From: an uncultured Prevotella sp.
Lineage (GTDB): Bacteria > Bacteroidota > Bacteroidia > Bacteroidales > Bacteroidaceae
Assembly (NCBI GenBank): GCA_900315545.1
Contig: OMZM01000002.1
Location: 124,001-188,000 of the forward strand
Direction: 5' to 3'
Length of the DNA: 64,000 nucleotides
Part shown: positions 1 to 64,000 of the stretch, piece by piece
How the letters are laid out: each line of letters begins with the position of its first letter
Position numbering within the stretch: the stretch's first letter is position 1
Position numbers and translations under genes: made by a program
Notes under the pieces: model-generated
What the model was told of the DNA's origin: nothing
What the model saw: the letters and a program-made list of their open reading frames with translations, nothing else
Databases searched by the model: none

Positions 1-859
1 GGGCGACGGCAAGGAACTGAAGACTATGGTCGACAATGCCGAGCTTGTCGAGAAACTGGCAGGCTGCAACTTGCCGAGAAAGGAGTTCTTCCAGTTCACC
101 ACGTCAGAGGGCATCAGCCTTAACGGAGTGATGATAAAGCCTGTAGATTTCGACGAAACAAAGAAATATCCCGTTGTCATGTATCAGTACAGCGGTCCCG
201 GCAGCCAGCAGGTAGTCAACTCATGGAGCATCGGCTCGATGGGGCAGGGCGGACTCTACGACCAGTACCTGACGCAGCTGGGCTTCATCGTGGTGTGCGT
301 AGACGGTAGAGGCACGGGTGCCAGAGGTGCCGATTTTGAGAAATGCACATATCTCCGACTGGGCGAACTCGAAGCCAGAGACCAGGTGGAAACTGCCGTT
401 TATCTCGGCACTCTGCCGTATGTCGACAAGGAGAAGATAGGCATCTGGGGCTGGAGCTTCGGCGGTTTCTGCACGCTTATGAGCATGAGCGAGGGCAGAG
501 AGGTGTTTGCAGCCGGCGTGGCAGTGGCTCCTCCGACAGACTGGCGCTATTACGACTCTGTATACACCGAGCGTTTCATGCGTACGCCGCAGGAAAATGC
601 TGAGGGCTACGACATTAACCCGATAAACAGGGCTGACAAGTTGCATGGCGCACTGCTCGTATGTCATGGCTTGGCAGACGACAACGTGCATCCGCAGAAC
701 GCCTTTGAGTATTCTGAAGCACTCGTGCAGGCTGACAAAGACTTCCGCGAACTGATTTACACCAACCGCAATCACGGCATCAGGGGCGGAAACTCGCGCA
801 ACCATCTGCTGCGCCAGATAACAACGCACTTCGTAAACGAACTTATAGAAAAGAAATAG
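1..859 (+). CDS. S9 family peptidase (dipeptidyl peptidase IV-like), C-terminal part
   Basis: The gene runs in from before the window; the reading frame is open from base 2, so the first ATG (base 26) is only internal. The visible part is the alpha/beta-hydrolase catalytic domain of prolyl oligopeptidase family S9. It has the nucleophile elbow GWSFGG (serine codon at 455-457), the acid motif HGLADDNVH and the histidine motif RNHGIRGG, in the order of a Ser-Asp-His triad. Bacteroidales DPP-IV enzymes remove X-Pro dipeptides from peptides in the periplasm; that this one prefers proline is inferred from family resemblance. The N-terminal beta-propeller and signal peptide lie outside the window. 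A strong terminator follows the stop codon. Confidence 0.9.
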   Translation, partial: GDGKELKTMVDNAELVEKLAGCNLPRKEFFQFTTSEGISLNGVMIKPVDFDETKKYPVVMYQYSGPGSQQVVNSWSIGSMGQGGLYDQYLTQLGFIVVCVDGRGTGARGADFEKCTYLRLGELEARDQVETAVYLGTLPYVDKEKIGIWGWSFGGFCTLMSMSEGREVFAAGVAVAPPTDWRYYDSVYTERFMRTPQENAEGYDINPINRADKLHGALLVCHGLADDNVHPQNAFEYSEALVQADKDFRELIYTNRNHGIRGGNSRNHLLRQITTHFVNELIEKK

Positions 860-919
860 TCAGTCCGTCGAAGGCATTCTTTAGGAAAGTGCACTCTATG
901 AGTGCTGGCTGACAACATG

Positions 920-973
920 CTCTCTGCCGACATCTGTTTATTAATAAAGATGTCGGCAGAGAGTATTGTTTTT
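920..973 (+). terminator. Rho-independent terminator after the S9 peptidase
   Basis: A perfect 16-bp stem (920-935 with 948-963) encloses a 12-base loop and is followed by a T-rich tract (964-973). It lies about 60 bases after the peptidase stop codon. Confidence 0.9.
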
Positions 974-1000
974 ACAGTCTGACAGTCATCCTCATGCAGG

Positions 1001-1457
1001 AAAATACTAATCAATTTTGGCTCGTTTACTGTCGCGTGAGTGCCCTCGAAACCCGTTTCGGAAATTACGGGGGCAAAATATGCCCAAATTTCGCATATTC
1101 TCGTAATTGTCTGACAATCAATTTGTTATGGTAAAATGTTGCATTTATTCGCACGAAATGTATATGTTAAAATTGTCAAAGAGTATGTTTGACATTCTCA
1201 AACACACTGTTTGAGGCGGTCAGACATAGTGTTTGGGGGTGTCGGGCGTAGTGTTTTGCAGGGCAAAATAGACCAGATAGGCGCGTCAAACATGCTCTTT
1301 GACAATTTTAACAGTTATCGCCGACTCTAAAATTAACACAATTTTGCACTTCCAATGCCCGTTCCGATTCTATTTGAACGTTTTTTCCCTGTCAAAAATT
1401 TTCATACTTTTTCGGTACGAAAGAAAATCCTGGCGAGTTTGGCACAGTTTTTGCTGC
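1001..1457 (+). repeat. Interspersed 450-bp element, copy A (22-bp phased palindrome array)
   Basis: This is the first of five related intergenic copies (others near 12.3, 24.3, 38.2 and 52.6 kb). The left flank contains GTTTACTGTCGCG and GCCCTCGAAA, the right flank TTTCCCTGTC and GTTTGGCACA. The centre holds six 17-bp units starting at 1176, 1198, 1220, 1242, 1264 and 1286, so exactly 22 bp apart: TCAAAGAGTATGTTTGA, TCAAACACACTGTTTGA, TCAGACATAGTGTTTGG, TCGGGCGTAGTGTTTTG, a degenerate AT-rich unit, and TCAAACATGCTCTTTGA. The outer units lie in 26-bp inverted arms (1167-1192 and 1286-1311) that match at 25 of 26 positions. No open reading frame is shared with the other copies. It fills most of the gap between the S9 peptidase and iorA. 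Function unknown. Confidence 0.9.
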
Positions 1458-1535
1458 GCATCGCAAATCGACCTCAGGAAATCCTCCTTATTTAATATGT
1501 AAAATCAATAATAAACTAAAAAAATGTTTTTTCTC

Positions 1536-1566
1536 TTTGTCATTTGAAAGAAAATCGGTATATTTG
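1536..1566 (+). promoter_or_regulatory. Bacteroidetes-type promoter for iorA
   Basis: A TTTG -33 box (1536-1539) and a TATATTTG -7 box (1559-1566) are separated by 19 bases, matching the Bacteroidetes consensus. The predicted leader to the iorA ATG is about 75 bases. Confidence 0.7.
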
Positions 1567-1649
1567 CATGGTTGTTATAATAATAACAAATTTAACACAG
1601 GAAAAATAATTTTGATTGTTATAAATTAAATCTAAAAAACAAAAACAAT

Positions 1650-3260
1650 ATGAAGAAACTTCTTTTAGGCGACGAGGCTATAGCACAGGGTGCTATCGAT
1701 GCCGGACTGAGTGGTGTCTATGCCTATCCAGGTACTCCTTCCACAGAGATAACGGAGTACATCCAGATGTCGCCGTTGGCTAAAGAACGCGACATTCATC
1801 GTCGTTGGTCATCTAACGAAAAAACAGCAATGGAAGCAGCGCTCGGTATGTCGTACATGGGCAAGCGCGCACTTGTCTGCATGAAGCACGTCGGACTGAA
1901 CGTATGTGCCGACCCATTCGTAAACTCTGGCATGACTGGAGTGAACGGCGGACTTGTTGTTCTCGTGGCTGATGACCCCTCGATGCACTCATCGCAGGAC
2001 GAGCAGGACAGCCGTTTCTATGGCAAGTTCGCAATGATACCTACATTCGAACCAAGCTCGCAGCAGGAAGCATACGACATGATGGCAGTGGCTTTCGACT
2101 ATTCTGAACAGCAGAAACTGCCCGTACTCATGCGCGTAACAACACGCATGGCACACTCGCGCGCCGTAGTGGAAATAAAAGACGAGGCACGCAAGGAAAA
2201 CGAACTCAACTACAACGCTGAGGCAAGCAGCTGGGTGCTGCTACCTGCAAACGCACGCAAGCGCAACGACATCGTTACGGCACAGCAGGCTGTACTCGAG
2301 GAAAACGCTGTAAACTCACAGTTCAACAAGTACATCGACGGAAAAGACAAGTCGCTCGGCATCATTGCCAGCGGTATCGGATTCAACTATCTGAACGAAT
2401 GCTTCCCGACAGGATGCCCTTATCCAGTGCTGAAAGTATCGCAGTACCCATTGCCAAAGAAACTCGTGCGCAAGATGTGCGACGAATGCGAGTCAGTACT
2501 GGTAGTGGAAGAAGGACAGCCGTTCATCGAAGACCAGCTTCGCGGAGTAATGCCGGGCAACGCAGTCATCAAGGGACGTCTGACAGGCGAGCTGCCACGC
2601 ACGGGCGAACTCAACCCTGACGTTGTGAAGAAAGCACTCGGTATGCCTACCGACGAAAACTATGCATCGTGCGAAGACGTGGCACCACGCCCACCAGCAC
2701 TCTGTCAGGGATGCGGACACCGCGACGTTTACGCTGCTCTCAACGAAGTGCTGCGCGAGTACGAAAACCCACGCGTGTTCGGAGACATAGGTTGCTACAC
2801 TCTCGGATTCCTCCCTCCATACAAGGCAATACACTCTTGCGTAGACATGGGAGCAAGTATCACGATGGCAAAGGGTGCCGCAGATGCAGGACAGTGGCCA
2901 GCAGTAGCTATCATAGGCGACTCTACATTCACACACAGCGGAATGACTGGTCTCCTCGATGCTATCAATGAAAACGCAAACATCACGGTAATCATCAGCG
3001 ACAACCTCACAACAGGTATGACAGGCGGACAGGACTCAGCCGGAACAAACAAGTTTGAGGCTATCTGTCGCGGACTCGGCATCGAAGAAGAACACCTGCG
3101 CTACGTCGTTCCTCTGCCAAAGAACATGCCGGAAATCACACGCATCATACGCGAGGAAATAGAGTATAAAGGCACATCTGTCATCATTCCGCGACGCGAA
3201 TGTATGCAGACACTGCAACGTCATTTGAAACAAAAGAAAGCAAAGGAGGCAAACAAATAA
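1650..3260 (+). CDS. iorA: Indolepyruvate ferredoxin oxidoreductase, alpha subunit
   Basis: This 536-residue protein is the thiamine-diphosphate subunit of the enzyme that oxidatively decarboxylates aryl pyruvates (indolepyruvate, phenylpyruvate) to aryl-acetyl-CoA with ferredoxin as acceptor. The N-terminal pyruvate-ferredoxin-oxidoreductase domain begins GDEAIAQGAIDAGLSGVYAY and continues PGTPSTE. The C-terminal TPP-binding domain has CQGCGHRDVY and GDSTFTHSGMTG followed by a downstream asparagine-rich stretch. The protein stops soon after the TPP domain and has no C-terminal Cys-rich [4Fe-4S] ferredoxin module, which longer IorA proteins carry. The stop codon overlaps the iorB start by one base (TAATG), so the subunits are translationally coupled. 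Confidence 0.95.
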   Translation: MKKLLLGDEAIAQGAIDAGLSGVYAYPGTPSTEITEYIQMSPLAKERDIHRRWSSNEKTAMEAALGMSYMGKRALVCMKHVGLNVCADPFVNSGMTGVNGGLVVLVADDPSMHSSQDEQDSRFYGKFAMIPTFEPSSQQEAYDMMAVAFDYSEQQKLPVLMRVTTRMAHSRAVVEIKDEARKENELNYNAEASSWVLLPANARKRNDIVTAQQAVLEENAVNSQFNKYIDGKDKSLGIIASGIGFNYLNECFPTGCPYPVLKVSQYPLPKKLVRKMCDECESVLVVEEGQPFIEDQLRGVMPGNAVIKGRLTGELPRTGELNPDVVKKALGMPTDENYASCEDVAPRPPALCQGCGHRDVYAALNEVLREYENPRVFGDIGCYTLGFLPPYKAIHSCVDMGASITMAKGAADAGQWPAVAIIGDSTFTHSGMTGLLDAINENANITVIISDNLTTGMTGGQDSAGTNKFEAICRGLGIEEEHLRYVVPLPKNMPEITRIIREEIEYKGTSVIIPRRECMQTLQRHLKQKKAKEANK

Positions 3261-3832
3261 TGAAAACCGATATCATCCTCTGCGGTGTGGGCGGACAAGG
3301 CATCCTCTCAATCGCAACAATCATAGGCGAAGCAGCCATGAACGAAAACCTCTACATCAAGCAGGCAGAGGTACACGGAATGTCGCAGCGAGGCGGCGAC
3401 GTACAGAGCAATCTGCGCATATCGTCAGAACCAATCAACAGCGACCTCATTGCGCTCGGCAGCGCAGACGTAATCATCTCAATGGAGCCAATGGAAGCAC
3501 TGAGATACCTGCCTTACCTGAGCAAGAACGGATGGATCATCACATCGAGCACGCCATTTGTAAACATACCTAACTATCCGGAAATGGAAACAATTAAGGC
3601 TGACCTTAACAAGATAGACAACGTGATAGTAGTAGACATTGAGCAGATGGCAAAGGACAACGGAGTGCCACGCTCGGCAAACGTAATACTCTTGGGAGCT
3701 GCACAGAAGGCACTCGGTATAGAGTACGACAAGCTCGAAGATGCCATCAGACGTGTGTTCGGACGAAAGGGAGACGCTGTCGTAGACGCAAACATCAAGG
3801 CGCTCGCTCTCGGAAAACAGGTACAGAAATAA
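3260..3832 (+). CDS. iorB: Indolepyruvate ferredoxin oxidoreductase, beta subunit
   Basis: This 190-residue protein is the gamma-type subunit that completes the IorAB enzyme. It begins MKTDIILCGVGGQGILS, the glycine-rich start typical of the 2-oxoacid:acceptor oxidoreductase gamma domain, and continues with EVHGMSQRGGDVQS, a signature of the family. The ATG at 3260 overlaps the iorA TAA by one base and is preceded by AAAGGAGG (3242-3249), an unusually good Shine-Dalgarno site for this group. An upstream in-frame start at 3200 lies inside iorA and is rejected. With iorA and the next aminotransferase gene it forms a small aromatic amino-acid catabolic unit. Confidence 0.95.
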   Translation: MKTDIILCGVGGQGILSIATIIGEAAMNENLYIKQAEVHGMSQRGGDVQSNLRISSEPINSDLIALGSADVIISMEPMEALRYLPYLSKNGWIITSSTPFVNIPNYPEMETIKADLNKIDNVIVVDIEQMAKDNGVPRSANVILLGAAQKALGIEYDKLEDAIRRVFGRKGDAVVDANIKALALGKQVQK

Positions 3833-3859
3833 GCAAACAAGCGAAATGATAATAAAAGG

Positions 3860-3890
3860 GGCTATAGAAATATAGCCTCTATATTGTTTT
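3860..3890 (+). terminator. Small hairpin between iorB and the aminotransferase
   Basis: A perfect 7-bp stem GGCTATA/TATAGCC with a GAAA tetraloop (3860-3877) is followed by a weakly T-rich tract ending in TTTT at 3890. It could be a partial terminator or a processing site lowering expression of the downstream aminotransferase. Confidence 0.5.
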
Positions 3891-3911
3891 ATAAGAATAG
3901 AAACTCACAAC

Positions 3912-5225
3912 ATGAAACCAACACCAATAAAGAAAGAAGTCGTAGACAAGCTGATTGCCGACTTCGGAATACAGGATTTCTCAAAGGCTACGATACGCGA
4001 AGTGAAGCAGGTCGCTGCCTTTGCAGAAAAAGAATCAGGAGTGGAGTTTATAAAAATGGAAATGGGTATTCCAGGACTTCCTGCCGCTCAGGTGGGTGTG
4101 AAAGCACAGATAAAGGCTCTGGAAGACGGCATCGCAAGCATGTACCCAGACATACAGGGATATCCGGAACTGAAAAAACAGGCTTCACGCTTCGTAAAGG
4201 CATTCATCAACGTAGACATAAAGCCGGAAGGATGCGTGCCGGTATGCGGAAGCATGCAGGGAGGATTTGCATCGTTCCTGACTTGTTCGCAGGCTGACAA
4301 GAAGAAGGACACGGTGCTGTTCATCGATCCGGGATTTCCAATACAGAAGATGCAGCTGCAAGTACAGGGCGTGAAATACATCACTTTCGACGTCTATGAA
4401 TATCGCGGAGAGAAGCTGCGAGAGAAGCTGGAAAGCTATCTGAAGAACGGAAATATATGCGCCGTAGTCTACAGCAATCCTAACAACCCGTCGTGGATTT
4501 GCTTCACCGACGACGAACTGAAAATCATCGGCGAGCTCGCTACTAAGTACGACACAATAATAATGGAAGACCTCGCATACTTCGCTATGGACTTCCGCAA
4601 GGACTTGAGCAAGCCGTTTGAACCGCCTTACCAGCCCTCAGTGGCACACTACACCGACAACTACATTCTGCTCATCAGTGGCTCTAAGGCTTTCAGCTAT
4701 GCTGGCGAGCGTATAGGAGTAACGTGTATCAGCGACAAACTGTTCCACCGTCACTACGACGACCTTGCCGCGCGCTACGAAGGACTGCCTTTCGGACTCG
4801 TGTTCTCTACAAGAATGCTCTATGCACTGTCATCTGGCACAAGCCACAGCGCACAGTACGGTCTGGCAGAACTGCTGAAGGCTGCATGCGACGGAAACTA
4901 CAATTTCCGCGACGACATAAAGGTTTACGGCGAGCGTGCTCATAAACTGAAGGAAATATTCCTGCGTCATGGATTCCACGTGGTTTACGATAAGGACCTC
5001 GACGAGCCTATTGCCGACGGATTCTACTTCACGATAGGCTACAAGGGTATGACCAGCGGTGAGCTGGCTCACGAACTGATGTACTACGGTGTCAGCGGAA
5101 TATGTCTCGTAACGACAGGTTCTGAGCAGGAAGGACTGCGTGTATGCACATCGTTTATAGAAGACCACCAGTATTCGCAGCTTGATGAGCGCATGGCGAT
5201 ATTTGCCGAAAACCATCCACAATAG
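3912..5225 (+). CDS. Pyridoxal-phosphate aminotransferase, class I/II
   Basis: This 437-residue protein is a fold-type I PLP aminotransferase. The cofactor lysine lies in SGSKAFSYAGERIG, and the substrate-binding region has YSNPNNPSW and an upstream glycine-rich GSMQGG. Aminotransferases of this class convert amino acids to 2-oxoacids with 2-oxoglutarate as acceptor. Its position 79 bases after iorAB suggests it makes or uses aryl pyruvates, the IorAB substrates, but the exact amino acid cannot be read from the sequence. The ATG at 3912 is the only start compatible with a full N-terminus. A strong bidirectional terminator follows. Confidence 0.85.
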   Translation: MKPTPIKKEVVDKLIADFGIQDFSKATIREVKQVAAFAEKESGVEFIKMEMGIPGLPAAQVGVKAQIKALEDGIASMYPDIQGYPELKKQASRFVKAFINVDIKPEGCVPVCGSMQGGFASFLTCSQADKKKDTVLFIDPGFPIQKMQLQVQGVKYITFDVYEYRGEKLREKLESYLKNGNICAVVYSNPNNPSWICFTDDELKIIGELATKYDTIIMEDLAYFAMDFRKDLSKPFEPPYQPSVAHYTDNYILLISGSKAFSYAGERIGVTCISDKLFHRHYDDLAARYEGLPFGLVFSTRMLYALSSGTSHSAQYGLAELLKAACDGNYNFRDDIKVYGERAHKLKEIFLRHGFHVVYDKDLDEPIADGFYFTIGYKGMTSGELAHELMYYGVSGICLVTTGSEQEGLRVCTSFIEDHQYSQLDERMAIFAENHPQ

Positions 5226-5253
5226 AAACCTATTAATATAATAAGGTATAATA

Positions 5254-5290
5254 ATAAAAGCGATACTTATATTGAGTATCGCTTTTATTT
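5254..5290. terminator. Bidirectional terminator between converging genes
   Basis: A perfect 14-bp stem (5254-5267 with 5275-5288) and 7-base loop has A-rich sequence on one side and T-rich on the other, so it can end transcription from both the aminotransferase (plus) and the small envelope operon (minus). Confidence 0.85.
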
Positions 5291-5313
5291 GTTTCTCTTT
5301 CTCCTACAGTTTA

Positions 5314-5604
5314 TTATAAAAACAGTCGGGACAGCAGTCCCTTCTTAGTCTTCTTCTTCCTGTTCGGGCTGAAACGCTGGTAGAGTTTCCATCCCAGTAT
5401 GGCACCATCGACTATTCCCATGCTTTTGCTCATCAGTCCCTGAATACGGTTTGTAGGAGTCTTTACCTCTTGCTTGGCAAACAGTCCGTTCCACAATTGC
5501 GTTATCTCGCCATTGTCTTTCTGCAACATCTGTCGCAGTTCCTGCTTGCGCATCCTGATGTCGTCAAGCGAGTGATAGAGCATTGATGAATAGTTTTTCG
5601 TCAT
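5314..5604 (-). CDS. Small hypothetical protein, third gene of the YtxH/holin-like operon
   Basis: I do not recognise this 96-residue protein. It is basic, with a Met/Arg/Gln-rich helical N-terminal half (SLDDIRMRKQELRQML) and a Lys/Arg-rich tail (NRKKKTKKG), and has one moderately hydrophobic stretch (GIVDGAILGWKLYQRF). I chose the ATG at 5604; an in-frame TTG at 5625 would add seven residues and lie closer to the upstream stop. It follows a DUF1469-like membrane protein and a YtxH protein. This order recalls the enterobacterial yqjD-yqjE-yqjK cluster of stress-linked inner-membrane proteins, so a structural or membrane-associated role is plausible. That is inference from layout only. Confidence 0.65.
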   Translation of the reverse strand: MTKNYSSMLYHSLDDIRMRKQELRQMLQKDNGEITQLWNGLFAKQEVKTPTNRIQGLMSKSMGIVDGAILGWKLYQRFSPNRKKKTKKGLLSRLFL

Positions 5605-5634
5605 ATTAAGATGATGTTTGGACAAAACAATAAT

Positions 5635-5985
5635 TTACTTGTCTAACAAAATGCTTGCCAGCAACCGCACAAGCGGACGCTCAATGAGCCTCTTCCTGTT
5701 CATGACAACAATCAGAAAGATGACAATATAGAATGCGGCAACGATAAGGAAAGCAATGGCTGTTCCGGTATAGCTGGCAAGTGCAAATGCCAGCGAGATA
5801 GACAAATACAGCAAGACAGCCATCAGGGCAAGCGTACTTATGGCAATAATTGCAAAAATAGTTATCAGCCGAACAACTTTTTCTGCAACATCAAGCTTCA
5901 CAAACTCAGTCTGCAAGCCAAGATAGTGCTTGAATTTCTCTATCAGTTGAGTTATCGATTCAACATTCTTATCGTTGGAAAACAT
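5635..5985 (-). CDS. Phage holin-like family membrane protein (YqjE/DUF1469 type)
   Basis: The 116-residue protein has a helical N-terminus (SITQLIEKFKHYLGLQTEFV), two close membrane segments (about residues 38-62 and 70-94) and a short basic cytoplasmic end with MNRKRLIERPLVRLLA. This is the layout of the so-called phage holin superfamily III, whose chromosomal members such as YqjE are not phage holins and have no proven lytic role. It sits between the YtxH gene and a small hypothetical gene on the minus strand, presumably one transcript from the promoter at 6310-6340. No phage genes are nearby, so I read it as a housekeeping membrane protein. Confidence 0.75.
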   Translation of the reverse strand: MFSNDKNVESITQLIEKFKHYLGLQTEFVKLDVAEKVVRLITIFAIIAISTLALMAVLLYLSISLAFALASYTGTAIAFLIVAAFYIVIFLIVVMNRKRLIERPLVRLLASILLDK

Positions 5986-6044
5986 CTCTATAAACTATTG
6001 TTATATGTCTGATTACACAATAAATTGTAGGAAACAATCTCTAT

Positions 6045-6260
6045 TTAGTCATAATCTTCAGCTGCATCCTGAATGTCGTCTACAAGGTCATCCATTTCCT
6101 TGCGGTTGAGTTTCAGGTTATGCTTCTTGCAGAAGTCAGAAACAGTTTCAGATATTTTACTACGAGTGTCAGCTCCCTTTTCCGGTGCCAACAACAATCC
6201 CAATGCAGTTCCGGCAATAGCTCCACCTAAGAAAGCGCCGATATAGCCTAATGTTTTCAT
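6045..6260 (-). CDS. YtxH domain-containing small protein
   Basis: This 71-residue protein starts with MKTLGYIGAFLGGAIAGTA, a glycine/alanine-rich membrane segment, followed by LGLLLAPEKGADTRSKI. That GLLLAPEKG-type motif marks YtxH proteins. The remainder is a charged helix ending in acidic residues (DIQDAAEDYD). YtxH proteins are small stress-associated membrane-anchored proteins without a defined biochemical activity. It is the first gene of the three-gene minus-strand operon, with a clear promoter just upstream. Confidence 0.8.
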   Translation of the reverse strand: MKTLGYIGAFLGGAIAGTALGLLLAPEKGADTRSKISETVSDFCKKHNLKLNRKEMDDLVDDIQDAAEDYD

Positions 6261-6309
6261 AATTATAATGTTTTTATTAGTTAAGTAATGATATTTATTT
6301 GTCGTTTCG

Positions 6310-6340
6310 CAAATGTACGAAAACTTTTCAATACATCAAA
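6310..6340 (-). promoter_or_regulatory. Promoter for the YtxH operon
   Basis: On the minus strand a TTTG -33 box (6337-6340) and a TACATTTG -7 box (6310-6317) are separated by 19 bases, the consensus arrangement, about 50 bases from the YtxH start. Confidence 0.7.
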
Positions 6341-6432
6341 TTTTTCAGCCTCTTTTTTTCATAAATCAACGAGTTTTAAGGTATTTAACAATCTTTATGT
6401 AGGCAAATGTATTGTTATTCCAACATTTTATG

Positions 6433-6440
6433 TAATTTCG
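6433..6440 (+). promoter_or_regulatory. Probable -7 box for the SPOR lipoprotein gene
   Basis: TAATTTCG resembles the TAnnTTTG box with one change and has TTG 18 bases upstream (6412-6414). It lies 49 bases before the ATG. Confidence 0.45.
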
Positions 6441-6489
6441 CCACGAATAGTGAAAATATACATTTATTATTATAAAAAAGCATATTAAC

Positions 6490-6978
6490 ATGAAGAAATC
6501 AATGATTCTTTGCACAGGTATGTGCATCGCTTTAGCCTTCACTGGCTGTAAGTCAAAAGAAAGTGCTTATCGTCAGGCTTATGAAAAGGCACAGGCGGCA
6601 GAAGCTGCGGCTGAGGCTGCGACAGCAGTCGAAAACCAGCCAGTAGTTACTCCATTGCAGGAAAGACCTATAACGGAAAACAAGGTTGTTGACAATATGG
6701 ACAATGTGTCTGTAAGACAGGAAAACCTGACTGTCGTAAGCGGCAGTGGATTGCGCAGTTTCAGCGTAGTTGTAGGCTCATTCTCGGTAAAGGCAAATGC
6801 AGAAGGACTGCAGAAACTGCTTATCAATGCAGGCTACAACGCACAGATAGCATACAATTCTGACAGAAATATGTACCGCGTCATTGCTTCAACATTCGAC
6901 AACAAGTATGATGCAGTGCAGAGCCGTGAGCAGCTGCGTGGCAAATATCCTGACGCATGGTTGCTCTTTAACCAGTAG
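6490..6978 (+). CDS. SPOR domain-containing lipoprotein
   Basis: The 162-residue protein has a lipoprotein signal peptide (MKKSMILCTGMCIALAFTGC, lipobox FTGC with cysteine 20). An Ala/Glu-rich helix (AQAAEAAAEAATA) and a linker follow, then a C-terminal SPOR domain from about residue 90 (SFSVVVGSFSVKANAEGLQK through MYRVIAST). SPOR domains bind peptidoglycan denuded of stem peptides, so the protein probably tethers the outer membrane to the wall or acts at the division site. It lies 26 bases before ruvX and probably heads a transcript with ruvX, def and the TPR gene. Confidence 0.85.
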   Translation: MKKSMILCTGMCIALAFTGCKSKESAYRQAYEKAQAAEAAAEAATAVENQPVVTPLQERPITENKVVDNMDNVSVRQENLTVVSGSGLRSFSVVVGSFSVKANAEGLQKLLINAGYNAQIAYNSDRNMYRVIASTFDNKYDAVQSREQLRGKYPDAWLLFNQ

Positions 6979-7004
6979 AATACATAATACGCTTTTGCCC
7001 TTTT

Positions 7005-7433
7005 ATGGCACGGTTAATGGCTATTGACTATGGGAAGAAGCGGACAGGAATAGCCGTAACCGACCCATTGCAGATAATTGCAGGCGGGTTGGCTACGGTT
7101 ATGACGTCGAAACTGTTTGACTTCATTGCTGAATACATGAAGAGCGAAACAGTGGAATGCATCGTTGTGGGAGAACCGCGACAGCCAAACGGAATGCCAA
7201 GCGAAAACATGCAGCGCGTGAAGGAGTTTGCAAACAGGTGGAAGAAATTATATCCGGAAATTCCACTCGTATTCTACGATGAAAGATTTACGTCTGTTTT
7301 GGCACACAAGGCAATGATAGACGGAGGTCTGAAGAAGAAAGCGCGCGCTGACAAGGCGCTGGTTGACGAAATCAGCGCAACTATCTTGCTGCAAGACTAC
7401 ATGAATTCGTCTAAGCGGAAGTTAAGCAGATAA
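7005..7433 (+). CDS. ruvX: Putative pre-16S rRNA nuclease / Holliday junction resolvase, YqgF family
   Basis: This 142-residue protein has the RNase H-like fold of YqgF: N-terminal MAIDYGKKRTGIAVTD with the first catalytic aspartate, central CIVVGEPRQPNG, then FYDERFTS and a C-terminal DEISATILLQDYM with the last acidic residue. The E. coli homologue trims the 5' end of 16S rRNA; a resolvase role was proposed earlier from the fold. Length is normal for the family. It is followed after 76 bases by def. Confidence 0.9.
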   Translation: MARLMAIDYGKKRTGIAVTDPLQIIAGGLATVMTSKLFDFIAEYMKSETVECIVVGEPRQPNGMPSENMQRVKEFANRWKKLYPEIPLVFYDERFTSVLAHKAMIDGGLKKKARADKALVDEISATILLQDYMNSSKRKLSR

Positions 7434-7509
7434 TTAACAAAACAGAATAACAAATATCTTGTTCCCATAACTATAAATAGCGGAATAAGTAAATACGAAA
7501 AGTCTGAAA

Positions 7510-8073
7510 ATGATATTACCTATATATATATATGGTCAGCCAGTATTAAGGAAGGTGGCACAAGACATCGACGAAAACTATCCTGAATTGCAAAAGCTTA
7601 TCGAAGATATGTTCGAGACTCTCGATGCCTCAGGCGGTATAGGCTTGGCGGCACCTCAGATAGGCAAGGACATTCGCGTGTCAGTCATCGATTTGAACGT
7701 GCTGGCAGATGATCTGCCTGAGTATAAGGGCTTCCGCAAGGCTTTCATCAATCCGCATATCGTGGAATATGACGACACGGAAACCGACACAATGGAAGAA
7801 GGCTGCCTCTCGTTGCCTGGTCTTCACGAGAACGTTACGCGCCCTAAACGCATACACGTCAAGTGGTTAGATGCGGAAATGAATGCCCACGACGAGTGGA
7901 TTGACGGTTATCTGGCGCGAGTAATGCAGCATGAGTTCGACCATCTTGACGGTCATGTGTTCATCGACCGCATATCGCCGATGCGCCGACAGCTGATAAA
8001 AAGCAAGGTGCGTGCTTTGCTGCAAGGACGATACAGATGCTCATACCGCACAAAAGCAGCACCGAAAAAATAA
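7510..8073 (+). CDS. def: Peptide deformylase
   Basis: The enzyme removes the formyl group from the N-terminal methionine of new proteins, using an active-site metal. All three family motifs are present in order: GGIGLAAPQIG (residues 42-52), EEGCLSLPG carrying the metal cysteine, and QHEFDHLDG with the HExxH-type metal histidines and catalytic glutamate. At 187 residues it is of normal bacterial length, with a slightly extended basic C-terminus (RTKAAPKK). The next gene starts 9 bases after the stop, so the two are cotranscribed. Confidence 0.97.
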   Translation: MILPIYIYGQPVLRKVAQDIDENYPELQKLIEDMFETLDASGGIGLAAPQIGKDIRVSVIDLNVLADDLPEYKGFRKAFINPHIVEYDDTETDTMEEGCLSLPGLHENVTRPKRIHVKWLDAEMNAHDEWIDGYLARVMQHEFDHLDGHVFIDRISPMRRQLIKSKVRALLQGRYRCSYRTKAAPKK

Positions 8074-8082
8074 ACAGATGCA

Positions 8083-10047
8083 ATGATAAGAAAGCTCGTA
8101 TCCTTTATATGTGCATTGCTACCGTTAACAATATATGCCCAGTTCAATGTAGAACATCTTGTTGCTAACGGTCGCAATGCTCTTTTTTTTGAAGACTATG
8201 TGCTTTCAATACAATACTTCAACCGAGTAATTACTTATAAGCCATTCCTTTACGAAGCGTGGTACTATCGCGGAATGGCAAAATTTTATCTCGACGACTA
8301 CAGCAGTGCAGAGAACGACTGCACTGAGGCGATAAGGCGAAATCCATATATTGCAGACATCTATGAGCTTCGTGGACTGTGCCGCATCAGACAGGAGAAA
8401 TTCCAGGAAGCCATAGGCGACTACGACAAGGCTATAGAATATAATCCCGACGGCAAGAATTATTGGTTCAACAGGGCATTGTGCCGCATCAGTCTGAAAG
8501 ACTACGGACAGGCACATCAGGATCTCGATTCCATCGTAAGACGTTGGAATAATTTTGCGCGTGCTTATGCCGTGCAGGCAGAAGTCTATATGCAGGAGAA
8601 AGATACAACGTCGGCAATAGCATGGCTTGACAAGTCTTTGGAGTGCGATGCCTATGATGTAGACTCGTGGATGGCACGCGCACAGATAAGTATGGCGCGC
8701 CAACAGTGGGGCAGCGCAGAACAGCAGTTGTCAAAAGCAATACATCTGCGACCAAACATTCCCGCAAACTATGTCAACCGAGCCTTAGCGCGACTGAGGA
8801 CAAACAACCTGCGCGGAGCAATGGCTGACTATGATGCGGCAATAGAATTCGACCCCGACAATTTCCTCGCACACTATAATCGTGGACTGTTGCGAATACA
8901 GGTGGGCGACGACAACAGGGCAATCGACGATTTCAACTATATCATAAAGAATGAGCCAGACAATCTCATGGCAATATACAACCGTGCCATGCTGTATCAG
9001 CGTACAGGGCAGTTGAGGATGGCAATAAGCGACTATTCCAAGATAATAAGGCAGTATCCTAATTTCTGGAACGGTCTGTACAACCGCTCGGAGTGTTATC
9101 GTAAGCTCGGCATGCACAGGCAGGCAGATGCTGACGTGGCACGCATAGTAAAGGCGCAGATGGACAAACATGTCGGCATACAGCCGCGCTGGAGCAAGGC
9201 TATGCTTGCCGAGACAAGGAAGAAAAGCGAGATAGATTTCTCAAAGTACAACCGTATTGTCATGCCTGACGAGCAGCAGATAAACCACGAATATGAGAGC
9301 TCATATCGCGGCAAGGTGCAAAACCGAATAGTAATGGATGAGCCTATGCCAATGTTCCATGTGTCGTTGTTGCCGTACACCAATTCCGTTGCAAGTGAAG
9401 CAATATTCAACGAAGATGTGGAAACCATCAATGCTATGAACATTGCTACGCGCAAACTGAACGTAACGTGCAACCCTCAGGCACTGACGGCAAGCGAGTC
9501 GAAGCAGACACTCGACTATATAGACAGCCTTGCGTTTGCCATAAACAACTCGTTCCAACAAGATGAAACATTTGCCCTGCTTTTCTCTCGTGCAGTAAGC
9601 AATACCGTAGCGCAAGACCTGAATAACGCTATAATAGACCTTACTACCTGTCTCAATATCGACAGCCTGTCGATGCTTGTCTACTGGCAGCGTGCCGTGT
9701 GCTTCTTCATGCAGAGTCAGATAGACATGTCGCAGGGGGACAACAGCCGTTTCAAGATAAATCAGGCTCTCTACGACATTGAGCAGGCTATAAAGCTGTC
9801 GCCTGCGAACGCGCTGCTATACTACAATAAGGCAAACATATTGTTCCAACAGCGCAAATATACTGAAGCCATCAGTGAGTACGGCAGGGCTCTGTCGCTC
9901 AACTCCAATCTGGCTGAAGCATACTACAACAGAGGACTGGCACACATGCGAATAACCCATCGCAACGAAGCCATTGCCGATTTGAGCAAGGCAGGCGAGT
10001 TGGGACTCTATTCGGCATACAGCGTGATGAAGCGAATAGGCATGTAG
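8083..10047 (+). CDS. Tetratricopeptide repeat protein, secreted
   Basis: The 654-residue protein begins with a signal peptide (MIRKLVSFICALLPLTIYAQ), so it acts in the periplasm or outer membrane. Two blocks of TPR repeats follow, about residues 25-330 and 480-650, visible as recurring units such as YYRGMAKFYLDDYSSAENDC, YELRGLCRIRQEKFQEAIGD and YYNRGLAHM. Between them is a non-TPR linker (about 340-470). TPR arrays bind proteins; a scaffold role is likely but the partner cannot be read from the sequence. It is cotranscribed with def, and Bacteroidales genomes often place a TPR gene between def and thrS. Confidence 0.85.
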   Translation: MIRKLVSFICALLPLTIYAQFNVEHLVANGRNALFFEDYVLSIQYFNRVITYKPFLYEAWYYRGMAKFYLDDYSSAENDCTEAIRRNPYIADIYELRGLCRIRQEKFQEAIGDYDKAIEYNPDGKNYWFNRALCRISLKDYGQAHQDLDSIVRRWNNFARAYAVQAEVYMQEKDTTSAIAWLDKSLECDAYDVDSWMARAQISMARQQWGSAEQQLSKAIHLRPNIPANYVNRALARLRTNNLRGAMADYDAAIEFDPDNFLAHYNRGLLRIQVGDDNRAIDDFNYIIKNEPDNLMAIYNRAMLYQRTGQLRMAISDYSKIIRQYPNFWNGLYNRSECYRKLGMHRQADADVARIVKAQMDKHVGIQPRWSKAMLAETRKKSEIDFSKYNRIVMPDEQQINHEYESSYRGKVQNRIVMDEPMPMFHVSLLPYTNSVASEAIFNEDVETINAMNIATRKLNVTCNPQALTASESKQTLDYIDSLAFAINNSFQQDETFALLFSRAVSNTVAQDLNNAIIDLTTCLNIDSLSMLVYWQRAVCFFMQSQIDMSQGDNSRFKINQALYDIEQAIKLSPANALLYYNKANILFQQRKYTEAISEYGRALSLNSNLAEAYYNRGLAHMRITHRNEAIADLSKAGELGLYSAYSVMKRIGM

Positions 10048-10148
10048 CGACAAGGTCCCATACCGTCTCCATACCTTATATATTAATGTTCGGCAAACGC
10101 ACAGATGCAAATATCGAAGTTGCAGCAGTACAAATTGTAAACATAAGT

Positions 10149-10179
10149 TTTGTTATTTCTGGGAAACTTTGTACCTTTG
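10149..10179 (+). promoter_or_regulatory. Promoter for thrS
   Basis: A TTTG -33 box (10149-10152) and a TACCTTTG -7 box (10172-10179) are separated by 19 bases, a textbook Bacteroidetes promoter about 30 bases before the thrS ATG. Confidence 0.85.
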
Positions 10180-10210
10180 CAGACATTAATTTATAAAAAC
10201 TAAGTTGTAT

Positions 10211-12175
10211 ATGGTTAAAATAACATTCCCAGACGGCACTGTTCGTGAGTATGAACAGGGCGTTACTGGTCTTCAAATCGCCGAGAGTATCTCGCCGGCT
10301 CTCGTCCGCAACGTTGTATCTTGCGGTGTAAATGGTGAAACAGTGGAGCTCAACCGTCCTATCAACGAGGACGCTACGATAGCTCTCTACAAGTTTGAGG
10401 ATGAAGAAGGCAAGCATACTTTCTGGCACACGTCGGCTCACTTGCTGGCTGAGGCGCTGCAAGAACTCTATCCGGGCATACAGTTCGGATTCGGACCTGC
10501 CGTAGAAAACGGTTTCTTCTACGACGTTATGCCGAAGGAAGGCACTGTCATCAGCGAAGCCGACTTCCCGAAGATAGAAGCAAAGATGATGGAGTTGGCA
10601 AAGAAGGACGAGCCTGTCGTTCGTCGCGAGGTGTCGAAAGCCGATGCCCTGAAAGAGTTTGCCGACGACGGACAGACATACAAATGCGAACATATAGACT
10701 TAGACCTTGAGGACGGTACTATCTCTACCTATACGCAGGGTGCTTTCACTGACCTTTGCCGTGGTCCGCACCTCATGTCGACAGGACTGATAAAGGCTGT
10801 CAAGATAACCAATGCTGCCGGTGCATTCTGGCGTGGCGATGCTGAGCGCGAGCAGATGACGCGCATCTACGGCATATCGTTCCCGAAGAAGAAGATGCTC
10901 GACGAGTATCTCGTCATGCTCGAGGAAGCCAAGAAACGCGACCACCGCAAGATTGGCAAGGAGATGGAGCTCTTCATGTTCTCAGAGCGTGTGGGCAAGG
11001 GTCTGCCTATATGGCTGCCGAAGGGCACTGAACTGCGTCTGCGATTGCAGGACATGCTGCGCAAGATACAGAAGAATTTTGGCTATCAGGAAGTTATCAC
11101 TCCGCATATAGGTGGCAAGAACCTGTATGTAACGAGCGGACACTACGCTCACTACAGCAAGGATGCTTTCCGACCGATAACCACTCCGGAAGAGGGCGAG
11201 GAGTATATGCTCAAGCCAATGAACTGCCCTCACCACTGCGAGGTGTTTGCCCACAAGCCACGTTCATACAAGGACCTGCCACTGCGCATTGCTGAGTTTG
11301 GAACGGTCTACAGGTATGAGAAGAGCGGAGAGCTGCACGGACTGACACGCGTACGCTCGTTCACTCAGGACGACGCGCACATCTTCTGCCGTCCAGACCA
11401 GGTGAAGGGTGAGTTCCTGAGGGTTATGGACATCATCCAGGCAGTGTTCTCTATCTTCAAGTTCGAGAACGTAGAGGCACAGATTTCGCTGCGCGATCCG
11501 AAAGACAAGGTTAAATATATCGGTTCAGACGAAGTGTGGGCAGAGAGCGAGCAGGCTATCATCGACGCATGCAAGGAGAAAGGTCTCGATGCTAAGGTAG
11601 AATACGGAGAGGCAGCCTTCTACGGTCCGAAGCTCGACTTCATGGTTAAGGACGCAATCGGCAGACGCTGGCAGCTCGGAACAATACAGGTAGACTACAA
11701 CCTGCCGCAGCGTTTCCACCTCGAATATACAGCCGAAGACAACTCAAAGCAGACACCGGTCATGGTACACCGAGCACCGTTTGGCTCTATGGAACGCTTC
11801 ACTGCGGTGCTCATAGAGCATACGGCAGGACACTTCCCACTTTGGCTCACGCCAGACCAGGTAGCCATTCTGCCTATCTCGGAGAAGTTTAACGACTACG
11901 CACGCAGCGTGGCAAAATATTTCGACCAGCAGGGTGTGCGTGCAAACGTAGACGACCGCAACGAAAAGATTGGCAGAAAGATTCGCGACAACGAGCTGAA
12001 ACGCGTGCCTTACATGGTCATTGTCGGCGAGAAAGAGGCAGCCGAAGGACTCGTGTCCATGCGCAAGCAGGGTGGAGGAGAGCAGGCTACCATGACGAAG
12101 GAAGACTTTGCTAAGCGCATCAACGACGAAGTGGCTGAAATGCTGAAGGCAACGAGCATTACGCCTAACGAATAA
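10211..12175 (+). CDS. thrS: Threonyl-tRNA synthetase
   Basis: This 654-residue class II synthetase charges tRNA-Thr. Domains in order: TGS (residues 1-60, [20 protein letters not shown]), editing domain with [11 protein letters not shown] and the downstream metal-site motif, catalytic core with NCPHHCEVF (zinc ligands) and the motif 2 region [20 protein letters not shown], motif 3 APFGSMERF, and an anticodon-binding domain at the C-terminus. I chose the ATG at 10211; the TTG six bases earlier adds only two residues and is closer to the promoter. In many bacteria thrS directly precedes infC. Here the order is kept, but a terminator and repeat copy B separate them. Confidence 0.98.
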
Positions 12176-12226
12176 AGACGCTGCAGCAACGCAATACAGG
12201 CAGACGAAAGGTCAGCCGCAGAAATT

Positions 12227-12262
12227 ATCCCCGAAGGCAAATCATCGTCTTCGGGGATTTTT
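12227..12262 (+). terminator. Rho-independent terminator of thrS
   Basis: A 10-bp stem (12227-12236 with 12249-12258, core TCCCCGAAG/CTTCGGGGA) is followed directly by five T residues. Confidence 0.9.
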
Positions 12263-12291
12263 CATGCTTATTTTTGCTGATTTTCGACTCA

Positions 12292-12719
12292 CAGCAAAAA
12301 GTGTGCCAAACTTACCAAGATTTTCTTTCTACCCCGAAAAATATGAAAAATTTTGACACGGGAAAACTCTCCAAATAGATGCGGAACAGCCTACGAAATT
12401 GCCAAAATATGCAAAATTCGTCATAAGATATGCGTGTTAAAAATGTCAAAGAGTATGTTTGAGGCAGGAAACTGCACGTTCTCGCACGATTACGGGTTGG
12501 CTGTCATATCGTTACAGATGGCTTGTAACAGTGTAACGGAGTATCTGTAAGAGGATTACAAGACGCTTGTAAAAATCCTGTAATCCATATTTGAAAGTCA
12601 AAGCGCTAACAGTCAGCAAATTAGTCGATAACTCAAAATACTCGCGTATTTGCCGAAAAATATTTCGGAACGACTTTCGCGGGCATTCTTGCGACAGTAA
12701 AAACAGTAAAATTGGTTAA
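12292..12719 (-). repeat. Interspersed 450-bp element, copy B (variant array)
   Basis: This is the element read in the opposite direction to copy A. Both flanks match the family (CAGCAAAAAGTGTGCCAAAC at one end, GCGACAGTAAAAACAG near the other). Its array begins with the family unit TCAAAGAGTATGTTTGA at 12446, but later units in the same 22-bp phase use a different palindrome: TTACAGATGGCTTGTAA (12512), TAACGGAGTATCTGTAA (12534) and TTACAAGACGCTTGTAA (12556). Units at 12468, 12490 and 12578 are degenerate. The copy sits between the thrS terminator and the infC promoter, splitting a gene pair usually adjacent in bacteria. Confidence 0.85.
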
Positions 12720-12787
12720 ATATTTAATACAAACCCGAATATTATGCACTAATAATGAAATAAAAACGAAAAAAACATCGAATAATT

Positions 12788-12817
12788 TTTGCCAATCAAT
12801 TAATATTCGTAACTTTG
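12788..12817 (+). promoter_or_regulatory. Promoter for infC-rpmI-rplT
   Basis: A TTTG -33 box (12788-12791) and a TAACTTTG -7 box (12810-12817) are 18 bases apart, about 65 bases before the infC start. This gives the ribosomal genes a promoter independent of thrS. Confidence 0.8.
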
Positions 12818-12883
12818 CAGCCGCTTAATAAGTAACTATATAACAGGAAGTTCCAATATATAAATAAGCATCTGAAATAATTG

Positions 12884-13600
12884 ATGAGAATTAAAAACGA
12901 CAAACAGAATCAACAACAGTATCGCATAAACGAACAGATTCGTGCACGCGAAGTAAGAATAGTTGGCGACGGCTCAATGGTTGTCCCAATCCAGCAAGCC
13001 ATAGACATGGCGCATGAACAGGGCGTAGACCTTGTAGAGATTTCGCCTAATGCGCAGCCGCCTGTATGTCGACTCATCGACTATAGCAAGTTCCTTTACC
13101 AGCAGAAGAAGCGCGCAAAGGAAATGAAAGCCAAGCAAGTGAAAGTGGAAGTGAAGGAAATACGATTCGGACCACAGACAGGCGAGAACGACTACAACTT
13201 CAAGCTGAAGCATGCAAAGGAATTTCTCGAGGAAGGCAACAAGGTGCGCGCTTTCGTGTTCTTTCGCGGACGAAGCATATTGTTCAAGGAGCAGGGCGAA
13301 GTACTGCTGCTGCGTTTTGCCAACGACCTTGAGGAATACGGCAAAGTGGAGCAACTTCCGCAGCTGGAAGGAAAGAAAATGGCAATATTCATAGCCCCGA
13401 AAAAAGCCGGCGTGGCAAAGAAAAGCCAGCAGAAAATGGACCGCGAACGCAGGGAAGCAGAGGCTAAGGAAGCCATGAAAGGCAATACGGCAAAAGCCGA
13501 AACAGCAGGCTCTGACGACGAAATGCCGTCGAACGGAGGACTGTTTGCCAACGCAAAAATCAGCGACGAAGCACTAAAGAAGCTGACAAGCGAGGAATAG
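12884..13600 (+). CDS. infC: Translation initiation factor IF-3
   Basis: IF-3 binds the 30S subunit and checks start-codon pairing. The N-terminal domain is recognised by [17 protein letters not shown] and [17 protein letters not shown], the C-terminal domain by [20 protein letters not shown] and [10 protein letters not shown]. The 238-residue protein is longer than E. coli IF-3 (180) because of a charged, low-complexity C-terminal tail (about residues 170-238, with [19 protein letters not shown]). I used the ATG at 12884; a TTG directly before it (12881) would add one residue. It leads the classical infC-rpmI-rplT order. Confidence 0.97.
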
Positions 13601-13688
13601 GAAACCGCAAATAGCATAGATAAACAAGGTGCGTAACGCCGGGTATATGCGTTGCCGCCGCTAATAATAATTTAAAAAACAAAAAACA

Positions 13689-13886
13689 ATGCCAAAACAA
13701 AAAACAAATTCTGGTGCAAAGAAGAGATTTCGTTTCACCGGTACAGGAAAGATTAAGCGTAAGCATGCTTTTCACAGTCACATCTTGACTAAGAAAACAA
13801 AGAAGCAAAAGCGTAACTTGTGTCACACAACTATCGTTGACCCAACAAATGTAAAGCAAGTTCGCGACTTGCTCAATCTACGTTAA
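13689..13886 (+). CDS. rpmI: 50S ribosomal protein L35
   Basis: This small, very basic 65-residue protein of the large ribosomal subunit begins [20 protein letters not shown] and contains [20 protein letters not shown], the conserved L35 core. It sits between infC and rplT as in most bacteria, so it belongs to one translation-gene transcript. Confidence 0.97.
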
Positions 13887-13919
13887 ACTTAAGTCAAACA
13901 ATTAAACAAGAAAAGAACT

Positions 13920-14264
13920 ATGCCAAGATCAGTCAATCATGTTGCTTCAAGAGCAAAGAGAAAGAGAATATTGAAGCTTACCAGAGGTTACTTTGGAGCT
14001 CGTAAAAATGTATGGACAGTCGCTAAAAACACTTGGGAGAAAGGTTTGACTTATGCTTACCGCGACCGCCGCAACAAGAAACGTACATTCCGCGCATTGT
14101 GGATACAGCGTATCAACGCTGCCGCTCGCCTCGAAGGCATGAGCTATTCACAGTTGATGGGAGCATTGCACAAGGCAGGTATCGAAATCAACCGTAAGGT
14201 TCTCGCTGACCTCGCAATGAACAACCCACAGGCTTTCAAAGCCATCGTTGACCGCGTGAAGTAA
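13920..14264 (+). CDS. rplT: 50S ribosomal protein L20
   Basis: The 114-residue protein binds 23S rRNA early in 50S assembly. It begins [20 protein letters not shown] and contains the conserved [17 protein letters not shown] and [16 protein letters not shown]. It is the last gene of the infC-rpmI-rplT unit and is followed by a strong terminator. In some bacteria L20 represses this operon through an mRNA leader; I see no convincing equivalent structure upstream of infC. Confidence 0.98.
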
Positions 14265-14294
14265 GCAGATACAGCGCAATTACAACAAACATAT

Positions 14295-14335
14295 AATCCT
14301 CATCGTTAGAAATAATGATGAGGATTGTTGTTTTC
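14295..14335 (+). terminator. Terminator after rplT
   Basis: A 10-bp stem AATCCTCATC/GATGAGGATT (14295-14304 with 14317-14326), extendable by wobble pairs in the loop, is followed by a T-rich tract (GTTGTTTTC). Confidence 0.85.
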
Positions 14336-14349
14336 TGATGCCTTCCGGC

Positions 14350-14763
14350 TTACCGGCTAATGTCGGCAGCAGTAAGAGTAGTCTCATACAAGACCTGCTG
14401 CGGATTGCTGCCGGAATGATAGGTAAGCTTGAAATTCATGCCGGCTTCGACATACATCTTTATGCTTGCTGACGACTTGAACTCCCTAACCAGAGCCTCG
14501 CGCAACGCCGCCTCATTGTTTCTTATGGCATCGGCATTGTCGGCGTCGTTGAACAGAGTGCGATAGTAGTGTATCGTATGCGTAGACTCTTCATAGACAA
14601 GGCTGTCAATACGCGTGTTGTTGACAATGGGCGTGGGGCAGTTCTTGCGCGTAAACTCCTTTGCCTCGCGTGCCGCTCTCTCGTCGACACTCTCCTGGCA
14701 GGCAGCAAGGGCAACCACCGAGATTGCCATAATTGCCATGATTGATTTTATTTTCATATACAT
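14350..14763 (-). CDS. Hypothetical lipoprotein
   Basis: This 137-residue protein has a lipoprotein signal peptide (KSIMAIMAISVVALAAC, lipobox ALAAC), so it is anchored in a membrane. The mature part is mixed alpha/beta, with ERAAREAKEFTRKNCPTPI near the start, a region suggesting alternating strands (VYEESTHTIHYYRTLF) and a hydrophobic strand-rich end. I do not recognise a domain. The ATG at 14763 has an AGGA-like site five bases upstream; the ATG at 14757 is nearly as good. It is monocistronic, converging with rplT. Confidence 0.75.
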   Translation of the reverse strand: MYMKIKSIMAIMAISVVALAACQESVDERAAREAKEFTRKNCPTPIVNNTRIDSLVYEESTHTIHYYRTLFNDADNADAIRNNEAALREALVREFKSSASIKMYVEAGMNFKLTYHSGSNPQQVLYETTLTAADISR

Positions 14764-14785
14764 CAATTCCTGAATTATTCCATTG

Positions 14786-14793
14786 CAAAAATA
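14786..14793 (-). promoter_or_regulatory. -7 box for the hypothetical lipoprotein
   Basis: On the minus strand TATTTTTG fits the TAnnTTTG consensus, about 22 bases before the start codon. Confidence 0.6.
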
Positions 14794-14900
14794 CAAAAAA
14801 AACAACTAATATTGCCATTGAGTTATAAAAGTACACTTAAAAAAGTGTTAAAACAATATCGTGAAGTATAAGTATTTACAATTATGTATATATTTTTTTG

Positions 14901-14908
14901 TAATTTTG
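14901..14908 (+). promoter_or_regulatory. -7 box for lepA
   Basis: TAATTTTG fits the consensus and is followed by GCAG, as in several other promoters here. It lies 23 bases before the lepA ATG. Confidence 0.7.
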
Positions 14909-14931
14909 CAGAAAATATGTAGTTTTAGACG

Positions 14932-16713
14932 ATGAATAACATAAGAAACTTCTGCATAATAGCACATATAGATCATGGCAAGTCTACCATTGCCGACCGC
15001 CTTCTGGAATATACAAACACTATCCAGATTACAGAAGGACAGATGCTCGACGACATGGATCTGGAGCGCGAGCGTGGCATAACAATCAAGAGCCACGCCA
15101 TACAGATGGAGTATAAATACAACAACGAAAAGTATATACTCAATCTGATAGATACTCCGGGACATGTGGATTTTTCTTATGAAGTGTCGCGAAGCATTGC
15201 AGCCTGCGAAGGAGCAATACTCGTTGTAGATGCCACTCAGGGGGTACAGGCACAGACAATATCTAATCTCTACATGGCGATAGACCAGAACCTTGAGATT
15301 ATACCTGTCATAAACAAAATCGACATGCCAAGCGCAATGCCCGACGAAGTGGAAGACGAAATAATAGACCTGATAGGCTGTGAACGCAGCGACATACTGC
15401 GTGCATCGGGAAAGACAGGCGAGGGAATACCGGAAATACTCGAAGCCGTAGTAAAGCGCATACCGTGTCCGGTTGGCGATCCAAAAGCACCGTTGCAAGC
15501 ACTGATATTTGACTCCGTGTTCAATTCTTTTAGAGGAATCATTGCCTATTTCAAGATAGAGAACGGATGCATCAGAAAGGGCGACAAAGTAAAGTTCTTC
15601 AACACAGGCATGGAATATGACGCTGACGAAGTTGGCGTGCTGAAAATGGACATGCTGCCCAGAAACGAACTGTCAACGGGCGAAGTTGGATACATCATAA
15701 GTGGCATAAAAGATGCTAAGGAGGTTAAGGTCGGCGACACGATAACACACATTTCAAGACCGTGCGACAATGCTATTGCAGGATTTGAAGAAGTGAAGCC
15801 GATGGTCTTTGCAGGTGTCTACCCAATAGACCCTAATGACTACGAAAACCTGCGTGCATCACTCGAGAAACTGCAGCTTAACGATGCCTCACTGACATTC
15901 ATGCCAGAGTCGTCGGTAGCACTTGGGTTTGGTTTCCGATGCGGATTCTTGGGGCTGCTGCACATGGAAATTGTGCAGGAAAGACTCGACAGGGAATTCA
16001 ACATGGATGTGATAACGACCGTTCCAAACGTATCGTACATGGTTTATGACAAGCAGGGAGGCGAGAAGGAAGTGCACAACCCGTCAGGGCTGCCAGACCA
16101 GACTATGATAGACCATATAGAGGAACCATACATCAAGGCATCTATCATCACATCTACAAACTTTATAGGTCCGATTATGAAACTGTGCCTCGACAAGCGC
16201 GGGGAACTGATAAACCAAGAATATGTTAGCGGCAATCGTGTCGAACTTCATTTCTATCTGCCACTCGGAGAGATAGTTATCGACTTCTACGATAAACTGA
16301 AAAGCATATCAAAGGGATATGCATCGTTCGACTACCATATCAGTGGCTACCGTCCGTCGCGGCTTGCCAAGCTCGATATACTGCTCAACGGAGAACCCGT
16401 AGATGCACTGTCAACGCTTACACATCAGGATAATGCCGTAGGTTTCGGTCGCCGTATGTGTGAAAAACTGAAGGAGTTGATTCCGCGTCAGCAGTTCGAC
16501 ATAGCCATACAGGCAGCTATAGGTGCAAAGATTATCGCACGCGAAACGATAAAATGTGTAAGAAAAGACGTAACGGCAAAATGCTATGGCGGCGACGTAA
16601 GCCGAAAGCGAAAGCTGCTTGAAAAACAGAAGAAAGGAAAGAAGAGAATGAAGCAGATTGGCAATGTAGAAGTGCCGCAAAAAGCTTTCCTTGCTGTGCT
16701 GAAACTAGACTAA
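14932..16713 (+). CDS. lepA: Elongation factor 4 (LepA)
   Basis: EF4/LepA is a ribosome-associated GTPase that affects initiation or back-translocation under stress. The G domain shows AHIDHGKST (residues 11-19), the switch region [19 protein letters not shown] and NKIDMPSA. The LepA-specific C-terminal region contains [20 protein letters not shown], which separates it from EF-G and BipA. The 593-residue length is normal. A Crp-type regulator gene follows after 28 bases and may be cotranscribed. Confidence 0.98.
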
Positions 16714-16741
16714 GACCATATAAAAACAAACACAAAAACTT

Positions 16742-17347
16742 ATGATAAAAGATGGACAAATAACAAAGAGAGACATTGCGCGCGAATTGGCACGCAAGTA
16801 TGTACGGCTGACTTCTGAAGAATTGGATATTCTCGAAGAACTGCTGGAACAGCGTAAATATGCTAAGGGAGAACTGATACTGAAAGAAGGAGAAGTGTGT
16901 GAACACATATACCACATTCACAAGGGATTGGTGCGACAGTTCTATTACAAGAACGGACGCGAGCTGACGGAGCACCTTGCAGTAGACAACAGTATTGTAA
17001 TGTGCATTGAAAGCTTGTTTGGTGAAGAGCCAACGTATTTGCAGATGCAGGCACTTGAGCCTACGATTGTTTTCCTGTTGCCTAAAAAACGACTCGAAGA
17101 GGCATCCGTGAAAAATGTAAACATACACATCCTTTATAGAAAGATACTCGAAGAGTCGCTGATAATATCACAGGTGAAGGCCGACATGTTGCGCTTCGAG
17201 ACAGCACAGGACAAGTATCTGAAGTTCTGCAACTTGCATCCGCAGGTGGTACTGCGCTCTCCTCTGATTTACGTTGCCAACTATCTGCAGATGACACCCG
17301 AAACATTGAGTCGTGTCAGGGCTGCAGCACTGCACATCGAAAAGTAA
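16742..17347 (+). CDS. Crp/Fnr family transcriptional regulator
   Basis: The 201-residue protein has an N-terminal cyclic-nucleotide-binding-like beta-barrel (KGELILKEGEVCEHIYHIHK and YYKNGRELTEHLAV) followed by a long helix and a C-terminal helix-turn-helix (IYVANYLQMTPETLSRVR). It lacks the glycine-glutamate-arginine phosphate-binding cassette of true cAMP receptors, as is common in Bacteroidetes members, so the ligand is unknown. No Fnr-type cysteine cluster is seen. It follows lepA by 28 bases; its targets cannot be deduced. Confidence 0.85.
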   Translation: MIKDGQITKRDIARELARKYVRLTSEELDILEELLEQRKYAKGELILKEGEVCEHIYHIHKGLVRQFYYKNGRELTEHLAVDNSIVMCIESLFGEEPTYLQMQALEPTIVFLLPKKRLEEASVKNVNIHILYRKILEESLIISQVKADMLRFETAQDKYLKFCNLHPQVVLRSPLIYVANYLQMTPETLSRVRAAALHIEK

Positions 17348-17747
17348 TCTGTAAGATTGCATAGCCTTTTCGAGTCGTATGTCTTGAAGTAATGATTCTT
17401 GCGCAAGTATCATTCTATTACGGCACTAACAAGTACAAGCAGATTTGCTTGACAGTTTGCTACCGTGCAGAATTTCATACTTAAAAAACGACTAAAGGCA
17501 TGCTCTTGGCGTTATTAGAGTATACTTCTTGCCTTCAGATTGGTACATCTGACGTGCATAAACATATTGAAGTCAAAGTTGATGATATGATGTGCAAGAT
17601 TACGTTCACATTCATCGCGACAGTCTTCAAATTCCTTTCTTTTGTGTCAGACTATTATATAATAAGACGCAGAACTGCTGCTGCGAAAAACTAATCCACA
17701 GTTTGGGGAATATAAATATAATATGTATATACCTTATTAATATATTA
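17348..17747. other. 400-base gap between convergent genes; imperfect palindrome, no convincing gene
   Basis: The gap lies between the ends of the Crp-like gene and tex. It holds an imperfect palindrome at 17389-17423 centred on the perfect CTTGCGCAAG (17398-17407), flanked by AATGAT/ATCATT and GTAAT/ATTAC, with no T-run. A 64-codon open frame (17500-17694) has no recognisable domain and atypical composition, so I do not call it. The remainder is AT-rich without further structure I can support. Confidence 0.5.
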
Positions 17748-19886
17748 TCAGCTTTGTATTCCTTTCATAGACAGACCAATTCTATTGCGTACAAAGTCTA
17801 CTTTTACAACCCTTACCTTGACGTGTTGATGTAGTTTTACGATCTCATTCGGGTCTTTCACGTATTTGTCGGACATTTGTGATATATGTACAAGTCCGTC
17901 CTGATGTACGCCAATATCGACAAACGCGCCGAAGTTGGTTATGTTTGTAACGATGCCAGGCAATATCATTCCCTCTGCAACATCGTCGATGGTCGTTACA
18001 TTCGGATCGAACTCAAACTCCTCCAGTTGTTCGCGTGGGTCAAGACCAGGCTTTTCGAGCTCGTTCATAATGTCGGTAAGAGTAGGAATACCAATCTTGT
18101 CGGTTACATATTGGTTTATGTCTATTTGCTTCTGCAAATCCTTATTCTTTATCAGTTCACCAACGGTGCAGTGCTTGTCGTGTGCCATTTTCTCAACGAT
18201 ACGATAGCTCTCAGGGTGTACGGCACTGTTGTCGAGTGGATTTTTAGCTTGTGGTATGCGCAAGAATCCTGCACATTGCTCAAATGCCGCCGGACCAAGA
18301 CGTGGCACTTTCTTCAGTTGTGAGCGTGAAGTGAATGCTCCGTGCTCGCGCCGATACTCAACAATGTTCTTAGCCAATATTGGTCCCAGTCCGCTGATAT
18401 ATGTCAGCAAGTGTTGCGATGCGGTATTAAGGTTGACGCCAACAGCATTCACACAGCTTTCCACAGTCTGGTCAAGGCTTTGCTTGAGCTTATTCTGGTC
18501 AACGTCGTGCTGATACTGTCCGACCCCAATGCTCTTAGGGTCTATCTTCACTAACTCTGCCAATGGGTCTATCAGCCGTCGTGCAATGCTTACTGCACCA
18601 CGCACGGTAACGTCTTCGTCTGGGAACTCTTCGCGTGCAATTTTCGATGCAGAGTATATTGATGCACCGTCTTCACTGACAGTAAATACCTGTACTTTCT
18701 TGTCCAAGTCAAGTTCCTTTACAAATTCCACCGTTTCCCTATTTGCCGTACCGTTACCTATTGCTATTGCTTTTATGGCATATTGCTTTATCATCTGCTC
18801 GGTATGTACTTTAGCCTGCATACGTCTGTTGACTGGCGGATGTGGAAAAATGGCTTCGTTGTATAGCAGGTTTCCCTGTTCGTCGAGGCATACTACCTTG
18901 CAACCGGTACGAAATCCCGGATCGATGCCCATCACTCGTTTCTGTCCGAGTGGTGCGGCAAGCAGCAGTTGGCGCAAGTTTTCTGCAAACACTTTTATTG
19001 CTTCTTCGTCAGCTTTCAGTTTGCTGAGTGTCGCAAACTCATTTTCTATCGATGGTTTCAGCAGTCGCTTATATGCATCTTCGGCAGCTTCGTTGATGAT
19101 TCTTCCGCATGGGCTTGTTCCCCTCACGTGCAGTCGCTGCAGTCTGCCGATGCATTCGTCTTCATATTCTATGTCGATGCTTATTCTCAGATATCCTTCT
19201 TTTTCGCCTCTGCGCATGGCAAGCAACCTGTGAGATGAGCATTTCTTCAGTGGTTCCTTGAAGTCGAAATAATCTGAATACTTTGCTGCTTCATCGTTGT
19301 TAGCCTTTGCCTTTATGACTTTCGACCTGATGATAGCCTCGCGCTCGAAGGTGTTTCGCAGTTGTATTCGCGACCTTTCGTCTTCATTTATCGTTTCCGC
19401 AATGATGTCTTTTGCTCCCGTGATAGCATCTTCAGCTGTTGGTACGTCTTTGCTAACAAATTTCTTTGCAATTTCTTTAGGCTTCAGTTCCTGCTGAAGC
19501 ATAATGATTTGTGCCAGAGGTTCAAGTCCGCGTTCGCGTGCCACTTGTGCCTTTGTCCTGCGTTTAGGTTTGTATGGCAGGTAAATGTCTTCAAGTATGG
19601 CATTGTCCCAACACTCATCTATACGGCTTTTCAGTTCATCTGTAAGTTTGCCCTGCTCCTCTATGGTCTTAAGTATCGTTTCCTTGCGTTTTGAAACGGT
19701 CTTATAGTTATCGTTGAGTTGGCTAATTTGAGCAATCTGCACCTCGTTAAGTCCGCCTGTGCGCTCCTTACGATAGCGTGAAATAAACGGTATGGTGCAT
19801 CCCTGTTCTAAGAGTTCAAGTGTGTTGTCTACACCTCTTTCCGGCAACTGCAAGTCTTTTGCTATTAGTTGAGTGTAAGCATTCAT
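17748..19886 (-). CDS. tex: Tex-like RNA-binding protein
   Basis: The 712-residue protein matches the transcription accessory factor Tex throughout. The Tex-type N-terminus contains GCTIPFISRYRKERTGGLNE; a YqgF/RNase H-like domain follows with MGIDPGFRTGCKVVCLDE (about residues 325-430). Next come helix-hairpin-helix motifs (LLTYISGLGPILAKNIVEY, about 490-560) and a C-terminal S1 RNA-binding domain (ILPGIVTNITNFGAFVDIGV to SMKGIQS, about 640-712). Tex binds nucleic acid and is linked to transcription and RNA quality control. It is monocistronic and divergent from the ABC-F gene. Confidence 0.96.
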   Translation of the reverse strand: MNAYTQLIAKDLQLPERGVDNTLELLEQGCTIPFISRYRKERTGGLNEVQIAQISQLNDNYKTVSKRKETILKTIEEQGKLTDELKSRIDECWDNAILEDIYLPYKPKRRTKAQVARERGLEPLAQIIMLQQELKPKEIAKKFVSKDVPTAEDAITGAKDIIAETINEDERSRIQLRNTFEREAIIRSKVIKAKANNDEAAKYSDYFDFKEPLKKCSSHRLLAMRRGEKEGYLRISIDIEYEDECIGRLQRLHVRGTSPCGRIINEAAEDAYKRLLKPSIENEFATLSKLKADEEAIKVFAENLRQLLLAAPLGQKRVMGIDPGFRTGCKVVCLDEQGNLLYNEAIFPHPPVNRRMQAKVHTEQMIKQYAIKAIAIGNGTANRETVEFVKELDLDKKVQVFTVSEDGASIYSASKIAREEFPDEDVTVRGAVSIARRLIDPLAELVKIDPKSIGVGQYQHDVDQNKLKQSLDQTVESCVNAVGVNLNTASQHLLTYISGLGPILAKNIVEYRREHGAFTSRSQLKKVPRLGPAAFEQCAGFLRIPQAKNPLDNSAVHPESYRIVEKMAHDKHCTVGELIKNKDLQKQIDINQYVTDKIGIPTLTDIMNELEKPGLDPREQLEEFEFDPNVTTIDDVAEGMILPGIVTNITNFGAFVDIGVHQDGLVHISQMSDKYVKDPNEIVKLHQHVKVRVVKVDFVRNRIGLSMKGIQS

Positions 19887-20015
19887 CGTGAAAATGATTA
19901 TAATTAACGTGCGAAATTACTCAAAATCCGTCAAATGAACAAGAAAATCCAACTATTTTTTTTGTTACTGATGTTAAATAATGATGTTTTTGTTTCATAT
20001 ATTTTATATAATTTA

Positions 20016-20023
20016 TATCTTTG
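20016..20023 (+). promoter_or_regulatory. -7 box for the ABC-F/M13 peptidase transcript
   Basis: TATCTTTG fits the consensus and precedes the ABC-F start by about 54 bases. A TTTG lies upstream at 19989-19992, with a slightly long 23-base gap. Confidence 0.65.
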
Positions 20024-20076
20024 CAAAATATATTTGGAAAACTGATAATAACATAATTTATTCCTGACGTGACGAG

Positions 20077-22047
20077 ATGATATCTGTAGAAGGATTAGCT
20101 GTTGAGTTTAGTGCTAAACCATTGTTTAGCAATGCTTCGTTTGTCATCAATAGTCGAGACCGTATTGCCCTTGTCGGCAAGAACGGTGCTGGCAAGTCAA
20201 CATTGCTGAAACTTCTGTGCGGAATGCAGAAACCGTCGCGTGGTAATATCTCTTTCCCCAACGATATAACCGTAGGCTATCTGCCACAGGTAATGAACTT
20301 GCAGGACGATACCACTGTCAGGCAGGAAACCAGAAAGGCATTCGAGAGTCATATCTTGCTGAAGCAACAGCTCGTGGCTATGGAAAAGCAAATGAGCGAG
20401 CGCACTGACTATGAGAGTGCAGACTACATGCAACTGGTGGAGGACTACACTCAGCAGCATGAGCACTACCTTATGCTTGGTGGCGACAACTACGAAGCTG
20501 ACATTGAGCGCACGCTTATCGGTCTTGGATTTCTGCGTACCGACCTCGAACGACCAACTTCTGAGTTCTCCGGTGGATGGCGAATGCGAATAGAGTTGGC
20601 AAAAATCCTCTTGCAACGCCCCGATGTTCTTCTGCTCGACGAGCCGACAAACCATCTCGACATTGAGAGTATACAGTGGTTTGAGCAGTTTCTTTCGCAA
20701 AGCGGAAGCACCATCGTACTGGTCAGCCACGACAGGGCTTTCATAAACAACGTAACCAATCGTACACTGGAAATAACATGTGGCAGGATTGTCGACTACA
20801 AAGTGAAGTACGACGAGTATGTCAAGTTGCGCGAGGAACGTCGAGAACAGCAGTTGCGAGCCTACGAAAACCAGCAGAAAGAGATAGCCGACATAAAAGA
20901 CTTCATAGAGCGGTTCAGGTATAAGCCTACGAAAGCAGTGCAGGTGCAGAGCCGCATAAAGCAACTGGAGAAGATAGTCCCGATAGAGATTGACGATGTC
21001 GACCGCTCAGCCATGCGCCTGAAGTTTCCGCCGTGTCTGCGTTGCGGCGACTATCCCATAATTTGCAAGGATGTAGAGAAAAACTATGGCGACAATCTTG
21101 TGTTCTCTGATGTTAACCTGACGATAAAGAGGGGCGAGAAAGTGGCATTTGTAGGCAAGAACGGCGAAGGAAAGTCAACGCTCGTGAAGTGTATAATGAA
21201 CGAGATAGACTACAACGGCGAGCTGAAGATAGGACACAACGTGCAGATAGGATACTTTGCCCAGAACCAGGCGCAGCTGCTCGACGAGAGACTGACAGTC
21301 TTCGACACAATAGACCAAGTGGCAAAGGGCGACATCCGAATGCGCATAAACGACATTCTCGGAGCGTTCATGTTTGGCGGTGAGGCTTCGGAAAAGCGTG
21401 TGAAAGTGCTTAGCGGAGGCGAACGGAGCCGACTCGCTATGATACGCCTGCTGCTTGAGCCGGTCAACCTGCTTATACTCGACGAGCCGACAAACCATCT
21501 CGACATGGCGTCGAAAGACATACTGAAAGAAGCCATACTTGCCTTCGACGGTACGGCAATCATCGTGAGCCACGACCGCGAGTTCCTCGACGGTTTGGTG
21601 TCGAAGGTATATGAGTTTGGCGGCGGAAAGGTGCGCGAGCATCTCGGCGGAATATACGATTTCCTGCAACATCACCAGATTGAGTCGCTTGCCGAACTCG
21701 GCTCTGCCGACAGACAGGCAAAGACGGCTGTGCTGTCGGGACAGCATAGACAGCAGAACGACAATAAGGAGAAGGACAAGGAGAATGCTGCCGAAAGCAA
21801 GATGAGCTACGAGGAGCATAAGGAAATGCAGCGCCGCCGGAGCCGACTGGAAAAAGCCATACAGCAGACCGAACGCCAGATAGAGGAAAGTGAGCAGAGA
21901 CTGTCGGAACTCGATGCCTTGCTGATGGATGCAGAGAATGCTGCTAACATGGCGCTTGTCAACGAATATACCGAAGTAAAGGCAAAGGTCGACAGGCTCG
22001 TGGCTGACTGGGAGCGGCAGAGCGAGGAGTTGGAATCAATCAATTAA
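20077..22047 (+). CDS. ABC-F family ATPase
   Basis: This 656-residue soluble protein has two ABC ATPase domains and no membrane segments, the ABC-F layout. Domain 1: Walker A GKNGAGKST (about residue 35), signature SGGWRMRIELAKILL, Walker B LLLDEPTNHLD. Domain 2: Walker A GKNGEGKST (about 362), signature LSGGERSRLAMIRLLL, Walker B LILDEPTNHLD. The PtIM-type linker (VQVQSRIKQLEKIVP) lies between them, and a charged coiled coil occupies about residues 565-656, as in Uup/YdiF types. ABC-F proteins act on the ribosome to relieve stalling or confer antibiotic resistance. Housekeeping context makes the first more likely. The M13 peptidase follows after 23 bases. Confidence 0.93.
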   Translation: MISVEGLAVEFSAKPLFSNASFVINSRDRIALVGKNGAGKSTLLKLLCGMQKPSRGNISFPNDITVGYLPQVMNLQDDTTVRQETRKAFESHILLKQQLVAMEKQMSERTDYESADYMQLVEDYTQQHEHYLMLGGDNYEADIERTLIGLGFLRTDLERPTSEFSGGWRMRIELAKILLQRPDVLLLDEPTNHLDIESIQWFEQFLSQSGSTIVLVSHDRAFINNVTNRTLEITCGRIVDYKVKYDEYVKLREERREQQLRAYENQQKEIADIKDFIERFRYKPTKAVQVQSRIKQLEKIVPIEIDDVDRSAMRLKFPPCLRCGDYPIICKDVEKNYGDNLVFSDVNLTIKRGEKVAFVGKNGEGKSTLVKCIMNEIDYNGELKIGHNVQIGYFAQNQAQLLDERLTVFDTIDQVAKGDIRMRINDILGAFMFGGEASEKRVKVLSGGERSRLAMIRLLLEPVNLLILDEPTNHLDMASKDILKEAILAFDGTAIIVSHDREFLDGLVSKVYEFGGGKVREHLGGIYDFLQHHQIESLAELGSADRQAKTAVLSGQHRQQNDNKEKDKENAAESKMSYEEHKEMQRRRSRLEKAIQQTERQIEESEQRLSELDALLMDAENAANMALVNEYTEVKAKVDRLVADWERQSEELESIN

Positions 22048-22070
22048 TACCATAAATAATTAACAAGACA

Positions 22071-24104
22071 ATGAAAAAACTTTTAACAATCATGGCTATT
22101 GCCTCAATCTCTGTTGCCGGAATGGCACAGACTAATCTGAAGTCGGGCATCAATCCTGCCGACTTAGACAAGACAGTACAGCCCGGAGAAAGTTTCTACG
22201 ACTATGCTTGTGGTGGTTGGATGAAAGCAAATCCGCTGCCGGATGCATACTCTCGCTACGGAAGTTTCGACCGTCTGGCTGAAGACAACAACAAGCGCAT
22301 CCACGACATACTGTCGGAACTGGAGAAGGGCAGCTATATTCGTGGCTCGATAGAGCAGAAACTGAGCGACTACTATAAGCTCGCTATGGATTCCGACCGC
22401 CTCAACCGCGAGGGCGTGGAGCCTGTAATGCCTCTCATTCGCGAGGCTGAGGCTGCGAAAACCGTTGCCGACCTCGAGAACATGAAGCTGAAGTATGCAG
22501 AATACGGACTGTCGAACTTCATGGGAATGGGTTTCGGTGCTGACGAGAAGAATGCAAAGATGAACATCCTGAACGTCTATCAGGGTGGTCTGACACTGGG
22601 TCAGAAGGAATACTACCTTGACAACGACGAGGCTACAACTGCCATTCGCGAAGCATATAAGAAACACATTGTCAGGATGTTCCGTTTCTTCGGCTTCGAC
22701 GAGCAGCAGGCTACAGCCAAGATGGAGGGCGTGATGCGCATAGAGACGGCGCTGGCTAAGGTGTCGAAAAGCCGCACAGAACTGCGCGACGTAGAGGCTA
22801 ACTACAACAAGATGACCCTGAAAGAGTTTGAGAAACGCTATCCTAACGTGCAGATAACAAAGCATCTGAACGCTGAGGGTATCGACACAAAGTATTTCCA
22901 GGAACTTGTTGTCGGACAGCCGTCGTTCGTTGCGGGTGCAAACAAGATTATCGGCGAACTCAATGCCGACGACTACCGTGCATACATAGAGTGGGACATC
23001 ATCCTCAGCTCGGCAAGCTATCTGAGCGAATACATCAGTCAGGCAAACTTCGACTTCTTCGGAAAGACACTCTCAGGACGCAAGGTTGACTACCCACGAT
23101 GGAAGCGCGCTACAAACCAGGTGGAGGCGCAGATGGGACAGGCTCTCGGCAAAATGTATGTTGAGCGCTACTTCCCTGCATCTTCAAAGGAGCGTATGGA
23201 GACTCTCGTGAAGAACCTCCAGAAGGCTCTGGCACAGCGCATCGAGGCTCAGACATGGATGAGCAAGAAGACTAAGAAGGCGGCTCTCGAAAAACTAAAC
23301 GCTTTCTACGTTAAGATTGGTTATCCAGAGAAGTGGGAAGACATAAGCCAGCTGACTGTAGACCCAGAGAAGTCGTACTATCAGAACGTGCTGGAGTGCC
23401 GTCGTTTCTGGAACAAGCATCAGATAGAGAAGACTGCCGGAAAGCCGGTAGACCCAGACGAGTGGTTTATGACTCCGCAGACTGTTAACGCTTATTACAA
23501 CCCGACGACAAACGAAATATGCTTCCCTGCCGGAATCTTGCAGGTTCCTTTCTTCGACCCGACAGCCGACGATGCGTTCAACTATGGTGCTATTGGTGTT
23601 GTCATCGGACACGAAATGACTCACGGATTCGACGATCAGGGACGCCACTACGACAAGACCGGAAACATGGTAGACTGGTGGACAAAGAGTGACGGTACTA
23701 ACTTCGTAAACCGCACAGGCAAGTATGCTGATTTCTTCTCAAAGATTAAGGTGCTGCCAGACCTCAATGCAAACGGAAACCTTACTCTCGGCGAAAACCT
23801 TGCAGACCACGGCGGCTTGCAGGTGGCTTACTATGCTTTCAAGATGGCCACCGAAAAGAATCCTCTGAAGGTAATCGACGGCTTCACGCCGGAGCAGCGT
23901 TTCTTCCTCGCATACGCAGGTGTGTGGGCAGGAAACATTACGGAGGCTGAAATACGCAACCGCACCAAGAGCGACCCTCACAGCTTGGGACGCTGGCGCG
24001 TGGACGGAGCCCTGCCACACATCGACATGTGGTATGATGCCTTCAACATCAAGCCGACGGACAAGCTCTTCATACCGAAAGAGCAGCGACTGTCGCTCTG
24101 GTAA
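22071..24104 (+). CDS. pepO: M13 family zinc metallopeptidase (PepO/neprilysin-like)
   Basis: The 677-residue enzyme begins with a signal peptide (MKKLLTIMAIASISVAGMAQ), so it is secreted to the periplasm. The neprilysin N-terminal domain follows, then the catalytic domain with substrate-binding NAYYNPTTNEICFPAGIL, the zinc motif HEMTH in GHEMTHGFDDQG (about residue 514) and the third ligand in ENLADHGGLQVAY (about 578). M13 enzymes cut short peptides on the N-side of hydrophobic residues. The C-terminus ends LSLW rather than with the cysteine-containing end of some family members. It is cotranscribed with the ABC-F gene and followed by a terminator. Confidence 0.95.
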   Translation: MKKLLTIMAIASISVAGMAQTNLKSGINPADLDKTVQPGESFYDYACGGWMKANPLPDAYSRYGSFDRLAEDNNKRIHDILSELEKGSYIRGSIEQKLSDYYKLAMDSDRLNREGVEPVMPLIREAEAAKTVADLENMKLKYAEYGLSNFMGMGFGADEKNAKMNILNVYQGGLTLGQKEYYLDNDEATTAIREAYKKHIVRMFRFFGFDEQQATAKMEGVMRIETALAKVSKSRTELRDVEANYNKMTLKEFEKRYPNVQITKHLNAEGIDTKYFQELVVGQPSFVAGANKIIGELNADDYRAYIEWDIILSSASYLSEYISQANFDFFGKTLSGRKVDYPRWKRATNQVEAQMGQALGKMYVERYFPASSKERMETLVKNLQKALAQRIEAQTWMSKKTKKAALEKLNAFYVKIGYPEKWEDISQLTVDPEKSYYQNVLECRRFWNKHQIEKTAGKPVDPDEWFMTPQTVNAYYNPTTNEICFPAGILQVPFFDPTADDAFNYGAIGVVIGHEMTHGFDDQGRHYDKTGNMVDWWTKSDGTNFVNRTGKYADFFSKIKVLPDLNANGNLTLGENLADHGGLQVAYYAFKMATEKNPLKVIDGFTPEQRFFLAYAGVWAGNITEAEIRNRTKSDPHSLGRWRVDGALPHIDMWYDAFNIKPTDKLFIPKEQRLSLW

Positions 24105-24128
24105 TAATACCTATTATAATTAATATAC

Positions 24129-24180
24129 AGCCGACGAACTTGTCTGCATCCATGCACGACAGCCCGTCGGCTTTTCTTTT
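24129..24180 (+). terminator. Terminator after the M13 peptidase
   Basis: An outer 8-bp stem AGCCGACG/CGTCGGCT (24129-24136 with 24165-24172) carries an inner stem (TGTCTGCAT with a bulged partner) and is followed by TTTTCTTTT. Confidence 0.85.
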
Positions 24181-24259
24181 GCCCGCAGGCACATGCGGCT
24201 CAGTAGTCGTGAAGTTCATTGCAGTACGACAGTGCCTTTTGATGCAGAATTTCCGCTCA

Positions 24260-24710
24260 CAGCAAAAAGTGTGCCAAACTCGCCAGACTTTTCTTTCGGA
24301 GCGAAAAAGTATGAAAAATTTTGACAGGGAAAAACTTGCAAAATAGAAGCGGAACAGGCGCTGAAAGTGTGAAAATATGCAAAAATCCGTGCCGGCGATA
24401 ATTGTTAAAATTGTCAAAGAGTATCTTTGAGCCCACTATTTAGCCTATTTTGCCATGTAATACATAATGTCCGGCACCCCCAAACACTATGTCTGACCTC
24501 CTCAAACAGTGTGTTTGACAATGTCAAATATACTCTTTGACAATTTTAACATATACAATTCGTGTGTATAAATGCTATATTTAGCGATAACAAACTGACT
24601 GCCAGGCGATTATGGATACATGCGGATTTTGGGCATATTTTGCCCCTCAGATTTCCGAAACGGCTTTCGAGGGCATTCTCGCGACAGTAAACGGGCGAAA
24701 ATTGATTAGC
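24260..24710 (-). repeat. Interspersed 450-bp element, copy C
   Basis: Element in reverse orientation relative to copy A. On the plus strand the six 17-bp units start at 24414, 24436, 24458, 24480, 24502 and 24524, exactly 22 bp apart: TCAAAGAGTATCTTTGA, the AT-rich CTATTTAGCCTATTTTG, TAATACATAATGTCCGG, CCAAACACTATGTCTGA, TCAAACAGTGTGTTTGA and TCAAATATACTCTTTGA. The 26-bp arms (24405-24430 and 24524-24549) pair with one mismatch. Flanks match copies A, D and E. It occupies the gap between the M13 peptidase terminator and the spt promoter. Confidence 0.9.
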
Positions 24711-24857
24711 AACATTTTCGGCAAGAGAATAGAAAAAATGCGCAAAAATATGACGTAAAAAAGGAAAACAGACATCTTTATGTTACATTTATATCAAAAT
24801 ATTTAGACTAATGACGATATTTCTTATAAAAAAATAATGATTGTAACACATTTTTTG

Positions 24858-24865
24858 TACCTTTG
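24858..24865 (+). promoter_or_regulatory. -7 box for spt
   Basis: TACCTTTG followed by GCAG, the best consensus form, 41 bases before the spt ATG. Confidence 0.75.
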
Positions 24866-24906
24866 CAGCCTAAACCATAATAGTAGTTATACTACACATA
24901 TTTATA

Positions 24907-26097
24907 ATGGGAGTTTTACAAGATAGATTTAAAAGTTACCGTCGCCCACAGCGCTACATGGCTGAAGGTGTGTATCCTTATTTCAGAGAGATAACAGGCA
25001 AGCAGGGAACAGTAGTTGAAATGGAAGGACACCGCGTCCTGATGTTTGGCTCAAACGCCTATACAGGACTGACAGGCGACGAACGCATCATAAAGGCAGC
25101 AAAAGATGCACTCGACAAATACGGCTCGGGATGCGCAGGAAGCCGACTGCTGAACGGCACACTCGACATTCATGTACAGTTGGAAAAGGAACTTGCAGAA
25201 TATGTACGCAAGGATGAAGCAATGTGCTTCTCAACCGGATTCTTCGTAAACTCAGGAGTAATACCGGTGATATGCACAAGAGAAGACTACATCATCTGCG
25301 ACGAACGCGACCACGCCAGCATAGTAGACGGCAGACGACTGTCATTCGCCAAGCAGCTGAAATATCGCCACAACGATATGGAAGACCTGGAGAAAATACT
25401 GCAGAAGTGCGATCCGGAACCAATGAAACTCATCGTTGTAGACGGCGTATTCTCTATGGAAGGCGACCTCTGCAACCTGCCAGAAATCATAAGACTGAAG
25501 AAAAAATACAAGAACGTGGCTGTCATGGTCGACGAAGCACACGGCATAGGAGTCTTCGGAAGCGAGGGCAGGGGAGTGTGCGACCACTTCGGACTGCTCG
25601 ACGACGTAGACATCATAATGGGAACGTTCAGCAAGAGCCTCGCCAGCATAGGCGGATTCGTGGCAGCAGACTTCGACACGATAAACTACATGCGCAACGC
25701 TGTACGAACATACATCTTCAGCGCATCTAACACACCGGCAGCAACGGCAGCAGCACGCGAAGCACTCCACATCATAAGGAAAGAGCCGGAAAGAATGGAG
25801 AAACTGTGGGACGTAACACGATACGCACTCGAAAGATTCCGCGAAGAAGGATTTGAGATAGGCGACACCGAAAGCCCAATCATACCACTCTATGTCAGAG
25901 ACGTAGACAAGACATTCTACGTAACAAAGCTGGCATTCGACAACGGCGTATTCATCAACCCTGTGATACCGCCCGCATGCGCACCACAAGACACACTCGT
26001 AAGGTTCGCACTGATGGCAACACACACCAAAGAACAGGTGGAAGAAGGTATACAAGTCCTGAAAAAAGTATTCAAAGAACTGAATATTTTAAAATAA
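24907..26097 (+). CDS. spt: Serine palmitoyltransferase (alpha-oxoamine synthase family)
   Basis: The 396-residue PLP enzyme belongs to the alpha-oxoamine synthase family. The cofactor lysine lies in GTFSKSLASIGGF; FGSNAYTGLTGDERII, GSGCAGSRLLNGT and VDEAHGIGVFG are further family motifs. The overall wording (MGVLQDRFKSYRRPQRYMAE, GVYPYFREITGKQGT) closely resembles, from memory, the Bacteroides serine palmitoyltransferase, which condenses serine with an acyl-CoA in the first step of sphingolipid synthesis. The close paralogue is 2-amino-3-ketobutyrate CoA ligase, which some databases would assign; no threonine dehydrogenase gene is adjacent, which favours SPT. It is cytosolic and monocistronic. 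Confidence 0.85.
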   Translation: MGVLQDRFKSYRRPQRYMAEGVYPYFREITGKQGTVVEMEGHRVLMFGSNAYTGLTGDERIIKAAKDALDKYGSGCAGSRLLNGTLDIHVQLEKELAEYVRKDEAMCFSTGFFVNSGVIPVICTREDYIICDERDHASIVDGRRLSFAKQLKYRHNDMEDLEKILQKCDPEPMKLIVVDGVFSMEGDLCNLPEIIRLKKKYKNVAVMVDEAHGIGVFGSEGRGVCDHFGLLDDVDIIMGTFSKSLASIGGFVAADFDTINYMRNAVRTYIFSASNTPAATAAAREALHIIRKEPERMEKLWDVTRYALERFREEGFEIGDTESPIIPLYVRDVDKTFYVTKLAFDNGVFINPVIPPACAPQDTLVRFALMATHTKEQVEEGIQVLKKVFKELNILK

Positions 26098-26109
26098 ATA
26101 GGCAAAATA

Positions 26110-26141
26110 TTTGCACGGTAAGAAAAAAAGATATACCTTTG
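26110..26141 (+). promoter_or_regulatory. Promoter for tRNA-Pro
   Basis: TTTG -33 (26110-26113) and TACCTTTG -7 (26134-26141) with a 20-base gap, about 25 bases before the tRNA. A short leader hairpin GCAAAA/TTTTGC lies between. Confidence 0.8.
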
Positions 26142-26166
26142 CACCCGCAAAACAAAAATTTTGCAA

Positions 26167-26240
26167 CGGGGTGTAGCGCAGTCCGGTAGCGCGCCTGGTT
26201 TGGGACCAGGTGGTCGCAGGTTCGAATCCTGTCGCCCCGA
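26167..26240 (+). tRNA. tRNA-Pro (anticodon TGG)
   Basis: The 74-base cloverleaf has acceptor arm CGGGGTG/CGCCCCG with discriminator A, a D-loop with GTCCGGTAGC, an anticodon arm CCTGG-TTTGGGA-CCAGG giving anticodon TGG, and a T arm with GGTTCGAATCC. The 3' CCA is not encoded and must be added after transcription. It has its own promoter and a strong terminator, so it is a single-gene unit. I see no integrase or attachment-site duplication beside it. Confidence 0.97.
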
Positions 26241-26244
26241 CGCA

Positions 26245-26284
26245 ACAACGAAGAAGCACAACAATGTGCTTCTTCGTTGTTTTT
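26245..26284 (+). terminator. Terminator of tRNA-Pro
   Basis: A perfect 16-bp stem (26245-26260 with 26265-26280), ACAA tetraloop and TTTT tail directly after the tRNA. Confidence 0.95.
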
Positions 26285-26383
26285 ATACCCCGAAAGACAG
26301 CCTCCCGAAGCTGGAGGAAAGCTGCAAAACAATCTTTTTCACATTATTTATATGCTAAGATACGATGTTTCGATATTTTTTTG

Positions 26384-26391
26384 TACTTTTG
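26384..26391 (+). promoter_or_regulatory. -7 box for the GH25 lysozyme transcript
   Basis: TACTTTTG followed by GCA, 71 bases before the chosen start codon. Confidence 0.65.
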
Positions 26392-26462
26392 CATAGATAA
26401 ATTGGAAATTGCAACATTATGGACTCTTCCGTATGGGAAAGTCGAAGAAACAACAGACAACA

Positions 26463-27161
26463 ATGAAAAGAATTTTTACAATAATAGCAATACTGTTTTG
26501 CGCAATGACAATCAGCGCACAAGGCGAGATATATCAGTGTGAAGACACCTGCCGGCATATTCACGGCATCGACATGAGCCACTATCAGGGCGACATCTTC
26601 TGGGAGGCTCTGGGACAGAACGGAAAGATAGCATACGTCTACCTTAAGGCAACGGAAGGCGGCGACCGCATAGACCACAGGTATGAGCACAACATTAAGA
26701 TGGCACAGGACAACAACATCCGTGTGGGCTCCTATCACTTCTACCGTGCACTGACTCCGCAGGCGGAACAGCTGAGAAACTTCCGCGCGCAGTGCAGACC
26801 GAAAGACCAAGACCTTATTCCTATGATTGACATAGAGGTCAAACCGTCGGGAATGTCGACAGAGGATTTCTGCGACTCACTGATGGTTTTCATCCATTTG
26901 GTTGAGCGCGCATACCATCAGAAACCACTGCTGTACACTTATACAAACTTCTACAACAAGTATCTTCAGGGATTGATTGACGATTATCCGCTGATGATAG
27001 CGCAGTATTCTGCCACTGAGCCGCGACTGAACGACGGAAAGGAATACATCATGTGGCAATATACGGCAAAGGGAAAGATAAACGGCGTGAACACATACGT
27101 AGACAAAAGCCGTTTCATGGGGCGGCACACCATGCGCGAGATACGCTTCCGGCACAAGTAG
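26463..27161 (+). CDS. Glycoside hydrolase family 25 lysozyme, secreted
   Basis: The 232-residue protein begins with a signal peptide (MKRIFTIIAILFCAMTISAQ) followed by a GH25 TIM-barrel domain. HGIDMSHYQGDIFWEALGQN carries the first catalytic aspartate, AYVYLKATEGG a substrate strand, SYHFYRAL the next, and IPMIDIEVKPSG the acidic pair of the active site. GH25 enzymes cut the beta-1,4 bond between MurNAc and GlcNAc; the export signal points to peptidoglycan turnover in the periplasm or secretion. Upstream in-frame starts (26409, 26433) would put polar residues before the signal peptide, so I use 26463. No phage genes are nearby. Confidence 0.9.
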   Translation: MKRIFTIIAILFCAMTISAQGEIYQCEDTCRHIHGIDMSHYQGDIFWEALGQNGKIAYVYLKATEGGDRIDHRYEHNIKMAQDNNIRVGSYHFYRALTPQAEQLRNFRAQCRPKDQDLIPMIDIEVKPSGMSTEDFCDSLMVFIHLVERAYHQKPLLYTYTNFYNKYLQGLIDDYPLMIAQYSATEPRLNDGKEYIMWQYTAKGKINGVNTYVDKSRFMGRHTMREIRFRHK

Positions 27162-27242
27162 CGGCAGGCAAACAGCAATGTGGAAAGGCTGATTTCAGCG
27201 TTAACAGATAAGCAAAGAACAATAATATATACATAGAAAACA

Positions 27243-28367
27243 ATGGCAGTTATAAGTTGTCCGGAATGCGGACATCAAGTAAGCGACAAAGCACCGACAT
27301 GTCCGAATTGCGGAGTGGAAATAGTTGGAAAGGTAACACAGTGCAGACACTGCGGCAAGGCAGTGCTTGTGGAAGACAGCGTGTGCCGCCATTGCGGTAA
27401 AGCGATAAGCGGAAACAAACCCGATGCACAGGCAAATGTAAGACAAACGCTGCAAAACAAACCGCAAAGGAGAAAGAAACAGGAATCCAACAGCCTGAAA
27501 CCATACGTCATTATAGTCATTCTGACGCTTCTGATATCACTCTTCGGACTCTATTACTATAAGTCAAACAAGGAAAAAAGGGAAGAAACGGCATACGAAA
27601 TGGCTATGAGGAGTACCGACCCGACACTGCTGCAAAACTTCCTGAACAACTTTGCCGATGCATCTAAGGAGCACATTGACTCAATAAAAGCACGTCTCGA
27701 CTACCTTAACATGATAGACGACGAATGGGAAAATGTAAGGGCTATGAAGTCGAAGACTGCCCTGCAAGACTATCTTGCAAAGTATCCGGGCACCAATCAC
27801 AAGGGCGAAATAGAAAACATGCTTGACTCTATGGACTGGGAACAGGCTGTAAAGTCGAACAACAACGATATGTATCAGCAATACATTAACGAACATCCTT
27901 ACGGCAAGCATGCCGACGATGCACGCGACAAGATAAGCGAACTGAAAGCCAAGACCGTTCAGCCGGAAGAACGGCAGATGATAGTACAACTGATGAGAAA
28001 GTTCTTCATCAGCGTCAACAAGCACGACGAGAATGGTCTGCTGTCTACGCTGAGCCCGCAGATGACGTCGTTCATAGGTCTGAGCAACCCTACGGAGATG
28101 GACGTGAAGCGCTGGATGGACAAGTTGTACAGTAAGGAAGGCGTAAGCGAAATTATTTGGCGACTGAACAACGACTATATCATAAACAAGCGAGAGGTTG
28201 GCGACGATGCTTACGAATACACTGCCAAGTTCTCCGCGTCGGAAGATATAAAGTACACCGACAATGCAAAGTCAGTTACGGAGCATTATCATATCACTGC
28301 CAACATAACGCCAGACGGCGAGTTGTCGGCAATGTCGATAAACAAGATAATAAATTCTAACGAATAA
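27243..28367 (+). CDS. Zinc-ribbon membrane protein
   Basis: The 374-residue protein starts with two zinc ribbons, CPECGHQVSDKAPTCPNCG and CRHCGKAVLVEDSVCRHCG, followed by a basic linker, one transmembrane helix (YVIIVILTLLISLFGLYYYK, about residues 84-104) and a long extracytoplasmic part. The first half of that part is helical, with repeat-like pieces (LLQNFLNNF, LQDYLAKYPG, YQQYINEHPYG). The last 130 residues may be an NTF2-like domain. Membrane proteins of this layout are common in Bacteroidales and usually unassigned. The topology suggests a cytosolic metal-binding head and a periplasmic sensor or scaffold, which is inference. Confidence 0.75.
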   Translation: MAVISCPECGHQVSDKAPTCPNCGVEIVGKVTQCRHCGKAVLVEDSVCRHCGKAISGNKPDAQANVRQTLQNKPQRRKKQESNSLKPYVIIVILTLLISLFGLYYYKSNKEKREETAYEMAMRSTDPTLLQNFLNNFADASKEHIDSIKARLDYLNMIDDEWENVRAMKSKTALQDYLAKYPGTNHKGEIENMLDSMDWEQAVKSNNNDMYQQYINEHPYGKHADDARDKISELKAKTVQPEERQMIVQLMRKFFISVNKHDENGLLSTLSPQMTSFIGLSNPTEMDVKRWMDKLYSKEGVSEIIWRLNNDYIINKREVGDDAYEYTAKFSASEDIKYTDNAKSVTEHYHITANITPDGELSAMSINKIINSNE

Positions 28368-28391
28368 AATAACCAAAAAATACTGACAGAA

Positions 28392-28832
28392 ATGAAAGCA
28401 ACCGAACAGACAATCATGCAGATTGAGCGCGCAATAAGAAAGATTGTGCAGAAGTTTCCGGCATCTGAAGACCCCGAACTGCTTACCGATATCCATATCA
28501 GGGTCATTCAGGAAAGCGGCGAACTGCTTGCCTTCGACGATGACGAGGAAGAGATTACGCGTTGCGTAGTTGAAGAATGGATTGACAATAAGGACGATGA
28601 TTTCTATCCTTTCGTAGCCAATACGCTCAGAGATGTACTGAAGAATCTTCATGCAGACATCGATATGATGGGCATAATGAAGCCCTACAGCTTCGTACTC
28701 GAAGACGATGAGAAGGAAAACATCGCCGAACTGTATTTAGCCGACGATGATACTATAATAATAGGTGGCGACATTATGCCTGACCTCGATAGTGAACTCG
28801 ACCGGTTTTTCGATGATTTGATGGAGGAATAA
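28392..28832 (+). CDS. Acidic hypothetical protein
   Basis: I do not recognise this 146-residue soluble protein. It is strongly acidic, with DDDEEEITRCVVEEWID, NKDDDFYPFVAN and a C-terminal DLDSELDRFFDDLMEE. The N-terminus is a helix (TEQTIMQIERAIRKIVQKF), and no signal or membrane segment is present. It follows the zinc-ribbon gene by 24 bases, so the two are probably cotranscribed and may act together. It ends 7 bases before the convergent tyrosine phosphatase gene. Confidence 0.75.
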   Translation: MKATEQTIMQIERAIRKIVQKFPASEDPELLTDIHIRVIQESGELLAFDDDEEEITRCVVEEWIDNKDDDFYPFVANTLRDVLKNLHADIDMMGIMKPYSFVLEDDEKENIAELYLADDDTIIIGGDIMPDLDSELDRFFDDLMEE

Positions 28833-28839
28833 GCCTGCC

Positions 28840-29316
28840 TTATGCATTCTTCCTGATGCTGTCGAACAGTCCGGCACATCCGTTCTCTATCAAGTCGAGA
28901 GCCAATTCAAAGTCTCTGTCTCCGCCATAATATGGGTCGGGAACACTCTGCATCTGTATGTCGTTGCTGAAATAGTCGCACATGCGCAGCACTTTCTGTC
29001 TTTCATTCTCTGTCCTTGCCCTCGATGAGACATTCTTGTAGTTGTCATCATCCATAACTATGATATAGTCAAACCTGCCGAAATCATCTTCGGTAAACTG
29101 CCTTGCCCTGCTGTTGAGGTTATATCCGCGCCTTGCAGCATGGACTCTCATGCGCTTGTCGGGCAGTTCTCCAACGTGCCAGCCGCCGATACCGGCAGAG
29201 TCGATGTAGAAATCACTGCCTGCATTCTCGCTTTCCACGATATGCTTCATCACTCCTTCAGCCGCCGGCGACCTGCAAATATTCCCAAGACAAATAAATA
29301 ATATTCGAGTCTTCAT
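28840..29316 (-). CDS. Low-molecular-weight protein-tyrosine phosphatase
   Basis: The 158-residue protein has the P-loop CLGNICRS (CX5R) at the N-terminus in MKTRILFICLGNICRSPAAE, the GIGGWHVGELPD substrate region and a C-terminal DPYYGGDRDFELALDLI with the catalytic aspartate and adjacent tyrosines. These are all the hallmarks of LMW-PTP enzymes. Bacterial members dephosphorylate tyrosine kinases of capsule or exopolysaccharide export, but no polysaccharide genes are adjacent, so the substrate is open. It is convergent with the acidic hypothetical gene. Confidence 0.95.
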   Translation of the reverse strand: MKTRILFICLGNICRSPAAEGVMKHIVESENAGSDFYIDSAGIGGWHVGELPDKRMRVHAARRGYNLNSRARQFTEDDFGRFDYIIVMDDDNYKNVSSRARTENERQKVLRMCDYFSNDIQMQSVPDPYYGGDRDFELALDLIENGCAGLFDSIRKNA

Positions 29317-29409
29317 ATTTATATATATTGAATGATATAAAGATAGTTTACATTATAGTTTATGTTTCTATATTTGTTTCTTATTATTCCTGTAAAGACC
29401 TACTTTCTT

Positions 29410-32400
29410 TTATGCTGTCTGCGGTGTAATTACTGTGTGAATGGTATCAATGTATTTCGCAAGTGGTAGCATATATGGAGTGAATACGGATAACCTTTCG
29501 TCAAATGGCGGCTCGTTTACTACGGTCTCCTTGGTAATATCTCCGTTCTCACAGACATAGGCAATAATCGTCAATAGGAAATCTTCTTGCTCGGCATTCA
29601 ACTCATGTCCCGATATAAACTCAGAGAAACGTCTAACTGCGTTCTTTCTATCAACACCGACCATTGAGCGTATGAAGATAGCGACATTGTTGCCACAGGT
29701 CATGCCTATGGTATATTTGTCGTAATCTTCCTTGCTGCCAAGTTCCTCCCACAATATCCGTTCAAGTTCCACAATGTCTGCTGTTGTCAGTTGCTCCATG
29801 TCGTATATCTTCTTCAACACAGGGAGGTCTCTGTTCCTTGAAAGAAAATCCAACACACTTTGTTTATAGGACACTCGGGGAGTGATACCTTCTGTCGTTC
29901 CTTCGTCCGAGATACTATCCTCTATATCGACCTTAAACCATTTGTCTTCTTGTCCTACAAGGAATTTCAACAAGTCTCTAAGGTCGTTTCTTACCTTTTC
30001 AAGCCACCTCAGAGAAACGTTTTGCCAAGCGACATCCGAAAGCACCTCTTTGATTGTACCCATCTTTGCCTGTACTTGCGGCAATGTGGCTTTTCCCTGT
30101 AATTTCTCTGCTATGATTTGGACTGAGTGAACTGCCTTGTTGGGATTGGTCTCTCCATCAAGCAATGATAGTTCTATCAGTAAGACCAACAAATCAAATT
30201 TCTTGGCGTTCTCATCCAACGTATTCTTTGGTAGCAATGGGGCAATGTCATTGCTGAGCGTGGTCACGTCAACCTCAGACAGATAAACCCATGCTTCTTT
30301 GTCCTTGAAATGACTGACAGCTTCCCATTTCTCTCGCACGCTGATATGGCTGTCTGACAATACCGACACTTGTTCCTTTAACAAGGTCTTTATCTCATCG
30401 TGAAGCCCCTTTGCATATTCGTCTTCTTGGTACTTTTGGTGCTGCAAATGGAACGCTATCTTTGCTCTGAGCGTGAAAATCTTCTCTGTCAGAGACTGCA
30501 CAACGATTGCTTTCTGTCCATCGGGGTTCTTGTCGAAATACTCAAAGTTCCTACACCAATCGAAGATATAGAAATACTCCTTATCCTTTCCTTCACCAAA
30601 TATATTCTCTGACAGACGTGTTCCACGACCAATCATCTGCATGAACTTGATTTTGCTCTTAACGACCTTGAAGAAAACAAGGTTTAGCACATCGGGAACG
30701 TCTATGCCTGTGTCGAGCATATCAACTGATACGGCAATTTGTGGGTTTCCATCCCTTATCTCAAATCTGTCAATAAGGTCTTTGGAATAGGTCACATAGT
30801 TGTCGATAAGCGCACAAAACTCGCTGCTTTCGCTTGCATATTCAGGATATAAGGCATAGAAACGTTCAACTATCATTTCTGCGTGTCGGTGGTTATAGGC
30901 AAAGATAATGGTCTTTCCTATTCTCTCGCCACTCTGCACCTTTAAGCCGTTCTCCATCAAGTCTTGCAGCACGTGGTCGATAGTATCAATGTTGAAGATA
31001 TAACTGAATATCTCGCTATTCTCAATGTCTCGGTGATACCCCTCACCATCCATCGCTTTCCTCGCCTGCTCATATTCCCAAACCTTTTCAAGTTGCTCTT
31101 TTTCCTCATCGCTGAGGTTATTGTACTTGATACCCTCCTTTAATATCAGAGAGCCACGTTTGAAGCCCTTGTAGTTCACAAGGTAGCCTTCTGCGACTGC
31201 ATCTTCTAACTCATAGGCATAGTTGGGAACGCCTTGTTCCATTTGGAACGTCTCGTATGTACTGCGGTCAACTTCGTCTCTCGGTGTTGCTGTCAATCCG
31301 ACAAGCAATGTGTCGAAGTAATTGAATATGGCAGAGTATTTGCCGAAGATTGAACGATGAGCCTCATCGATAATAACCAAGTCAAATCTACCGACTGAAA
31401 ACGCTTTCTCATCTGTGTCGATATAGTTTATCATAGTCTGATAGGTCGAGAAAGTGATACGTGCGTTTGTATCGGGGTCTTTATCTTCACTGAGTATCGA
31501 AGTGGTCATGTGTGGCAACAACTTCACGAAGTTCTTATGTGCTTGGCTTACCAATGGTATTCTGTCAGCAAGGAAAAGCACATTCTTCACCCATTCATTG
31601 CGTGTGAGCACATCTACAAGGGAGATAGCGACCCTTGTCTTTCCCGTACCCGTAGCCATAACTAACAAGCCTCTACGGTGCTTGCCGTTGAAATGCTCAC
31701 AGACAGACTTTATCGCCATTTTCTGATAGTGGCGGTCAGTTATACTATCCTTAACATTAAAGTCGCTTATATTGCCTCTATTTCGCTTCTGAATAAGCAA
31801 CTCCAAGTCGTTCTCTGTATGAAAAGCATACAACCTTCGTGGTGGGTAGCCCAAACCATCTATGATATAGGTCTCAAAACCATTGGAGTAGTAGATAACA
31901 GGCTTTATTCCATATCTCTTTTCAAGGCATTCGGCATACAGTTCTGCTTGGTGTTTGCCTTTTATTGGAGATACGCTTGTTCTTTTGGCTTCAATGACTG
32001 CAAGGGGCAGTCCATTGCTGCCAAAAAGAACATAGTCACAGTAACCTTTTGCCCTCATAGGGATTTCGAGTTCTTCCGCAGCCATCCTTCCGTCTGAGCG
32101 AGTATGTTCACTCTCACTGATATATCCGTATGGCATACCTTCAACCTCGACTTCGATACACGCTTTAGAGGGTTGTATTGTTCCCTCTGTACTCAGCACG
32201 TCCCATCCCGCTTCTTTCAGCATAAGGTCGATATATAGTTTGCGTGTCTCTGCTTCTGATATGTCAGTCTGTATCTCTACGACAGGGGTTTTGTCGGCTG
32301 CTGCCTCTTTGCTTGCAGTCTGCACAATGGTTGACAGCGAGGTTACTGATACCTTTGTAGGTGTCAGACTTGGGGCTTGCGGACTATCGGGAATTAGGGT

Positions 32401-32802
32401 CTTATCAAATGGCTTTATCTCTTTGAGAATGGTCAGTTTAATAAGGATTGCTGCAACAACATTGTAGATATTAAGCAGACAGAAGAACGCCTCTTTCTTT
32501 GTCACCTTAACCCCATGTGCACCATTGTTGCCGACTTTGCGTACATAGTGCACAGCCATCATTACCTTGTCATCACCAATAAACTCACGGAAAGGCTCGC
32601 CATCTACAAGTTCAAACAGAGAAGCCCTTTCGGGTATCTCTATGTTCTTCATTAGGTATAGTGCTCTGACGATATACTCCAATGCCTTACGGGCACTGAT
32701 AGCACTGAGGTCGGGATTGCTTACTTGCAATTCCTCTGCTGCCGAACAAAAGTGGTGGAGGTCGGTCAGCCCTAATTCTTGTAGATAGTCGAAGTTTCTC
32801 AT
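29410..32802 (-). CDS. hsdR: Type I restriction endonuclease, R (motor/nuclease) subunit with DUF4145 head
   Basis: The 1130-residue subunit cuts DNA after ATP-driven translocation. Domain order: an N-terminal DUF4145-like helical domain (SAISARKALEYIVRAL, KVGNNGAHG; about residues 1-125), a PD-(D/E)XK nuclease with DYVLFGSNGLPLAVIEAKR (about 255-275), then superfamily 2 helicase motifs ATGTGKT (383-389), IIDEAHRS (about 475), GLTATP and QMIGRGTRLSENIFG. A long C-terminal domain as in EcoEI-type R subunits follows. It is last in hsdM-hsdS-hsdR, 14 bases after hsdS. Codon choice looks more AT-rich than in neighbouring housekeeping genes, consistent with horizontal transfer. Confidence 0.95.
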   Translation of the reverse strand: MRNFDYLQELGLTDLHHFCSAAEELQVSNPDLSAISARKALEYIVRALYLMKNIEIPERASLFELVDGEPFREFIGDDKVMMAVHYVRKVGNNGAHGVKVTKKEAFFCLLNIYNVVAAILIKLTILKEIKPFDKTLIPDSPQAPSLTPTKVSVTSLSTIVQTASKEAAADKTPVVEIQTDISEAETRKLYIDLMLKEAGWDVLSTEGTIQPSKACIEVEVEGMPYGYISESEHTRSDGRMAAEELEIPMRAKGYCDYVLFGSNGLPLAVIEAKRTSVSPIKGKHQAELYAECLEKRYGIKPVIYYSNGFETYIIDGLGYPPRRLYAFHTENDLELLIQKRNRGNISDFNVKDSITDRHYQKMAIKSVCEHFNGKHRRGLLVMATGTGKTRVAISLVDVLTRNEWVKNVLFLADRIPLVSQAHKNFVKLLPHMTTSILSEDKDPDTNARITFSTYQTMINYIDTDEKAFSVGRFDLVIIDEAHRSIFGKYSAIFNYFDTLLVGLTATPRDEVDRSTYETFQMEQGVPNYAYELEDAVAEGYLVNYKGFKRGSLILKEGIKYNNLSDEEKEQLEKVWEYEQARKAMDGEGYHRDIENSEIFSYIFNIDTIDHVLQDLMENGLKVQSGERIGKTIIFAYNHRHAEMIVERFYALYPEYASESSEFCALIDNYVTYSKDLIDRFEIRDGNPQIAVSVDMLDTGIDVPDVLNLVFFKVVKSKIKFMQMIGRGTRLSENIFGEGKDKEYFYIFDWCRNFEYFDKNPDGQKAIVVQSLTEKIFTLRAKIAFHLQHQKYQEDEYAKGLHDEIKTLLKEQVSVLSDSHISVREKWEAVSHFKDKEAWVYLSEVDVTTLSNDIAPLLPKNTLDENAKKFDLLVLLIELSLLDGETNPNKAVHSVQIIAEKLQGKATLPQVQAKMGTIKEVLSDVAWQNVSLRWLEKVRNDLRDLLKFLVGQEDKWFKVDIEDSISDEGTTEGITPRVSYKQSVLDFLSRNRDLPVLKKIYDMEQLTTADIVELERILWEELGSKEDYDKYTIGMTCGNNVAIFIRSMVGVDRKNAVRRFSEFISGHELNAEQEDFLLTIIAYVCENGDITKETVVNEPPFDERLSVFTPYMLPLAKYIDTIHTVITPQTA

Positions 32803-32816
32803 GGCTTATGCGATGT

Positions 32817-33950
32817 TTAGTTGAAATAGTAGTCCATACGGCTGTTGAACAGGGTTTCTGTTTCGGCGATGGATTGTTGAATAAGAGCCTTTTGATGCTC
32901 TATGGTTTCAATCTTCTCCGCAAAGGATTGTTGGAGGGAGAGAGGGGGAAGGATTATTTTGTATGAAGAAATGGCACTTTTAGAAACCTCCTTAAAGGTA
33001 GCACCTCTTCCTAATGCTTGAACCAAGTCCATTGTATTTTTCAAATAGTAATACAAGAAAACATTATTTATGGTATTATTACAAATAATATTCTTAAAAC
33101 CTTGATTACAACACATTGGAACTGTTGTAATTGCCAACTTTCCAATAGGTGCTCTTGATGATAACAACACTGTTCCGACAGGCATCATGGTTAAACCTTT
33201 TGCTCCCTTATCTGTCAGTTTTCTTGCAGTTTCACCATAATATAATTGCTCTCCAAGTTCAGCAGGAGTAACCCAATTTACATGACCGTCCCAATTACTT
33301 TCATCATTCGTGGATGGAGTAGAACCTGCTACTATTATTCCAACATCTCCCAACCTCTTCACATCCCATCCTTTTTCATTTGTCACGGGGTCGCCAAACA
33401 TATCATAAAAGATGGATTGGGCGAGTTGGTCATATTCTTTAAGTTGTGCCTTTTTCTTCTCGATGATGCTCGAAAGAAGGTCAAGTTCTGAAACTATACG
33501 CTGTTGCTCAGAGAGGGGTGGATATGGGACTTCCAACTGCATTAACGTTTTGATGTCTAATGTTGGCACTGCACCTCTTCTCGTAATTTCTCTAAAATCT
33601 ATTTTACAAATCCAATAATATAGATACTCAACATTTTCATTTTTAATTGGGATAAGCACCGCAGTATTGAGGTCTACAACCGATGATTGTTTAAGGATTC
33701 TTTTTTTATTCGTGGCAATTGCAGCACCATTTTTGGGGAATGCAATAGAATTATGTGGAAAAGTTTTGAATGTATCATCTACAAAAGACAAAGAATATTG
33801 AAGGTATTTTTCATTACCTACCATATTCATATCACCCACCTTGAAATATGGCACAACACCTACATCTGATAAATCATCGGATGAAGGAGTGTACCCCGAT
33901 TTAATGGTTGCGACCTCCTCTAACCTCTTATATGTCCATCCCTCCCTCAT
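32817..33950 (-). CDS. hsdS: Type I restriction-modification specificity subunit
   Basis: The 377-residue subunit chooses the DNA target. Two target-recognition domains are visible, each followed by a conserved helical spacer. TRD1 begins YKRLEEVATIKSGYTPSSDD and ends at YPPLSEQQRIVSELD (about residues 143-157); TRD2 begins VKRLGDVGIIVAGSTPSTND and ends at LPPLSLQQSFAEKIE. Two different TRDs predict an asymmetric bipartite recognition site, which cannot be read from the sequence. The start overlaps the hsdM stop by four bases (ATGA), coupling translation. No second hsdS copy or inverted repeats indicating phase inversion are present. Confidence 0.93.
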   Translation of the reverse strand: MREGWTYKRLEEVATIKSGYTPSSDDLSDVGVVPYFKVGDMNMVGNEKYLQYSLSFVDDTFKTFPHNSIAFPKNGAAIATNKKRILKQSSVVDLNTAVLIPIKNENVEYLYYWICKIDFREITRRGAVPTLDIKTLMQLEVPYPPLSEQQRIVSELDLLSSIIEKKKAQLKEYDQLAQSIFYDMFGDPVTNEKGWDVKRLGDVGIIVAGSTPSTNDESNWDGHVNWVTPAELGEQLYYGETARKLTDKGAKGLTMMPVGTVLLSSRAPIGKLAITTVPMCCNQGFKNIICNNTINNVFLYYYLKNTMDLVQALGRGATFKEVSKSAISSYKIILPPLSLQQSFAEKIETIEHQKALIQQSIAETETLFNSRMDYYFN

Positions 33951-35440
33951 AGATACTTCTCCTTAAACTCAGCCATTGCGTTATTGATTTCCTCTTGCAG
34001 CGAAGCAATTCTGCCAAAGATGACTTCGGGGGCATCGTACTCTACCTTGACACGCTCCACCTCTTTGTATTTGTTAATACTGAGGTCGTAGTCGTTATTG
34101 CGAATTTCATCCACAGGAACGAGGAACGACTGCTCTTTTCGTGTGCGGTCTGCCTCGGCATCCAAATTCTTGAAACGAGCCACCACATCGGGAATATCGT
34201 TTTCTTGGCACTCTGTTCGCTTTTGGTCAAGCGTATAGCCATCGGCTTTCATATCGTAGAACCACACCTTATCCGTTCCCCCTGCATTGGTCTTGGTGAA
34301 GACAAGCACAGCCGTAGAAACGCCCGAATAGGGTTGGAACACACCCGATGGCATAGATATGACTGCTTGCAGACGTTGGTTGTCGATTAACTCTTTTCGT
34401 AATGCCTTATGAGCCGTGCTGTTTCCAAACAACACTCCATCGGGAACGATACTTGCACAGCGACCACCGATTTGCAGCATACGGACAAACAGACTGACAA
34501 ACAGCAACTCCGTTTTCTTCGTCTTGGTGATAGCAAGCAAAGACTTACTCACAGCCTCATAGTCAAGGCTCCCTGTAAATGGTGGATTTGCCAAACAAAG
34601 GGTGTATCTATTTTCGTCTGTATTGTCAGTAGAAAGACTGTCTCTGTATTGAATGTCGGGATTGTCTGCACCGTGAAGCATTAAGTTCATAGCACCGATA
34701 CGAAGCATTGTGAAGTCGGTATCGAAGCCATGAAACATATCGTTCTTATAGTGGTCGGCATTCTCCTTCTTCAATAGTTCCGATTGATAGTGTTCCTTGA
34801 TGTATTTGGCACTCTCAACAATGAAGCCTGCACTGCCCATTGCAGGGTCGCAAATGGTGTCTTTCAATGTGGGCTGCATTATCTCGACCATCATACGTAT
34901 AATATGGCGTGGTGTTCTGAACTGACCATTATTGCCTGATGCTGCCATTTTGCCAAGAATATATTCATAGGTATCGCCCATCGTATCTCGGTTGTTCATA
35001 TCGAGGTGGTCGATACCTTCCACTATCTTTGTCAGAGTTCGAGGACTTTGAATAAGGAACGTGGCGTTTTCCATGAAACGGCTGTACGCAGATTCTTTGC
35101 CCTCATTCAAGTTCTTTATGAAGATAAAGGCATCTTTGCTGACCGTGCGATACATAGTTTCAGGTTCCTTATTCTTGAACACGCTCCATCGTAGGTCGTT
35201 ATAATTTACGTCCCTGTCTGTTTCGGGATTGTGCCACAAACCTTGTTTGAAAGTAGGGTCTTTCACTGCCACACCAAAGGCATTTGCATTTGCTTCTTTC
35301 GTGCGCTGAGCATCATCAAGCATCTTCATAAAGAACAGATAGGTCATCTGCTCTAATATGGTAAGTGAGTTAGTAATTCCACCCGTCCAAAAGGTGTCCC
35401 AAATGCTGTCAATTCGGTTCTTTATCTCGCCTGTAATCAT
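33947..35440 (-). CDS. hsdM: Type I restriction-modification methyltransferase subunit
   Basis: The 497-residue N6-adenine methyltransferase has the helical N-terminal HsdM domain (ITNSLTILEQMTYLFFMKML), the S-adenosylmethionine site DPAMGSAGFIVES (about residue 195) and the catalytic NPPF motif (LANPPFTGS, about residue 286). It modifies the host target site and forms M2S with HsdS. It is the first gene of the operon, with its own promoter, so methylation is expressed first. The operon lies between housekeeping genes as a defence island. Confidence 0.96.
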   Translation of the reverse strand: MITGEIKNRIDSIWDTFWTGGITNSLTILEQMTYLFFMKMLDDAQRTKEANANAFGVAVKDPTFKQGLWHNPETDRDVNYNDLRWSVFKNKEPETMYRTVSKDAFIFIKNLNEGKESAYSRFMENATFLIQSPRTLTKIVEGIDHLDMNNRDTMGDTYEYILGKMAASGNNGQFRTPRHIIRMMVEIMQPTLKDTICDPAMGSAGFIVESAKYIKEHYQSELLKKENADHYKNDMFHGFDTDFTMLRIGAMNLMLHGADNPDIQYRDSLSTDNTDENRYTLCLANPPFTGSLDYEAVSKSLLAITKTKKTELLFVSLFVRMLQIGGRCASIVPDGVLFGNSTAHKALRKELIDNQRLQAVISMPSGVFQPYSGVSTAVLVFTKTNAGGTDKVWFYDMKADGYTLDQKRTECQENDIPDVVARFKNLDAEADRTRKEQSFLVPVDEIRNNDYDLSINKYKEVERVKVEYDAPEVIFGRIASLQEEINNAMAEFKEKYL

Positions 35441-35462
35441 ATTGGTAAATCGTTAACTACCG

Positions 35463-35470
35463 CAAAGATA
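35463..35470 (-). promoter_or_regulatory. -7 box for the hsd operon
   Basis: On the minus strand TATCTTTG followed by GCGG lies 22 bases before the hsdM start. Confidence 0.65.
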
Positions 35471-35575
35471 CAAAAAAAATACTTCTTACGGTAATGTTTT
35501 GTCTATCTTTTTGTTTTTACGAATTTTTTTGTTTGTAAAGTTGCTGTCATCCTTTGCTCCTTGCAGTTGTCAACG

Positions 35576-35613
35576 AAAAATCCCCGACATTGTCTTCGCG
35601 ACAACATCGGGGA
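35576..35613 (-). terminator. Terminator of the TonB-dependent receptor gene
   Basis: Read on the minus strand, a 14-base stem with two mismatches (35600-35613 with 35581-35594) is followed by a run of five T residues. It lies about 40 bases after the receptor stop codon. Confidence 0.8.
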
Positions 35614-35652
35614 AGCACTTTTATTATTGTAGAGTGTGTTATGTAATTCTCA

Positions 35653-38073
35653 TTAGAGGTGTATTCTCAGGTCTACGCCGTATTCTATCGGGTTGGCGCG
35701 CTGTGCGAAGTTGAACACCTGTCCCGTTGCTCCGCTGTTGACCATGAATGTGTTGTACTTGTTGTTGGTGAGGTTTCTGCCCCAGAAACTTATGATACAC
35801 TTGTCTATGTTGATGTCGAGATGTGCCCCGAGCACTGCATACAGGTTCTGGCTTACGGTGTTAGCCTCGTCCCAGTATGTTTTTCCGTTGCCTGTAACGT
35901 TGGCTCCGACGACTATCGAGTTGATGAACGAGTTTGTCAGGTCGAAGCGATAGTCAGCCATAGCGGCGAAGGTGTGTGCCGGAACGTATGGCACTTTCTT
36001 GTTCTTGTAGTCTACTTCGGTCTGCGTTCCGTTGATAGCAATGACATCTTTATATTCCTTGAAAACGGCATGAGTATATCCGTAGTTTACGTTCCATGTC
36101 AGATGGTTGTCGAGTAGCGCTCCCCTGAGTGCCAGTTCTACGCCGCAGCTGTAGCTCTTTCCTGCGTTAGTCATTCGTCTGCCATAGCCGTAGTTGCCTG
36201 CCATGACCGAAACTTGCTGGTTCTTTATCTGCATATAGTAGCTCGCGAAGTCGAGTTGCAGCGTGTTTCCAATAAGGTTCAGGTGTGTACCGAACTCATA
36301 GTTCCAACTTGTTTCCGGCTTATATTCTATAGTTTTTGTTATGTTTTCGTAGTCGGCTGCAGTGTGCGGTATGTCGTAGCTGCTTCGGTTAGCCGCCTGC
36401 GAGTTGGCGTTCAGTTCTGTCTGCAATATGTCGGAGAACATCTGTATGTTGTATCCTCCAGCCCTGTAGCCCTTGCTCCATGTGGCGTAGATGACGTTGT
36501 CGGTGTTTCCGAACCTGTATTTCAGAGCCACTTTTGGCAGCAACTGCTCGAAGTTGTTGTGTATGCTGTCGCTGATGATGCTTGTCAGGTAGTTTGTAGC
36601 CTGCTGTCCCATGACGTTTGCGGTCATAGCCATCACGGCAGAAGTGTTGTAGTTCAGCGCCGTGCGGTTGTAGTCGTATCTGAGTCCGAGCGTAGCCGTG
36701 AGATTGTCGGTTATCTCTATGTTTGACTCGTGGAACACAGCCATGTTGAGCTGTGGAGTTCTGAACACTCCCGGCACGTCCATGTCTGCCTTCATGCTTA
36801 CGCCTCCAGCTTTCTCTATTGTCTGCCGAGCCATTTCCTGAGCCTGTTCCATTGTCATTCCCATACCTAAGAATCGTCCAGCCATAGAGTTTACCATAGC
36901 GTTGTACATGGCTGTTTCTATTCCTTTCGCTATTCGTCCTGTTATGGCGTCACCGAAGTATATCGGTGCCCACGTCTTCAGCCACGACGCTGCGAGGTAT
37001 GCTCCTGTTGTCCAGTGCCAACGGCTGCGATTGTTGCTCTTCAGCACAAATTCCTGTGTAAATGCGTTCTGGAACTGTCGTTGTTCGAGGTGCATGAAGT
37101 CGGAAGGCATGTAGTCCTGATCCATGAGCATGTAGTCTTTCAGATACTGATAAGACGTGTTGCTGAAGAAGTCGAAACCGTTAGCCTTGAAGCCTATGTT
37201 CAGCGCCGTATTGAAGACGTTTCTGCGGTAATTATTTTGATAGTTTGTGTTGGGTGCAGTTGTGTGTGTTGTTTCCTCGTTGTATATTCCGTAAGGAAAA
37301 GCGTTCTGCCGAACGTACTGATAGTCAGCAATATAGTCAACTGTCAGTCTTTGTGTCGGTTTGTATGCCAGTCTGATTCTTCCGCCGGCTTCGTTCATCT
37401 TGTCGGCACGTTCTCCCGTTGCCTGGTTTCTGAGGAAGCCGTTAGTGCCGTTGTAGAATCCTCCGAGCGAGAATGCGAACTTGTCGCTGACCTTGTTGTA
37501 GTGAGTGATTTCGGCATTTCTTCTGAAATGGTTTCCGAACGACAGTTTCAGGTCAGTGCCCTGATAGTTCATAGGGTTGTGCGTGTATATTCTTACGAGT
37601 CCACCCTCCGAGTTCTGTCCGAAGAGCGTTCCCTGCGGTCCGCGCACGATGTCGGCGTGGTCGATGCCGTAGAAATAATAGTTGAAAGCCGACTTGCTCA
37701 TCAGCGGCATTCCGTCGACGTAGATGCCTATTGCTGGGTTGTTTACGCGTGAGCCTATGCCTCTCACATAGACCGACGATGTCAGTCGCGAGCCATAGTT
37801 GGGCATGACGAAAGCCGGTGTGTATGCCGACAGGTCGCGCAAGTCTCCGACACCGAGCTGCTGCATCTGCTCGCCCGAGAGCATCGAAGCGCTGACGGGT
37901 TGCTGGCGCAGTTTGTAGATGTCTTTCGACTGCGATAGTACGGTTACTTCGTCGAGGTCGACAACGCGCGATGTGTCTACCGCCTCGATGGGTTTGTCTT
38001 CTGGATTGATACCTGCCGAGATGTTCAGGCAGAATAATGTTGCCAATAAGGCAATGCATGTTTTTAGATACAT
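35653..38073 (-). CDS. TonB-dependent outer-membrane receptor
   Basis: The 806-residue protein begins with a signal peptide (MYLKTCIALLATLFCLNISA). A TonB-box/plug region follows (VVDLDEVTVLSQSKD, SAYTPAFVMPNYGSR, VYVRGIGSR, ADIVRGPQGTLFGQNSEGG), then a long beta-barrel ending in the aromatic-rich strand IEYGVDLRIHL. Such receptors import siderophores, haem, cobalamin or glycans using energy from TonB. There is no neighbouring SusD-like gene, no carboxypeptidase-like N-terminal domain and no HTH regulator. It is therefore more like an iron-complex or small-ligand receptor than a SusC, but the ligand is unknown. I chose the ATG at 38073; a TTG at 38103 lies in the promoter. Confidence 0.9.
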   Translation of the reverse strand: MYLKTCIALLATLFCLNISAGINPEDKPIEAVDTSRVVDLDEVTVLSQSKDIYKLRQQPVSASMLSGEQMQQLGVGDLRDLSAYTPAFVMPNYGSRLTSSVYVRGIGSRVNNPAIGIYVDGMPLMSKSAFNYYFYGIDHADIVRGPQGTLFGQNSEGGLVRIYTHNPMNYQGTDLKLSFGNHFRRNAEITHYNKVSDKFAFSLGGFYNGTNGFLRNQATGERADKMNEAGGRIRLAYKPTQRLTVDYIADYQYVRQNAFPYGIYNEETTHTTAPNTNYQNNYRRNVFNTALNIGFKANGFDFFSNTSYQYLKDYMLMDQDYMPSDFMHLEQRQFQNAFTQEFVLKSNNRSRWHWTTGAYLAASWLKTWAPIYFGDAITGRIAKGIETAMYNAMVNSMAGRFLGMGMTMEQAQEMARQTIEKAGGVSMKADMDVPGVFRTPQLNMAVFHESNIEITDNLTATLGLRYDYNRTALNYNTSAVMAMTANVMGQQATNYLTSIISDSIHNNFEQLLPKVALKYRFGNTDNVIYATWSKGYRAGGYNIQMFSDILQTELNANSQAANRSSYDIPHTAADYENITKTIEYKPETSWNYEFGTHLNLIGNTLQLDFASYYMQIKNQQVSVMAGNYGYGRRMTNAGKSYSCGVELALRGALLDNHLTWNVNYGYTHAVFKEYKDVIAINGTQTEVDYKNKKVPYVPAHTFAAMADYRFDLTNSFINSIVVGANVTGNGKTYWDEANTVSQNLYAVLGAHLDINIDKCIISFWGRNLTNNKYNTFMVNSGATGQVFNFAQRANPIEYGVDLRIHL

Positions 38074-38100
38074 ATTATTGTTTTTTGTTTTATTTCGATG

Positions 38101-38108
38101 CAAAGGTA
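38101..38108 (-). promoter_or_regulatory. -7 box for the TonB-dependent receptor
   Basis: On the minus strand TACCTTTG followed by GCA lies 27 bases before the receptor start; a partial TTG sits about 20 bases upstream. Confidence 0.75.
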
Positions 38109-38178
38109 ACGGTTTTCTGCTGTCCCTGCAATCCTAATTTTTTAGGATTTTAAACAATTTTGCCGTAAAAGCGCAAAG

Positions 38179-38632
38179 AAAATACTAATCAATTTTCGCC
38201 CGTTTACTGTCGCGTGACTGCCCTCGAAAGCCGTTTCGGAAATTACGGGGGCAAAATACGCCCAAAATTTGCATTTGTCTGTATGCTTTTGATAGTCAGT
38301 TTGTTAGCGAGAAATATAAGCCTTGTGCGCACGAAATGTATATGTTAAAAATGTCAAAGAGTATGTTTGAGATTGTCAAACACACTGTTTGAGGCTGCCA
38401 AACATAGTGTTTGGGGGTGAAAAACGCTATGTCTGACAAGGCAAAAAAGGCGAAATAGGCGCGTCAAAGGTAGTCTTTGACATTTTTAACAATTATCATT
38501 GACTCGAAAATTAACAGAAAATTGCAGTTTCAGGAGTTGTCCCGATTCTATTTGAACGATTTTTCCCTGTCAAAATTTTTCATCTTTTTTCGGCTCGAAA
38601 GAAAAATCTGACAAGTTTGGCACACTTTTTGT
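38179..38632 (+). repeat. Interspersed 450-bp element, copy D
   Basis: Same orientation as copy A and nearly the same length. Six 17-bp units start at 38354, 38376, 38398, 38420, 38442 and 38464: TCAAAGAGTATGTTTGA, TCAAACACACTGTTTGA, CCAAACATAGTGTTTGG, AAAAACGCTATGTCTGA, an AT-rich unit and TCAAAGGTAGTCTTTGA. The arms (38345-38370 and 38464-38489) carry a compensatory change against copy A: AATTGTC/GACAATT becomes AAATGTC/GACATTT. It lies between the start of the TonB receptor and the end of the zinc-ribbon lipoprotein gene. Confidence 0.9.
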
Positions 38633-38657
38633 AGGGAGCGGAAAAAATGCATTTTTC

Positions 38658-39650
38658 CTACTCGTTCAGCGTTCCGCAGTACGGACAATATCCCTTCTGC
38701 TTTATGCGCTGCTCGCAGTTGCCGCAGATATAGTGTGTCCTGTTGAAGGCGAAATATCTCCACAGAGCAAACCAGAAGTAGGCAATGAGCAGCAGGTAGC
38801 CAACGTAGTAGAGCGTTGTGATGCTGAAGACGATGTAGTCGACGGCACATATTCCAGCCAGTCCGCACAGATATAGCACGCTCTGTCCGAAGGGCAGGTG
38901 GCGCAGAGTGTCGTCGACGGCAGCAATGGCAGCAATGATGAGCGACCACACCGACACGAGGAAAATGAGCAGCAGAGGCGGTTGCGTGAACGGGTTGAGA
39001 GTAGGGTGGAAGTAGAAGTGTCGCCACGCCTCAGGCGCAAAATGCTGTATGGTGGCATAGAAGGCAGCCGATGACGCCACAATGAGCGTCAGCAGTGTAG
39101 GATAGAAAGAGTTAATATCCTTGAAATGAACAATATATGCGTTTTTTCTGAACAGTATTCTAAGTCCGTAGCCAACCCCTATGATGCACACAATAACGAG
39201 GAAGATGAGCAAATGCGTGTTGGAAAAAAACGATATGAATTGCGAAATCGGGTCGTCGGGGTCAACCTTCGGCAGCATGTTTTTTTCCCTTATCCATCCC
39301 ATTTTTAGCTGGTCTGACGCCAGCTGCACCCACACCGAGTCGACGGTATCGTTAGGCAGTATGCGGATGTCGGCAACGGCAAGCAGCTCGCCGCGCCTCA
39401 TGGCAAACGAGTCGATAGGCAGCGAGTTGATGGTTTCTTCCGGCTGCTGGCGTATCAGCATAAGACTGTCAGCGCGAACGACGAAATTGTAGTTTTCGGT
39501 GTAGTGGTGTGTTCGTGCGAAAGAGATGGAATCGAGCTGATATTCAGTGTATTCCACATGCACGTCCTTAATGTTTTCTCTGCGCTCGTAGCACGATGTC
39601 AGCGACAGCAGGACGATGATGACTGCTATGATTCTTTCAGTTGTCTGCAT
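38658..39650 (-). CDS. Zinc-ribbon lipoprotein with membrane domain
   Basis: The 330-residue protein has a lipoprotein-type signal (ERIIAVIIVLLSLTSC, lipobox LTSC) and an extracytoplasmic domain to about residue 140. Several membrane helices follow (LLIFLVIVCIIGVGYGLRIL, LLLIFLVSVWSLIIAAIAAV and others), and a C-terminal zinc ribbon, CGNCEQRIKQKGYCPYCG. I recognise no named family. If the ribbon is cytosolic, the protein could sense envelope state. Its start overlaps the end of the U32 peptidase gene by 14 bases, so the two are cotranscribed. Repeat copy D follows. Confidence 0.75.
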   Translation of the reverse strand: MQTTERIIAVIIVLLSLTSCYERRENIKDVHVEYTEYQLDSISFARTHHYTENYNFVVRADSLMLIRQQPEETINSLPIDSFAMRRGELLAVADIRILPNDTVDSVWVQLASDQLKMGWIREKNMLPKVDPDDPISQFISFFSNTHLLIFLVIVCIIGVGYGLRILFRKNAYIVHFKDINSFYPTLLTLIVASSAAFYATIQHFAPEAWRHFYFHPTLNPFTQPPLLLIFLVSVWSLIIAAIAAVDDTLRHLPFGQSVLYLCGLAGICAVDYIVFSITTLYYVGYLLLIAYFWFALWRYFAFNRTHYICGNCEQRIKQKGYCPYCGTLNE

Positions 39651-41544
39651 ATATGTTCATCTGGCAATTCTTACAGTCGAACGACAGCCGGAAGCGTCTG
39701 CCGTTGTCGAGTCGCAGAAATACAGGCTCTCGCCACTGCTGGCGGCTTATGCGCACAGGCGGCGTGCCGTTGCTCTTCCTGTTGGGACACATGCCTAAGG
39801 AGAAACGCAGGCAGTGGCGGCACTGCATGAGCACGATGTCGTCGGCAGTAGGTCTCAGGTCTTTCATGGTCGCAGGCATGCCTGCATCCACCCCGTGAGC
39901 CTTGTAGAAAATTCTGGAATCGTTGTTGTAGATATTATATAGGTACGCGTGAGAGTTATATATATAGCCATTCACTTTGGCAGCATCAGCCGCCTTGCCG
40001 GCATATTCGCGCTGTGTCCACTCCTTTCTGCGGCTTTCTGCCATGCTGACGACTTTGTTTTCCATCATGGCTGCTGCCTCCCTGCGCAGAGAAGCGATGT
40101 GTGCGGCAGGAATAAACAGCCTTTCTGTCGTGTCGTCGACGCAGGGCTGAGAGCATGCGAAGCACGTGTCGCCGAGCTTTGAGAGCTGTCTGACGATGTT
40201 GTCGCGCTGCGGCGTGCGGGCCTCCTCATAGTCGTGAGCCATAGAAGCCGTAACGGCAATGCCTCGTTCGGGCAGGGTCATCTCCAGTTTCAGGCATCCG
40301 TCATATCTCAGGTTTACGCCAACGGCAATTCGCCTGTCAGCCGTTTGCGGTTTCAGCAGCATCTGCTCGAAACGCTGGTCGTAGTTGCGGTAGAGCGGCA
40401 TCCTGCGCTTCAGTTGTCGCGGCATTCTCTGCGGAAAAAGCCTGTTGTTCTCGGCGCGGTTCACCCTGAAGCCAATCAACTCGTTGCTTTCGTCGAAGAA
40501 ACACAGTCCGTCGCCGTTGCCGAAAGTGGCAGTTGTCGACACCGTGAACCAGTCTCTGCCTGTTTCCTTGACATATCCCACATGTTCTCCGAGTGCCTTC
40601 GGTGTGTGCGGCTGGAAGATGTCAGCCTCGCGGCGATGCAGGAAATAGGTGGTAAATCCACGATTGAAACTCTTGCTGACGTCGGGCTGGAACGTGTATG
40701 TGCATGTTCCGAGCGACTGACGGCGGTATTTGTCGGGATGTCGTGCTATGATGCTGTCTATCTGCTGTCGGTATGCAGCAACGACGTTCTTTACATATGA
40801 AACGTCTTTCAGCCTGCCCTCTATCTTGAACGACGTAACTCCGGCATCCATGAGCTGCTCGATGTCGTCCTTTCGGCACATGTCTTTCAGTGAAAGAAGA
40901 TGCAAGTTCTCTGCTATTGTGTTGCCGTCGGCATTCTCCAGAGTGAATTTCATGCGGCAAACTTGTGCACATTCGCCCCTGTTGGCACTGCGGCTGAAGC
41001 AGTATTCCGATGCATAGCACTGCCCTGAATAGCTTACGCACAGTGCTCCGTGAACGAATGCTTCGAGTTCGACGTCGGGAACGTCGGCATGTATCTGCCT
41101 GATTTCGTCGAGCGACAGTTCGCGTGCAAGCACTACGCGGCTGAAACCTAATTTCATGAGCCATTCAGCCTTAGCTGCCGTGCGGTTGTCGGTTTGTGTT
41201 GATGCGTGTATCTCTATGCGCTGTCGGGCATATTCCACGAGTCCCATGTCCTGCAACAGTATGGCGTCGGCACCGACAGCCGTCAACTCGTCGATGAGTC
41301 GGCGTGTGTCGTCGAGTTCATTGTCGTAAACAACGGTGTTGACAGTAACATATACGCGTGCGTCATAGCGGTGTGCAAAGCGGCACAGTTCGGCTATGTC
41401 AGCTACGGAATTGCCTGCTGCGGCACGCGCGCCAAAGCGGTCGGCACCGATATATACGGCATCGGCACCGTGCACAATGGCTGCCATGCCCACTGTCTTG
41501 TTCTTGGCAGGCGCCAGCAATTCTATGTTTCTTATGGTTTCCAT
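39637..41544 (-). CDS. Peptidase U32 family protein
   Basis: The 635-residue protein starts METIRNIELLAPAKNKTVGM, and its N-terminal TIM-barrel-like domain has GADAVYIGADRFGARAAAGN. The central cysteine cluster FVHGALCVSYSGQCYASEYC followed by RGECAQVCR is the U32 signature, and a C-terminal domain with further cysteines (CRHCLRFSLGMC) completes it. Despite the peptidase name, well-studied relatives (RlhA, TrhP, UbiU/UbiV) hydroxylate RNA or ubiquinone precursors and bind Fe-S or prephenate. RNA modification is the likelier role, by analogy. I chose the ATG at 41544; earlier in-frame starts lie before or in the promoter. Confidence 0.88.
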   Translation of the reverse strand: METIRNIELLAPAKNKTVGMAAIVHGADAVYIGADRFGARAAAGNSVADIAELCRFAHRYDARVYVTVNTVVYDNELDDTRRLIDELTAVGADAILLQDMGLVEYARQRIEIHASTQTDNRTAAKAEWLMKLGFSRVVLARELSLDEIRQIHADVPDVELEAFVHGALCVSYSGQCYASEYCFSRSANRGECAQVCRMKFTLENADGNTIAENLHLLSLKDMCRKDDIEQLMDAGVTSFKIEGRLKDVSYVKNVVAAYRQQIDSIIARHPDKYRRQSLGTCTYTFQPDVSKSFNRGFTTYFLHRREADIFQPHTPKALGEHVGYVKETGRDWFTVSTTATFGNGDGLCFFDESNELIGFRVNRAENNRLFPQRMPRQLKRRMPLYRNYDQRFEQMLLKPQTADRRIAVGVNLRYDGCLKLEMTLPERGIAVTASMAHDYEEARTPQRDNIVRQLSKLGDTCFACSQPCVDDTTERLFIPAAHIASLRREAAAMMENKVVSMAESRRKEWTQREYAGKAADAAKVNGYIYNSHAYLYNIYNNDSRIFYKAHGVDAGMPATMKDLRPTADDIVLMQCRHCLRFSLGMCPNRKSNGTPPVRISRQQWREPVFLRLDNGRRFRLSFDCKNCQMNIYADN

Positions 41545-41572
41545 ATTGTTGCAGAGCATGTTGCAAACACTG

Positions 41573-41580
41573 CAAAGGTA
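41573..41580 (-). promoter_or_regulatory. -7 box for the U32 gene
   Basis: On the minus strand TACCTTTG followed by GCAG lies 28 bases before the U32 start. It is divergent from the lipid kinase promoter 64 bases away. Confidence 0.75.
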
Positions 41581-41643
41581 CAAAAACTTGTCAAGACAGA
41601 GAAGAATATGCGGAAATTATTGTTTTAAATAGTAAGTTTTTTG

Positions 41644-41651
41644 TACCTTTG
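41644..41651 (+). promoter_or_regulatory. -7 box of the lipid kinase gene, adjacent to its start codon
   Basis: TACCTTTG lies only five bases before the ATG, with TTG 21 bases upstream (41620-41622). With initiation about 7 bases after the box, the mRNA would begin at or near the start codon. Confidence 0.7.
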
Positions 41652-41656
41652 CGGTC

Positions 41657-42697
41657 ATGAAAGACAATAGAAAGAAGATTGTTTTCATCCTCAATCCTAT
41701 TTCGGGCGTGATAAATAAGTCAGGAATCCCGAAGCTGGTGGAAAAGCATCTCGACAAGAAGATGTACGACTATTCCATTGTCTACACTCAGTATGCGGGT
41801 CATGCCACTGTTCTTGCGGCGCAGGCAAGTCGCGACGGTGCCGACGTGGTTGTGGCTGTCGGTGGCGACGGCACGATAAATGAGGTGGGTAGGGGACTGA
41901 TAAACACTTCTACGGCTATGGCTATCGTGCCCTGCGGCTCCGGTAACGGATTGGCAAGGCACCTGATGATACCCATAAACATTGCTAAGGCTATAAAGAT
42001 TATCAACAAGTGTGAGATTCACGACCTGGATTATTGCATGATAAACGACACGCCTTTTTTCTGCACTTGCGGCATGGGCTTTGACGCGTTCATAAGCATG
42101 AAGTTTGCCGAAGACGGCAAGCGCGGACCTATGAAGTACATAGAACATGTGCTGAAGGAAGGACTGAGATACAAGCCCGATATCTATACTATAGAAGATG
42201 AGAACGGAAAGAAAAACAAGCACAAGGCTTATCTCATCTCGTGTGCCAACGCGTCGCAGTATGGCAACAACGCCTATATTGCTCCGCAGGCATCTATGAG
42301 CGACGGAATGATGGACATCATCATCATGGAGCCTTTCGATATTCTCGATGCGCCACAGGTGAGCTTCGACCTGATGAACAAGACTCTGGACAAGAGCAGC
42401 AAGATAAAGTCTTTCCGCTCGAAGTGTGTACATATACACCGCAGCCATCCGGGACCCGTGCACTTCGACGGAGACCCAGCACTGTTTGACGAAGACATAA
42501 CGATAAGGATAGTGGAAAAGGGCATACGCATAGTTGTTAATCCCGATGCCGACAAGAAACTGCGACGTCCGAATGCTGTGCAGAATGCCGTAACCGAACT
42601 GTTTAACAACATCAGTGGTGTGCGCGGCGACATTACGAAGCAAGGACGCAAGTTGCAGGCAATGAACAAAATGTTGTGGAGGAAGATAAATCAATAG
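41657..42697 (+). CDS. YegS/BmrU-type lipid kinase (diacylglycerol kinase family)
   Basis: The 346-residue protein has the DAG-kinase catalytic domain with NPISGVINKSG at the N-terminus, the nucleotide loop VVAVGGDGTINEVGRG and VPCGSGNGLARHL, and in the C-terminal domain FDGDPALFDE. These enzymes phosphorylate lipid alcohols such as diacylglycerol or sphingoid bases. The presence of serine palmitoyltransferase 17 kb away makes a sphingolipid substrate possible, but nothing in the sequence decides this. The promoter is so close that the mRNA may be leaderless. The nuclease-like gene follows after 6 bases. Confidence 0.9.
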   Translation: MKDNRKKIVFILNPISGVINKSGIPKLVEKHLDKKMYDYSIVYTQYAGHATVLAAQASRDGADVVVAVGGDGTINEVGRGLINTSTAMAIVPCGSGNGLARHLMIPINIAKAIKIINKCEIHDLDYCMINDTPFFCTCGMGFDAFISMKFAEDGKRGPMKYIEHVLKEGLRYKPDIYTIEDENGKKNKHKAYLISCANASQYGNNAYIAPQASMSDGMMDIIIMEPFDILDAPQVSFDLMNKTLDKSSKIKSFRSKCVHIHRSHPGPVHFDGDPALFDEDITIRIVEKGIRIVVNPDADKKLRRPNAVQNAVTELFNNISGVRGDITKQGRKLQAMNKMLWRKINQ

Positions 42698-42703
42698 GTA
42701 ATT

Positions 42704-44239
42704 ATGGAGAAAGACAATATAGCGCCGGAGAGAACGGGAACGGAAACGATAACGGGGACGGAAACGTGGACATACCCTGTAGTGAAATTCCCAGAGAAAG
42801 ACACCGTGATATATCCGTTCCGCAGATGCACATGCGAGCACAACAGCGTAGCAGATGACTTCATGAAGTTGCTGGCACTGCGACTGCCGACAGACATTTT
42901 TCTTGCAAAAGACGTTTGTATAAATACCCTCTACAGGCACACGCCTTATTGTTTCGACATAGCACTGTTCGCAAAGTCAAGACACACCGTAAGGATAGAC
43001 ATAGAGATAGACGAGCCATACAGCGGAGACACAAGAAGCCCGCTGCACTACATATCGTGCGGAGACAACTACAGAGACGACGTCGTGAACAGGCACGGAT
43101 GGACAGTAGTAAGGTTTACCGAACAGCAGGTTGTCGACCATGCCGAAGCCTGCGTTGGCTACGTTGCACGCATAGTAGGCTCAATGATGCCAGAACTGGA
43201 CATTGACAAGAAACTGGCTGCCGACGCCGACGTGCCGACGGCAAGACGATGGACAAGCAACGACTCGCTGAAGATGGCAGCAGCCAGAACAAGAGAGAAA
43301 TACCTGCAACGCGAACTGACAGGAAGCAGCAGCAAGACACCAGAGACGGCAAGCCTCCCACTGACCGACGACGAACAGAAATGTCAGGCAGAAATAAAGA
43401 CAAGGACAAGAAGCAGCCAGATAGTAAGCAAGATGAACAGCTTTGCCGATGCAGGACTATACGCGCAAGACAGCTGCATAGACTTCATACCCGACGAACA
43501 TGTCTACGTATGCAACGGACGAAAGCAGCTCCTGTCGGTAAGCTCGCTCATAGCATACTTCTTCGAGAAGTTCGACGCACTGAAACAAGCACAACGACAG
43601 TGGGAACGATACGGAACACCCGTCGAGACATCGTTGGAAAAATGGTACACCGTAGGACAGTGCGCCAGCGAAGTAGGAACATTCGTACACGAACAAGCCG
43701 AAAACTACTTCAAGACAGGCACATTCGAGACAGAATACACATTTGAATATGCCGGCAAAAAGAAAACAGTAAGCATAGAGCGCGAAAAACAACACTTCCT
43801 GTCGTTCATAAACGACCACAACATAAAGCCATATCGTCAGGAATGGCCCATATACGACGAAGAACTGAACATAGCCGGAACCATAGACCTCACATGCAAG
43901 CAAGACGACGGACAGCTCGTCATCTACGACTGGAAACGAAGCCGAAAAGTAGTAGACCCAAAAGGAACACCCATAACAAGAGGATTCAACGGCAAGACAA
44001 GTCTCAACGGCATAAACGTGCCCGACACGGCATACACCCATTACTGCCTGCAGCAAAACCTATACCGATACATACTGCAGAAAAACTACGGCATAACAGT
44101 GAAAGCCATGCACCTCGTAGTGCTATGCCCAGACTTCGACACCTACTACAAGGTAGACATACCCATAATGGACGAAGTCATACAGCGCATCGTAGACATC
44201 TGCAGGGGAAAAGACTTAGGACACAAACTCATAAAATAA
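42704..44239 (+). CDS. Two-domain nuclease-like protein (DUF559-like plus PD-(D/E)XK)
   Basis: The 511-residue protein has two putative nuclease folds. The N-terminal part (about residues 60-165) reads like a DUF559/very-short-patch-type domain, with YCFDIALFAKSRHTVRIDIE followed by IDEPYSGD, then a helical charged linker. The C-terminal part (about 325-500) is RecB/AddB-like PD-(D/E)XK: GTFVHEQAENYF, then NIAGTIDLTCKQDDGQLVIY followed by DWKR, and QQNLYRYIL. The acidic-lysine motif (D in GTIDL, DWK) appears intact, so DNA cleavage is plausible. The first 25 codons contain a GGAACGG-type hexamer run. It lies 6 bases after the lipid kinase and before a DUF4494 gene. Function unknown. Confidence 0.75.
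   Translation: MEKDNIAPERTGTETITGTETWTYPVVKFPEKDTVIYPFRRCTCEHNSVADDFMKLLALRLPTDIFLAKDVCINTLYRHTPYCFDIALFAKSRHTVRIDIEIDEPYSGDTRSPLHYISCGDNYRDDVVNRHGWTVVRFTEQQVVDHAEACVGYVARIVGSMMPELDIDKKLAADADVPTARRWTSNDSLKMAAARTREKYLQRELTGSSSKTPETASLPLTDDEQKCQAEIKTRTRSSQIVSKMNSFADAGLYAQDSCIDFIPDEHVYVCNGRKQLLSVSSLIAYFFEKFDALKQAQRQWERYGTPVETSLEKWYTVGQCASEVGTFVHEQAENYFKTGTFETEYTFEYAGKKKTVSIEREKQHFLSFINDHNIKPYRQEWPIYDEELNIAGTIDLTCKQDDGQLVIYDWKRSRKVVDPKGTPITRGFNGKTSLNGINVPDTAYTHYCLQQNLYRYILQKNYGITVKAMHLVVLCPDFDTYYKVDIPIMDEVIQRIVDICRGKDLGHKLIK
42732..42767 (+). repeat. GGAACG-type hexamer run inside the nuclease gene
   Basis: An imperfect run of GAACGG/GGAACG units lies at codons 10-22 and encodes a TGTETITGTET-like stretch. 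Similar runs occur near 48.19 and 53.89 kb. Confidence 0.7.
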
Positions 44240-44290
44240 CGTGAACAATAACAGAAACAACAATAATAACATAAAAAAAACAACAAGCAC

Positions 44291-44779
44291 ATGAGAACAC
44301 GAACAGCACAATGGTTTGAAACCAAAGTACGCTACGAAAAGACAACCGACGACGGCATGCAGAAGAAAGTAACCGAACTCTACGTCGTAGACGCACTCAG
44401 CTTTACCGAAGCAGAAGCAGCCACAACAGAAGAAATGTCAGCATACATCAGCGGCGACTTCGACATAGCAGACATCAAGAAAGCAACCTACGGTGAAATA
44501 TTCTTCAGCGACAAGGAAGCCGATGACCGTTTCTACAAGGCAAAGCTGCAATACATAACCATCGACGAAAAAACCGAGAAAGAAAAGCGCACAAACGTCC
44601 ACTACCTCATACAAGCCTCCAACTTCGCACAGGCACTCCGCTACATAGAAGAAGCAATGAGCAGCACCATGACCGACTACGTCGTAGCAGCAATGCAGGA
44701 AACACAAATCATGGACGTATTTGAACACAACAAGACACTGAAAAAAGACGACAAGCCAGAATACGAGGAGGAACACTAA
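44291..44779 (+). CDS. DUF4494 domain-containing protein
   Basis: The 162-residue soluble protein matches, from memory, the Bacteroidales family DUF4494: RTRTAQWFETKVRYEKTTDD, LYVVDALSFTEAEA, KATYGEIFFSDKEADDRFYK and a helical C-terminus ending in acidic residues. No function is established. The pattern suggests a compact alpha/beta fold. It follows the nuclease-like gene by about 50 bases and precedes yggS by 4 bases, with GGAGG upstream of the latter, so these genes are cotranscribed. Like its neighbours it is strikingly poor in T on the coding strand. Confidence 0.8.
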   Translation: MRTRTAQWFETKVRYEKTTDDGMQKKVTELYVVDALSFTEAEAATTEEMSAYISGDFDIADIKKATYGEIFFSDKEADDRFYKAKLQYITIDEKTEKEKRTNVHYLIQASNFAQALRYIEEAMSSTMTDYVVAAMQETQIMDVFEHNKTLKKDDKPEYEEEH

Positions 44780-44783
44780 AGCC

Positions 44784-45455
44784 ATGCACGACATAAAGGA
44801 AAACTACCGCAAAATAGCCGACAGCCTGCCCCCGGACGTACAGCTCGTAGCCATAAGCAAATTCCACCCCTGCCAGCACATCATGGCAGCATACGAGGAA
44901 GGGCAGCGGCACTTCGGCGAAAGCCACCAACAGGAACTCACCAAAAAAGCAAGCCAGCTGCCAAGCGACATACAGTGGCACTTCATAGGACACCTGCAGA
45001 CAAACAAAGTAAAAAACATAGCACCATACATCGCAATAATAGAATCCGTCGACAGTATAAGGCTCATGAGAGAAATAGACAAGCAAGCAGCCAGAAACAA
45101 CCGAACAATAAAAATACTCCTACAGCTGCACATCGCACAAGAAACCACAAAATACGGATTCACCCTCGACGAATGCCGGCAAATGCTCAGCAGCGGAGAG
45201 TGGCGCCAAATGAAACACATACAGATATGCGGACTCATGACTATAGCATCAAACGTCAGCAACCAGCAACAAATACAGCAAGAATTCAACACCGCAGCAC
45301 AATTCTTCAACGAAATAAAAACAACATACTTCCCCAACGACCCCAACTTCAGCCAGCGCAGCTGGGGAATGAGCCACGACTACCACATAGCACTGCAGTG
45401 CCAAACAACAAACATAAGAATAGGAACAAAAATATTCGGAGAAAGAATATACTGA
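44784..45455 (+). CDS. yggS: YggS family PLP homeostasis protein
   Basis: The 223-residue protein is a single-domain TIM barrel of fold-type III carrying pyridoxal phosphate, with the cofactor lysine in VQLVAISKFHPC, then HFGESHQQEL, WHFIGHLQTNKVKN and SWGMSHDYHIALQ. YggS/PLPBP proteins have no catalytic turnover and control PLP and amino-acid balance. The 223-residue length is normal. The coding strand is unusually rich in A and C. A weak hairpin lies just after the stop. Confidence 0.95.
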   Translation: MHDIKENYRKIADSLPPDVQLVAISKFHPCQHIMAAYEEGQRHFGESHQQELTKKASQLPSDIQWHFIGHLQTNKVKNIAPYIAIIESVDSIRLMREIDKQAARNNRTIKILLQLHIAQETTKYGFTLDECRQMLSSGEWRQMKHIQICGLMTIASNVSNQQQIQQEFNTAAQFFNEIKTTYFPNDPNFSQRSWGMSHDYHIALQCQTTNIRIGTKIFGERIY

Positions 45456-45460
45456 AAATG

Positions 45461-45492
45461 ATGTAAAAAATAAAGACAACATACTTTTACAT
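45461..45492 (+). terminator. Weak hairpin after yggS
   Basis: An 8-bp stem ATGTAAAA/TTTTACAT with a 16-base loop and AT-rich tail. It may end the yggS transcript, but the stem is weak. Confidence 0.35.
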
Positions 45493-45519
45493 TTATATTA
45501 TATAGTATATTCTAAATTT

Positions 45520-46302
45520 ATGATGTTAAAAGGGATGGGTTTAGATACATTATATAAAACAGTAATTTCCAAGGGAGAATATAGTTGTGGAGATATAGGA
45601 ATCTCAACAAAGGAATGGTTTGATTTATTGAACGAGCCAGAAGCCAGTCCTTATTTGGAAACTCTTTACTGTTTTCTACGTGAGCCAGAACATAAAGGAA
45701 CATGTACTACAGTTGCCATGAAATATGGTAAGCCAGCATCACACTACAATAGTAAAGTGACAAATTTCTCAAAATGGGTACAAAAGAAATTGAATCGTTT
45801 TCGTGTGGTAGGGATTGATGGGAATGATACTTATTGGTGTATTACCATGCAAAAAGGAAAGGACACGAAGCTGGGATTCCAATGGTATATGCGAGATGAA
45901 TTGGCTGAAGCCTTACAGAGCAAACTTATGAAAGAGTTGATAAGTGAGTTCAGTACTAAAGAGCCGTTTAATGGTTATGAGGAAGAATACAAGTGGGGGT
46001 TACTGGATAAGACAGGAGGAAAAGATGTTCTAACGATTATCAAAAGCCTTAGAGGACAGAATATTGTTGATAATGCACATGTTGATGGTGTATTTAAGTC
46101 TCTGTGGGAATCTAAGCCAGAAGAATTGACGAGCATTGGAAATCACTTGCTTGATGAATCAAAGCCTATTGATGAGCGTCTGGCTATTTTCAAAGATGAA
46201 ATGCGTGCTATCTGTCCCAGTGATTGGAAGATATGCGCCAACGATGAACGCACGGCAGCAGGGATAAGGCAGAAGATGGTTCACGGTTGCATCCATATAT
46301 AG
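45520..46302 (+). CDS. Probable 5' remnant of an McrB-like restriction gene
   Basis: The 260-residue protein has no P-loop or membrane segment. From memory its wording resembles the N-terminal part of Bacteroidales McrB-type GTPases: YLETLYCFLREPEHKGTCTT, HYNSKVTNFSKWVQKKLNRF, TYWCITMQKGKD, then EEYKWGLLDKTGGKDVLTII and CPSDWKICANDERTAAG. In those proteins this region precedes an AAA+ motor. Here the frame ends soon after CANDERTAA, with an unrelated tail (GIRQKMVHGCIHI). I read it as a truncated gene that lost the motor and any mcrC partner, although an independent small protein is possible. The DNA is more AT-rich than its neighbours. Confidence 0.6.
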   Translation: MMLKGMGLDTLYKTVISKGEYSCGDIGISTKEWFDLLNEPEASPYLETLYCFLREPEHKGTCTTVAMKYGKPASHYNSKVTNFSKWVQKKLNRFRVVGIDGNDTYWCITMQKGKDTKLGFQWYMRDELAEALQSKLMKELISEFSTKEPFNGYEEEYKWGLLDKTGGKDVLTIIKSLRGQNIVDNAHVDGVFKSLWESKPEELTSIGNHLLDESKPIDERLAIFKDEMRAICPSDWKICANDERTAAGIRQKMVHGCIHI

Positions 46303-46380
46303 TGGTGTTTGGTGAATATGTTGACAGTATGAATGTTGCTGTTTATATTATTTGTATGGCTGACTTTTCTGAAAATAAAA

Positions 46381-46420
46381 CCGCAACGTCTGAACAAAGT
46401 CATTGCGGAAGATATTTTTT
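46381..46420 (+). terminator. Possible terminator after the McrB-like remnant
   Basis: A 6-bp stem CCGCAA/TTGCGG with a 16-base loop is followed within a few bases by six T residues (46415-46420). Confidence 0.45.
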
Positions 46421-46448
46421 GCTCATTTGAGTTTTAGCGGACAGCAAT

Positions 46449-46662
46449 AAAAGAAAAACAAGTTTTCCTTTTGCATTCCGCTCGCTTATTACATAAAATC
46501 CTTACGCTCTACAAAATAAAATAATGTTTATTTTGTCATCACTTAAAAAATAATGTTTATTTTGTCATCACTTAAACGGATTTTTCGTAACTTTAGATAA
46601 GTTACTCACGCTCGGAAATGAAAAGAAAAACAAGTTTTCCTTTTGCATTCCGCTCGCTTATT
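46449..46662 (+). repeat. 42-bp direct repeat pair
   Basis: Identical 42-base copies lie at 46449-46490 and 46621-46662, 172 bases start to start. The repeat contains AAAACAAGTTTTC and CATTCCGCTCGC; with GCTCGGAAATG just before the second copy it forms a long imperfect inverted repeat. The second copy supplies the -33 TTTG of the pantothenate kinase promoter; the first lacks a -7 box. The 46303-46696 gap otherwise holds a possible terminator and a 29-bp tandem duplication. Confidence 0.85.
46518..46576 (+). repeat. 29-bp tandem duplication
   Basis: Two head-to-tail copies of a 29-base unit containing ATAATGTTTATTTTGTCATC lie between the two 42-bp repeats. The unit sequence is identical in both copies. 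Confidence 0.85.
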
Positions 46663-46672
46663 CGTACCTTTG
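46642..46672 (+). promoter_or_regulatory. Promoter for pantothenate kinase
   Basis: TTTG -33 (46642-46645, inside the second 42-bp repeat) and TACCTTTG -7 (46665-46672), 19 bases apart, about 24 bases before the ATG. Confidence 0.85.
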
Positions 46673-46696
46673 CCGACGATTTAATTTTTTATTGTT

Positions 46697-47518
46697 ATGG
46701 TTATTGGCATAGACGTTGGCATCAGCACTACTAAGATTGTGGGCATAAGGGACAAAAAGGTTGTTTCTCCGTTGCGCATTACTGCGACGGACCCTGTAAC
46801 TTCGCTCTATGGTGCTTTCGGAAAGTATCTGTATGACAACAAGACAGGTCTGTCTGATGTTCGTCAGGTTATGCTGACGGGTGTGGGCAGTGCTTATATC
46901 AACAAGCCTATTTATGGGCTTCCTACGGCTAAGGCTGACGAGTTTCTTGCGGACGGTCTTGGTGCGAGGTTTGAGTCGGGCATTGACCGTTTTATAACTG
47001 TGAGCATGGGAACTGGCACGTCGCTGGTTTTGTGCGACGGCGACAACATCCGTCATATCGGAGGCATCGGCATAGGCGGCGGCACGCTGCAGGGGTTGTC
47101 GCGTGTGGTGTTGCAGACGGATGATGTGAGGCAGCTGCAGGCGTTGGCTATCAAGGGCGATATCTCGAAGATTAACGTGCTTATTGGAGATATCAGTGCG
47201 CAGCCTCTTCCTGGTCTTCCGAAAGATGCTACGGCGTCGCTGTTTGGCAATGCGAGAAACAATGCTTCTCGCGAGGATGTTGCGTTGGGGCTTATTCACA
47301 TGGTGTTGCAGTCGATTGGCAGTGCGTCGGTGCTGTCGGCCCTGAATGGCGACATTAAGGATTTTGTGCTGATTGGTCAACTGACGTTGTTGCCGCAGTG
47401 CAGGGATGTGTTCCCGAAACTGGAGAGACTGTACGGTGTGCGCTTCCGCATTCCGAAGTATTCGGAGTTTTGTACGGCTATTGGTGCTGCGCTTTGTTTC
47501 AGCAACTTGTCTAAATAG
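46697..47518 (+). CDS. coaW: Type II pantothenate kinase
   Basis: This 273-residue ASKHA-fold kinase phosphorylates pantothenate, the first step of coenzyme A synthesis. It has the phosphate loop GIDVGISTTKIVGI, the catalytic/ATP region FITVSMGTGTSLVLCDG followed by IGGIGIGGGTLQGLS, and a C-terminal FCTAIGAALCF. This matches the eukaryotic/staphylococcal PanK II type rather than CoaA or CoaX. Type II enzymes are usually insensitive to CoA feedback, which I cannot test here. It ends 8 bases inside the convergent HD gene. Confidence 0.9.
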   Translation: MVIGIDVGISTTKIVGIRDKKVVSPLRITATDPVTSLYGAFGKYLYDNKTGLSDVRQVMLTGVGSAYINKPIYGLPTAKADEFLADGLGARFESGIDRFITVSMGTGTSLVLCDGDNIRHIGGIGIGGGTLQGLSRVVLQTDDVRQLQALAIKGDISKINVLIGDISAQPLPGLPKDATASLFGNARNNASREDVALGLIHMVLQSIGSASVLSALNGDIKDFVLIGQLTLLPQCRDVFPKLERLYGVRFRIPKYSEFCTAIGAALCFSNLSK

Positions 47519-48143
47519 TGTCGTATATTCGGTCGAAGTGTGCTTTCAGCTGTGCGGGGTTGTCTATTATTTGTCGGAGTGTGTTTAGGTTGCGCTCGTT
47601 TTCGGTGCCGTGCAGCCATAGTTTGATGTATCCGTTTCTGGAGTATTTGCTTTCCATGTGTTGGCGGAATCGTTGCCATTGTTGCTCGCGACTGAGTTCG
47701 GAATGATTTGACTTGCCAAACTGTATTGTCCTGCGTATGACGTTGTCTGTTGTTATGTCGCGGTCAGCTTCTGCTACTATCTTGCCGTAGAGTGAGCGTG
47801 GCGCGTGCGATGCGGATGCGCGGTGGTCTTCTACGGCTTCGCTCATGATGCGTATCTGTTCGGGTGTGAACCATTTGCGGAGTCTTGCGTCGCTGCTGAG
47901 TATGCGTCGGCTTGTCAGGTGGTGGATGGCGCGTGGTCCTTCGAGCCCTAAGTCGTGGTATGCGGCTATGACGTATGCCATGTTTATGTCGGCTCCCATC
48001 TGGCGTGCCATGTCTACGGAGCGTTTAATGACGCTGTTGACGTGTGTCAGGTTGTGGGCTTTGTCGAAGTGTGTGTAGCGCGGAAGAATTTGTGTTTCCA
48101 CGAAGCGCATTATCTCGACGGAGGGTGAGGATGTCAGGTCCAT
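47511..48143 (-). CDS. HD domain-containing phosphohydrolase
   Basis: The 210-residue protein has HD-superfamily metal motifs: an N-terminal histidine in HNLTHVNSVIKRS, the HD pair in YVIAAYHDLGLEG, EDHR further on, and EADRDIT. HD enzymes hydrolyse phosphate esters of nucleotides; small single-domain members often act on nucleotides or as house-cleaning phosphatases. The substrate is unknown. The 3' end overlaps the pantothenate kinase gene by 8 bases. The untranslated leader holds a GGGAACG run, and the promoter is interlocked with that of menA. Confidence 0.85.
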   Translation of the reverse strand: MDLTSSPSVEIMRFVETQILPRYTHFDKAHNLTHVNSVIKRSVDMARQMGADINMAYVIAAYHDLGLEGPRAIHHLTSRRILSSDARLRKWFTPEQIRIMSEAVEDHRASASHAPRSLYGKIVAEADRDITTDNVIRRTIQFGKSNHSELSREQQWQRFRQHMESKYSRNGYIKLWLHGTENERNLNTLRQIIDNPAQLKAHFDRIYDTI

Positions 48144-48180
48144 GCTGCTGATTGCTGTTTCTTTTTTTATATTTTTCTAT

Positions 48181-48210
48181 CGTTTCCCGTTCCCGTTTGC
48201 GTTCCCGTTG
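48181..48210 (-). repeat. GGGAACG hexamer run in the HD gene leader
   Basis: Read on the minus strand (sense for the HD gene) this is an imperfect run of GGGAAC/GGAACG units, 38 to 67 bases before the HD start codon. Confidence 0.75.
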
Positions 48211-48241
48211 TCAGATTTATGTGGGAAATGATATTGTTTTG

Positions 48242-48273
48242 TTTGCAAATGTACGGATAAATGTTTACTTTTG
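48242..48273 (+). promoter_or_regulatory. Promoter for menA, interleaved with the HD promoter
   Basis: TTTG -33 (48242-48245) and TACTTTTG -7 (48266-48273), 20 bases apart. The -7 box lies 20 bases before the menA ATG. Confidence 0.8.
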
Positions 48274-48277
48274 CAAA
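48246..48277 (-). promoter_or_regulatory. Promoter for the HD gene, interleaved with the menA promoter
   Basis: On the minus strand TTTG -33 (48274-48277) and TACATTTG -7 (48246-48253), 20 bases apart. Its boxes abut the menA boxes on both sides. Confidence 0.8.
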
Positions 48278-48293
48278 TTATTTTATTAAAAGT

Positions 48294-49250
48294 ATGAAAA
48301 CAGAACATGTTGTCGGTGTAAATTCGCGTGAGGCTTGGGTGCTGGCATCGCGCCCGAAAACGCTTACTGGTGCTGCTGTTCCCGTGATGATGGGTGGTGT
48401 GCTTGCTTGGGCTGATGCTTATCCGTTGGGTGCTGTGGGCAATGGCTTCAGTTGGTGGGTTTGGCTGACGTGCCTGCTGTTTGCGTTTATCATGCAGATA
48501 GATGCTAATTTCATTAATGACTATTTCGACTTTAAGAAGGGTACTGACGACGAACACCGTCTTGGTCCCCGACGTGCCTGTGCTCAGGGGTGGGTAACGA
48601 TTTCGGCAATGAGGAAGGCTATTGTTGTTACAACCCTCTTGGCTTGCCTTGCCGGCTTGCCGCTGCTGTTTGTCGGCGGCTGGGAGATGTTGTTGGTTGG
48701 TGCTGCCTGTGTGCTGTTTTGTTTTCTCTATACCACACATCTGTCTTATTGGGGCCTTGGCGATGTGCTCGTGCTCGTTTTCTTTGGGCTTGTACCTGTC
48801 TGCATCACATACTATCTGCAACTGCACACAATAGAACGCCATGTTGTGTTGTCGGCATTGGCTTGCGGCATGGTCATCGACACGCTGCTGGTTGTCAACA
48901 ACTATCGCGACAGGGATAGCGACCGCATTGCCGGCAAGAAAACCATAGCCGTCAGGATTGGCGAGCGATGGACGGCACTGCTGTATTTCGTACTTGGTTT
49001 GGCTGCGTGCCACATGGGATTGGTTTTCCTCAAGGCAGGGGCATACTGCACTTGTCTTGTTCCTTTCAACTATCTTTTTCTTCATGCACACACATACCGT
49101 CGCATGAAAAGCATTCGTCGGGGCAAGGCTCTCAATATGGTGCTCGGCGAGACGGCACGCAACATGTTTGTCTTCGGGCTTCTGTTCGTCGTCGGTGTCG
49201 TTGCCGACAAACTGATGGGGTGGTGGCCTGTATTGTGTGTCCTCGACTGA
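48294..49250 (+). CDS. menA: 1,4-dihydroxy-2-naphthoate polyprenyltransferase
   Basis: The 318-residue integral membrane enzyme attaches the prenyl chain in menaquinone synthesis. It shows the UbiA-family aspartate motifs NDYFDFKKGTD near residue 75 and NNYRDRDSD in the second half. At least seven hydrophobic helices are present (for example WWVWLTCLLFAFIMQI and MLLVGAACVLFCFLY). RPKTLTGAAVPVM near the N-terminus is typical of MenA. I use the ATG at 48294 because the in-frame ATG at 48261 lies upstream of the -7 box. Confidence 0.92.
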   Translation: MKTEHVVGVNSREAWVLASRPKTLTGAAVPVMMGGVLAWADAYPLGAVGNGFSWWVWLTCLLFAFIMQIDANFINDYFDFKKGTDDEHRLGPRRACAQGWVTISAMRKAIVVTTLLACLAGLPLLFVGGWEMLLVGAACVLFCFLYTTHLSYWGLGDVLVLVFFGLVPVCITYYLQLHTIERHVVLSALACGMVIDTLLVVNNYRDRDSDRIAGKKTIAVRIGERWTALLYFVLGLAACHMGLVFLKAGAYCTCLVPFNYLFLHAHTYRRMKSIRRGKALNMVLGETARNMFVFGLLFVVGVVADKLMGWWPVLCVLD

Positions 49251-49278
49251 AACAATGAAAATTATATAAGAAGTATCT

Positions 49279-50163
49279 ATGAGATATACTAATCATCTTG
49301 GTGAATATACCAACTATAACGTAAATGAAAGTGCAAAACTGTTGGATTGGTTGCTTGCCAACCTTCAGCAAAGCAAGTCGAAGACGAAAGCCACGCTGCA
49401 GGGACGAGGCATAAAGGTGAACGGCAAGGTTACGACGCAGTTTGACTATCAGTTGCAGCCGGGCATGACGGTTAGCGTCAGTCGGACAAAGCGCAATGAC
49501 ATGTTCAAAAGCCGATATGTGAAGATAATCTACGAAGACAGGCACATCGTCATCGTCGAGAAGAACATTGGTGTTTTGTCAATGGCATCGGGACACTCAT
49601 CGCTCAACGTCAAGGTGCTGCTCGACAAGTATTTCGCACAGTCGCACCAGAAGTGCCACGCACATGTCGTTCACAGGCTCGACCGCGACACGAGTGGCTT
49701 GATGGTTTATGCCAAGAACATTGAGACGGAGCAAATACTTGAACACAACTGGCACGATATTGTCTACGACCGACGCTATGTAGCCGTATTGTCGGGAGAG
49801 GTGGAGGAAGACGGTGGCACGCTGACAAGCTATCTGAAAGAAAACAAAGACTATTTCACGGAGTCGTCGCCATACGACAATGGCGGCAAGTATGCCGTCT
49901 CTCATTTCCATGTCTTAGACCGTACGACCGAACACTCGCTCGTGGAGTTCAAACTCGAAACAGGACGCAAGAACCAGATACGTGTTCACGCTGCCGACAT
50001 GGGACACCCCGTGTGCGGAGACATGAAGTATGGCAACGGCGACGACCCCGTACACAGGCTTTGCCTGCATGCGTACCTGCTGTGCATGTATCATCCTGTT
50101 ACGCACAAGCCAATGGAATTTGAAAGCCCAATACCGGCACAGTTCAGACGATTGTTTAAATAA
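49279..50163 (+). CDS. RluA family RNA pseudouridine synthase
   Basis: The 294-residue protein has an N-terminal S4-like RNA-binding segment (LLDWLLANLQQSKSKTKATL, GRGIKVNGKV) and the RluA catalytic domain with HRLDRDTSGLMVYAKN (catalytic aspartate in RLDRDTSG) and LETGRKNQIRVHAADMGHPV. These enzymes isomerise uridine in rRNA or tRNA; the target base cannot be predicted. It follows menA by 28 bases and precedes the GH92 gene by 14 bases, so it is likely part of one transcript. Confidence 0.92.
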   Translation: MRYTNHLGEYTNYNVNESAKLLDWLLANLQQSKSKTKATLQGRGIKVNGKVTTQFDYQLQPGMTVSVSRTKRNDMFKSRYVKIIYEDRHIVIVEKNIGVLSMASGHSSLNVKVLLDKYFAQSHQKCHAHVVHRLDRDTSGLMVYAKNIETEQILEHNWHDIVYDRRYVAVLSGEVEEDGGTLTSYLKENKDYFTESSPYDNGGKYAVSHFHVLDRTTEHSLVEFKLETGRKNQIRVHAADMGHPVCGDMKYGNGDDPVHRLCLHAYLLCMYHPVTHKPMEFESPIPAQFRRLFK

Positions 50164-50177
50164 ATAACATTAAAATC

Positions 50178-52433
50178 ATGATGCGAAACAAACTACTCTT
50201 GACACTTTTTGCGTGTTTCTGCCTGATACGACCGACAGCGGCACAGCAACCGATAGATTACGTCGACCCAATGATAGGAACGACAAACTTTTCCGTATGC
50301 AATCCCGGCGCAGTCTTGCCGCACGGATTGATGTCGGTAGTGCCGTTCAACGTTATGGGCAGCGACCTCAACGAGTTTGACAAGGATGCGCGTTGGTGGT
50401 CGGCACCATACGAAAAGAACAATAAGTTCTTCACAGGTTTTGCACACGTAACGCTCAGCGGCGTGGGATGCCCCGAAATGGGAACACTGCTGACAATGCC
50501 AACCAACAAACTCGACGTCGACTATCATAACTACGGCACTACATACAGCAACGAAAAGTCGACGCCAGGATACTATTCCGTAAACCTTGACAACGGCATA
50601 AAGGCTGAAGCAACGGCAACGCTGAGAACATCTATCGAGAGGTTTACCTTTGCCACTGGCGGCGAAAAACATCTCTTGCTCAATCTCGGCGAAGGACTGA
50701 CAAACGAAACGGGAGCAATGGTAAGGAGAGTCAGCGACACCGAGATAGAAGGCATGCGATTGCTCGGCACTTTCTGCTACAACTCGCAAGCCGTATTCCC
50801 CATCTACTTCGTAATGAAAGTTTCAAAGCAACCAAAGCAATCGGGGTACTGGAAAAAGCAGCCACAAATGAAGGGAGTAGAGGCGCAATGGGATAAAGAC
50901 AACGGTAAATACAAACTTTATAGAAACTATGGTAAAGAGTTGGCTGGCAATGAGATAGGATATTTCATGTCGTTCGATTGTTCAGAAGGCGAACAGCTGA
51001 TGCTGAAGATGGGAGTATCGTTTGTCTCTATTGAGAATGCACGCAGAAATCTCAATGCCGAACAAGACGGATTCGACTTTGAAGGCACACACCAGCAGGC
51101 ACGTCGACAATGGGAAGAAACACTAAGCAAAGTAACGGTGGAAGGAGGTACGGAAGAACAGAAAAAGGTTTTCTACACGGCTCTCTACCATACGCAGATT
51201 CATCCTACAATACTGCAAGATGTCAACGGCGAATATCCAAAAATGGAAAGCAGCGAAACGGCTCACACCAACGGCAACCGATACACCGTTTTCTCGCTAT
51301 GGGACACATATCGAAACCTGCATCAGCTCGAAACACTGCTATATCCTGAAAAGCAACTCGACATGGTGCGCTCTATGATCGACATGCAGAAAGAGTGGGG
51401 ATGGATGCCAAAATGGGAACTTTTCGGGCGTGAAACGTGGACGATGGAGGGCGACCCGTCCATTCCTGTCATAACCGACACCTACCTGAAAGGACTCACC
51501 GACATCGACATTCATACTGCCTACGATGCCTTTGTGCGCTCTGCGACGTTGGAAGGAAAGCAAAACAAGATGCGTCCCGACATCGATGAGTATCTGTCTC
51601 GCGGCTATATACCGCTGGGAGTCTACTCTCAAGACGAATCGGGCGACAACTCCGTCAGTCATGCACTGGAATACTACGTTGCCGATGCAGCACTGGCGCG
51701 ACTTGCCGATGCTCTCGGCAAGAAAGACGATGCCAAGCGTTTCCGCAAGCAAAGCCTGCGTTACAAGGAATATTACTCTAAGGAATACGGCACGCTGAGG
51801 CCACGCCGAGCCGACGGCTCTTTCCTCACACCGTTTAATCCGGAAGACGGTGCCGACTTCAGCAATGCACCTGGATTCCACGAGGGTTCTGCATGGAACT
51901 ATACTTTTGCAGTGCCACACGATATAGAAGGGCTCGCTCGCCTCATGGGAGGCAAGAAGGCATTTGTCGACAAGTTGCAGCGTGTATTCGACGAAGGACT
52001 CTATGACCCTGCAAACGAGCCCGACATAGCATACCCATATATCTTCAGCCACTTCAAGGGCGAAGAATGGCGAACGCAGAAGGAAGTAAGACGACTGCTG
52101 CAACAATACTACCGTGCCACGCCCGACGGCATACCAGGCAACGACGACTGCGGAACTATGTCGGCATGGGCTGTGCTGTCAATGATTGGGTTGTACCCCG
52201 ACATACCCGGAGACCCGTCGTACACACTGACAACGCCTACATTCACAAGCGTCAAAATACATCTTGACAACCGATATTATCCAAACGGCGACATCACGAT
52301 AGAGACAAAGGCGCAAGACCCCAGCCAGTATGTCATCGGCAGCATACTGCTCGACGGAAAACCACACAACAGCCATAGAATAACGCACGAACAGCTAAAG
52401 AAAACTGGCAAAATCACGTTTGTGCTGAAATAG
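50178..52433 (+). CDS. GH92 family alpha-1,2-mannosidase
   Basis: The 751-residue protein starts with a signal peptide (MMRNKLLLTLFACFCLIRPT ending in TAAQQ). The N-terminal GH92 beta-sandwich follows with IDYVDPMIGTTNFSVCNPGA and HGLMSVVPFN. The (alpha/alpha)6 barrel has YTVFSLWDTYRNLHQLE, FHEGSAWNYTFAVPHD and GNDDCGTMSAWAVLSMIGLY, the last a family hallmark containing the catalytic acid region. GH92 enzymes are calcium-dependent exo-alpha-mannosidases that act on N-glycans or yeast mannan. No SusCD pair or sugar regulator is adjacent, so this is a stand-alone enzyme rather than part of a polysaccharide utilisation locus. Confidence 0.95.
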   Translation: MMRNKLLLTLFACFCLIRPTAAQQPIDYVDPMIGTTNFSVCNPGAVLPHGLMSVVPFNVMGSDLNEFDKDARWWSAPYEKNNKFFTGFAHVTLSGVGCPEMGTLLTMPTNKLDVDYHNYGTTYSNEKSTPGYYSVNLDNGIKAEATATLRTSIERFTFATGGEKHLLLNLGEGLTNETGAMVRRVSDTEIEGMRLLGTFCYNSQAVFPIYFVMKVSKQPKQSGYWKKQPQMKGVEAQWDKDNGKYKLYRNYGKELAGNEIGYFMSFDCSEGEQLMLKMGVSFVSIENARRNLNAEQDGFDFEGTHQQARRQWEETLSKVTVEGGTEEQKKVFYTALYHTQIHPTILQDVNGEYPKMESSETAHTNGNRYTVFSLWDTYRNLHQLETLLYPEKQLDMVRSMIDMQKEWGWMPKWELFGRETWTMEGDPSIPVITDTYLKGLTDIDIHTAYDAFVRSATLEGKQNKMRPDIDEYLSRGYIPLGVYSQDESGDNSVSHALEYYVADAALARLADALGKKDDAKRFRKQSLRYKEYYSKEYGTLRPRRADGSFLTPFNPEDGADFSNAPGFHEGSAWNYTFAVPHDIEGLARLMGGKKAFVDKLQRVFDEGLYDPANEPDIAYPYIFSHFKGEEWRTQKEVRRLLQQYYRATPDGIPGNDDCGTMSAWAVLSMIGLYPDIPGDPSYTLTTPTFTSVKIHLDNRYYPNGDITIETKAQDPSQYVIGSILLDGKPHNSHRITHEQLKKTGKITFVLK

Positions 52434-52496
52434 ATGCATCGCTCTTCTGCTGACGGACAATGCAGAAGGTGTAGAGTATTTAAGAGTTTACTGACG

Positions 52497-52575
52497 AAAT
52501 GTTGTTTTTCGCTGTTTCTGTTGTCTTTTTTATTGATATGGCAACATGCAAACGGCAAAAAACAACATTTGTTTT
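52497..52575 (+). terminator. Possible terminator after the GH92 gene
   Basis: A 13-bp perfect inverted repeat (52497-52509 with 52558-52570) encloses a 48-base loop and is followed by GTTTTT. The long loop makes the call uncertain. Confidence 0.45.
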
Positions 52576-52582
52576 TGGTGTA

Positions 52583-53031
52583 CAGCAAATACCGTGCCAA
52601 ACTCAACAGATTTTTCCTTCAAGCCGAAAAATGATGAAAAATTTTGACAGGGAAAAACTCTCCAAATAGAATAGGAATAGTCCTTGAAAGTGTAAAAATA
52701 TGTAAAAATCGGTGTCGGCGATAATTGTTAAAATTGTCAAAGAGTACCTTTGAGGCATCTATTTCGCCTATTTTGCCCTGTCATACATAGCGTTTTTCAT
52801 ACCCAAACACTATGTTTCACAGCCTCAAACAGTGTGTTTGACAATGTCAAACATGCTCTTTGACAATTTTAACATATACATTTCATGCTCACAAGGCTTA
52901 TGTCTGACTCTAATAGTTTGACTGTCAGAGGATTATGGATGTATGCGAATTTTGGGCATATTTTGCCCCTGCAATTTCTGAAATGACTTTCGAGGGCACT
53001 CACGCGACAGTAAACGAGCCAAAATTGATTA
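52583..53031 (-). repeat. Interspersed 450-bp element, copy E
   Basis: Reverse orientation relative to copy A. On the plus strand six 17-bp units start at 52737, 52759, 52781, 52803, 52825 and 52847, exactly 22 bp apart: TCAAAGAGTACCTTTGA, CTATTTCGCCTATTTTG, TCATACATAGCGTTTTT, CCAAACACTATGTTTCA, TCAAACAGTGTGTTTGA and TCAAACATGCTCTTTGA. The arms (52728-52753 and 52847-52872) pair with a few mismatches. It fills most of the gap between the convergent ends of the GH92 gene and a small membrane protein gene; the remaining 140 bases hold nothing I can identify. Confidence 0.9.
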
Positions 53032-53174
53032 TATGTTTCACACCTCAAACAAACGCAGACGACAGTCATACTGCACTGGTTTTTCTTCCAGAAACAAGTA
53101 TGGCTGTCGCCGTTGTTCAGTATCTGTTTCCGCACGCCGACTCTTTCGCGTGCTTTTGTTGCGTGCCGTTGCTG

Positions 53175-53372
53175 TCAGTTGTCTATTTGTTCGACGTTTG
53201 TTTCGCTGTCGCCGTCTACAACCTTGAAGTAGTTGAAGTAGACGTAGGCGAGCAGTGCTGCAACGATGAGCAGTATGACGCTTTTCAGTATGCATCCCGC
53301 TATCTTCTTTATAAGCAGGAAGATGACCACGATGACTGCTATTGAAAATGCAAAATACAGGTAACTTTCCAT
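53175..53372 (-). CDS. Small membrane protein
   Basis: This 65-residue protein has two adjacent hydrophobic segments (YLYFAFSIAVIVVIFLLIKK and CILKSVILLIVAALLAYVYF) and an acidic tail. I recognise no family. Its ATG lies one base after the guanine deaminase stop codon, so it is translated from the same mRNA. Such short double-helix proteins are often membrane-anchored partners, but nothing here identifies one. Confidence 0.7.
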   Translation of the reverse strand: MESYLYFAFSIAVIVVIFLLIKKIAGCILKSVILLIVAALLAYVYFNYFKVVDGDSETNVEQIDN

Positions 53373-53373
53373 A

Positions 53374-53841
53374 TTAATATTCTGTTTTGTCCTCTTTCTG
53401 CTGCCACATTCTGAATGCTTCTATGGCTTCCTCGCGCATGATAATCTCTGATGGCTTCTGGCGTTCAGACGGCTTGAGTTGCAGTTCCTGGTAAATGAAG
53501 TCGTCGTCGAAACCAATCTCGGCAGCGTCCTTGCGGTCGTTGGCATAGTATATCTTGTCGAGGTGAGCCCAGTAGATTGCTCCGAGACACATGGGGCATG
53601 GCTCGCACGACGTGTAAATCTGGCATCCCGATAGGTCGAAGGTTCCGAGTTTCTCTGCCGCCTTCCTTATAGCCGACACTTCGGCGTGTGCGGTGGGGTC
53701 GCAGTGAGTAGTAACGTTGTTAGAGCCTTCGGCTATTATTTCTCCGTTTCTTGCTATCACGGCTCCGAAAGGTCCGCCTCCGTTGAGCACGCTTTCCTTC
53801 GACAGGTTGATAGCCCTTTGCATAAGTTCTTTATTTGTCAT
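53374..53841 (-). CDS. guaD: Guanine deaminase (nucleoside deaminase family)
   Basis: The 155-residue zinc enzyme has the deaminase motifs DPTAHAEVSAIRKA (zinc histidine and catalytic glutamate) and CEPCPMCLGAIYWA (two zinc cysteines). The wording, including the C-terminal region AEIGFDDDFIYQEL, strongly resembles Bacillus GuaD, which converts guanine to xanthine. A tRNA adenosine deaminase (TadA) assignment is less likely because GuaD-specific GFDDDFIY is present. A GGGAACG run lies in the 78-base space before its start, after the porin stop codon. Confidence 0.88.
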   Translation of the reverse strand: MTNKELMQRAINLSKESVLNGGGPFGAVIARNGEIIAEGSNNVTTHCDPTAHAEVSAIRKAAEKLGTFDLSGCQIYTSCEPCPMCLGAIYWAHLDKIYYANDRKDAAEIGFDDDFIYQELQLKPSERQKPSEIIMREEAIEAFRMWQQKEDKTEY

Positions 53842-53868
53842 GGTTTTATGTTTTATAGTTATTGTTAT

Positions 53869-53918
53869 CGTTCCCGTTCCCGTTATTATTTACGTTCCCG
53901 TTCCCGTTATCGTTTTCC
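53869..53918 (-). repeat. GGGAACG hexamer run between porin and guaD
   Basis: Read on the minus strand, two blocks of GGGAACGGGAACG separated by an AT-rich spacer lie 28-77 bases before the guaD start, directly after the porin stop codon. Confidence 0.8.
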
Positions 53919-53919
53919 G

Positions 53920-56229
53920 TCAGTTAAAGAAATTCCACGACAACCCTAAGCGTATAACTCGCTGGTTTGTTGGGTAGTGTGGCGTGAGGAAAAAGTTTTG
54001 CTTTCCGCTACCTGCATTGACGTGTCCTACGATGACGAAGAAACGTGTCTGCTTCAGATGCAGGTTAGCATAGATGTTAAAGTATGGATAGTTGCCTATT
54101 TCAGTACGGTTGGCTGCATTCTCGCATACGGCAAACTGTCCGATGTAAGGCACGTATTCGGGTGCGGCGTAGCGTGTGAAATATCGCATGTCGGCACCGA
54201 AATCGCATCGCAGCACTCGGGCAATCTTGAATCGTACGTAGAGATTGGCATATAAATTGAACTTCGGCAACGGCAGTATGACGTCGTCAGACGACTTCTG
54301 GTAGGTTGCCTCGATGTCGAGATTGACAGGCTTCAGCGAGAACGACTGGCTTAGCTGTGCCGTAAACACACTGATATTCTTGTCGGTCTGCCTTGCGTTT
54401 ACGGTGTTGCCGATGCGCTTGTTCTCATCGCTGTATGTGTAGTCCGTTCCGAAGTAAGCATAGTTGTTGATGTTGTCGGCAGCTATGCGCAATGTAGTAC
54501 GGGTCTTTGGCATAGAGAGAGTAAAGCCTATGTGGTTGTGAATGACGTGCTGGAAATCATCGTTTTCCCACCATGCGTGTCTCGAATGATAGTATCTGTG
54601 GTAGAACGATGGCTCATATCTGTGGTAGAAAGCATCGGCTGCAATCTGCAGCGTGTCTTTCATGAAAGGTATGTTGACGTCGGCAGAACCGTCTAATGAA
54701 ATGTCTCCGGCGTCAGCACCGGCAATACCGAAATTAGCGTCTAAGGCATAGTGCAGTGTCTTGCCTTGCGTCTTGCTGATTTGACCGCCCACACTGATGG
54801 TGTTTTCATTATATTTGTCGGTGGTTCCTGTAGCGTTTGGAAGCGTGTAGTGTCGCAGGTCGTGAGCCACAAACGCCTTTACGCCAGCCTTTGCCCACTT
54901 GTTGAAACCCTCGAGCAATGCAACGGCAAAGGTGTTGCTCAACTCATAGTGGCGCGTCTTGTCGTAGATGGAATCGCCGGTAAACTTGCCTATGTTGTAG
55001 TATTCGTCAAGATAGAAATTCTCCGGTGTCTGGTAAGCCTGATAGATACGGCGGAAATTCTTGAACTCTACCGTGTGTATGAAACTCGTAACAGGCACGT
55101 ATTCGCGCTTAGTCCATGTGGATTTGTCGTCAGTATCAGTGTTTTTCAGCAGGCTGTCTGCCATGGCAACGCCGTCAACCCTTATCCTTTCGCCAGCCAT
55201 TATGCTGTCGTTGCTGTTTCCGCCATTGCCGCTGTTGCTTTCATTCATGGCAATGGCAGCATCGTCTGGACGGCCGTCGTACGACCTGCCGTTGCTGTCG
55301 TAATCGTTGTTTCTGCGTTTTCGTGCTTCTTCCTGCTCTTTCTCAGATTCGATGGCAAACTTCTTTGCTCTTATTTCTTCTTCGGTCATAGGCACGGTGC
55401 GATGGAAACCGATGCTGTATCTTTGGTTGAAGAAAATGTGCTGATTGTCGTTTCTGTTCCAATTCTGCGACAATACTGTTGGAATGTCGCCCTCGTCGTA
55501 ATCGTCGTTGAAACTCTCCGGATTTGTTATATACCTGTCGTCGGCAATACCACCGTTCTCCGCCATCTTCTGATGGTTGAGCGCAGCACGGAAATGAGCC
55601 TGGTATCTGTCGCCGAGATAAGAGCCATAGACAGTATAGTTGAACATGGACGTGCTTTGGTTAGGATAGTATCCGCGACCGTAGAGATAGTCGAATAGGA
55701 AGCCGACACCCAGCCTTTTGCCTGCGTTGACTGCAAATTTAGCCGTCAGATGGTCTTCGCCGTTGGTACGGTCGCCGCAAGTGTTGAACGTGAGGTTGGT
55801 GATAGGCGAGTAGGTGTTGGTGAAATGGAAATCGTCTATAGGCTTCATGAAGTAGCTGTAAGGCTCTGTGAAGATGAAGTTTTCTGCTTCCGGATTGTCG
55901 ATGAATATTCGGCTGTATCGCGGTGAACCGAGATTTCCCAAGAAGTTGTAATCACCCTTCACGCCCGAAGTGTATATGCTGTTCATAAACATATACGATG
56001 CAGTGTCGGGCTCAACCATAGTCCTGTCGCCATAACGGCTGTCGATAGTCCATGTGTGAAAACCTTTTGGTATCTCCTTGTGCTTGCTTTGTATGCTGTC
56101 GCTGCGTCCGAATTGCTTGCTGTTGGCAGCAACGAATGTGCCGTCGTCGTTCAGCTGGTTGTAGTCTTGAGCGTAGGCGGAATATAGTGCAAGACACAGT
56201 AACAATATGATGGTATGGAGTCTTTTCAT
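53920..56229 (-). CDS. Putative outer-membrane porin
   Basis: The 769-residue protein has a signal peptide (MKRLHTIILLLCLALYSAYA) and a long beta-strand-rich region of alternating hydrophobic/polar stretches, ending WNFFN with a terminal aromatic residue as in outer-membrane barrels. A charged, low-complexity insertion lies near residues 300-345 (EEEIRAKKFAIESEKEQEEA, ARKRRNNDYDSNGR). This matches the Bacteroidetes putative-porin family, whose substrate is unknown. The ATG at 56229 overlaps the previous stop (ATGA) and is preferred over an in-frame ATG at 56250. Confidence 0.8.
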   Translation of the reverse strand: MKRLHTIILLLCLALYSAYAQDYNQLNDDGTFVAANSKQFGRSDSIQSKHKEIPKGFHTWTIDSRYGDRTMVEPDTASYMFMNSIYTSGVKGDYNFLGNLGSPRYSRIFIDNPEAENFIFTEPYSYFMKPIDDFHFTNTYSPITNLTFNTCGDRTNGEDHLTAKFAVNAGKRLGVGFLFDYLYGRGYYPNQSTSMFNYTVYGSYLGDRYQAHFRAALNHQKMAENGGIADDRYITNPESFNDDYDEGDIPTVLSQNWNRNDNQHIFFNQRYSIGFHRTVPMTEEEIRAKKFAIESEKEQEEARKRRNNDYDSNGRSYDGRPDDAAIAMNESNSGNGGNSNDSIMAGERIRVDGVAMADSLLKNTDTDDKSTWTKREYVPVTSFIHTVEFKNFRRIYQAYQTPENFYLDEYYNIGKFTGDSIYDKTRHYELSNTFAVALLEGFNKWAKAGVKAFVAHDLRHYTLPNATGTTDKYNENTISVGGQISKTQGKTLHYALDANFGIAGADAGDISLDGSADVNIPFMKDTLQIAADAFYHRYEPSFYHRYYHSRHAWWENDDFQHVIHNHIGFTLSMPKTRTTLRIAADNINNYAYFGTDYTYSDENKRIGNTVNARQTDKNISVFTAQLSQSFSLKPVNLDIEATYQKSSDDVILPLPKFNLYANLYVRFKIARVLRCDFGADMRYFTRYAAPEYVPYIGQFAVCENAANRTEIGNYPYFNIYANLHLKQTRFFVIVGHVNAGSGKQNFFLTPHYPTNQRVIRLGLSWNFFN

Positions 56230-56465
56230 TTTATCATGCGCATGACACATTCAACCATCTTGACAGCCATGGCCACAAGTATTATTATCGTTCCCCAGAA
56301 AGTCTGCTTCAGCAGATAAATAGCCACGCCGACGATGGCAAGCAACATGAAGATGATGTTCAGAATGTTGCGTATTTTGAGGTTTGAACTGTTGTCTTTC
56401 TCTTTTCTGTGAGGTCTGCGGGCATATCCCGTTTCCTGTTCGTGTGTTATATTATCTGTATCCAT
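56226..56465 (-). CDS. Small membrane protein, coupled to the porin gene
   Basis: The 79-residue protein has a charged N-terminal half (YARRPHRKEKDNSSNLKIRN) and two hydrophobic segments (ILNIIFMLLAIVGVAIYLL and TFWGTIIILVAMAVKMVECV). I recognise no family. Its stop codon overlaps the porin start by four bases, so it and the porin are translationally coupled and may be inserted together. It follows the DUF4468 gene by two bases. Confidence 0.75.
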   Translation of the reverse strand: MDTDNITHEQETGYARRPHRKEKDNSSNLKIRNILNIIFMLLAIVGVAIYLLKQTFWGTIIILVAMAVKMVECVMRMIK

Positions 56466-56467
56466 AG

Positions 56468-57115
56468 TTATTTTAGCTCATATTTTATGTTGTTGAAAAT
56501 GCTTTCTATTCTGTCGATGGTCTTTCTGCGGAACTTGCCAGTGCCTTTCCTCAGTCTGTCCTTCTTCTTTGTCAGTGCTTCCTTGTCGCTTATCCACGAC
56601 TCGGCTTTATATATCTTCTTGCCCTGTCGGTCATTGCCCTCATAGTGATATGATATTCTGAACAGTTTGATGTTCACCATATTATCTTCACACTCTGCAA
56701 GAATGTTGTAGATGAATCGTGCCTTGTCGAGCTCGAACAGACTGCTTTTGAAAACCATCCACTCCTCAAAATGAGCGACAATGCTGTGCTTGCCCTTGTT
56801 TACGAGCGATATGCGGCTTTCCGGAAGTTGGTCTTTGTCCTTTGCCATTGTAGCAAGGCAGCTCATCATCCTGCTGAAATTCTCTTCCGCATTACCGTCC
56901 GTTTCAATCGATTGCGTAAAGTATATCTCTCCGTTTACCATAGGCACGGCACCCTCAAGATACTTGCTGTCGGGATTGTCGTTGGCAATCTTGCTGTCGA
57001 TACTGTCTATTATTTCGCTGATAGCCTTGTTCTCCTCAGGAATTTCCCAATCGTTCTGGGCATGCAGGCTTACGGACAGAAGTGTAAATATTATTGCTGT
57101 ATATAATACCTTCAT
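56468..57115 (-). CDS. DUF4468 domain-containing secreted protein
   Basis: The 215-residue protein has a signal peptide (KVLYTAIIFTLLSVSLHAQ) and resembles the DUF4468 (TBP-like fold) family: VNGEIYFTQSIETDGNAEEN, FEEWMVFKSSLFELDKARFI, MVNIKLFRISYHYEGNDRQG, KIYKAESWISDKEAL. The function of the family is unknown. It heads the minus-strand operon leading to the porin, guanine deaminase and a second small membrane protein. Confidence 0.8.
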   Translation of the reverse strand: MKVLYTAIIFTLLSVSLHAQNDWEIPEENKAISEIIDSIDSKIANDNPDSKYLEGAVPMVNGEIYFTQSIETDGNAEENFSRMMSCLATMAKDKDQLPESRISLVNKGKHSIVAHFEEWMVFKSSLFELDKARFIYNILAECEDNMVNIKLFRISYHYEGNDRQGKKIYKAESWISDKEALTKKKDRLRKGTGKFRRKTIDRIESIFNNIKYELK

Positions 57116-57156
57116 AGCTGTTGAATCATTATTGTTATGTTTTGGTCTTTAAAGTG

Positions 57157-57164
57157 CAAAAGTA
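57157..57164 (-). promoter_or_regulatory. -7 box for the DUF4468-porin-guaD operon
   Basis: On the minus strand TACTTTTG followed by GCA lies 41 bases before the DUF4468 start, just after the uvrB stop codon. Confidence 0.75.
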
Positions 57165-57201
57165 CAAAAACGTCAGGAATATACGCTGAATTAAGGATTA
57201 T

Positions 57202-59253
57202 TTAACTTGTTTCAGCAAGTTTTTTGTCTTCGAGTTCCTTTTGAAGCTTTATTATTTCGTCTCTGTATTGTGCTGCCTGTATGAAGTCAAGGTCTTTGGC
57301 TGCCTGTTTCATAAGCGCCGTTGTGCGCTCAATACTCTTTTCCAGCTGCGACGACGACATACGCTCAATAATCGGGTCAGCAACAAAAGCTGTTTCTCTC
57401 TCAAAATAAGGCTCGTACTGAACGGTTTTGGTGTTCTTGTTGACTGCCATGTTGGTCTGACTGAGAATGTTTTGATGCAAGTCTTTCTTTATCTGCTGAG
57501 GCGTAATGCCGTTTTCTTCGTTATACTGCATCTGCTTTGTCCTACGGCGCTGTGTCTCGTCAATGGTGCGCTGCATGCTCTCGGTTATTGTGTCGGCATA
57601 CATGATAACCTTGCCGTTGACGTTTCTGGCTGCGCGACCTGCCGTTTGTGTCAGCGAGCGGTGGCTGCGCAGGAACCCTTCCTTGTCTGCATCGAGGATG
57701 GCGACAAGCGAAACTTCCGGCAAGTCGAGTCCCTCGCGCAGAAGATTGACACCAACCAAGACGTCAAAACGACCCATGCGCAGGTCGTTCATTATCTGTA
57801 CACGCTCCAATGTGGCTACGTCGCTGTGGATGTAGTTAGCCCTGACATCGTGATTGAGCAGAAATTCCGTCAATTCCTCTGCCATTCGCTTCGTCAGTGT
57901 AGTAACAAGTATGCGCTCATCTCTTTCCGCTCTTTCTATTATTTCGTTCAGCAGGTCGTCAATTTGGTTCTCGCTCGGACGGACAACTATCTCTGGGTCG
58001 AGCAAACCTGTTGGTCGTATAAGCTGCTCAACAACAACGCCTTCAGACTCGTTCAACTCAAAATCGGCAGGCGTGGCAGACACATAGATGACCTGATTGA
58101 GCATGTTCATAAATTCATCAAACTGCAACGGGCGGTTGTCGAATGCTGCCGGAAGGCGGAAACCATACTGTACGAGATTTGTTTTTCTTGCCCTGTCGCC
58201 TCCGTACATTGCCCTTATTTGTGGAACTGTAACGTGGCTTTCATCTACGACAAGCATAAAATCATCTGGAAAGAAGTCGAGAAGGCAGTAAGGTTTCTGA
58301 CCTGGCTCACGTCCGTCAAAGTATCTTGAATAGTTTTCAATGCCTGAACAATGACCGAGTTCCTTTATCATCTCCATGTCATATTCTACTCTTTCTTTAA
58401 TGCGTTGAGCGTAAAGACTTTCTCCAATCTCGTTGAAGTAGTCTATTTGCTCTGTAAGATCATCCTGGATATGCCTTATTGCATCATTCTGCTGTTCCTT
58501 TGATGCGATGAAAAGGTTAGCCGGATATATCTGATATTCATCGAATGAAGCCAGTCTTCTGTACGAAACGGCATCAATTTCCTCAATGCTGTCTATCTCT
58601 TCATCCCAGAAAACAACCCTCAGAATATGCTCACTGTATGCCATAAAGATGTCTACGGTGTCGCCTTTCACTCTGAAATTGCCGCGTTTCAGTTCTATAT
58701 CATTTCTTACATACAGTGCGTCTACCAGTCGGCGCAGCAGCATGTTGCGCGACAACTTTTGTCCACGTTGCAGCGAAATGATGCTGTTTGCCATTGCAAC
58801 AGGTCCGCCCATACCGTAGATACACGACACTGACGACACCACAATGACGTCGCTGCGCCCCGACAACAGTGCTGATACGGCAGACAGCCGCAACCGGTCT
58901 ATCTCCTCGTTGATAGCCAGGTCTTTCTCAATGTATGTGTCTGTCTGCGGAAGATAAGCCTCCGGCTGATAGTAGTCATAGTAAGAAACGTAGTATTCCA
59001 CAGCATTGTCAGGAAAAAATCCCTTCATTTCTTCATACAGCTGTGCTGCCAGAGTCTTGTTGTGGCTGAGTATGAGTGTCGGCTTGTTGACATTCTTGAT
59101 GACATTGGCAACCGTAAATGTTTTTCCGGAGCCTGTTACGCCAAGCAAAACCTGTGCCTTGTCGCCTCTCATTACTCCGTCGGTCAGTTGTCGTATCGCT
59201 TCCGGTTGGTCGCCGGTCGGGCTATATTTCGATGTCAGATGAAATTTACTCAT
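57202..59253 (-). CDS. uvrB: Excinuclease ABC subunit B
   Basis: The 683-residue helicase-like subunit verifies damage in nucleotide excision repair with UvrA and UvrC. It has Walker A GVTGSGKT (residues 38-45), the beta-hairpin region YYVSYYDYYQPEAYLPQTDT, VVDESHVTVPQIRAMYGGDR, motif VI TQTAGRAARN and a C-terminal UVR domain (LMKQAAKDLDFIQAAQYRDE) that contacts UvrC. Its -7 box ends 8 bases before the ATG, so the mRNA may lack a leader. Confidence 0.98.
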   Translation of the reverse strand: MSKFHLTSKYSPTGDQPEAIRQLTDGVMRGDKAQVLLGVTGSGKTFTVANVIKNVNKPTLILSHNKTLAAQLYEEMKGFFPDNAVEYYVSYYDYYQPEAYLPQTDTYIEKDLAINEEIDRLRLSAVSALLSGRSDVIVVSSVSCIYGMGGPVAMANSIISLQRGQKLSRNMLLRRLVDALYVRNDIELKRGNFRVKGDTVDIFMAYSEHILRVVFWDEEIDSIEEIDAVSYRRLASFDEYQIYPANLFIASKEQQNDAIRHIQDDLTEQIDYFNEIGESLYAQRIKERVEYDMEMIKELGHCSGIENYSRYFDGREPGQKPYCLLDFFPDDFMLVVDESHVTVPQIRAMYGGDRARKTNLVQYGFRLPAAFDNRPLQFDEFMNMLNQVIYVSATPADFELNESEGVVVEQLIRPTGLLDPEIVVRPSENQIDDLLNEIIERAERDERILVTTLTKRMAEELTEFLLNHDVRANYIHSDVATLERVQIMNDLRMGRFDVLVGVNLLREGLDLPEVSLVAILDADKEGFLRSHRSLTQTAGRAARNVNGKVIMYADTITESMQRTIDETQRRRTKQMQYNEENGITPQQIKKDLHQNILSQTNMAVNKNTKTVQYEPYFERETAFVADPIIERMSSSQLEKSIERTTALMKQAAKDLDFIQAAQYRDEIIKLQKELEDKKLAETS

Positions 59254-59261
59254 AAGGAGGA

Positions 59262-59292
59262 CAAAGTTACTAATATCTTAACAAAGAACAAA
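59262..59292 (-). promoter_or_regulatory. Promoter for uvrB, adjacent to the start codon
   Basis: On the minus strand TTTG -33 (59289-59292) and TAACTTTG -7 (59262-59269), 19 bases apart. Only 8 bases separate the -7 box from the uvrB ATG. Confidence 0.75.
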
Positions 59293-59340
59293 GAAAAATG
59301 ACAATAAACACTATTTTTTGTAAAAAATAGATACTAATAC

Positions 59341-59371
59341 TTTGCCGATTGACTAATAATGTGTACTTTTG
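59341..59371 (+). promoter_or_regulatory. Promoter for bamD-rpoZ-DUF4293
   Basis: TTTG -33 (59341-59344) and TACTTTTG -7 (59364-59371), 19 bases apart, 21 bases before the bamD ATG. Confidence 0.85.
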
Positions 59372-59392
59372 CAGGAAATTTGCATTAAAAAG

Positions 59393-60217
59393 ATGAAGAA
59401 GCTGATTTTGTCATTTTGTGCCGCTGCGTTGCTCTTTTCGAGTTGTGCGCACGAGTTTAACCAGGTTTTTAAGGTTAACGACACCAAATACCAGTATGAG
59501 TATGCAAAGGAATTGTATGCCCGTGGCAAGTATTCGCAGGCTATCATGCTGCTCAACGATTTGGTTACGGTTATGAAAGGCTCTGAGTATGGGCAGGAAT
59601 GTCTGTACATGTTGGCAATGGCTGAGTATAACAATAAAGACTACGAGACGGCGTCAACATATTTCAAGAAGTACTACTCCTCTTATCCGAGAGGTGTGTT
59701 TGCCGAGCAGGCTTCGTTCTATTCGGGGCAGAGTCTGTTCATGAGTACGCCTGAACCGCGACTTGACCAGACGCCGACGATTATGGCTATATCTGCCTTC
59801 CAGGAGTATTTAGACCTGTATCCAGAGGGCAATATGAAGGAGGAAGCACAGAAACGCATGTTTGAATTGCAGGACAAACTTGTAAAGAAAGAATTGCTTT
59901 CGGCACAACTATACTTCAATCTCGGCTCTTATTTCGGCAACTGCACAAGTGGCGGAAACAATTATGAAGCCTGTATCGTTACGTCGCAGAACGCAATGAA
60001 CGACTATCCTTACAGCGAATTGCGCGAAGAGTTTGCAACTCTGATAATGAAAAGCAAGTTCAAGCTTGCCGAGCAAAGTGTGGAAAGCAAGAAAACAGAG
60101 CGCTACAGAGAGGCTGAGGACGAATGCTACGGATTTATAAACGAATATCCCGACTCAAAGGAACGCAGCACAGCTGAGAAATATATTGCTGCATGTAAGA
60201 AACATTTGAAGGACTAA
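59393..60217 (+). CDS. bamD: Outer membrane protein assembly factor BamD
   Basis: The 274-residue lipoprotein has a signal (MKKLILSFCAAALLFSSC, lipobox FSSC) and TPR-like helical pairs (YQYEYAKELYARGKYSQAIM, CLYMLAMAEYNNKDYETAST, and later SAQLYFNLGSYFGN). This is the layout of BamD, which helps the BAM complex insert beta-barrels into the outer membrane. The NNYEACIVTSQNAMNDYPYS stretch is typical. I use the ATG at 59393 because the in-frame upstream TTG lies in the promoter. The order bamD-rpoZ-DUF4293 is usual in Bacteroidales. Confidence 0.93.
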   Translation: MKKLILSFCAAALLFSSCAHEFNQVFKVNDTKYQYEYAKELYARGKYSQAIMLLNDLVTVMKGSEYGQECLYMLAMAEYNNKDYETASTYFKKYYSSYPRGVFAEQASFYSGQSLFMSTPEPRLDQTPTIMAISAFQEYLDLYPEGNMKEEAQKRMFELQDKLVKKELLSAQLYFNLGSYFGNCTSGGNNYEACIVTSQNAMNDYPYSELREEFATLIMKSKFKLAEQSVESKKTERYREAEDECYGFINEYPDSKERSTAEKYIAACKKHLKD

Positions 60218-60238
60218 AAAAATAAAAACTATATAACA

Positions 60239-60568
60239 ATGGATTACAAGAAGTCAAAAGCACCAACAAACACAGTTACCCGCAACATAATGGATCTTTG
60301 CGAAGGTACAGGCAATATCTATGAAAGTGTCGTTATCATTTCAAAGAGAGCAAACCAGATTTCTGCAGAGATAAAGCAGGATTTGAGCAAGAAGCTTCAT
60401 GAGTTTGCATCTTACAACGACAGTCTTGACGAAGTGTTTGAAAACCGCGAGCAGATAGAAATATCACGCTATTACGAGAAGTTGCCGAAAGCAACACTCA
60501 TGGCGACAGAGGAGTTTATGGATGGCAATGTCTACTGGCGCGACCCGGCAAAAGACGTTGAAGAATAA
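60239..60568 (+). CDS. rpoZ: RNA polymerase subunit omega (Rpb6-type)
   Basis: The 109-residue protein matches the omega/Rpb6 family: MDYKKSKAPTNTVTRNIMDL, a central helix ESVVIISKRANQISAEIKQD, and an acidic, partly disordered C-terminal tail. Omega stabilises the assembled RNA polymerase. In Bacteroidetes the gene sits between bamD and a DUF4293 gene, as here. The family is divergent, so domain tools often label it Rpb6. Confidence 0.85.
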   Translation: MDYKKSKAPTNTVTRNIMDLCEGTGNIYESVVIISKRANQISAEIKQDLSKKLHEFASYNDSLDEVFENREQIEISRYYEKLPKATLMATEEFMDGNVYWRDPAKDVEE

Positions 60569-60576
60569 TTGCAGTT

Positions 60577-61035
60577 ATGATACAGCGTAAACAAACCATT
60601 TATCTCCTGCTTGCCGTCATTGCAATGCTGGTGTGCCTGTTCAATCCTATCATGCGACTGACGTCGGAAAGGATGGGAGCCGACAGCACAGTCTATAATC
60701 TCTGGACTGTAAATGCTGCCGGCGGCGGATATTCGCTTAGCGTCATTCCACTGTTCTGCACACTTGTATTGACGACAGTGATTGCGATATTGACAATCTT
60801 CATGTATAAGAATCGTAAACAGCAGATGCGCCTCTGCACGCTGTCTATATTGCTGATGGTGGTATGGGTGGCGCTCTATGCTGTTTACGGATTTATCATC
60901 TATGCACCTGTAGGAGCCTTCCACGCAACGATATATGCATGTCTGCCTGTCGTGGCAGCCATTCTTTTCTTCATGGCGCGACAAGGCATCAAGGCTGACG
61001 AGCGTCTTGTCAGGGCTGCCGACAGAATCAGATAG
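60577..61035 (+). CDS. DUF4293 family membrane protein
   Basis: The 152-residue protein has four predicted membrane helices: IYLLLAVIAMLVCLFNPIM, LSVIPLFCTLVLTTVIAILT, LCTLSILLMVVWVALYAVYG and ATIYACLPVVAAILFFMA. It begins MIQRKQTIYLLLA, typical of DUF4293. The family's function is unknown, and it is almost always found after rpoZ in Bacteroidales. It starts 8 bases after the rpoZ stop and is followed by a strong terminator. Confidence 0.9.
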   Translation: MIQRKQTIYLLLAVIAMLVCLFNPIMRLTSERMGADSTVYNLWTVNAAGGGYSLSVIPLFCTLVLTTVIAILTIFMYKNRKQQMRLCTLSILLMVVWVALYAVYGFIIYAPVGAFHATIYACLPVVAAILFFMARQGIKADERLVRAADRIR

Positions 61036-61059
61036 GAACAAGACATAATAAATATTAGG

Positions 61060-61096
61060 AAAAGGTTGACACGTTATTTGCATGTCAACCTTTTTT
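61060..61096 (+). terminator. Terminator of the bamD operon
   Basis: A 12-bp stem AAAAGGTTGACA/TGTCAACCTTTT (61060-61071 with 61083-61094) runs into a T tract. Confidence 0.9.
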
Positions 61097-61250
61097 ATTT
61101 GTGCCTTTCGCAACATGTCTTTGTGCCTTTCGCAGCACGAATTTTCTCCTTCAGCGCATGTCTTTACAGTCTTTCGCGACATGCCTTTGGTGCTGCGGGC
61201 ATCTGCCTTTTGCGGTAAGAAAGGCTCAGCCACAGTGTGTCGTGAGCATC
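61097..61250. other. Imperfect direct repeats between convergent terminators
   Basis: A CTTTCGC-containing unit recurs three times, each with ACATG or GCATG nearby (CTTTCGCAACATG, CTTTCGCAGCACG, CTTTCGCGACATG). No open frame or hairpin is evident. It may be a decayed tandem array. Confidence 0.4.
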
Positions 61251-61258
61251 AGTAGAAA

Positions 61259-61293
61259 TAAAAAGGTGGCACTAAACAGAAGTTCGTGCCACC
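61259..61293 (-). terminator. Terminator of the repeat-rich lipoprotein gene
   Basis: Read on the minus strand, an 8-bp stem GGTGGCAC/GTGCCACC is followed by TTTTTA. It lies 27 bases after the stop codon. Confidence 0.88.
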
Positions 61294-61319
61294 ATGATAG
61301 TTTATCGTGTTCTTTGGAA

Positions 61320-61919
61320 TTACATTCCCAGCTTGCCTTTAACAGCGTTAACGAGCTTGTCTTCGTTCTTCTTGATAGCCTCGTTTGTCTTTTCAACAGC
61401 CTTTTCTGTAGCCTTGTTTACAGCCTCGTTAGCCTTGTCCTTAGCCTCGTTTACAGCTTCGTTAGCCTTGTCCTTAGCCTCGTTTACAGCCTCGTCAGCA
61501 GTACCTTTCAGCTGTTCCTGCATCTTGCCGATAGTTTCTGTAACGTTGTTCAGGTTTTCTGCCGGCATGTTAGCGAAAGCATCTACTGTGCTTACGAGTG
61601 CAGCATTGCTGCCTGCGAATGCCTTAACCTTGTCGATGTTGTTCTTTACGAACTCCTGAACCTTTGTCAGATATTCCTTCACGATAGCAGGGTCCATGTT
61701 CTTAGCCTTTTCCATAGCTGTTTCGTAAGCCTTCTGGAAAGCGTTGGCGTCGTTGCTTTCGAGAGCAGCAGCCAGTTCGTCAGTAGCAGTCTTAGCCTCG
61801 TCAACAGCTACAGCTACAGAGTCTGCTGCATTTTCCACTGCTGCGTTGTCAGTTTTCTGATTGCAGCTTGTCATTGTAAATGCAACAGCTGCGATTGCGA
61901 TAAATAATACCTTTTTCAT
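61320..61919 (-). CDS. Repeat-rich helical lipoprotein
   Basis: The 199-residue protein has a lipoprotein signal (KKVLFIAIAAVAFTMTSC, lipobox MTSC) and an almost fully helical mature part with very high Ala, Lys, Glu and Asn content. Near the C-terminus 11-residue units repeat (EAVNEAKDKAN twice, then EAVNKATEKAV and a looser fourth), encoded by near-identical 33-bp DNA repeats. Such amphipathic 11-mers resemble LEA or apolipoprotein repeats. A role in membrane or envelope stress protection is plausible but not shown. It has its own promoter and terminator. Confidence 0.85.
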   Translation of the reverse strand: MKKVLFIAIAAVAFTMTSCNQKTDNAAVENAADSVAVAVDEAKTATDELAAALESNDANAFQKAYETAMEKAKNMDPAIVKEYLTKVQEFVKNNIDKVKAFAGSNAALVSTVDAFANMPAENLNNVTETIGKMQEQLKGTADEAVNEAKDKANEAVNEAKDKANEAVNKATEKAVEKTNEAIKKNEDKLVNAVKGKLGM

Positions 61920-61963
61920 TTCTTTTTGTTTTAGATGGTTTTAATGTTAACGTTATTACTACG

Positions 61964-61971
61964 CAAAAATA
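61964..61971 (-). promoter_or_regulatory. -7 box for the repeat-rich lipoprotein gene
   Basis: On the minus strand TATTTTTG followed by GC lies 44 bases before the start codon. Confidence 0.55.
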
Positions 61972-62041
61972 GTGTTTTTATTGTCAAAGTAATTATTATA
62001 TTTGTATTTTTTAACATAAAATGTCGTGCCAGATGCCTCAT

Positions 62042-64000
62042 TTACATCGTAACGACAGTTATTCCGGCGCCGCCGAACTGCACGTGTTCGTCGCGGAACG
62101 AGCTGACGTGGGGCAGGGTAGAGAGGTATTGGCGTATGAGCTGGCGCAGTATTCCGTTGCCCGTTCCGTGTAGTATTCTCACCTGCGACATGCCCACCAG
62201 CACCGCATCGTCTATGAAATACATCACTGCGTTTATCGCTTCGTCGCCACGCATGCCCCTGACGTCGAGGTCCTGGTGAAACTGTTGCCGTCTGTTGTCT
62301 ATTGTTTCGCGTGTCGTCCTGCTTATGTTCACTGTGCCCCTGTGCTCCTGTTTGCGTGGAGCTTCGGCTGCTTCCAGTCTTTCCAGCCTCATTTTAGTGC
62401 GCATGTCGCCGAAAATCACGGTACACATCTTTCCCTCTATGCTTTCTATCTGTCCTACAGACGTCAGTCCCTTTATTCTCACGGTGTCGCCCACGGCAAG
62501 CTCTTTGTCTTTCGTCGTTGCCGACACAGCCTTTGTTTCCTTGCCTTCAGCCTTGTTTTCAGCCTTCTGTTTCTTGCGTTTCTCCTGTCTTTCGCGCCGT
62601 TGCTGTATCTGTCTTATCTTCTTTTCTATCTTGTCGTCGTTAGCCTTAGTGTCGAGGTCAGCCACCTGAGCCTTAAAGTTGTTCAGTTCCTCCCTTATCT
62701 GTCGCGTAGCCTCCTTTTCCGCCTGCTTCTCGCGTATCTCCCTTATGGCGTTCTCTATGCGCTTGTTGGTTTCGCGCAGCAGTTCCTCTGCCTGTTCCTT
62801 AGCCTTGCGCAGAATGTCCTTGCGGTTCTGGTTAAGGTCTTCAACCTCGTTTTCATACCTGCTGATAGTCTTTTCTATGTCTTTTTCGCGCTGGTGTATG
62901 TTCTGTCGTTTTGTTTCCCAGTATCGCTTGTCGCGCACTATGTCTTGCAGGTATTTGTCGCTATGTATGTAGTCGGAGCCCACTATTTCCGAAGCCTCGT
63001 CTATGACAATCTTCGGCAGTCCTATCTTCCTGGCTATCTCTATGGCGAACGAGCTGCCCGGACGTCCTATCTGCAATTCAAACAGCGGGCGCATCTCGTT
63101 TCTGTCGTATAGCATGGCACCGTTCACTATTCCCTCGTGCCCGTCAGCAAAGTGTTTCAGGTTCTGGTAGTGCGTCGTAATTATTCCCCATGCCTCTTGC
63201 TGCAGAAACTGTTTCAGCACGGCTTCGGCTATGGCGCCGCCTATTGTCGGTTCTGTTCCGCCGCCAAACTCGTCGATGAGCAGCAGAGTCCTGTTGTTGG
63301 CACGGCGCATCATCTGCTTCATGTTCATCAGGTGGCTTGAGTATGTGCTGAGGTCGTCGCTGATGCTCTGTTCGTCGCCTATGTCGAGCATGATGTTTGC
63401 AAATATTCCCGTCGTCGACCGTTCTCCGACGGGTATTGACAGTCCGCATTGCAGCATGTACTGCAACAGTCCTGCCGTCTTCAGACACACCGACTTGCCG
63501 CCGGCGTTAGGTCCTGAGATGATGAGCAGGTGCTGCTGTCGCGTGAGCATTATGTCGAGCGGAACTATTTTCTTGTTCTGCCTGTTCAGCGAGCTTTCCA
63601 GTATGGGGTGGCGTGCGCCTCTCCAGTCGAGATGCGGCTTGTTTCCCAGCTGCGGCTCTATGGCATTCATCTCCTTCGCCAGTTCCGTCTTGGCATAGAG
63701 CAAGTCTATCTTTGCCATGAACTTATACGAGCCGAGCATGTCGTCTACGTATGGACGTATCTCGTTGGCAAATGCAGTCAGTATTCTTATTATCTCCCTG
63801 CGTTCCTCACTTTCCAGCTCGCGTATGCGGTTGTTTGCCTCCACCACCTCCGTCGGCTCCACGTAGACAGTCTTTCCTGTGGCGCTCTCGTCGTGCACGA
63901 TGCCTTTCACCCTGCGTTTCAGCGACGGTGCTATGGGCAGCACGAGCCTGCCGTCGCGCATGGCAGGCGTAACGTATTTGTCGATGAGTCCCTCGCTCTG
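62042..64000 (-). CDS. mutS2: Endonuclease MutS2, C-terminal 652 residues
   Basis: The gene continues beyond the window; the frame is open to base 64000, so the ATG at 63961 is internal. The visible part has the MutS ATPase core with Walker A GPNAGGKS and Walker B LLIDEFGGGTEPTIGGAIAE. A long charged coiled coil with a KOW-like patch (AVGDTVRIKGLTSVGQIESI) and a C-terminal Smr nuclease domain follow (LDVRGMRGDEAINAVMYFID, HGTGNGILRQLIRQYL). The Smr domain separates MutS2 from MutS. MutS2 suppresses recombination or rescues collided ribosomes by splitting them. Confidence 0.97.
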   Translation of the reverse strand, partial: QSEGLIDKYVTPAMRDGRLVLPIAPSLKRRVKGIVHDESATGKTVYVEPTEVVEANNRIRELESEERREIIRILTAFANEIRPYVDDMLGSYKFMAKIDLLYAKTELAKEMNAIEPQLGNKPHLDWRGARHPILESSLNRQNKKIVPLDIMLTRQQHLLIISGPNAGGKSVCLKTAGLLQYMLQCGLSIPVGERSTTGIFANIMLDIGDEQSISDDLSTYSSHLMNMKQMMRRANNRTLLLIDEFGGGTEPTIGGAIAEAVLKQFLQQEAWGIITTHYQNLKHFADGHEGIVNGAMLYDRNEMRPLFELQIGRPGSSFAIEIARKIGLPKIVIDEASEIVGSDYIHSDKYLQDIVRDKRYWETKRQNIHQREKDIEKTISRYENEVEDLNQNRKDILRKAKEQAEELLRETNKRIENAIREIREKQAEKEATRQIREELNNFKAQVADLDTKANDDKIEKKIRQIQQRRERQEKRKKQKAENKAEGKETKAVSATTKDKELAVGDTVRIKGLTSVGQIESIEGKMCTVIFGDMRTKMRLERLEAAEAPRKQEHRGTVNISRTTRETIDNRRQQFHQDLDVRGMRGDEAINAVMYFIDDAVLVGMSQVRILHGTGNGILRQLIRQYLSTLPHVSSFRDEHVQFGGAGITVVTM

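Follow-up and report, generated by a model that had tools for sequence, protein, structure and literature searches.

A 22-bp-phased dyad array lies at the core of a dispersed, evenly spaced 447-bp repeat with a sigma54-type motif at one end in an uncultured Prevotella

The array of six 17-bp units found in a 64,000-nucleotide stretch of an uncultured Prevotella genome (the window) is the middle third of a larger 447-bp repeat. The account that best fits the evidence, and to which about an even chance is given, is that the array is the binding core of a non-coding, MITE-like family of about 127 intergenic copies, in which a cooperative regulator array is coupled to a sigma54 promoter. A preliminary description of the window had captured the geometry of the array, while the surrounding 447-bp element, its sigma54-type end and the even distribution of copies at about 12 kb were absent from it. 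The window contains four full copies and one remnant of the element:

1008..1454, + strand: full 447-bp element, copy A, delimited by alignment with other copies
1165..1313, + strand: 149-bp core of copy A, with the 11-bp outer repeat TGTTAAAAWTG at both ends and six 17-bp units
1438..1454, + strand: sigma54 -24/-12 type motif TTTGGCACAGTTTTTGC, right end of copy A
12286..12466, - strand: copy B remnant, right domain and outermost dyad (sigma54-type motif 12294-12310)
12600..12718, - strand: copy B remnant, part of the left domain; other sequence replaces the array between the two parts
24262..24708, - strand: full 447-bp element, copy C (core 24403-24551; sigma54-type motif 24262-24278)
38186..38632, + strand: full 447-bp element, copy D (core 38343-38491; sigma54-type motif 38616-38632, GT at -12)
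52585..53031, - strand: full 447-bp element, copy E (core 52726-52874; sigma54-type motif at 52585-52601, which reads TATTTGC owing to a single T-to-A change)

The element consists of a 157-bp left domain, the 149-bp core and a 141-bp right domain, and extends from TAATCAATTTT at one outer end to TTTGGCAC-N2-TTTTTG[C/T] at the other. When 28 oriented copies are aligned with 700-bp flanks (one short copy dropped), conservation reaches well beyond the core and has sharp ends, and stops in all six frames rule out a coding element. A profile search of 711 kb, or 31% of the 2.29-Mb draft host genome, returns 54 matches, of which 39 are full copies with lengths of 447 bp (28 copies) or 446, 448 or 449 bp (11 copies); the 157/149/141 geometry is present in 28 of the 39. 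The remaining 15 matches are truncated, rearranged, located at contig ends or members of an outer-end-variant subfamily, and this subfamily, comprising about 8 of the 54, has different outer ends and is missing the promoter motif, which counts against the preferred reading. Full copies show 99.8 substitutions and 0.83 indel events per pair, with 382 of the 741 pairs lacking any indel. The ratio of 120 substitutions to one indel at a sequence divergence of 22% argues for the preferred reading, in a set of full copies that was picked by end-to-end profile coverage and hence favours intact ones. Copy B has, in place of the array, a sequence at 12467-12599 that contains different inverted repeats (TTACAG/CTGTAA type, as judged by eye), and short tandem-like AACGGGAACGATAACCTTAACG-type tracts are visible by eye beside several elements (host contigs C17, ~450-600, and C33, ~52160-52245 and 52725-52790). 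A 19-bp inverted repeat followed by a T-rich stretch at 917-966 of the window is probably a terminator downstream of the peptidase gene (26-859).

The core has TG...CA ends and 29-bp inverted arms, and its units in copy A start at a 22-bp pitch at positions 1176, 1198, 1220, 1242, 1264 and 1286. Copies A, C, D and E share all six positions, in agreement with the exact phase first reported for them. The consensus originally given for the units, TCAAACA-N3-TGTTTGA, occurs far above chance in the window (15 matches at two or fewer mismatches versus 0.49 expected from 100 shuffles), but the most constant letters are instead TCAAA-N7-TTTGA, which are near-invariant in units 1, 2 and 6. This shorter motif occurs 150 times at elements and not once outside them in 711 kb of host genome, a distribution that favours the preferred reading. 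The view of all six units as palindromes holds for units 1, 2 and 6, which are strong dyads, and more weakly for unit 3, but unit 4 is a poor dyad and unit 5 is an A-rich sequence that is not a dyad at all. The mean numbers of dyad pairs (of 8) for units 1 to 6 are 6.0, 6.9, 5.3, 3.3, 2.8 and 6.4 in the 54 cores of 149 bp, where 11 cores of other length are left out and about 2 pairs are expected for equal random letters. These belong to a set of 65 distinct cores, with identical sequences collapsed, drawn from six contig pieces and 40 loci by requiring matching core ends 95-125 bp apart, with or without the outer element ends. Core length is 149 bp in 54, 148 bp in 10 and 145 bp in one, and all 11 length changes fall by eye between units 4 and 6. 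The distance from unit 1 to unit 2 is constant in 65 of 65 cores, the position of unit 1 and the end of unit 6 being fixed by the pattern used to find them. Across the 65 cores and 39 full copies, the register is thus kept while letters change, and for this reason the selection on spacing proposed in the preliminary description is well supported.

The right end of the element resembles a sigma54 promoter. The sequence TTTGGCAC-N2-TTTTTG[C/T] is present in 38 of the 39 full copies, with one further change in the last, and GG-N10-G[C/T] is found in all 39, where the last base is C in 24 and T in 15; the GT in place of GC at -12 in these 15 copies speaks against the preferred reading. The exact sigma54-type pattern occurs 129 times in the host genome and its reversed control not at all, which speaks for it. 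In 99 other congeners the exact pattern occurs 0-2 times per genome and is present in 20, and the reversed control has one match in each of four, so that some of the congener sites may be due to chance. At eight congener loci, four of which have an assigned gene identity, the motif precedes HSP90 genes in three and a GrpE gene in one, in further support of the preferred reading, and in Bacteroides thetaiotaomicron grpE and groES are sigma54-dependent according to the available part of the source (PMC12316311). The host encodes a single RpoN together with one protein that matches Sigma54_activat strongly and has AAA+ and Fis-type HTH domains, as expected on the preferred reading, while three weaker AAA+ matches over the cut-off weigh against it. 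A second, marginal RpoN-family match reads as an IS30-like transposase, by reading alone and without a family search. The TCAAA-N7-TTTGA motif is found neither at the eight congener sigma54 loci nor at the host's own rpoN and activator loci, which also weighs against the preferred reading. The host HSP90 homologue is 78% identical to that of a congener. An element lies directly upstream of it in the sense direction (locus L108, ~1081-1454, contig C49), and another sigma54-like site is located closer to the gene. A promoter region of this kind could be the ancestor of the element. A general role as a promoter for neighbouring genes was considered and rejected, as the promoter side is in sense with the gene it faces in 20 of 38 copies and antisense in 18, and the choice of C or T at -12 is independent of sense or antisense gene placement (39 copies, P 0.33).

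In the host genome there are 127 forward and 128 reverse matches to the exact core-end pattern, giving about 127 core pairs; 398 other congeners, a sample from a larger group, have none. A BLAST search with the 447-bp sequence over 99 congeners identifies one decayed right half in a single genome (G005:C7:9858-10016, L052), and a scan of a wider contig collection gives at least three stretches among the matches listed, one of which (L066) scores as chance. The plasmid and phage collections contain no match to the element, and IMG/VR yields one 4.9-kb contig with a single core-end-like site and no element. A phage contig with terminase- and portal-like genes (L109, by reading) carries at 4304-4341 one site that resembles the outer core end and by eye immediately precedes an ATG. 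No description of the 447-bp element was found in the titles and abstract openings of the papers listed by the literature searches, most subscription papers being beyond reach. None of the 51 stronger matches overlaps a called gene, and all are intergenic according to a crude gene caller of our own applied to 31% of the genome (711 kb). The 46 gaps between elements, counted within contigs only and none across contig ends, have a median of 12.07 kb and a coefficient of variation of 0.51, a value reached in neither 5000 draws of a uniform null (0.94) nor 10000 draws of an intergenic null (0.88). Only one gap is under 6 kb, versus 15.5 expected from the intergenic null. The two gaps over 25 kb (37-39 kb) both contain AT-rich stretches, where later insertions may therefore sit; the proteins tested in the long gap of contig C17 include a glycosyltransferase and a Wzt-type transporter. 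Element orientation has no preference relative to genes and is not clearly tied to replication polarity (19 of 51 relative to GC skew, P 0.09).

Comparison of copies suggests that sequence exchange by gene conversion may have occurred among them. In one orthologous copy of the RUG13423 genome, the flanks differ at 13 of 970 positions (1.3%) and the element at 40 of 449 (8.9%) with 0 gap positions, and in a second copy, which begins inside the element, the values are 1 of 111 (0.9%) and 44 of 348 (12.6%) with 1 gap position. Distances among the 39 copies correlate at -0.03 to 0.30 between different blocks of the element and at 0.18 to 0.61 within blocks. Flanks that are alike around diverged elements, together with blocks that are nearly uncorrelated, are what gene conversion predicts. 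Contigs of two other metagenome-assembled genomes (Prevotella sp. RUG753 and Bacteroidales RUG13423) contain blocks 96-98% identical to one host region that adjoin DNA only ~69-74% similar to the host, reflecting either horizontal transfer or chimeric contigs. The host-like blocks (L081/L082, G101:C69; L078, G100:C30) together cover ~20 kb of a single host region that contains two elements. One element at L078 is followed, starting ~110 bp beyond its promoter end, by 8.8 kb of additional DNA (~467-9295) whose genes include Abi-like and HerA-like ones by reading, and this DNA is not found as such in 711 kb of the host genome.

The element shares several features with mobile repeats, being short, non-coding, multi-copy and intergenic as MITEs are (446-449 bp in 39 full copies). 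A rather unlikely alternative is that it is a plain non-autonomous transposon, in which the array is a transposase-binding region and the even spacing a result of target immunity. The ends of Mu and Tn7 also carry repeated ~22-bp sites, and the TG...CA ends and inverted arms of the core, the high number of evenly spaced intergenic copies and the confinement of TCAAA-N7-TTTGA to elements in 711 kb are consistent with such an origin. The core, however, is flanked in the 39 full copies by the conserved domains of 157 and 141 bp, and the outer ends of these copies are unrelated by eye and have no terminal inverted repeats, the inverted arms being located at the inner core. Target-site duplication is likewise not detected (3.67 versus 3.44, sd 0.23, in shuffled pairs; 39 copies), a result that also counts against a MITE-like family and may reflect decay. 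There is no longer, gene-bearing copy among the 54 matches in 711 kb (31% of the genome), possible transposases in the inserts of rearranged copies aside, and it would be unusual for dead transposons to diverge by 22% while gaining hardly any indels. Since a search for outer inverted repeats and target duplications revealed neither, the 447-bp element is not a standard MITE. The spacing is also compatible with a chromosome-organising site, in which arrays occupied by a structuring protein would serve as anchors or boundaries at regular ~12-kb intervals, with the promoter end in a secondary role. This is supported by the low variation of the gaps relative to both nulls, the near absence of gaps under 6 kb, the AT-rich stretches and possible later insertions in both of the longest gaps, the strict geometry and the lack of gene-strand preference. 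It is nevertheless fairly improbable, as the exact core-end pattern is restricted to 1 of 399 genomes of the genus, the host's own, orientation is not clearly tied to GC skew and the binder is putative.

Two further readings of the array itself are both highly improbable. An RNA or cruciform element, with the palindromes acting as hairpins, would account for the short inverted repeats and for the innermost pair of unit 2, which changes on both sides together (36 CC, 18 GG), its centre appearing inverted as a block. Apart from this centre, variation in the inner letters of units 1, 2 and 6 is mostly one-sided and position 9 of the outer repeat shows no covariation, so that compensatory changes are too few for hairpin selection, and Rfam at its gathering threshold identifies no RNA family at the elements and only a tRNA in the window. 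Because the half-sites are near-invariant and mostly without covariation, protein binding fits the units better than hairpins do, and a dimeric protein recognising the half-sites would be the probable ligand. The cooperative operator-like array suggested in the preliminary description is accordingly retained as the best reading of these half-sites, with the binder as a putative component. Replication iterons or gyrase-wrapping sites would fit the helical phasing of the repeats, and 11 bp is the strongest of 11 GC periods tested in the core, but this signal is weak (power 0.56) and no larger than in the right domain (0.69). An iteron array, in which direct repeats mark an origin of replication and are accompanied by a Rep gene, does not fit about 127 dispersed copies that occur in both orientations and, where examined, between genes, and the earlier comparison with iterons is not supported.

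On the preferred reading, the element would work like an operator or enhancer array joined to a sigma54 promoter and multiplied as a dispersed repeat, with a putative binder, a predicted promoter activity and a presumed cause of the even spacing. Dimers of a dedicated regulator may occupy adjacent dyads cooperatively along a single face of the DNA, and the array could then act like an enhancer ~160-270 bp upstream of a sigma54 promoter reading out of the element, perhaps in partnership with the one clear sigma54 activator of the host genome. The family probably spread within the host lineage, its copies being kept alike by gene conversion between them, and the even spacing might arise because insertions near an existing copy are excluded, because close pairs are lost, or because the bound arrays have a role at the scale of the chromosome. 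A bolder and decidedly improbable version is that the copies are ~12-kb docking stations of near-identical length, where a dedicated protein array and a sigma54-type promoter mark or insulate chromosomal segments, with positions and geometry under selection and gene conversion keeping the family coherent.

Dispersed bacterial repeats are often ragged relics, whereas these copies keep their length and site register almost perfectly while drifting by 22%, pointing to selection on architecture. If the sigma54 promoter works, stress could switch on transcription at about a hundred places at once, in both sense and antisense directions. If the even spacing is selected, the family would offer a sequence-defined handle on bacterial chromosome domains, and if it results from target immunity, it would be a visible genome-wide footprint of that process.

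Several known systems share parts of this organisation. NtrC-type enhancers use the 17-bp dyad TGCAC-N7-GTGCA, normally with a few sites at one gene; the element is similar in its 17-bp dyad, its 5-bp half-sites and its location upstream of a -24/-12 motif, but differs in being dispersed and in both orientations. The BrickBuilt MITE of Porphyromonas gingivalis, with 19 copies in ATCC 33277 and reported promoter activity, is also dispersed and strictly intergenic and has a short repeat array between a conserved leader and tail, as far as the available text of its description extends (PMC4596501). According to the same text, its 23-nt direct repeats are without spacers and vary in number from 1 to 22.8, and its ends are small inverted repeats, whereas the element has a six-unit 22-bp lattice, a nearly fixed length of 447 bp, about 127 copies, a sigma54-type end and no outer inverted repeats. 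Correia elements of Neisseria, in the part of the account available (PMC10969869), are comparable in exceeding 120 copies, lying mostly upstream of genes and providing promoters for neighbouring genes; these have sigma70-like promoters and terminal inverted repeats, in contrast to the sigma54-type motif, the even spacing and the lack of outer inverted repeats and target duplication in the element. The BIME-2/REP sequences of Escherichia coli are likewise intergenic palindrome clusters that might contribute to genome organisation in the opinion of the authors, within the accessible portion of their paper, yet these are cruciform-forming REPs bound by gyrase (PMC6379681), while the element has a nearly constant length and protein-type dyads.
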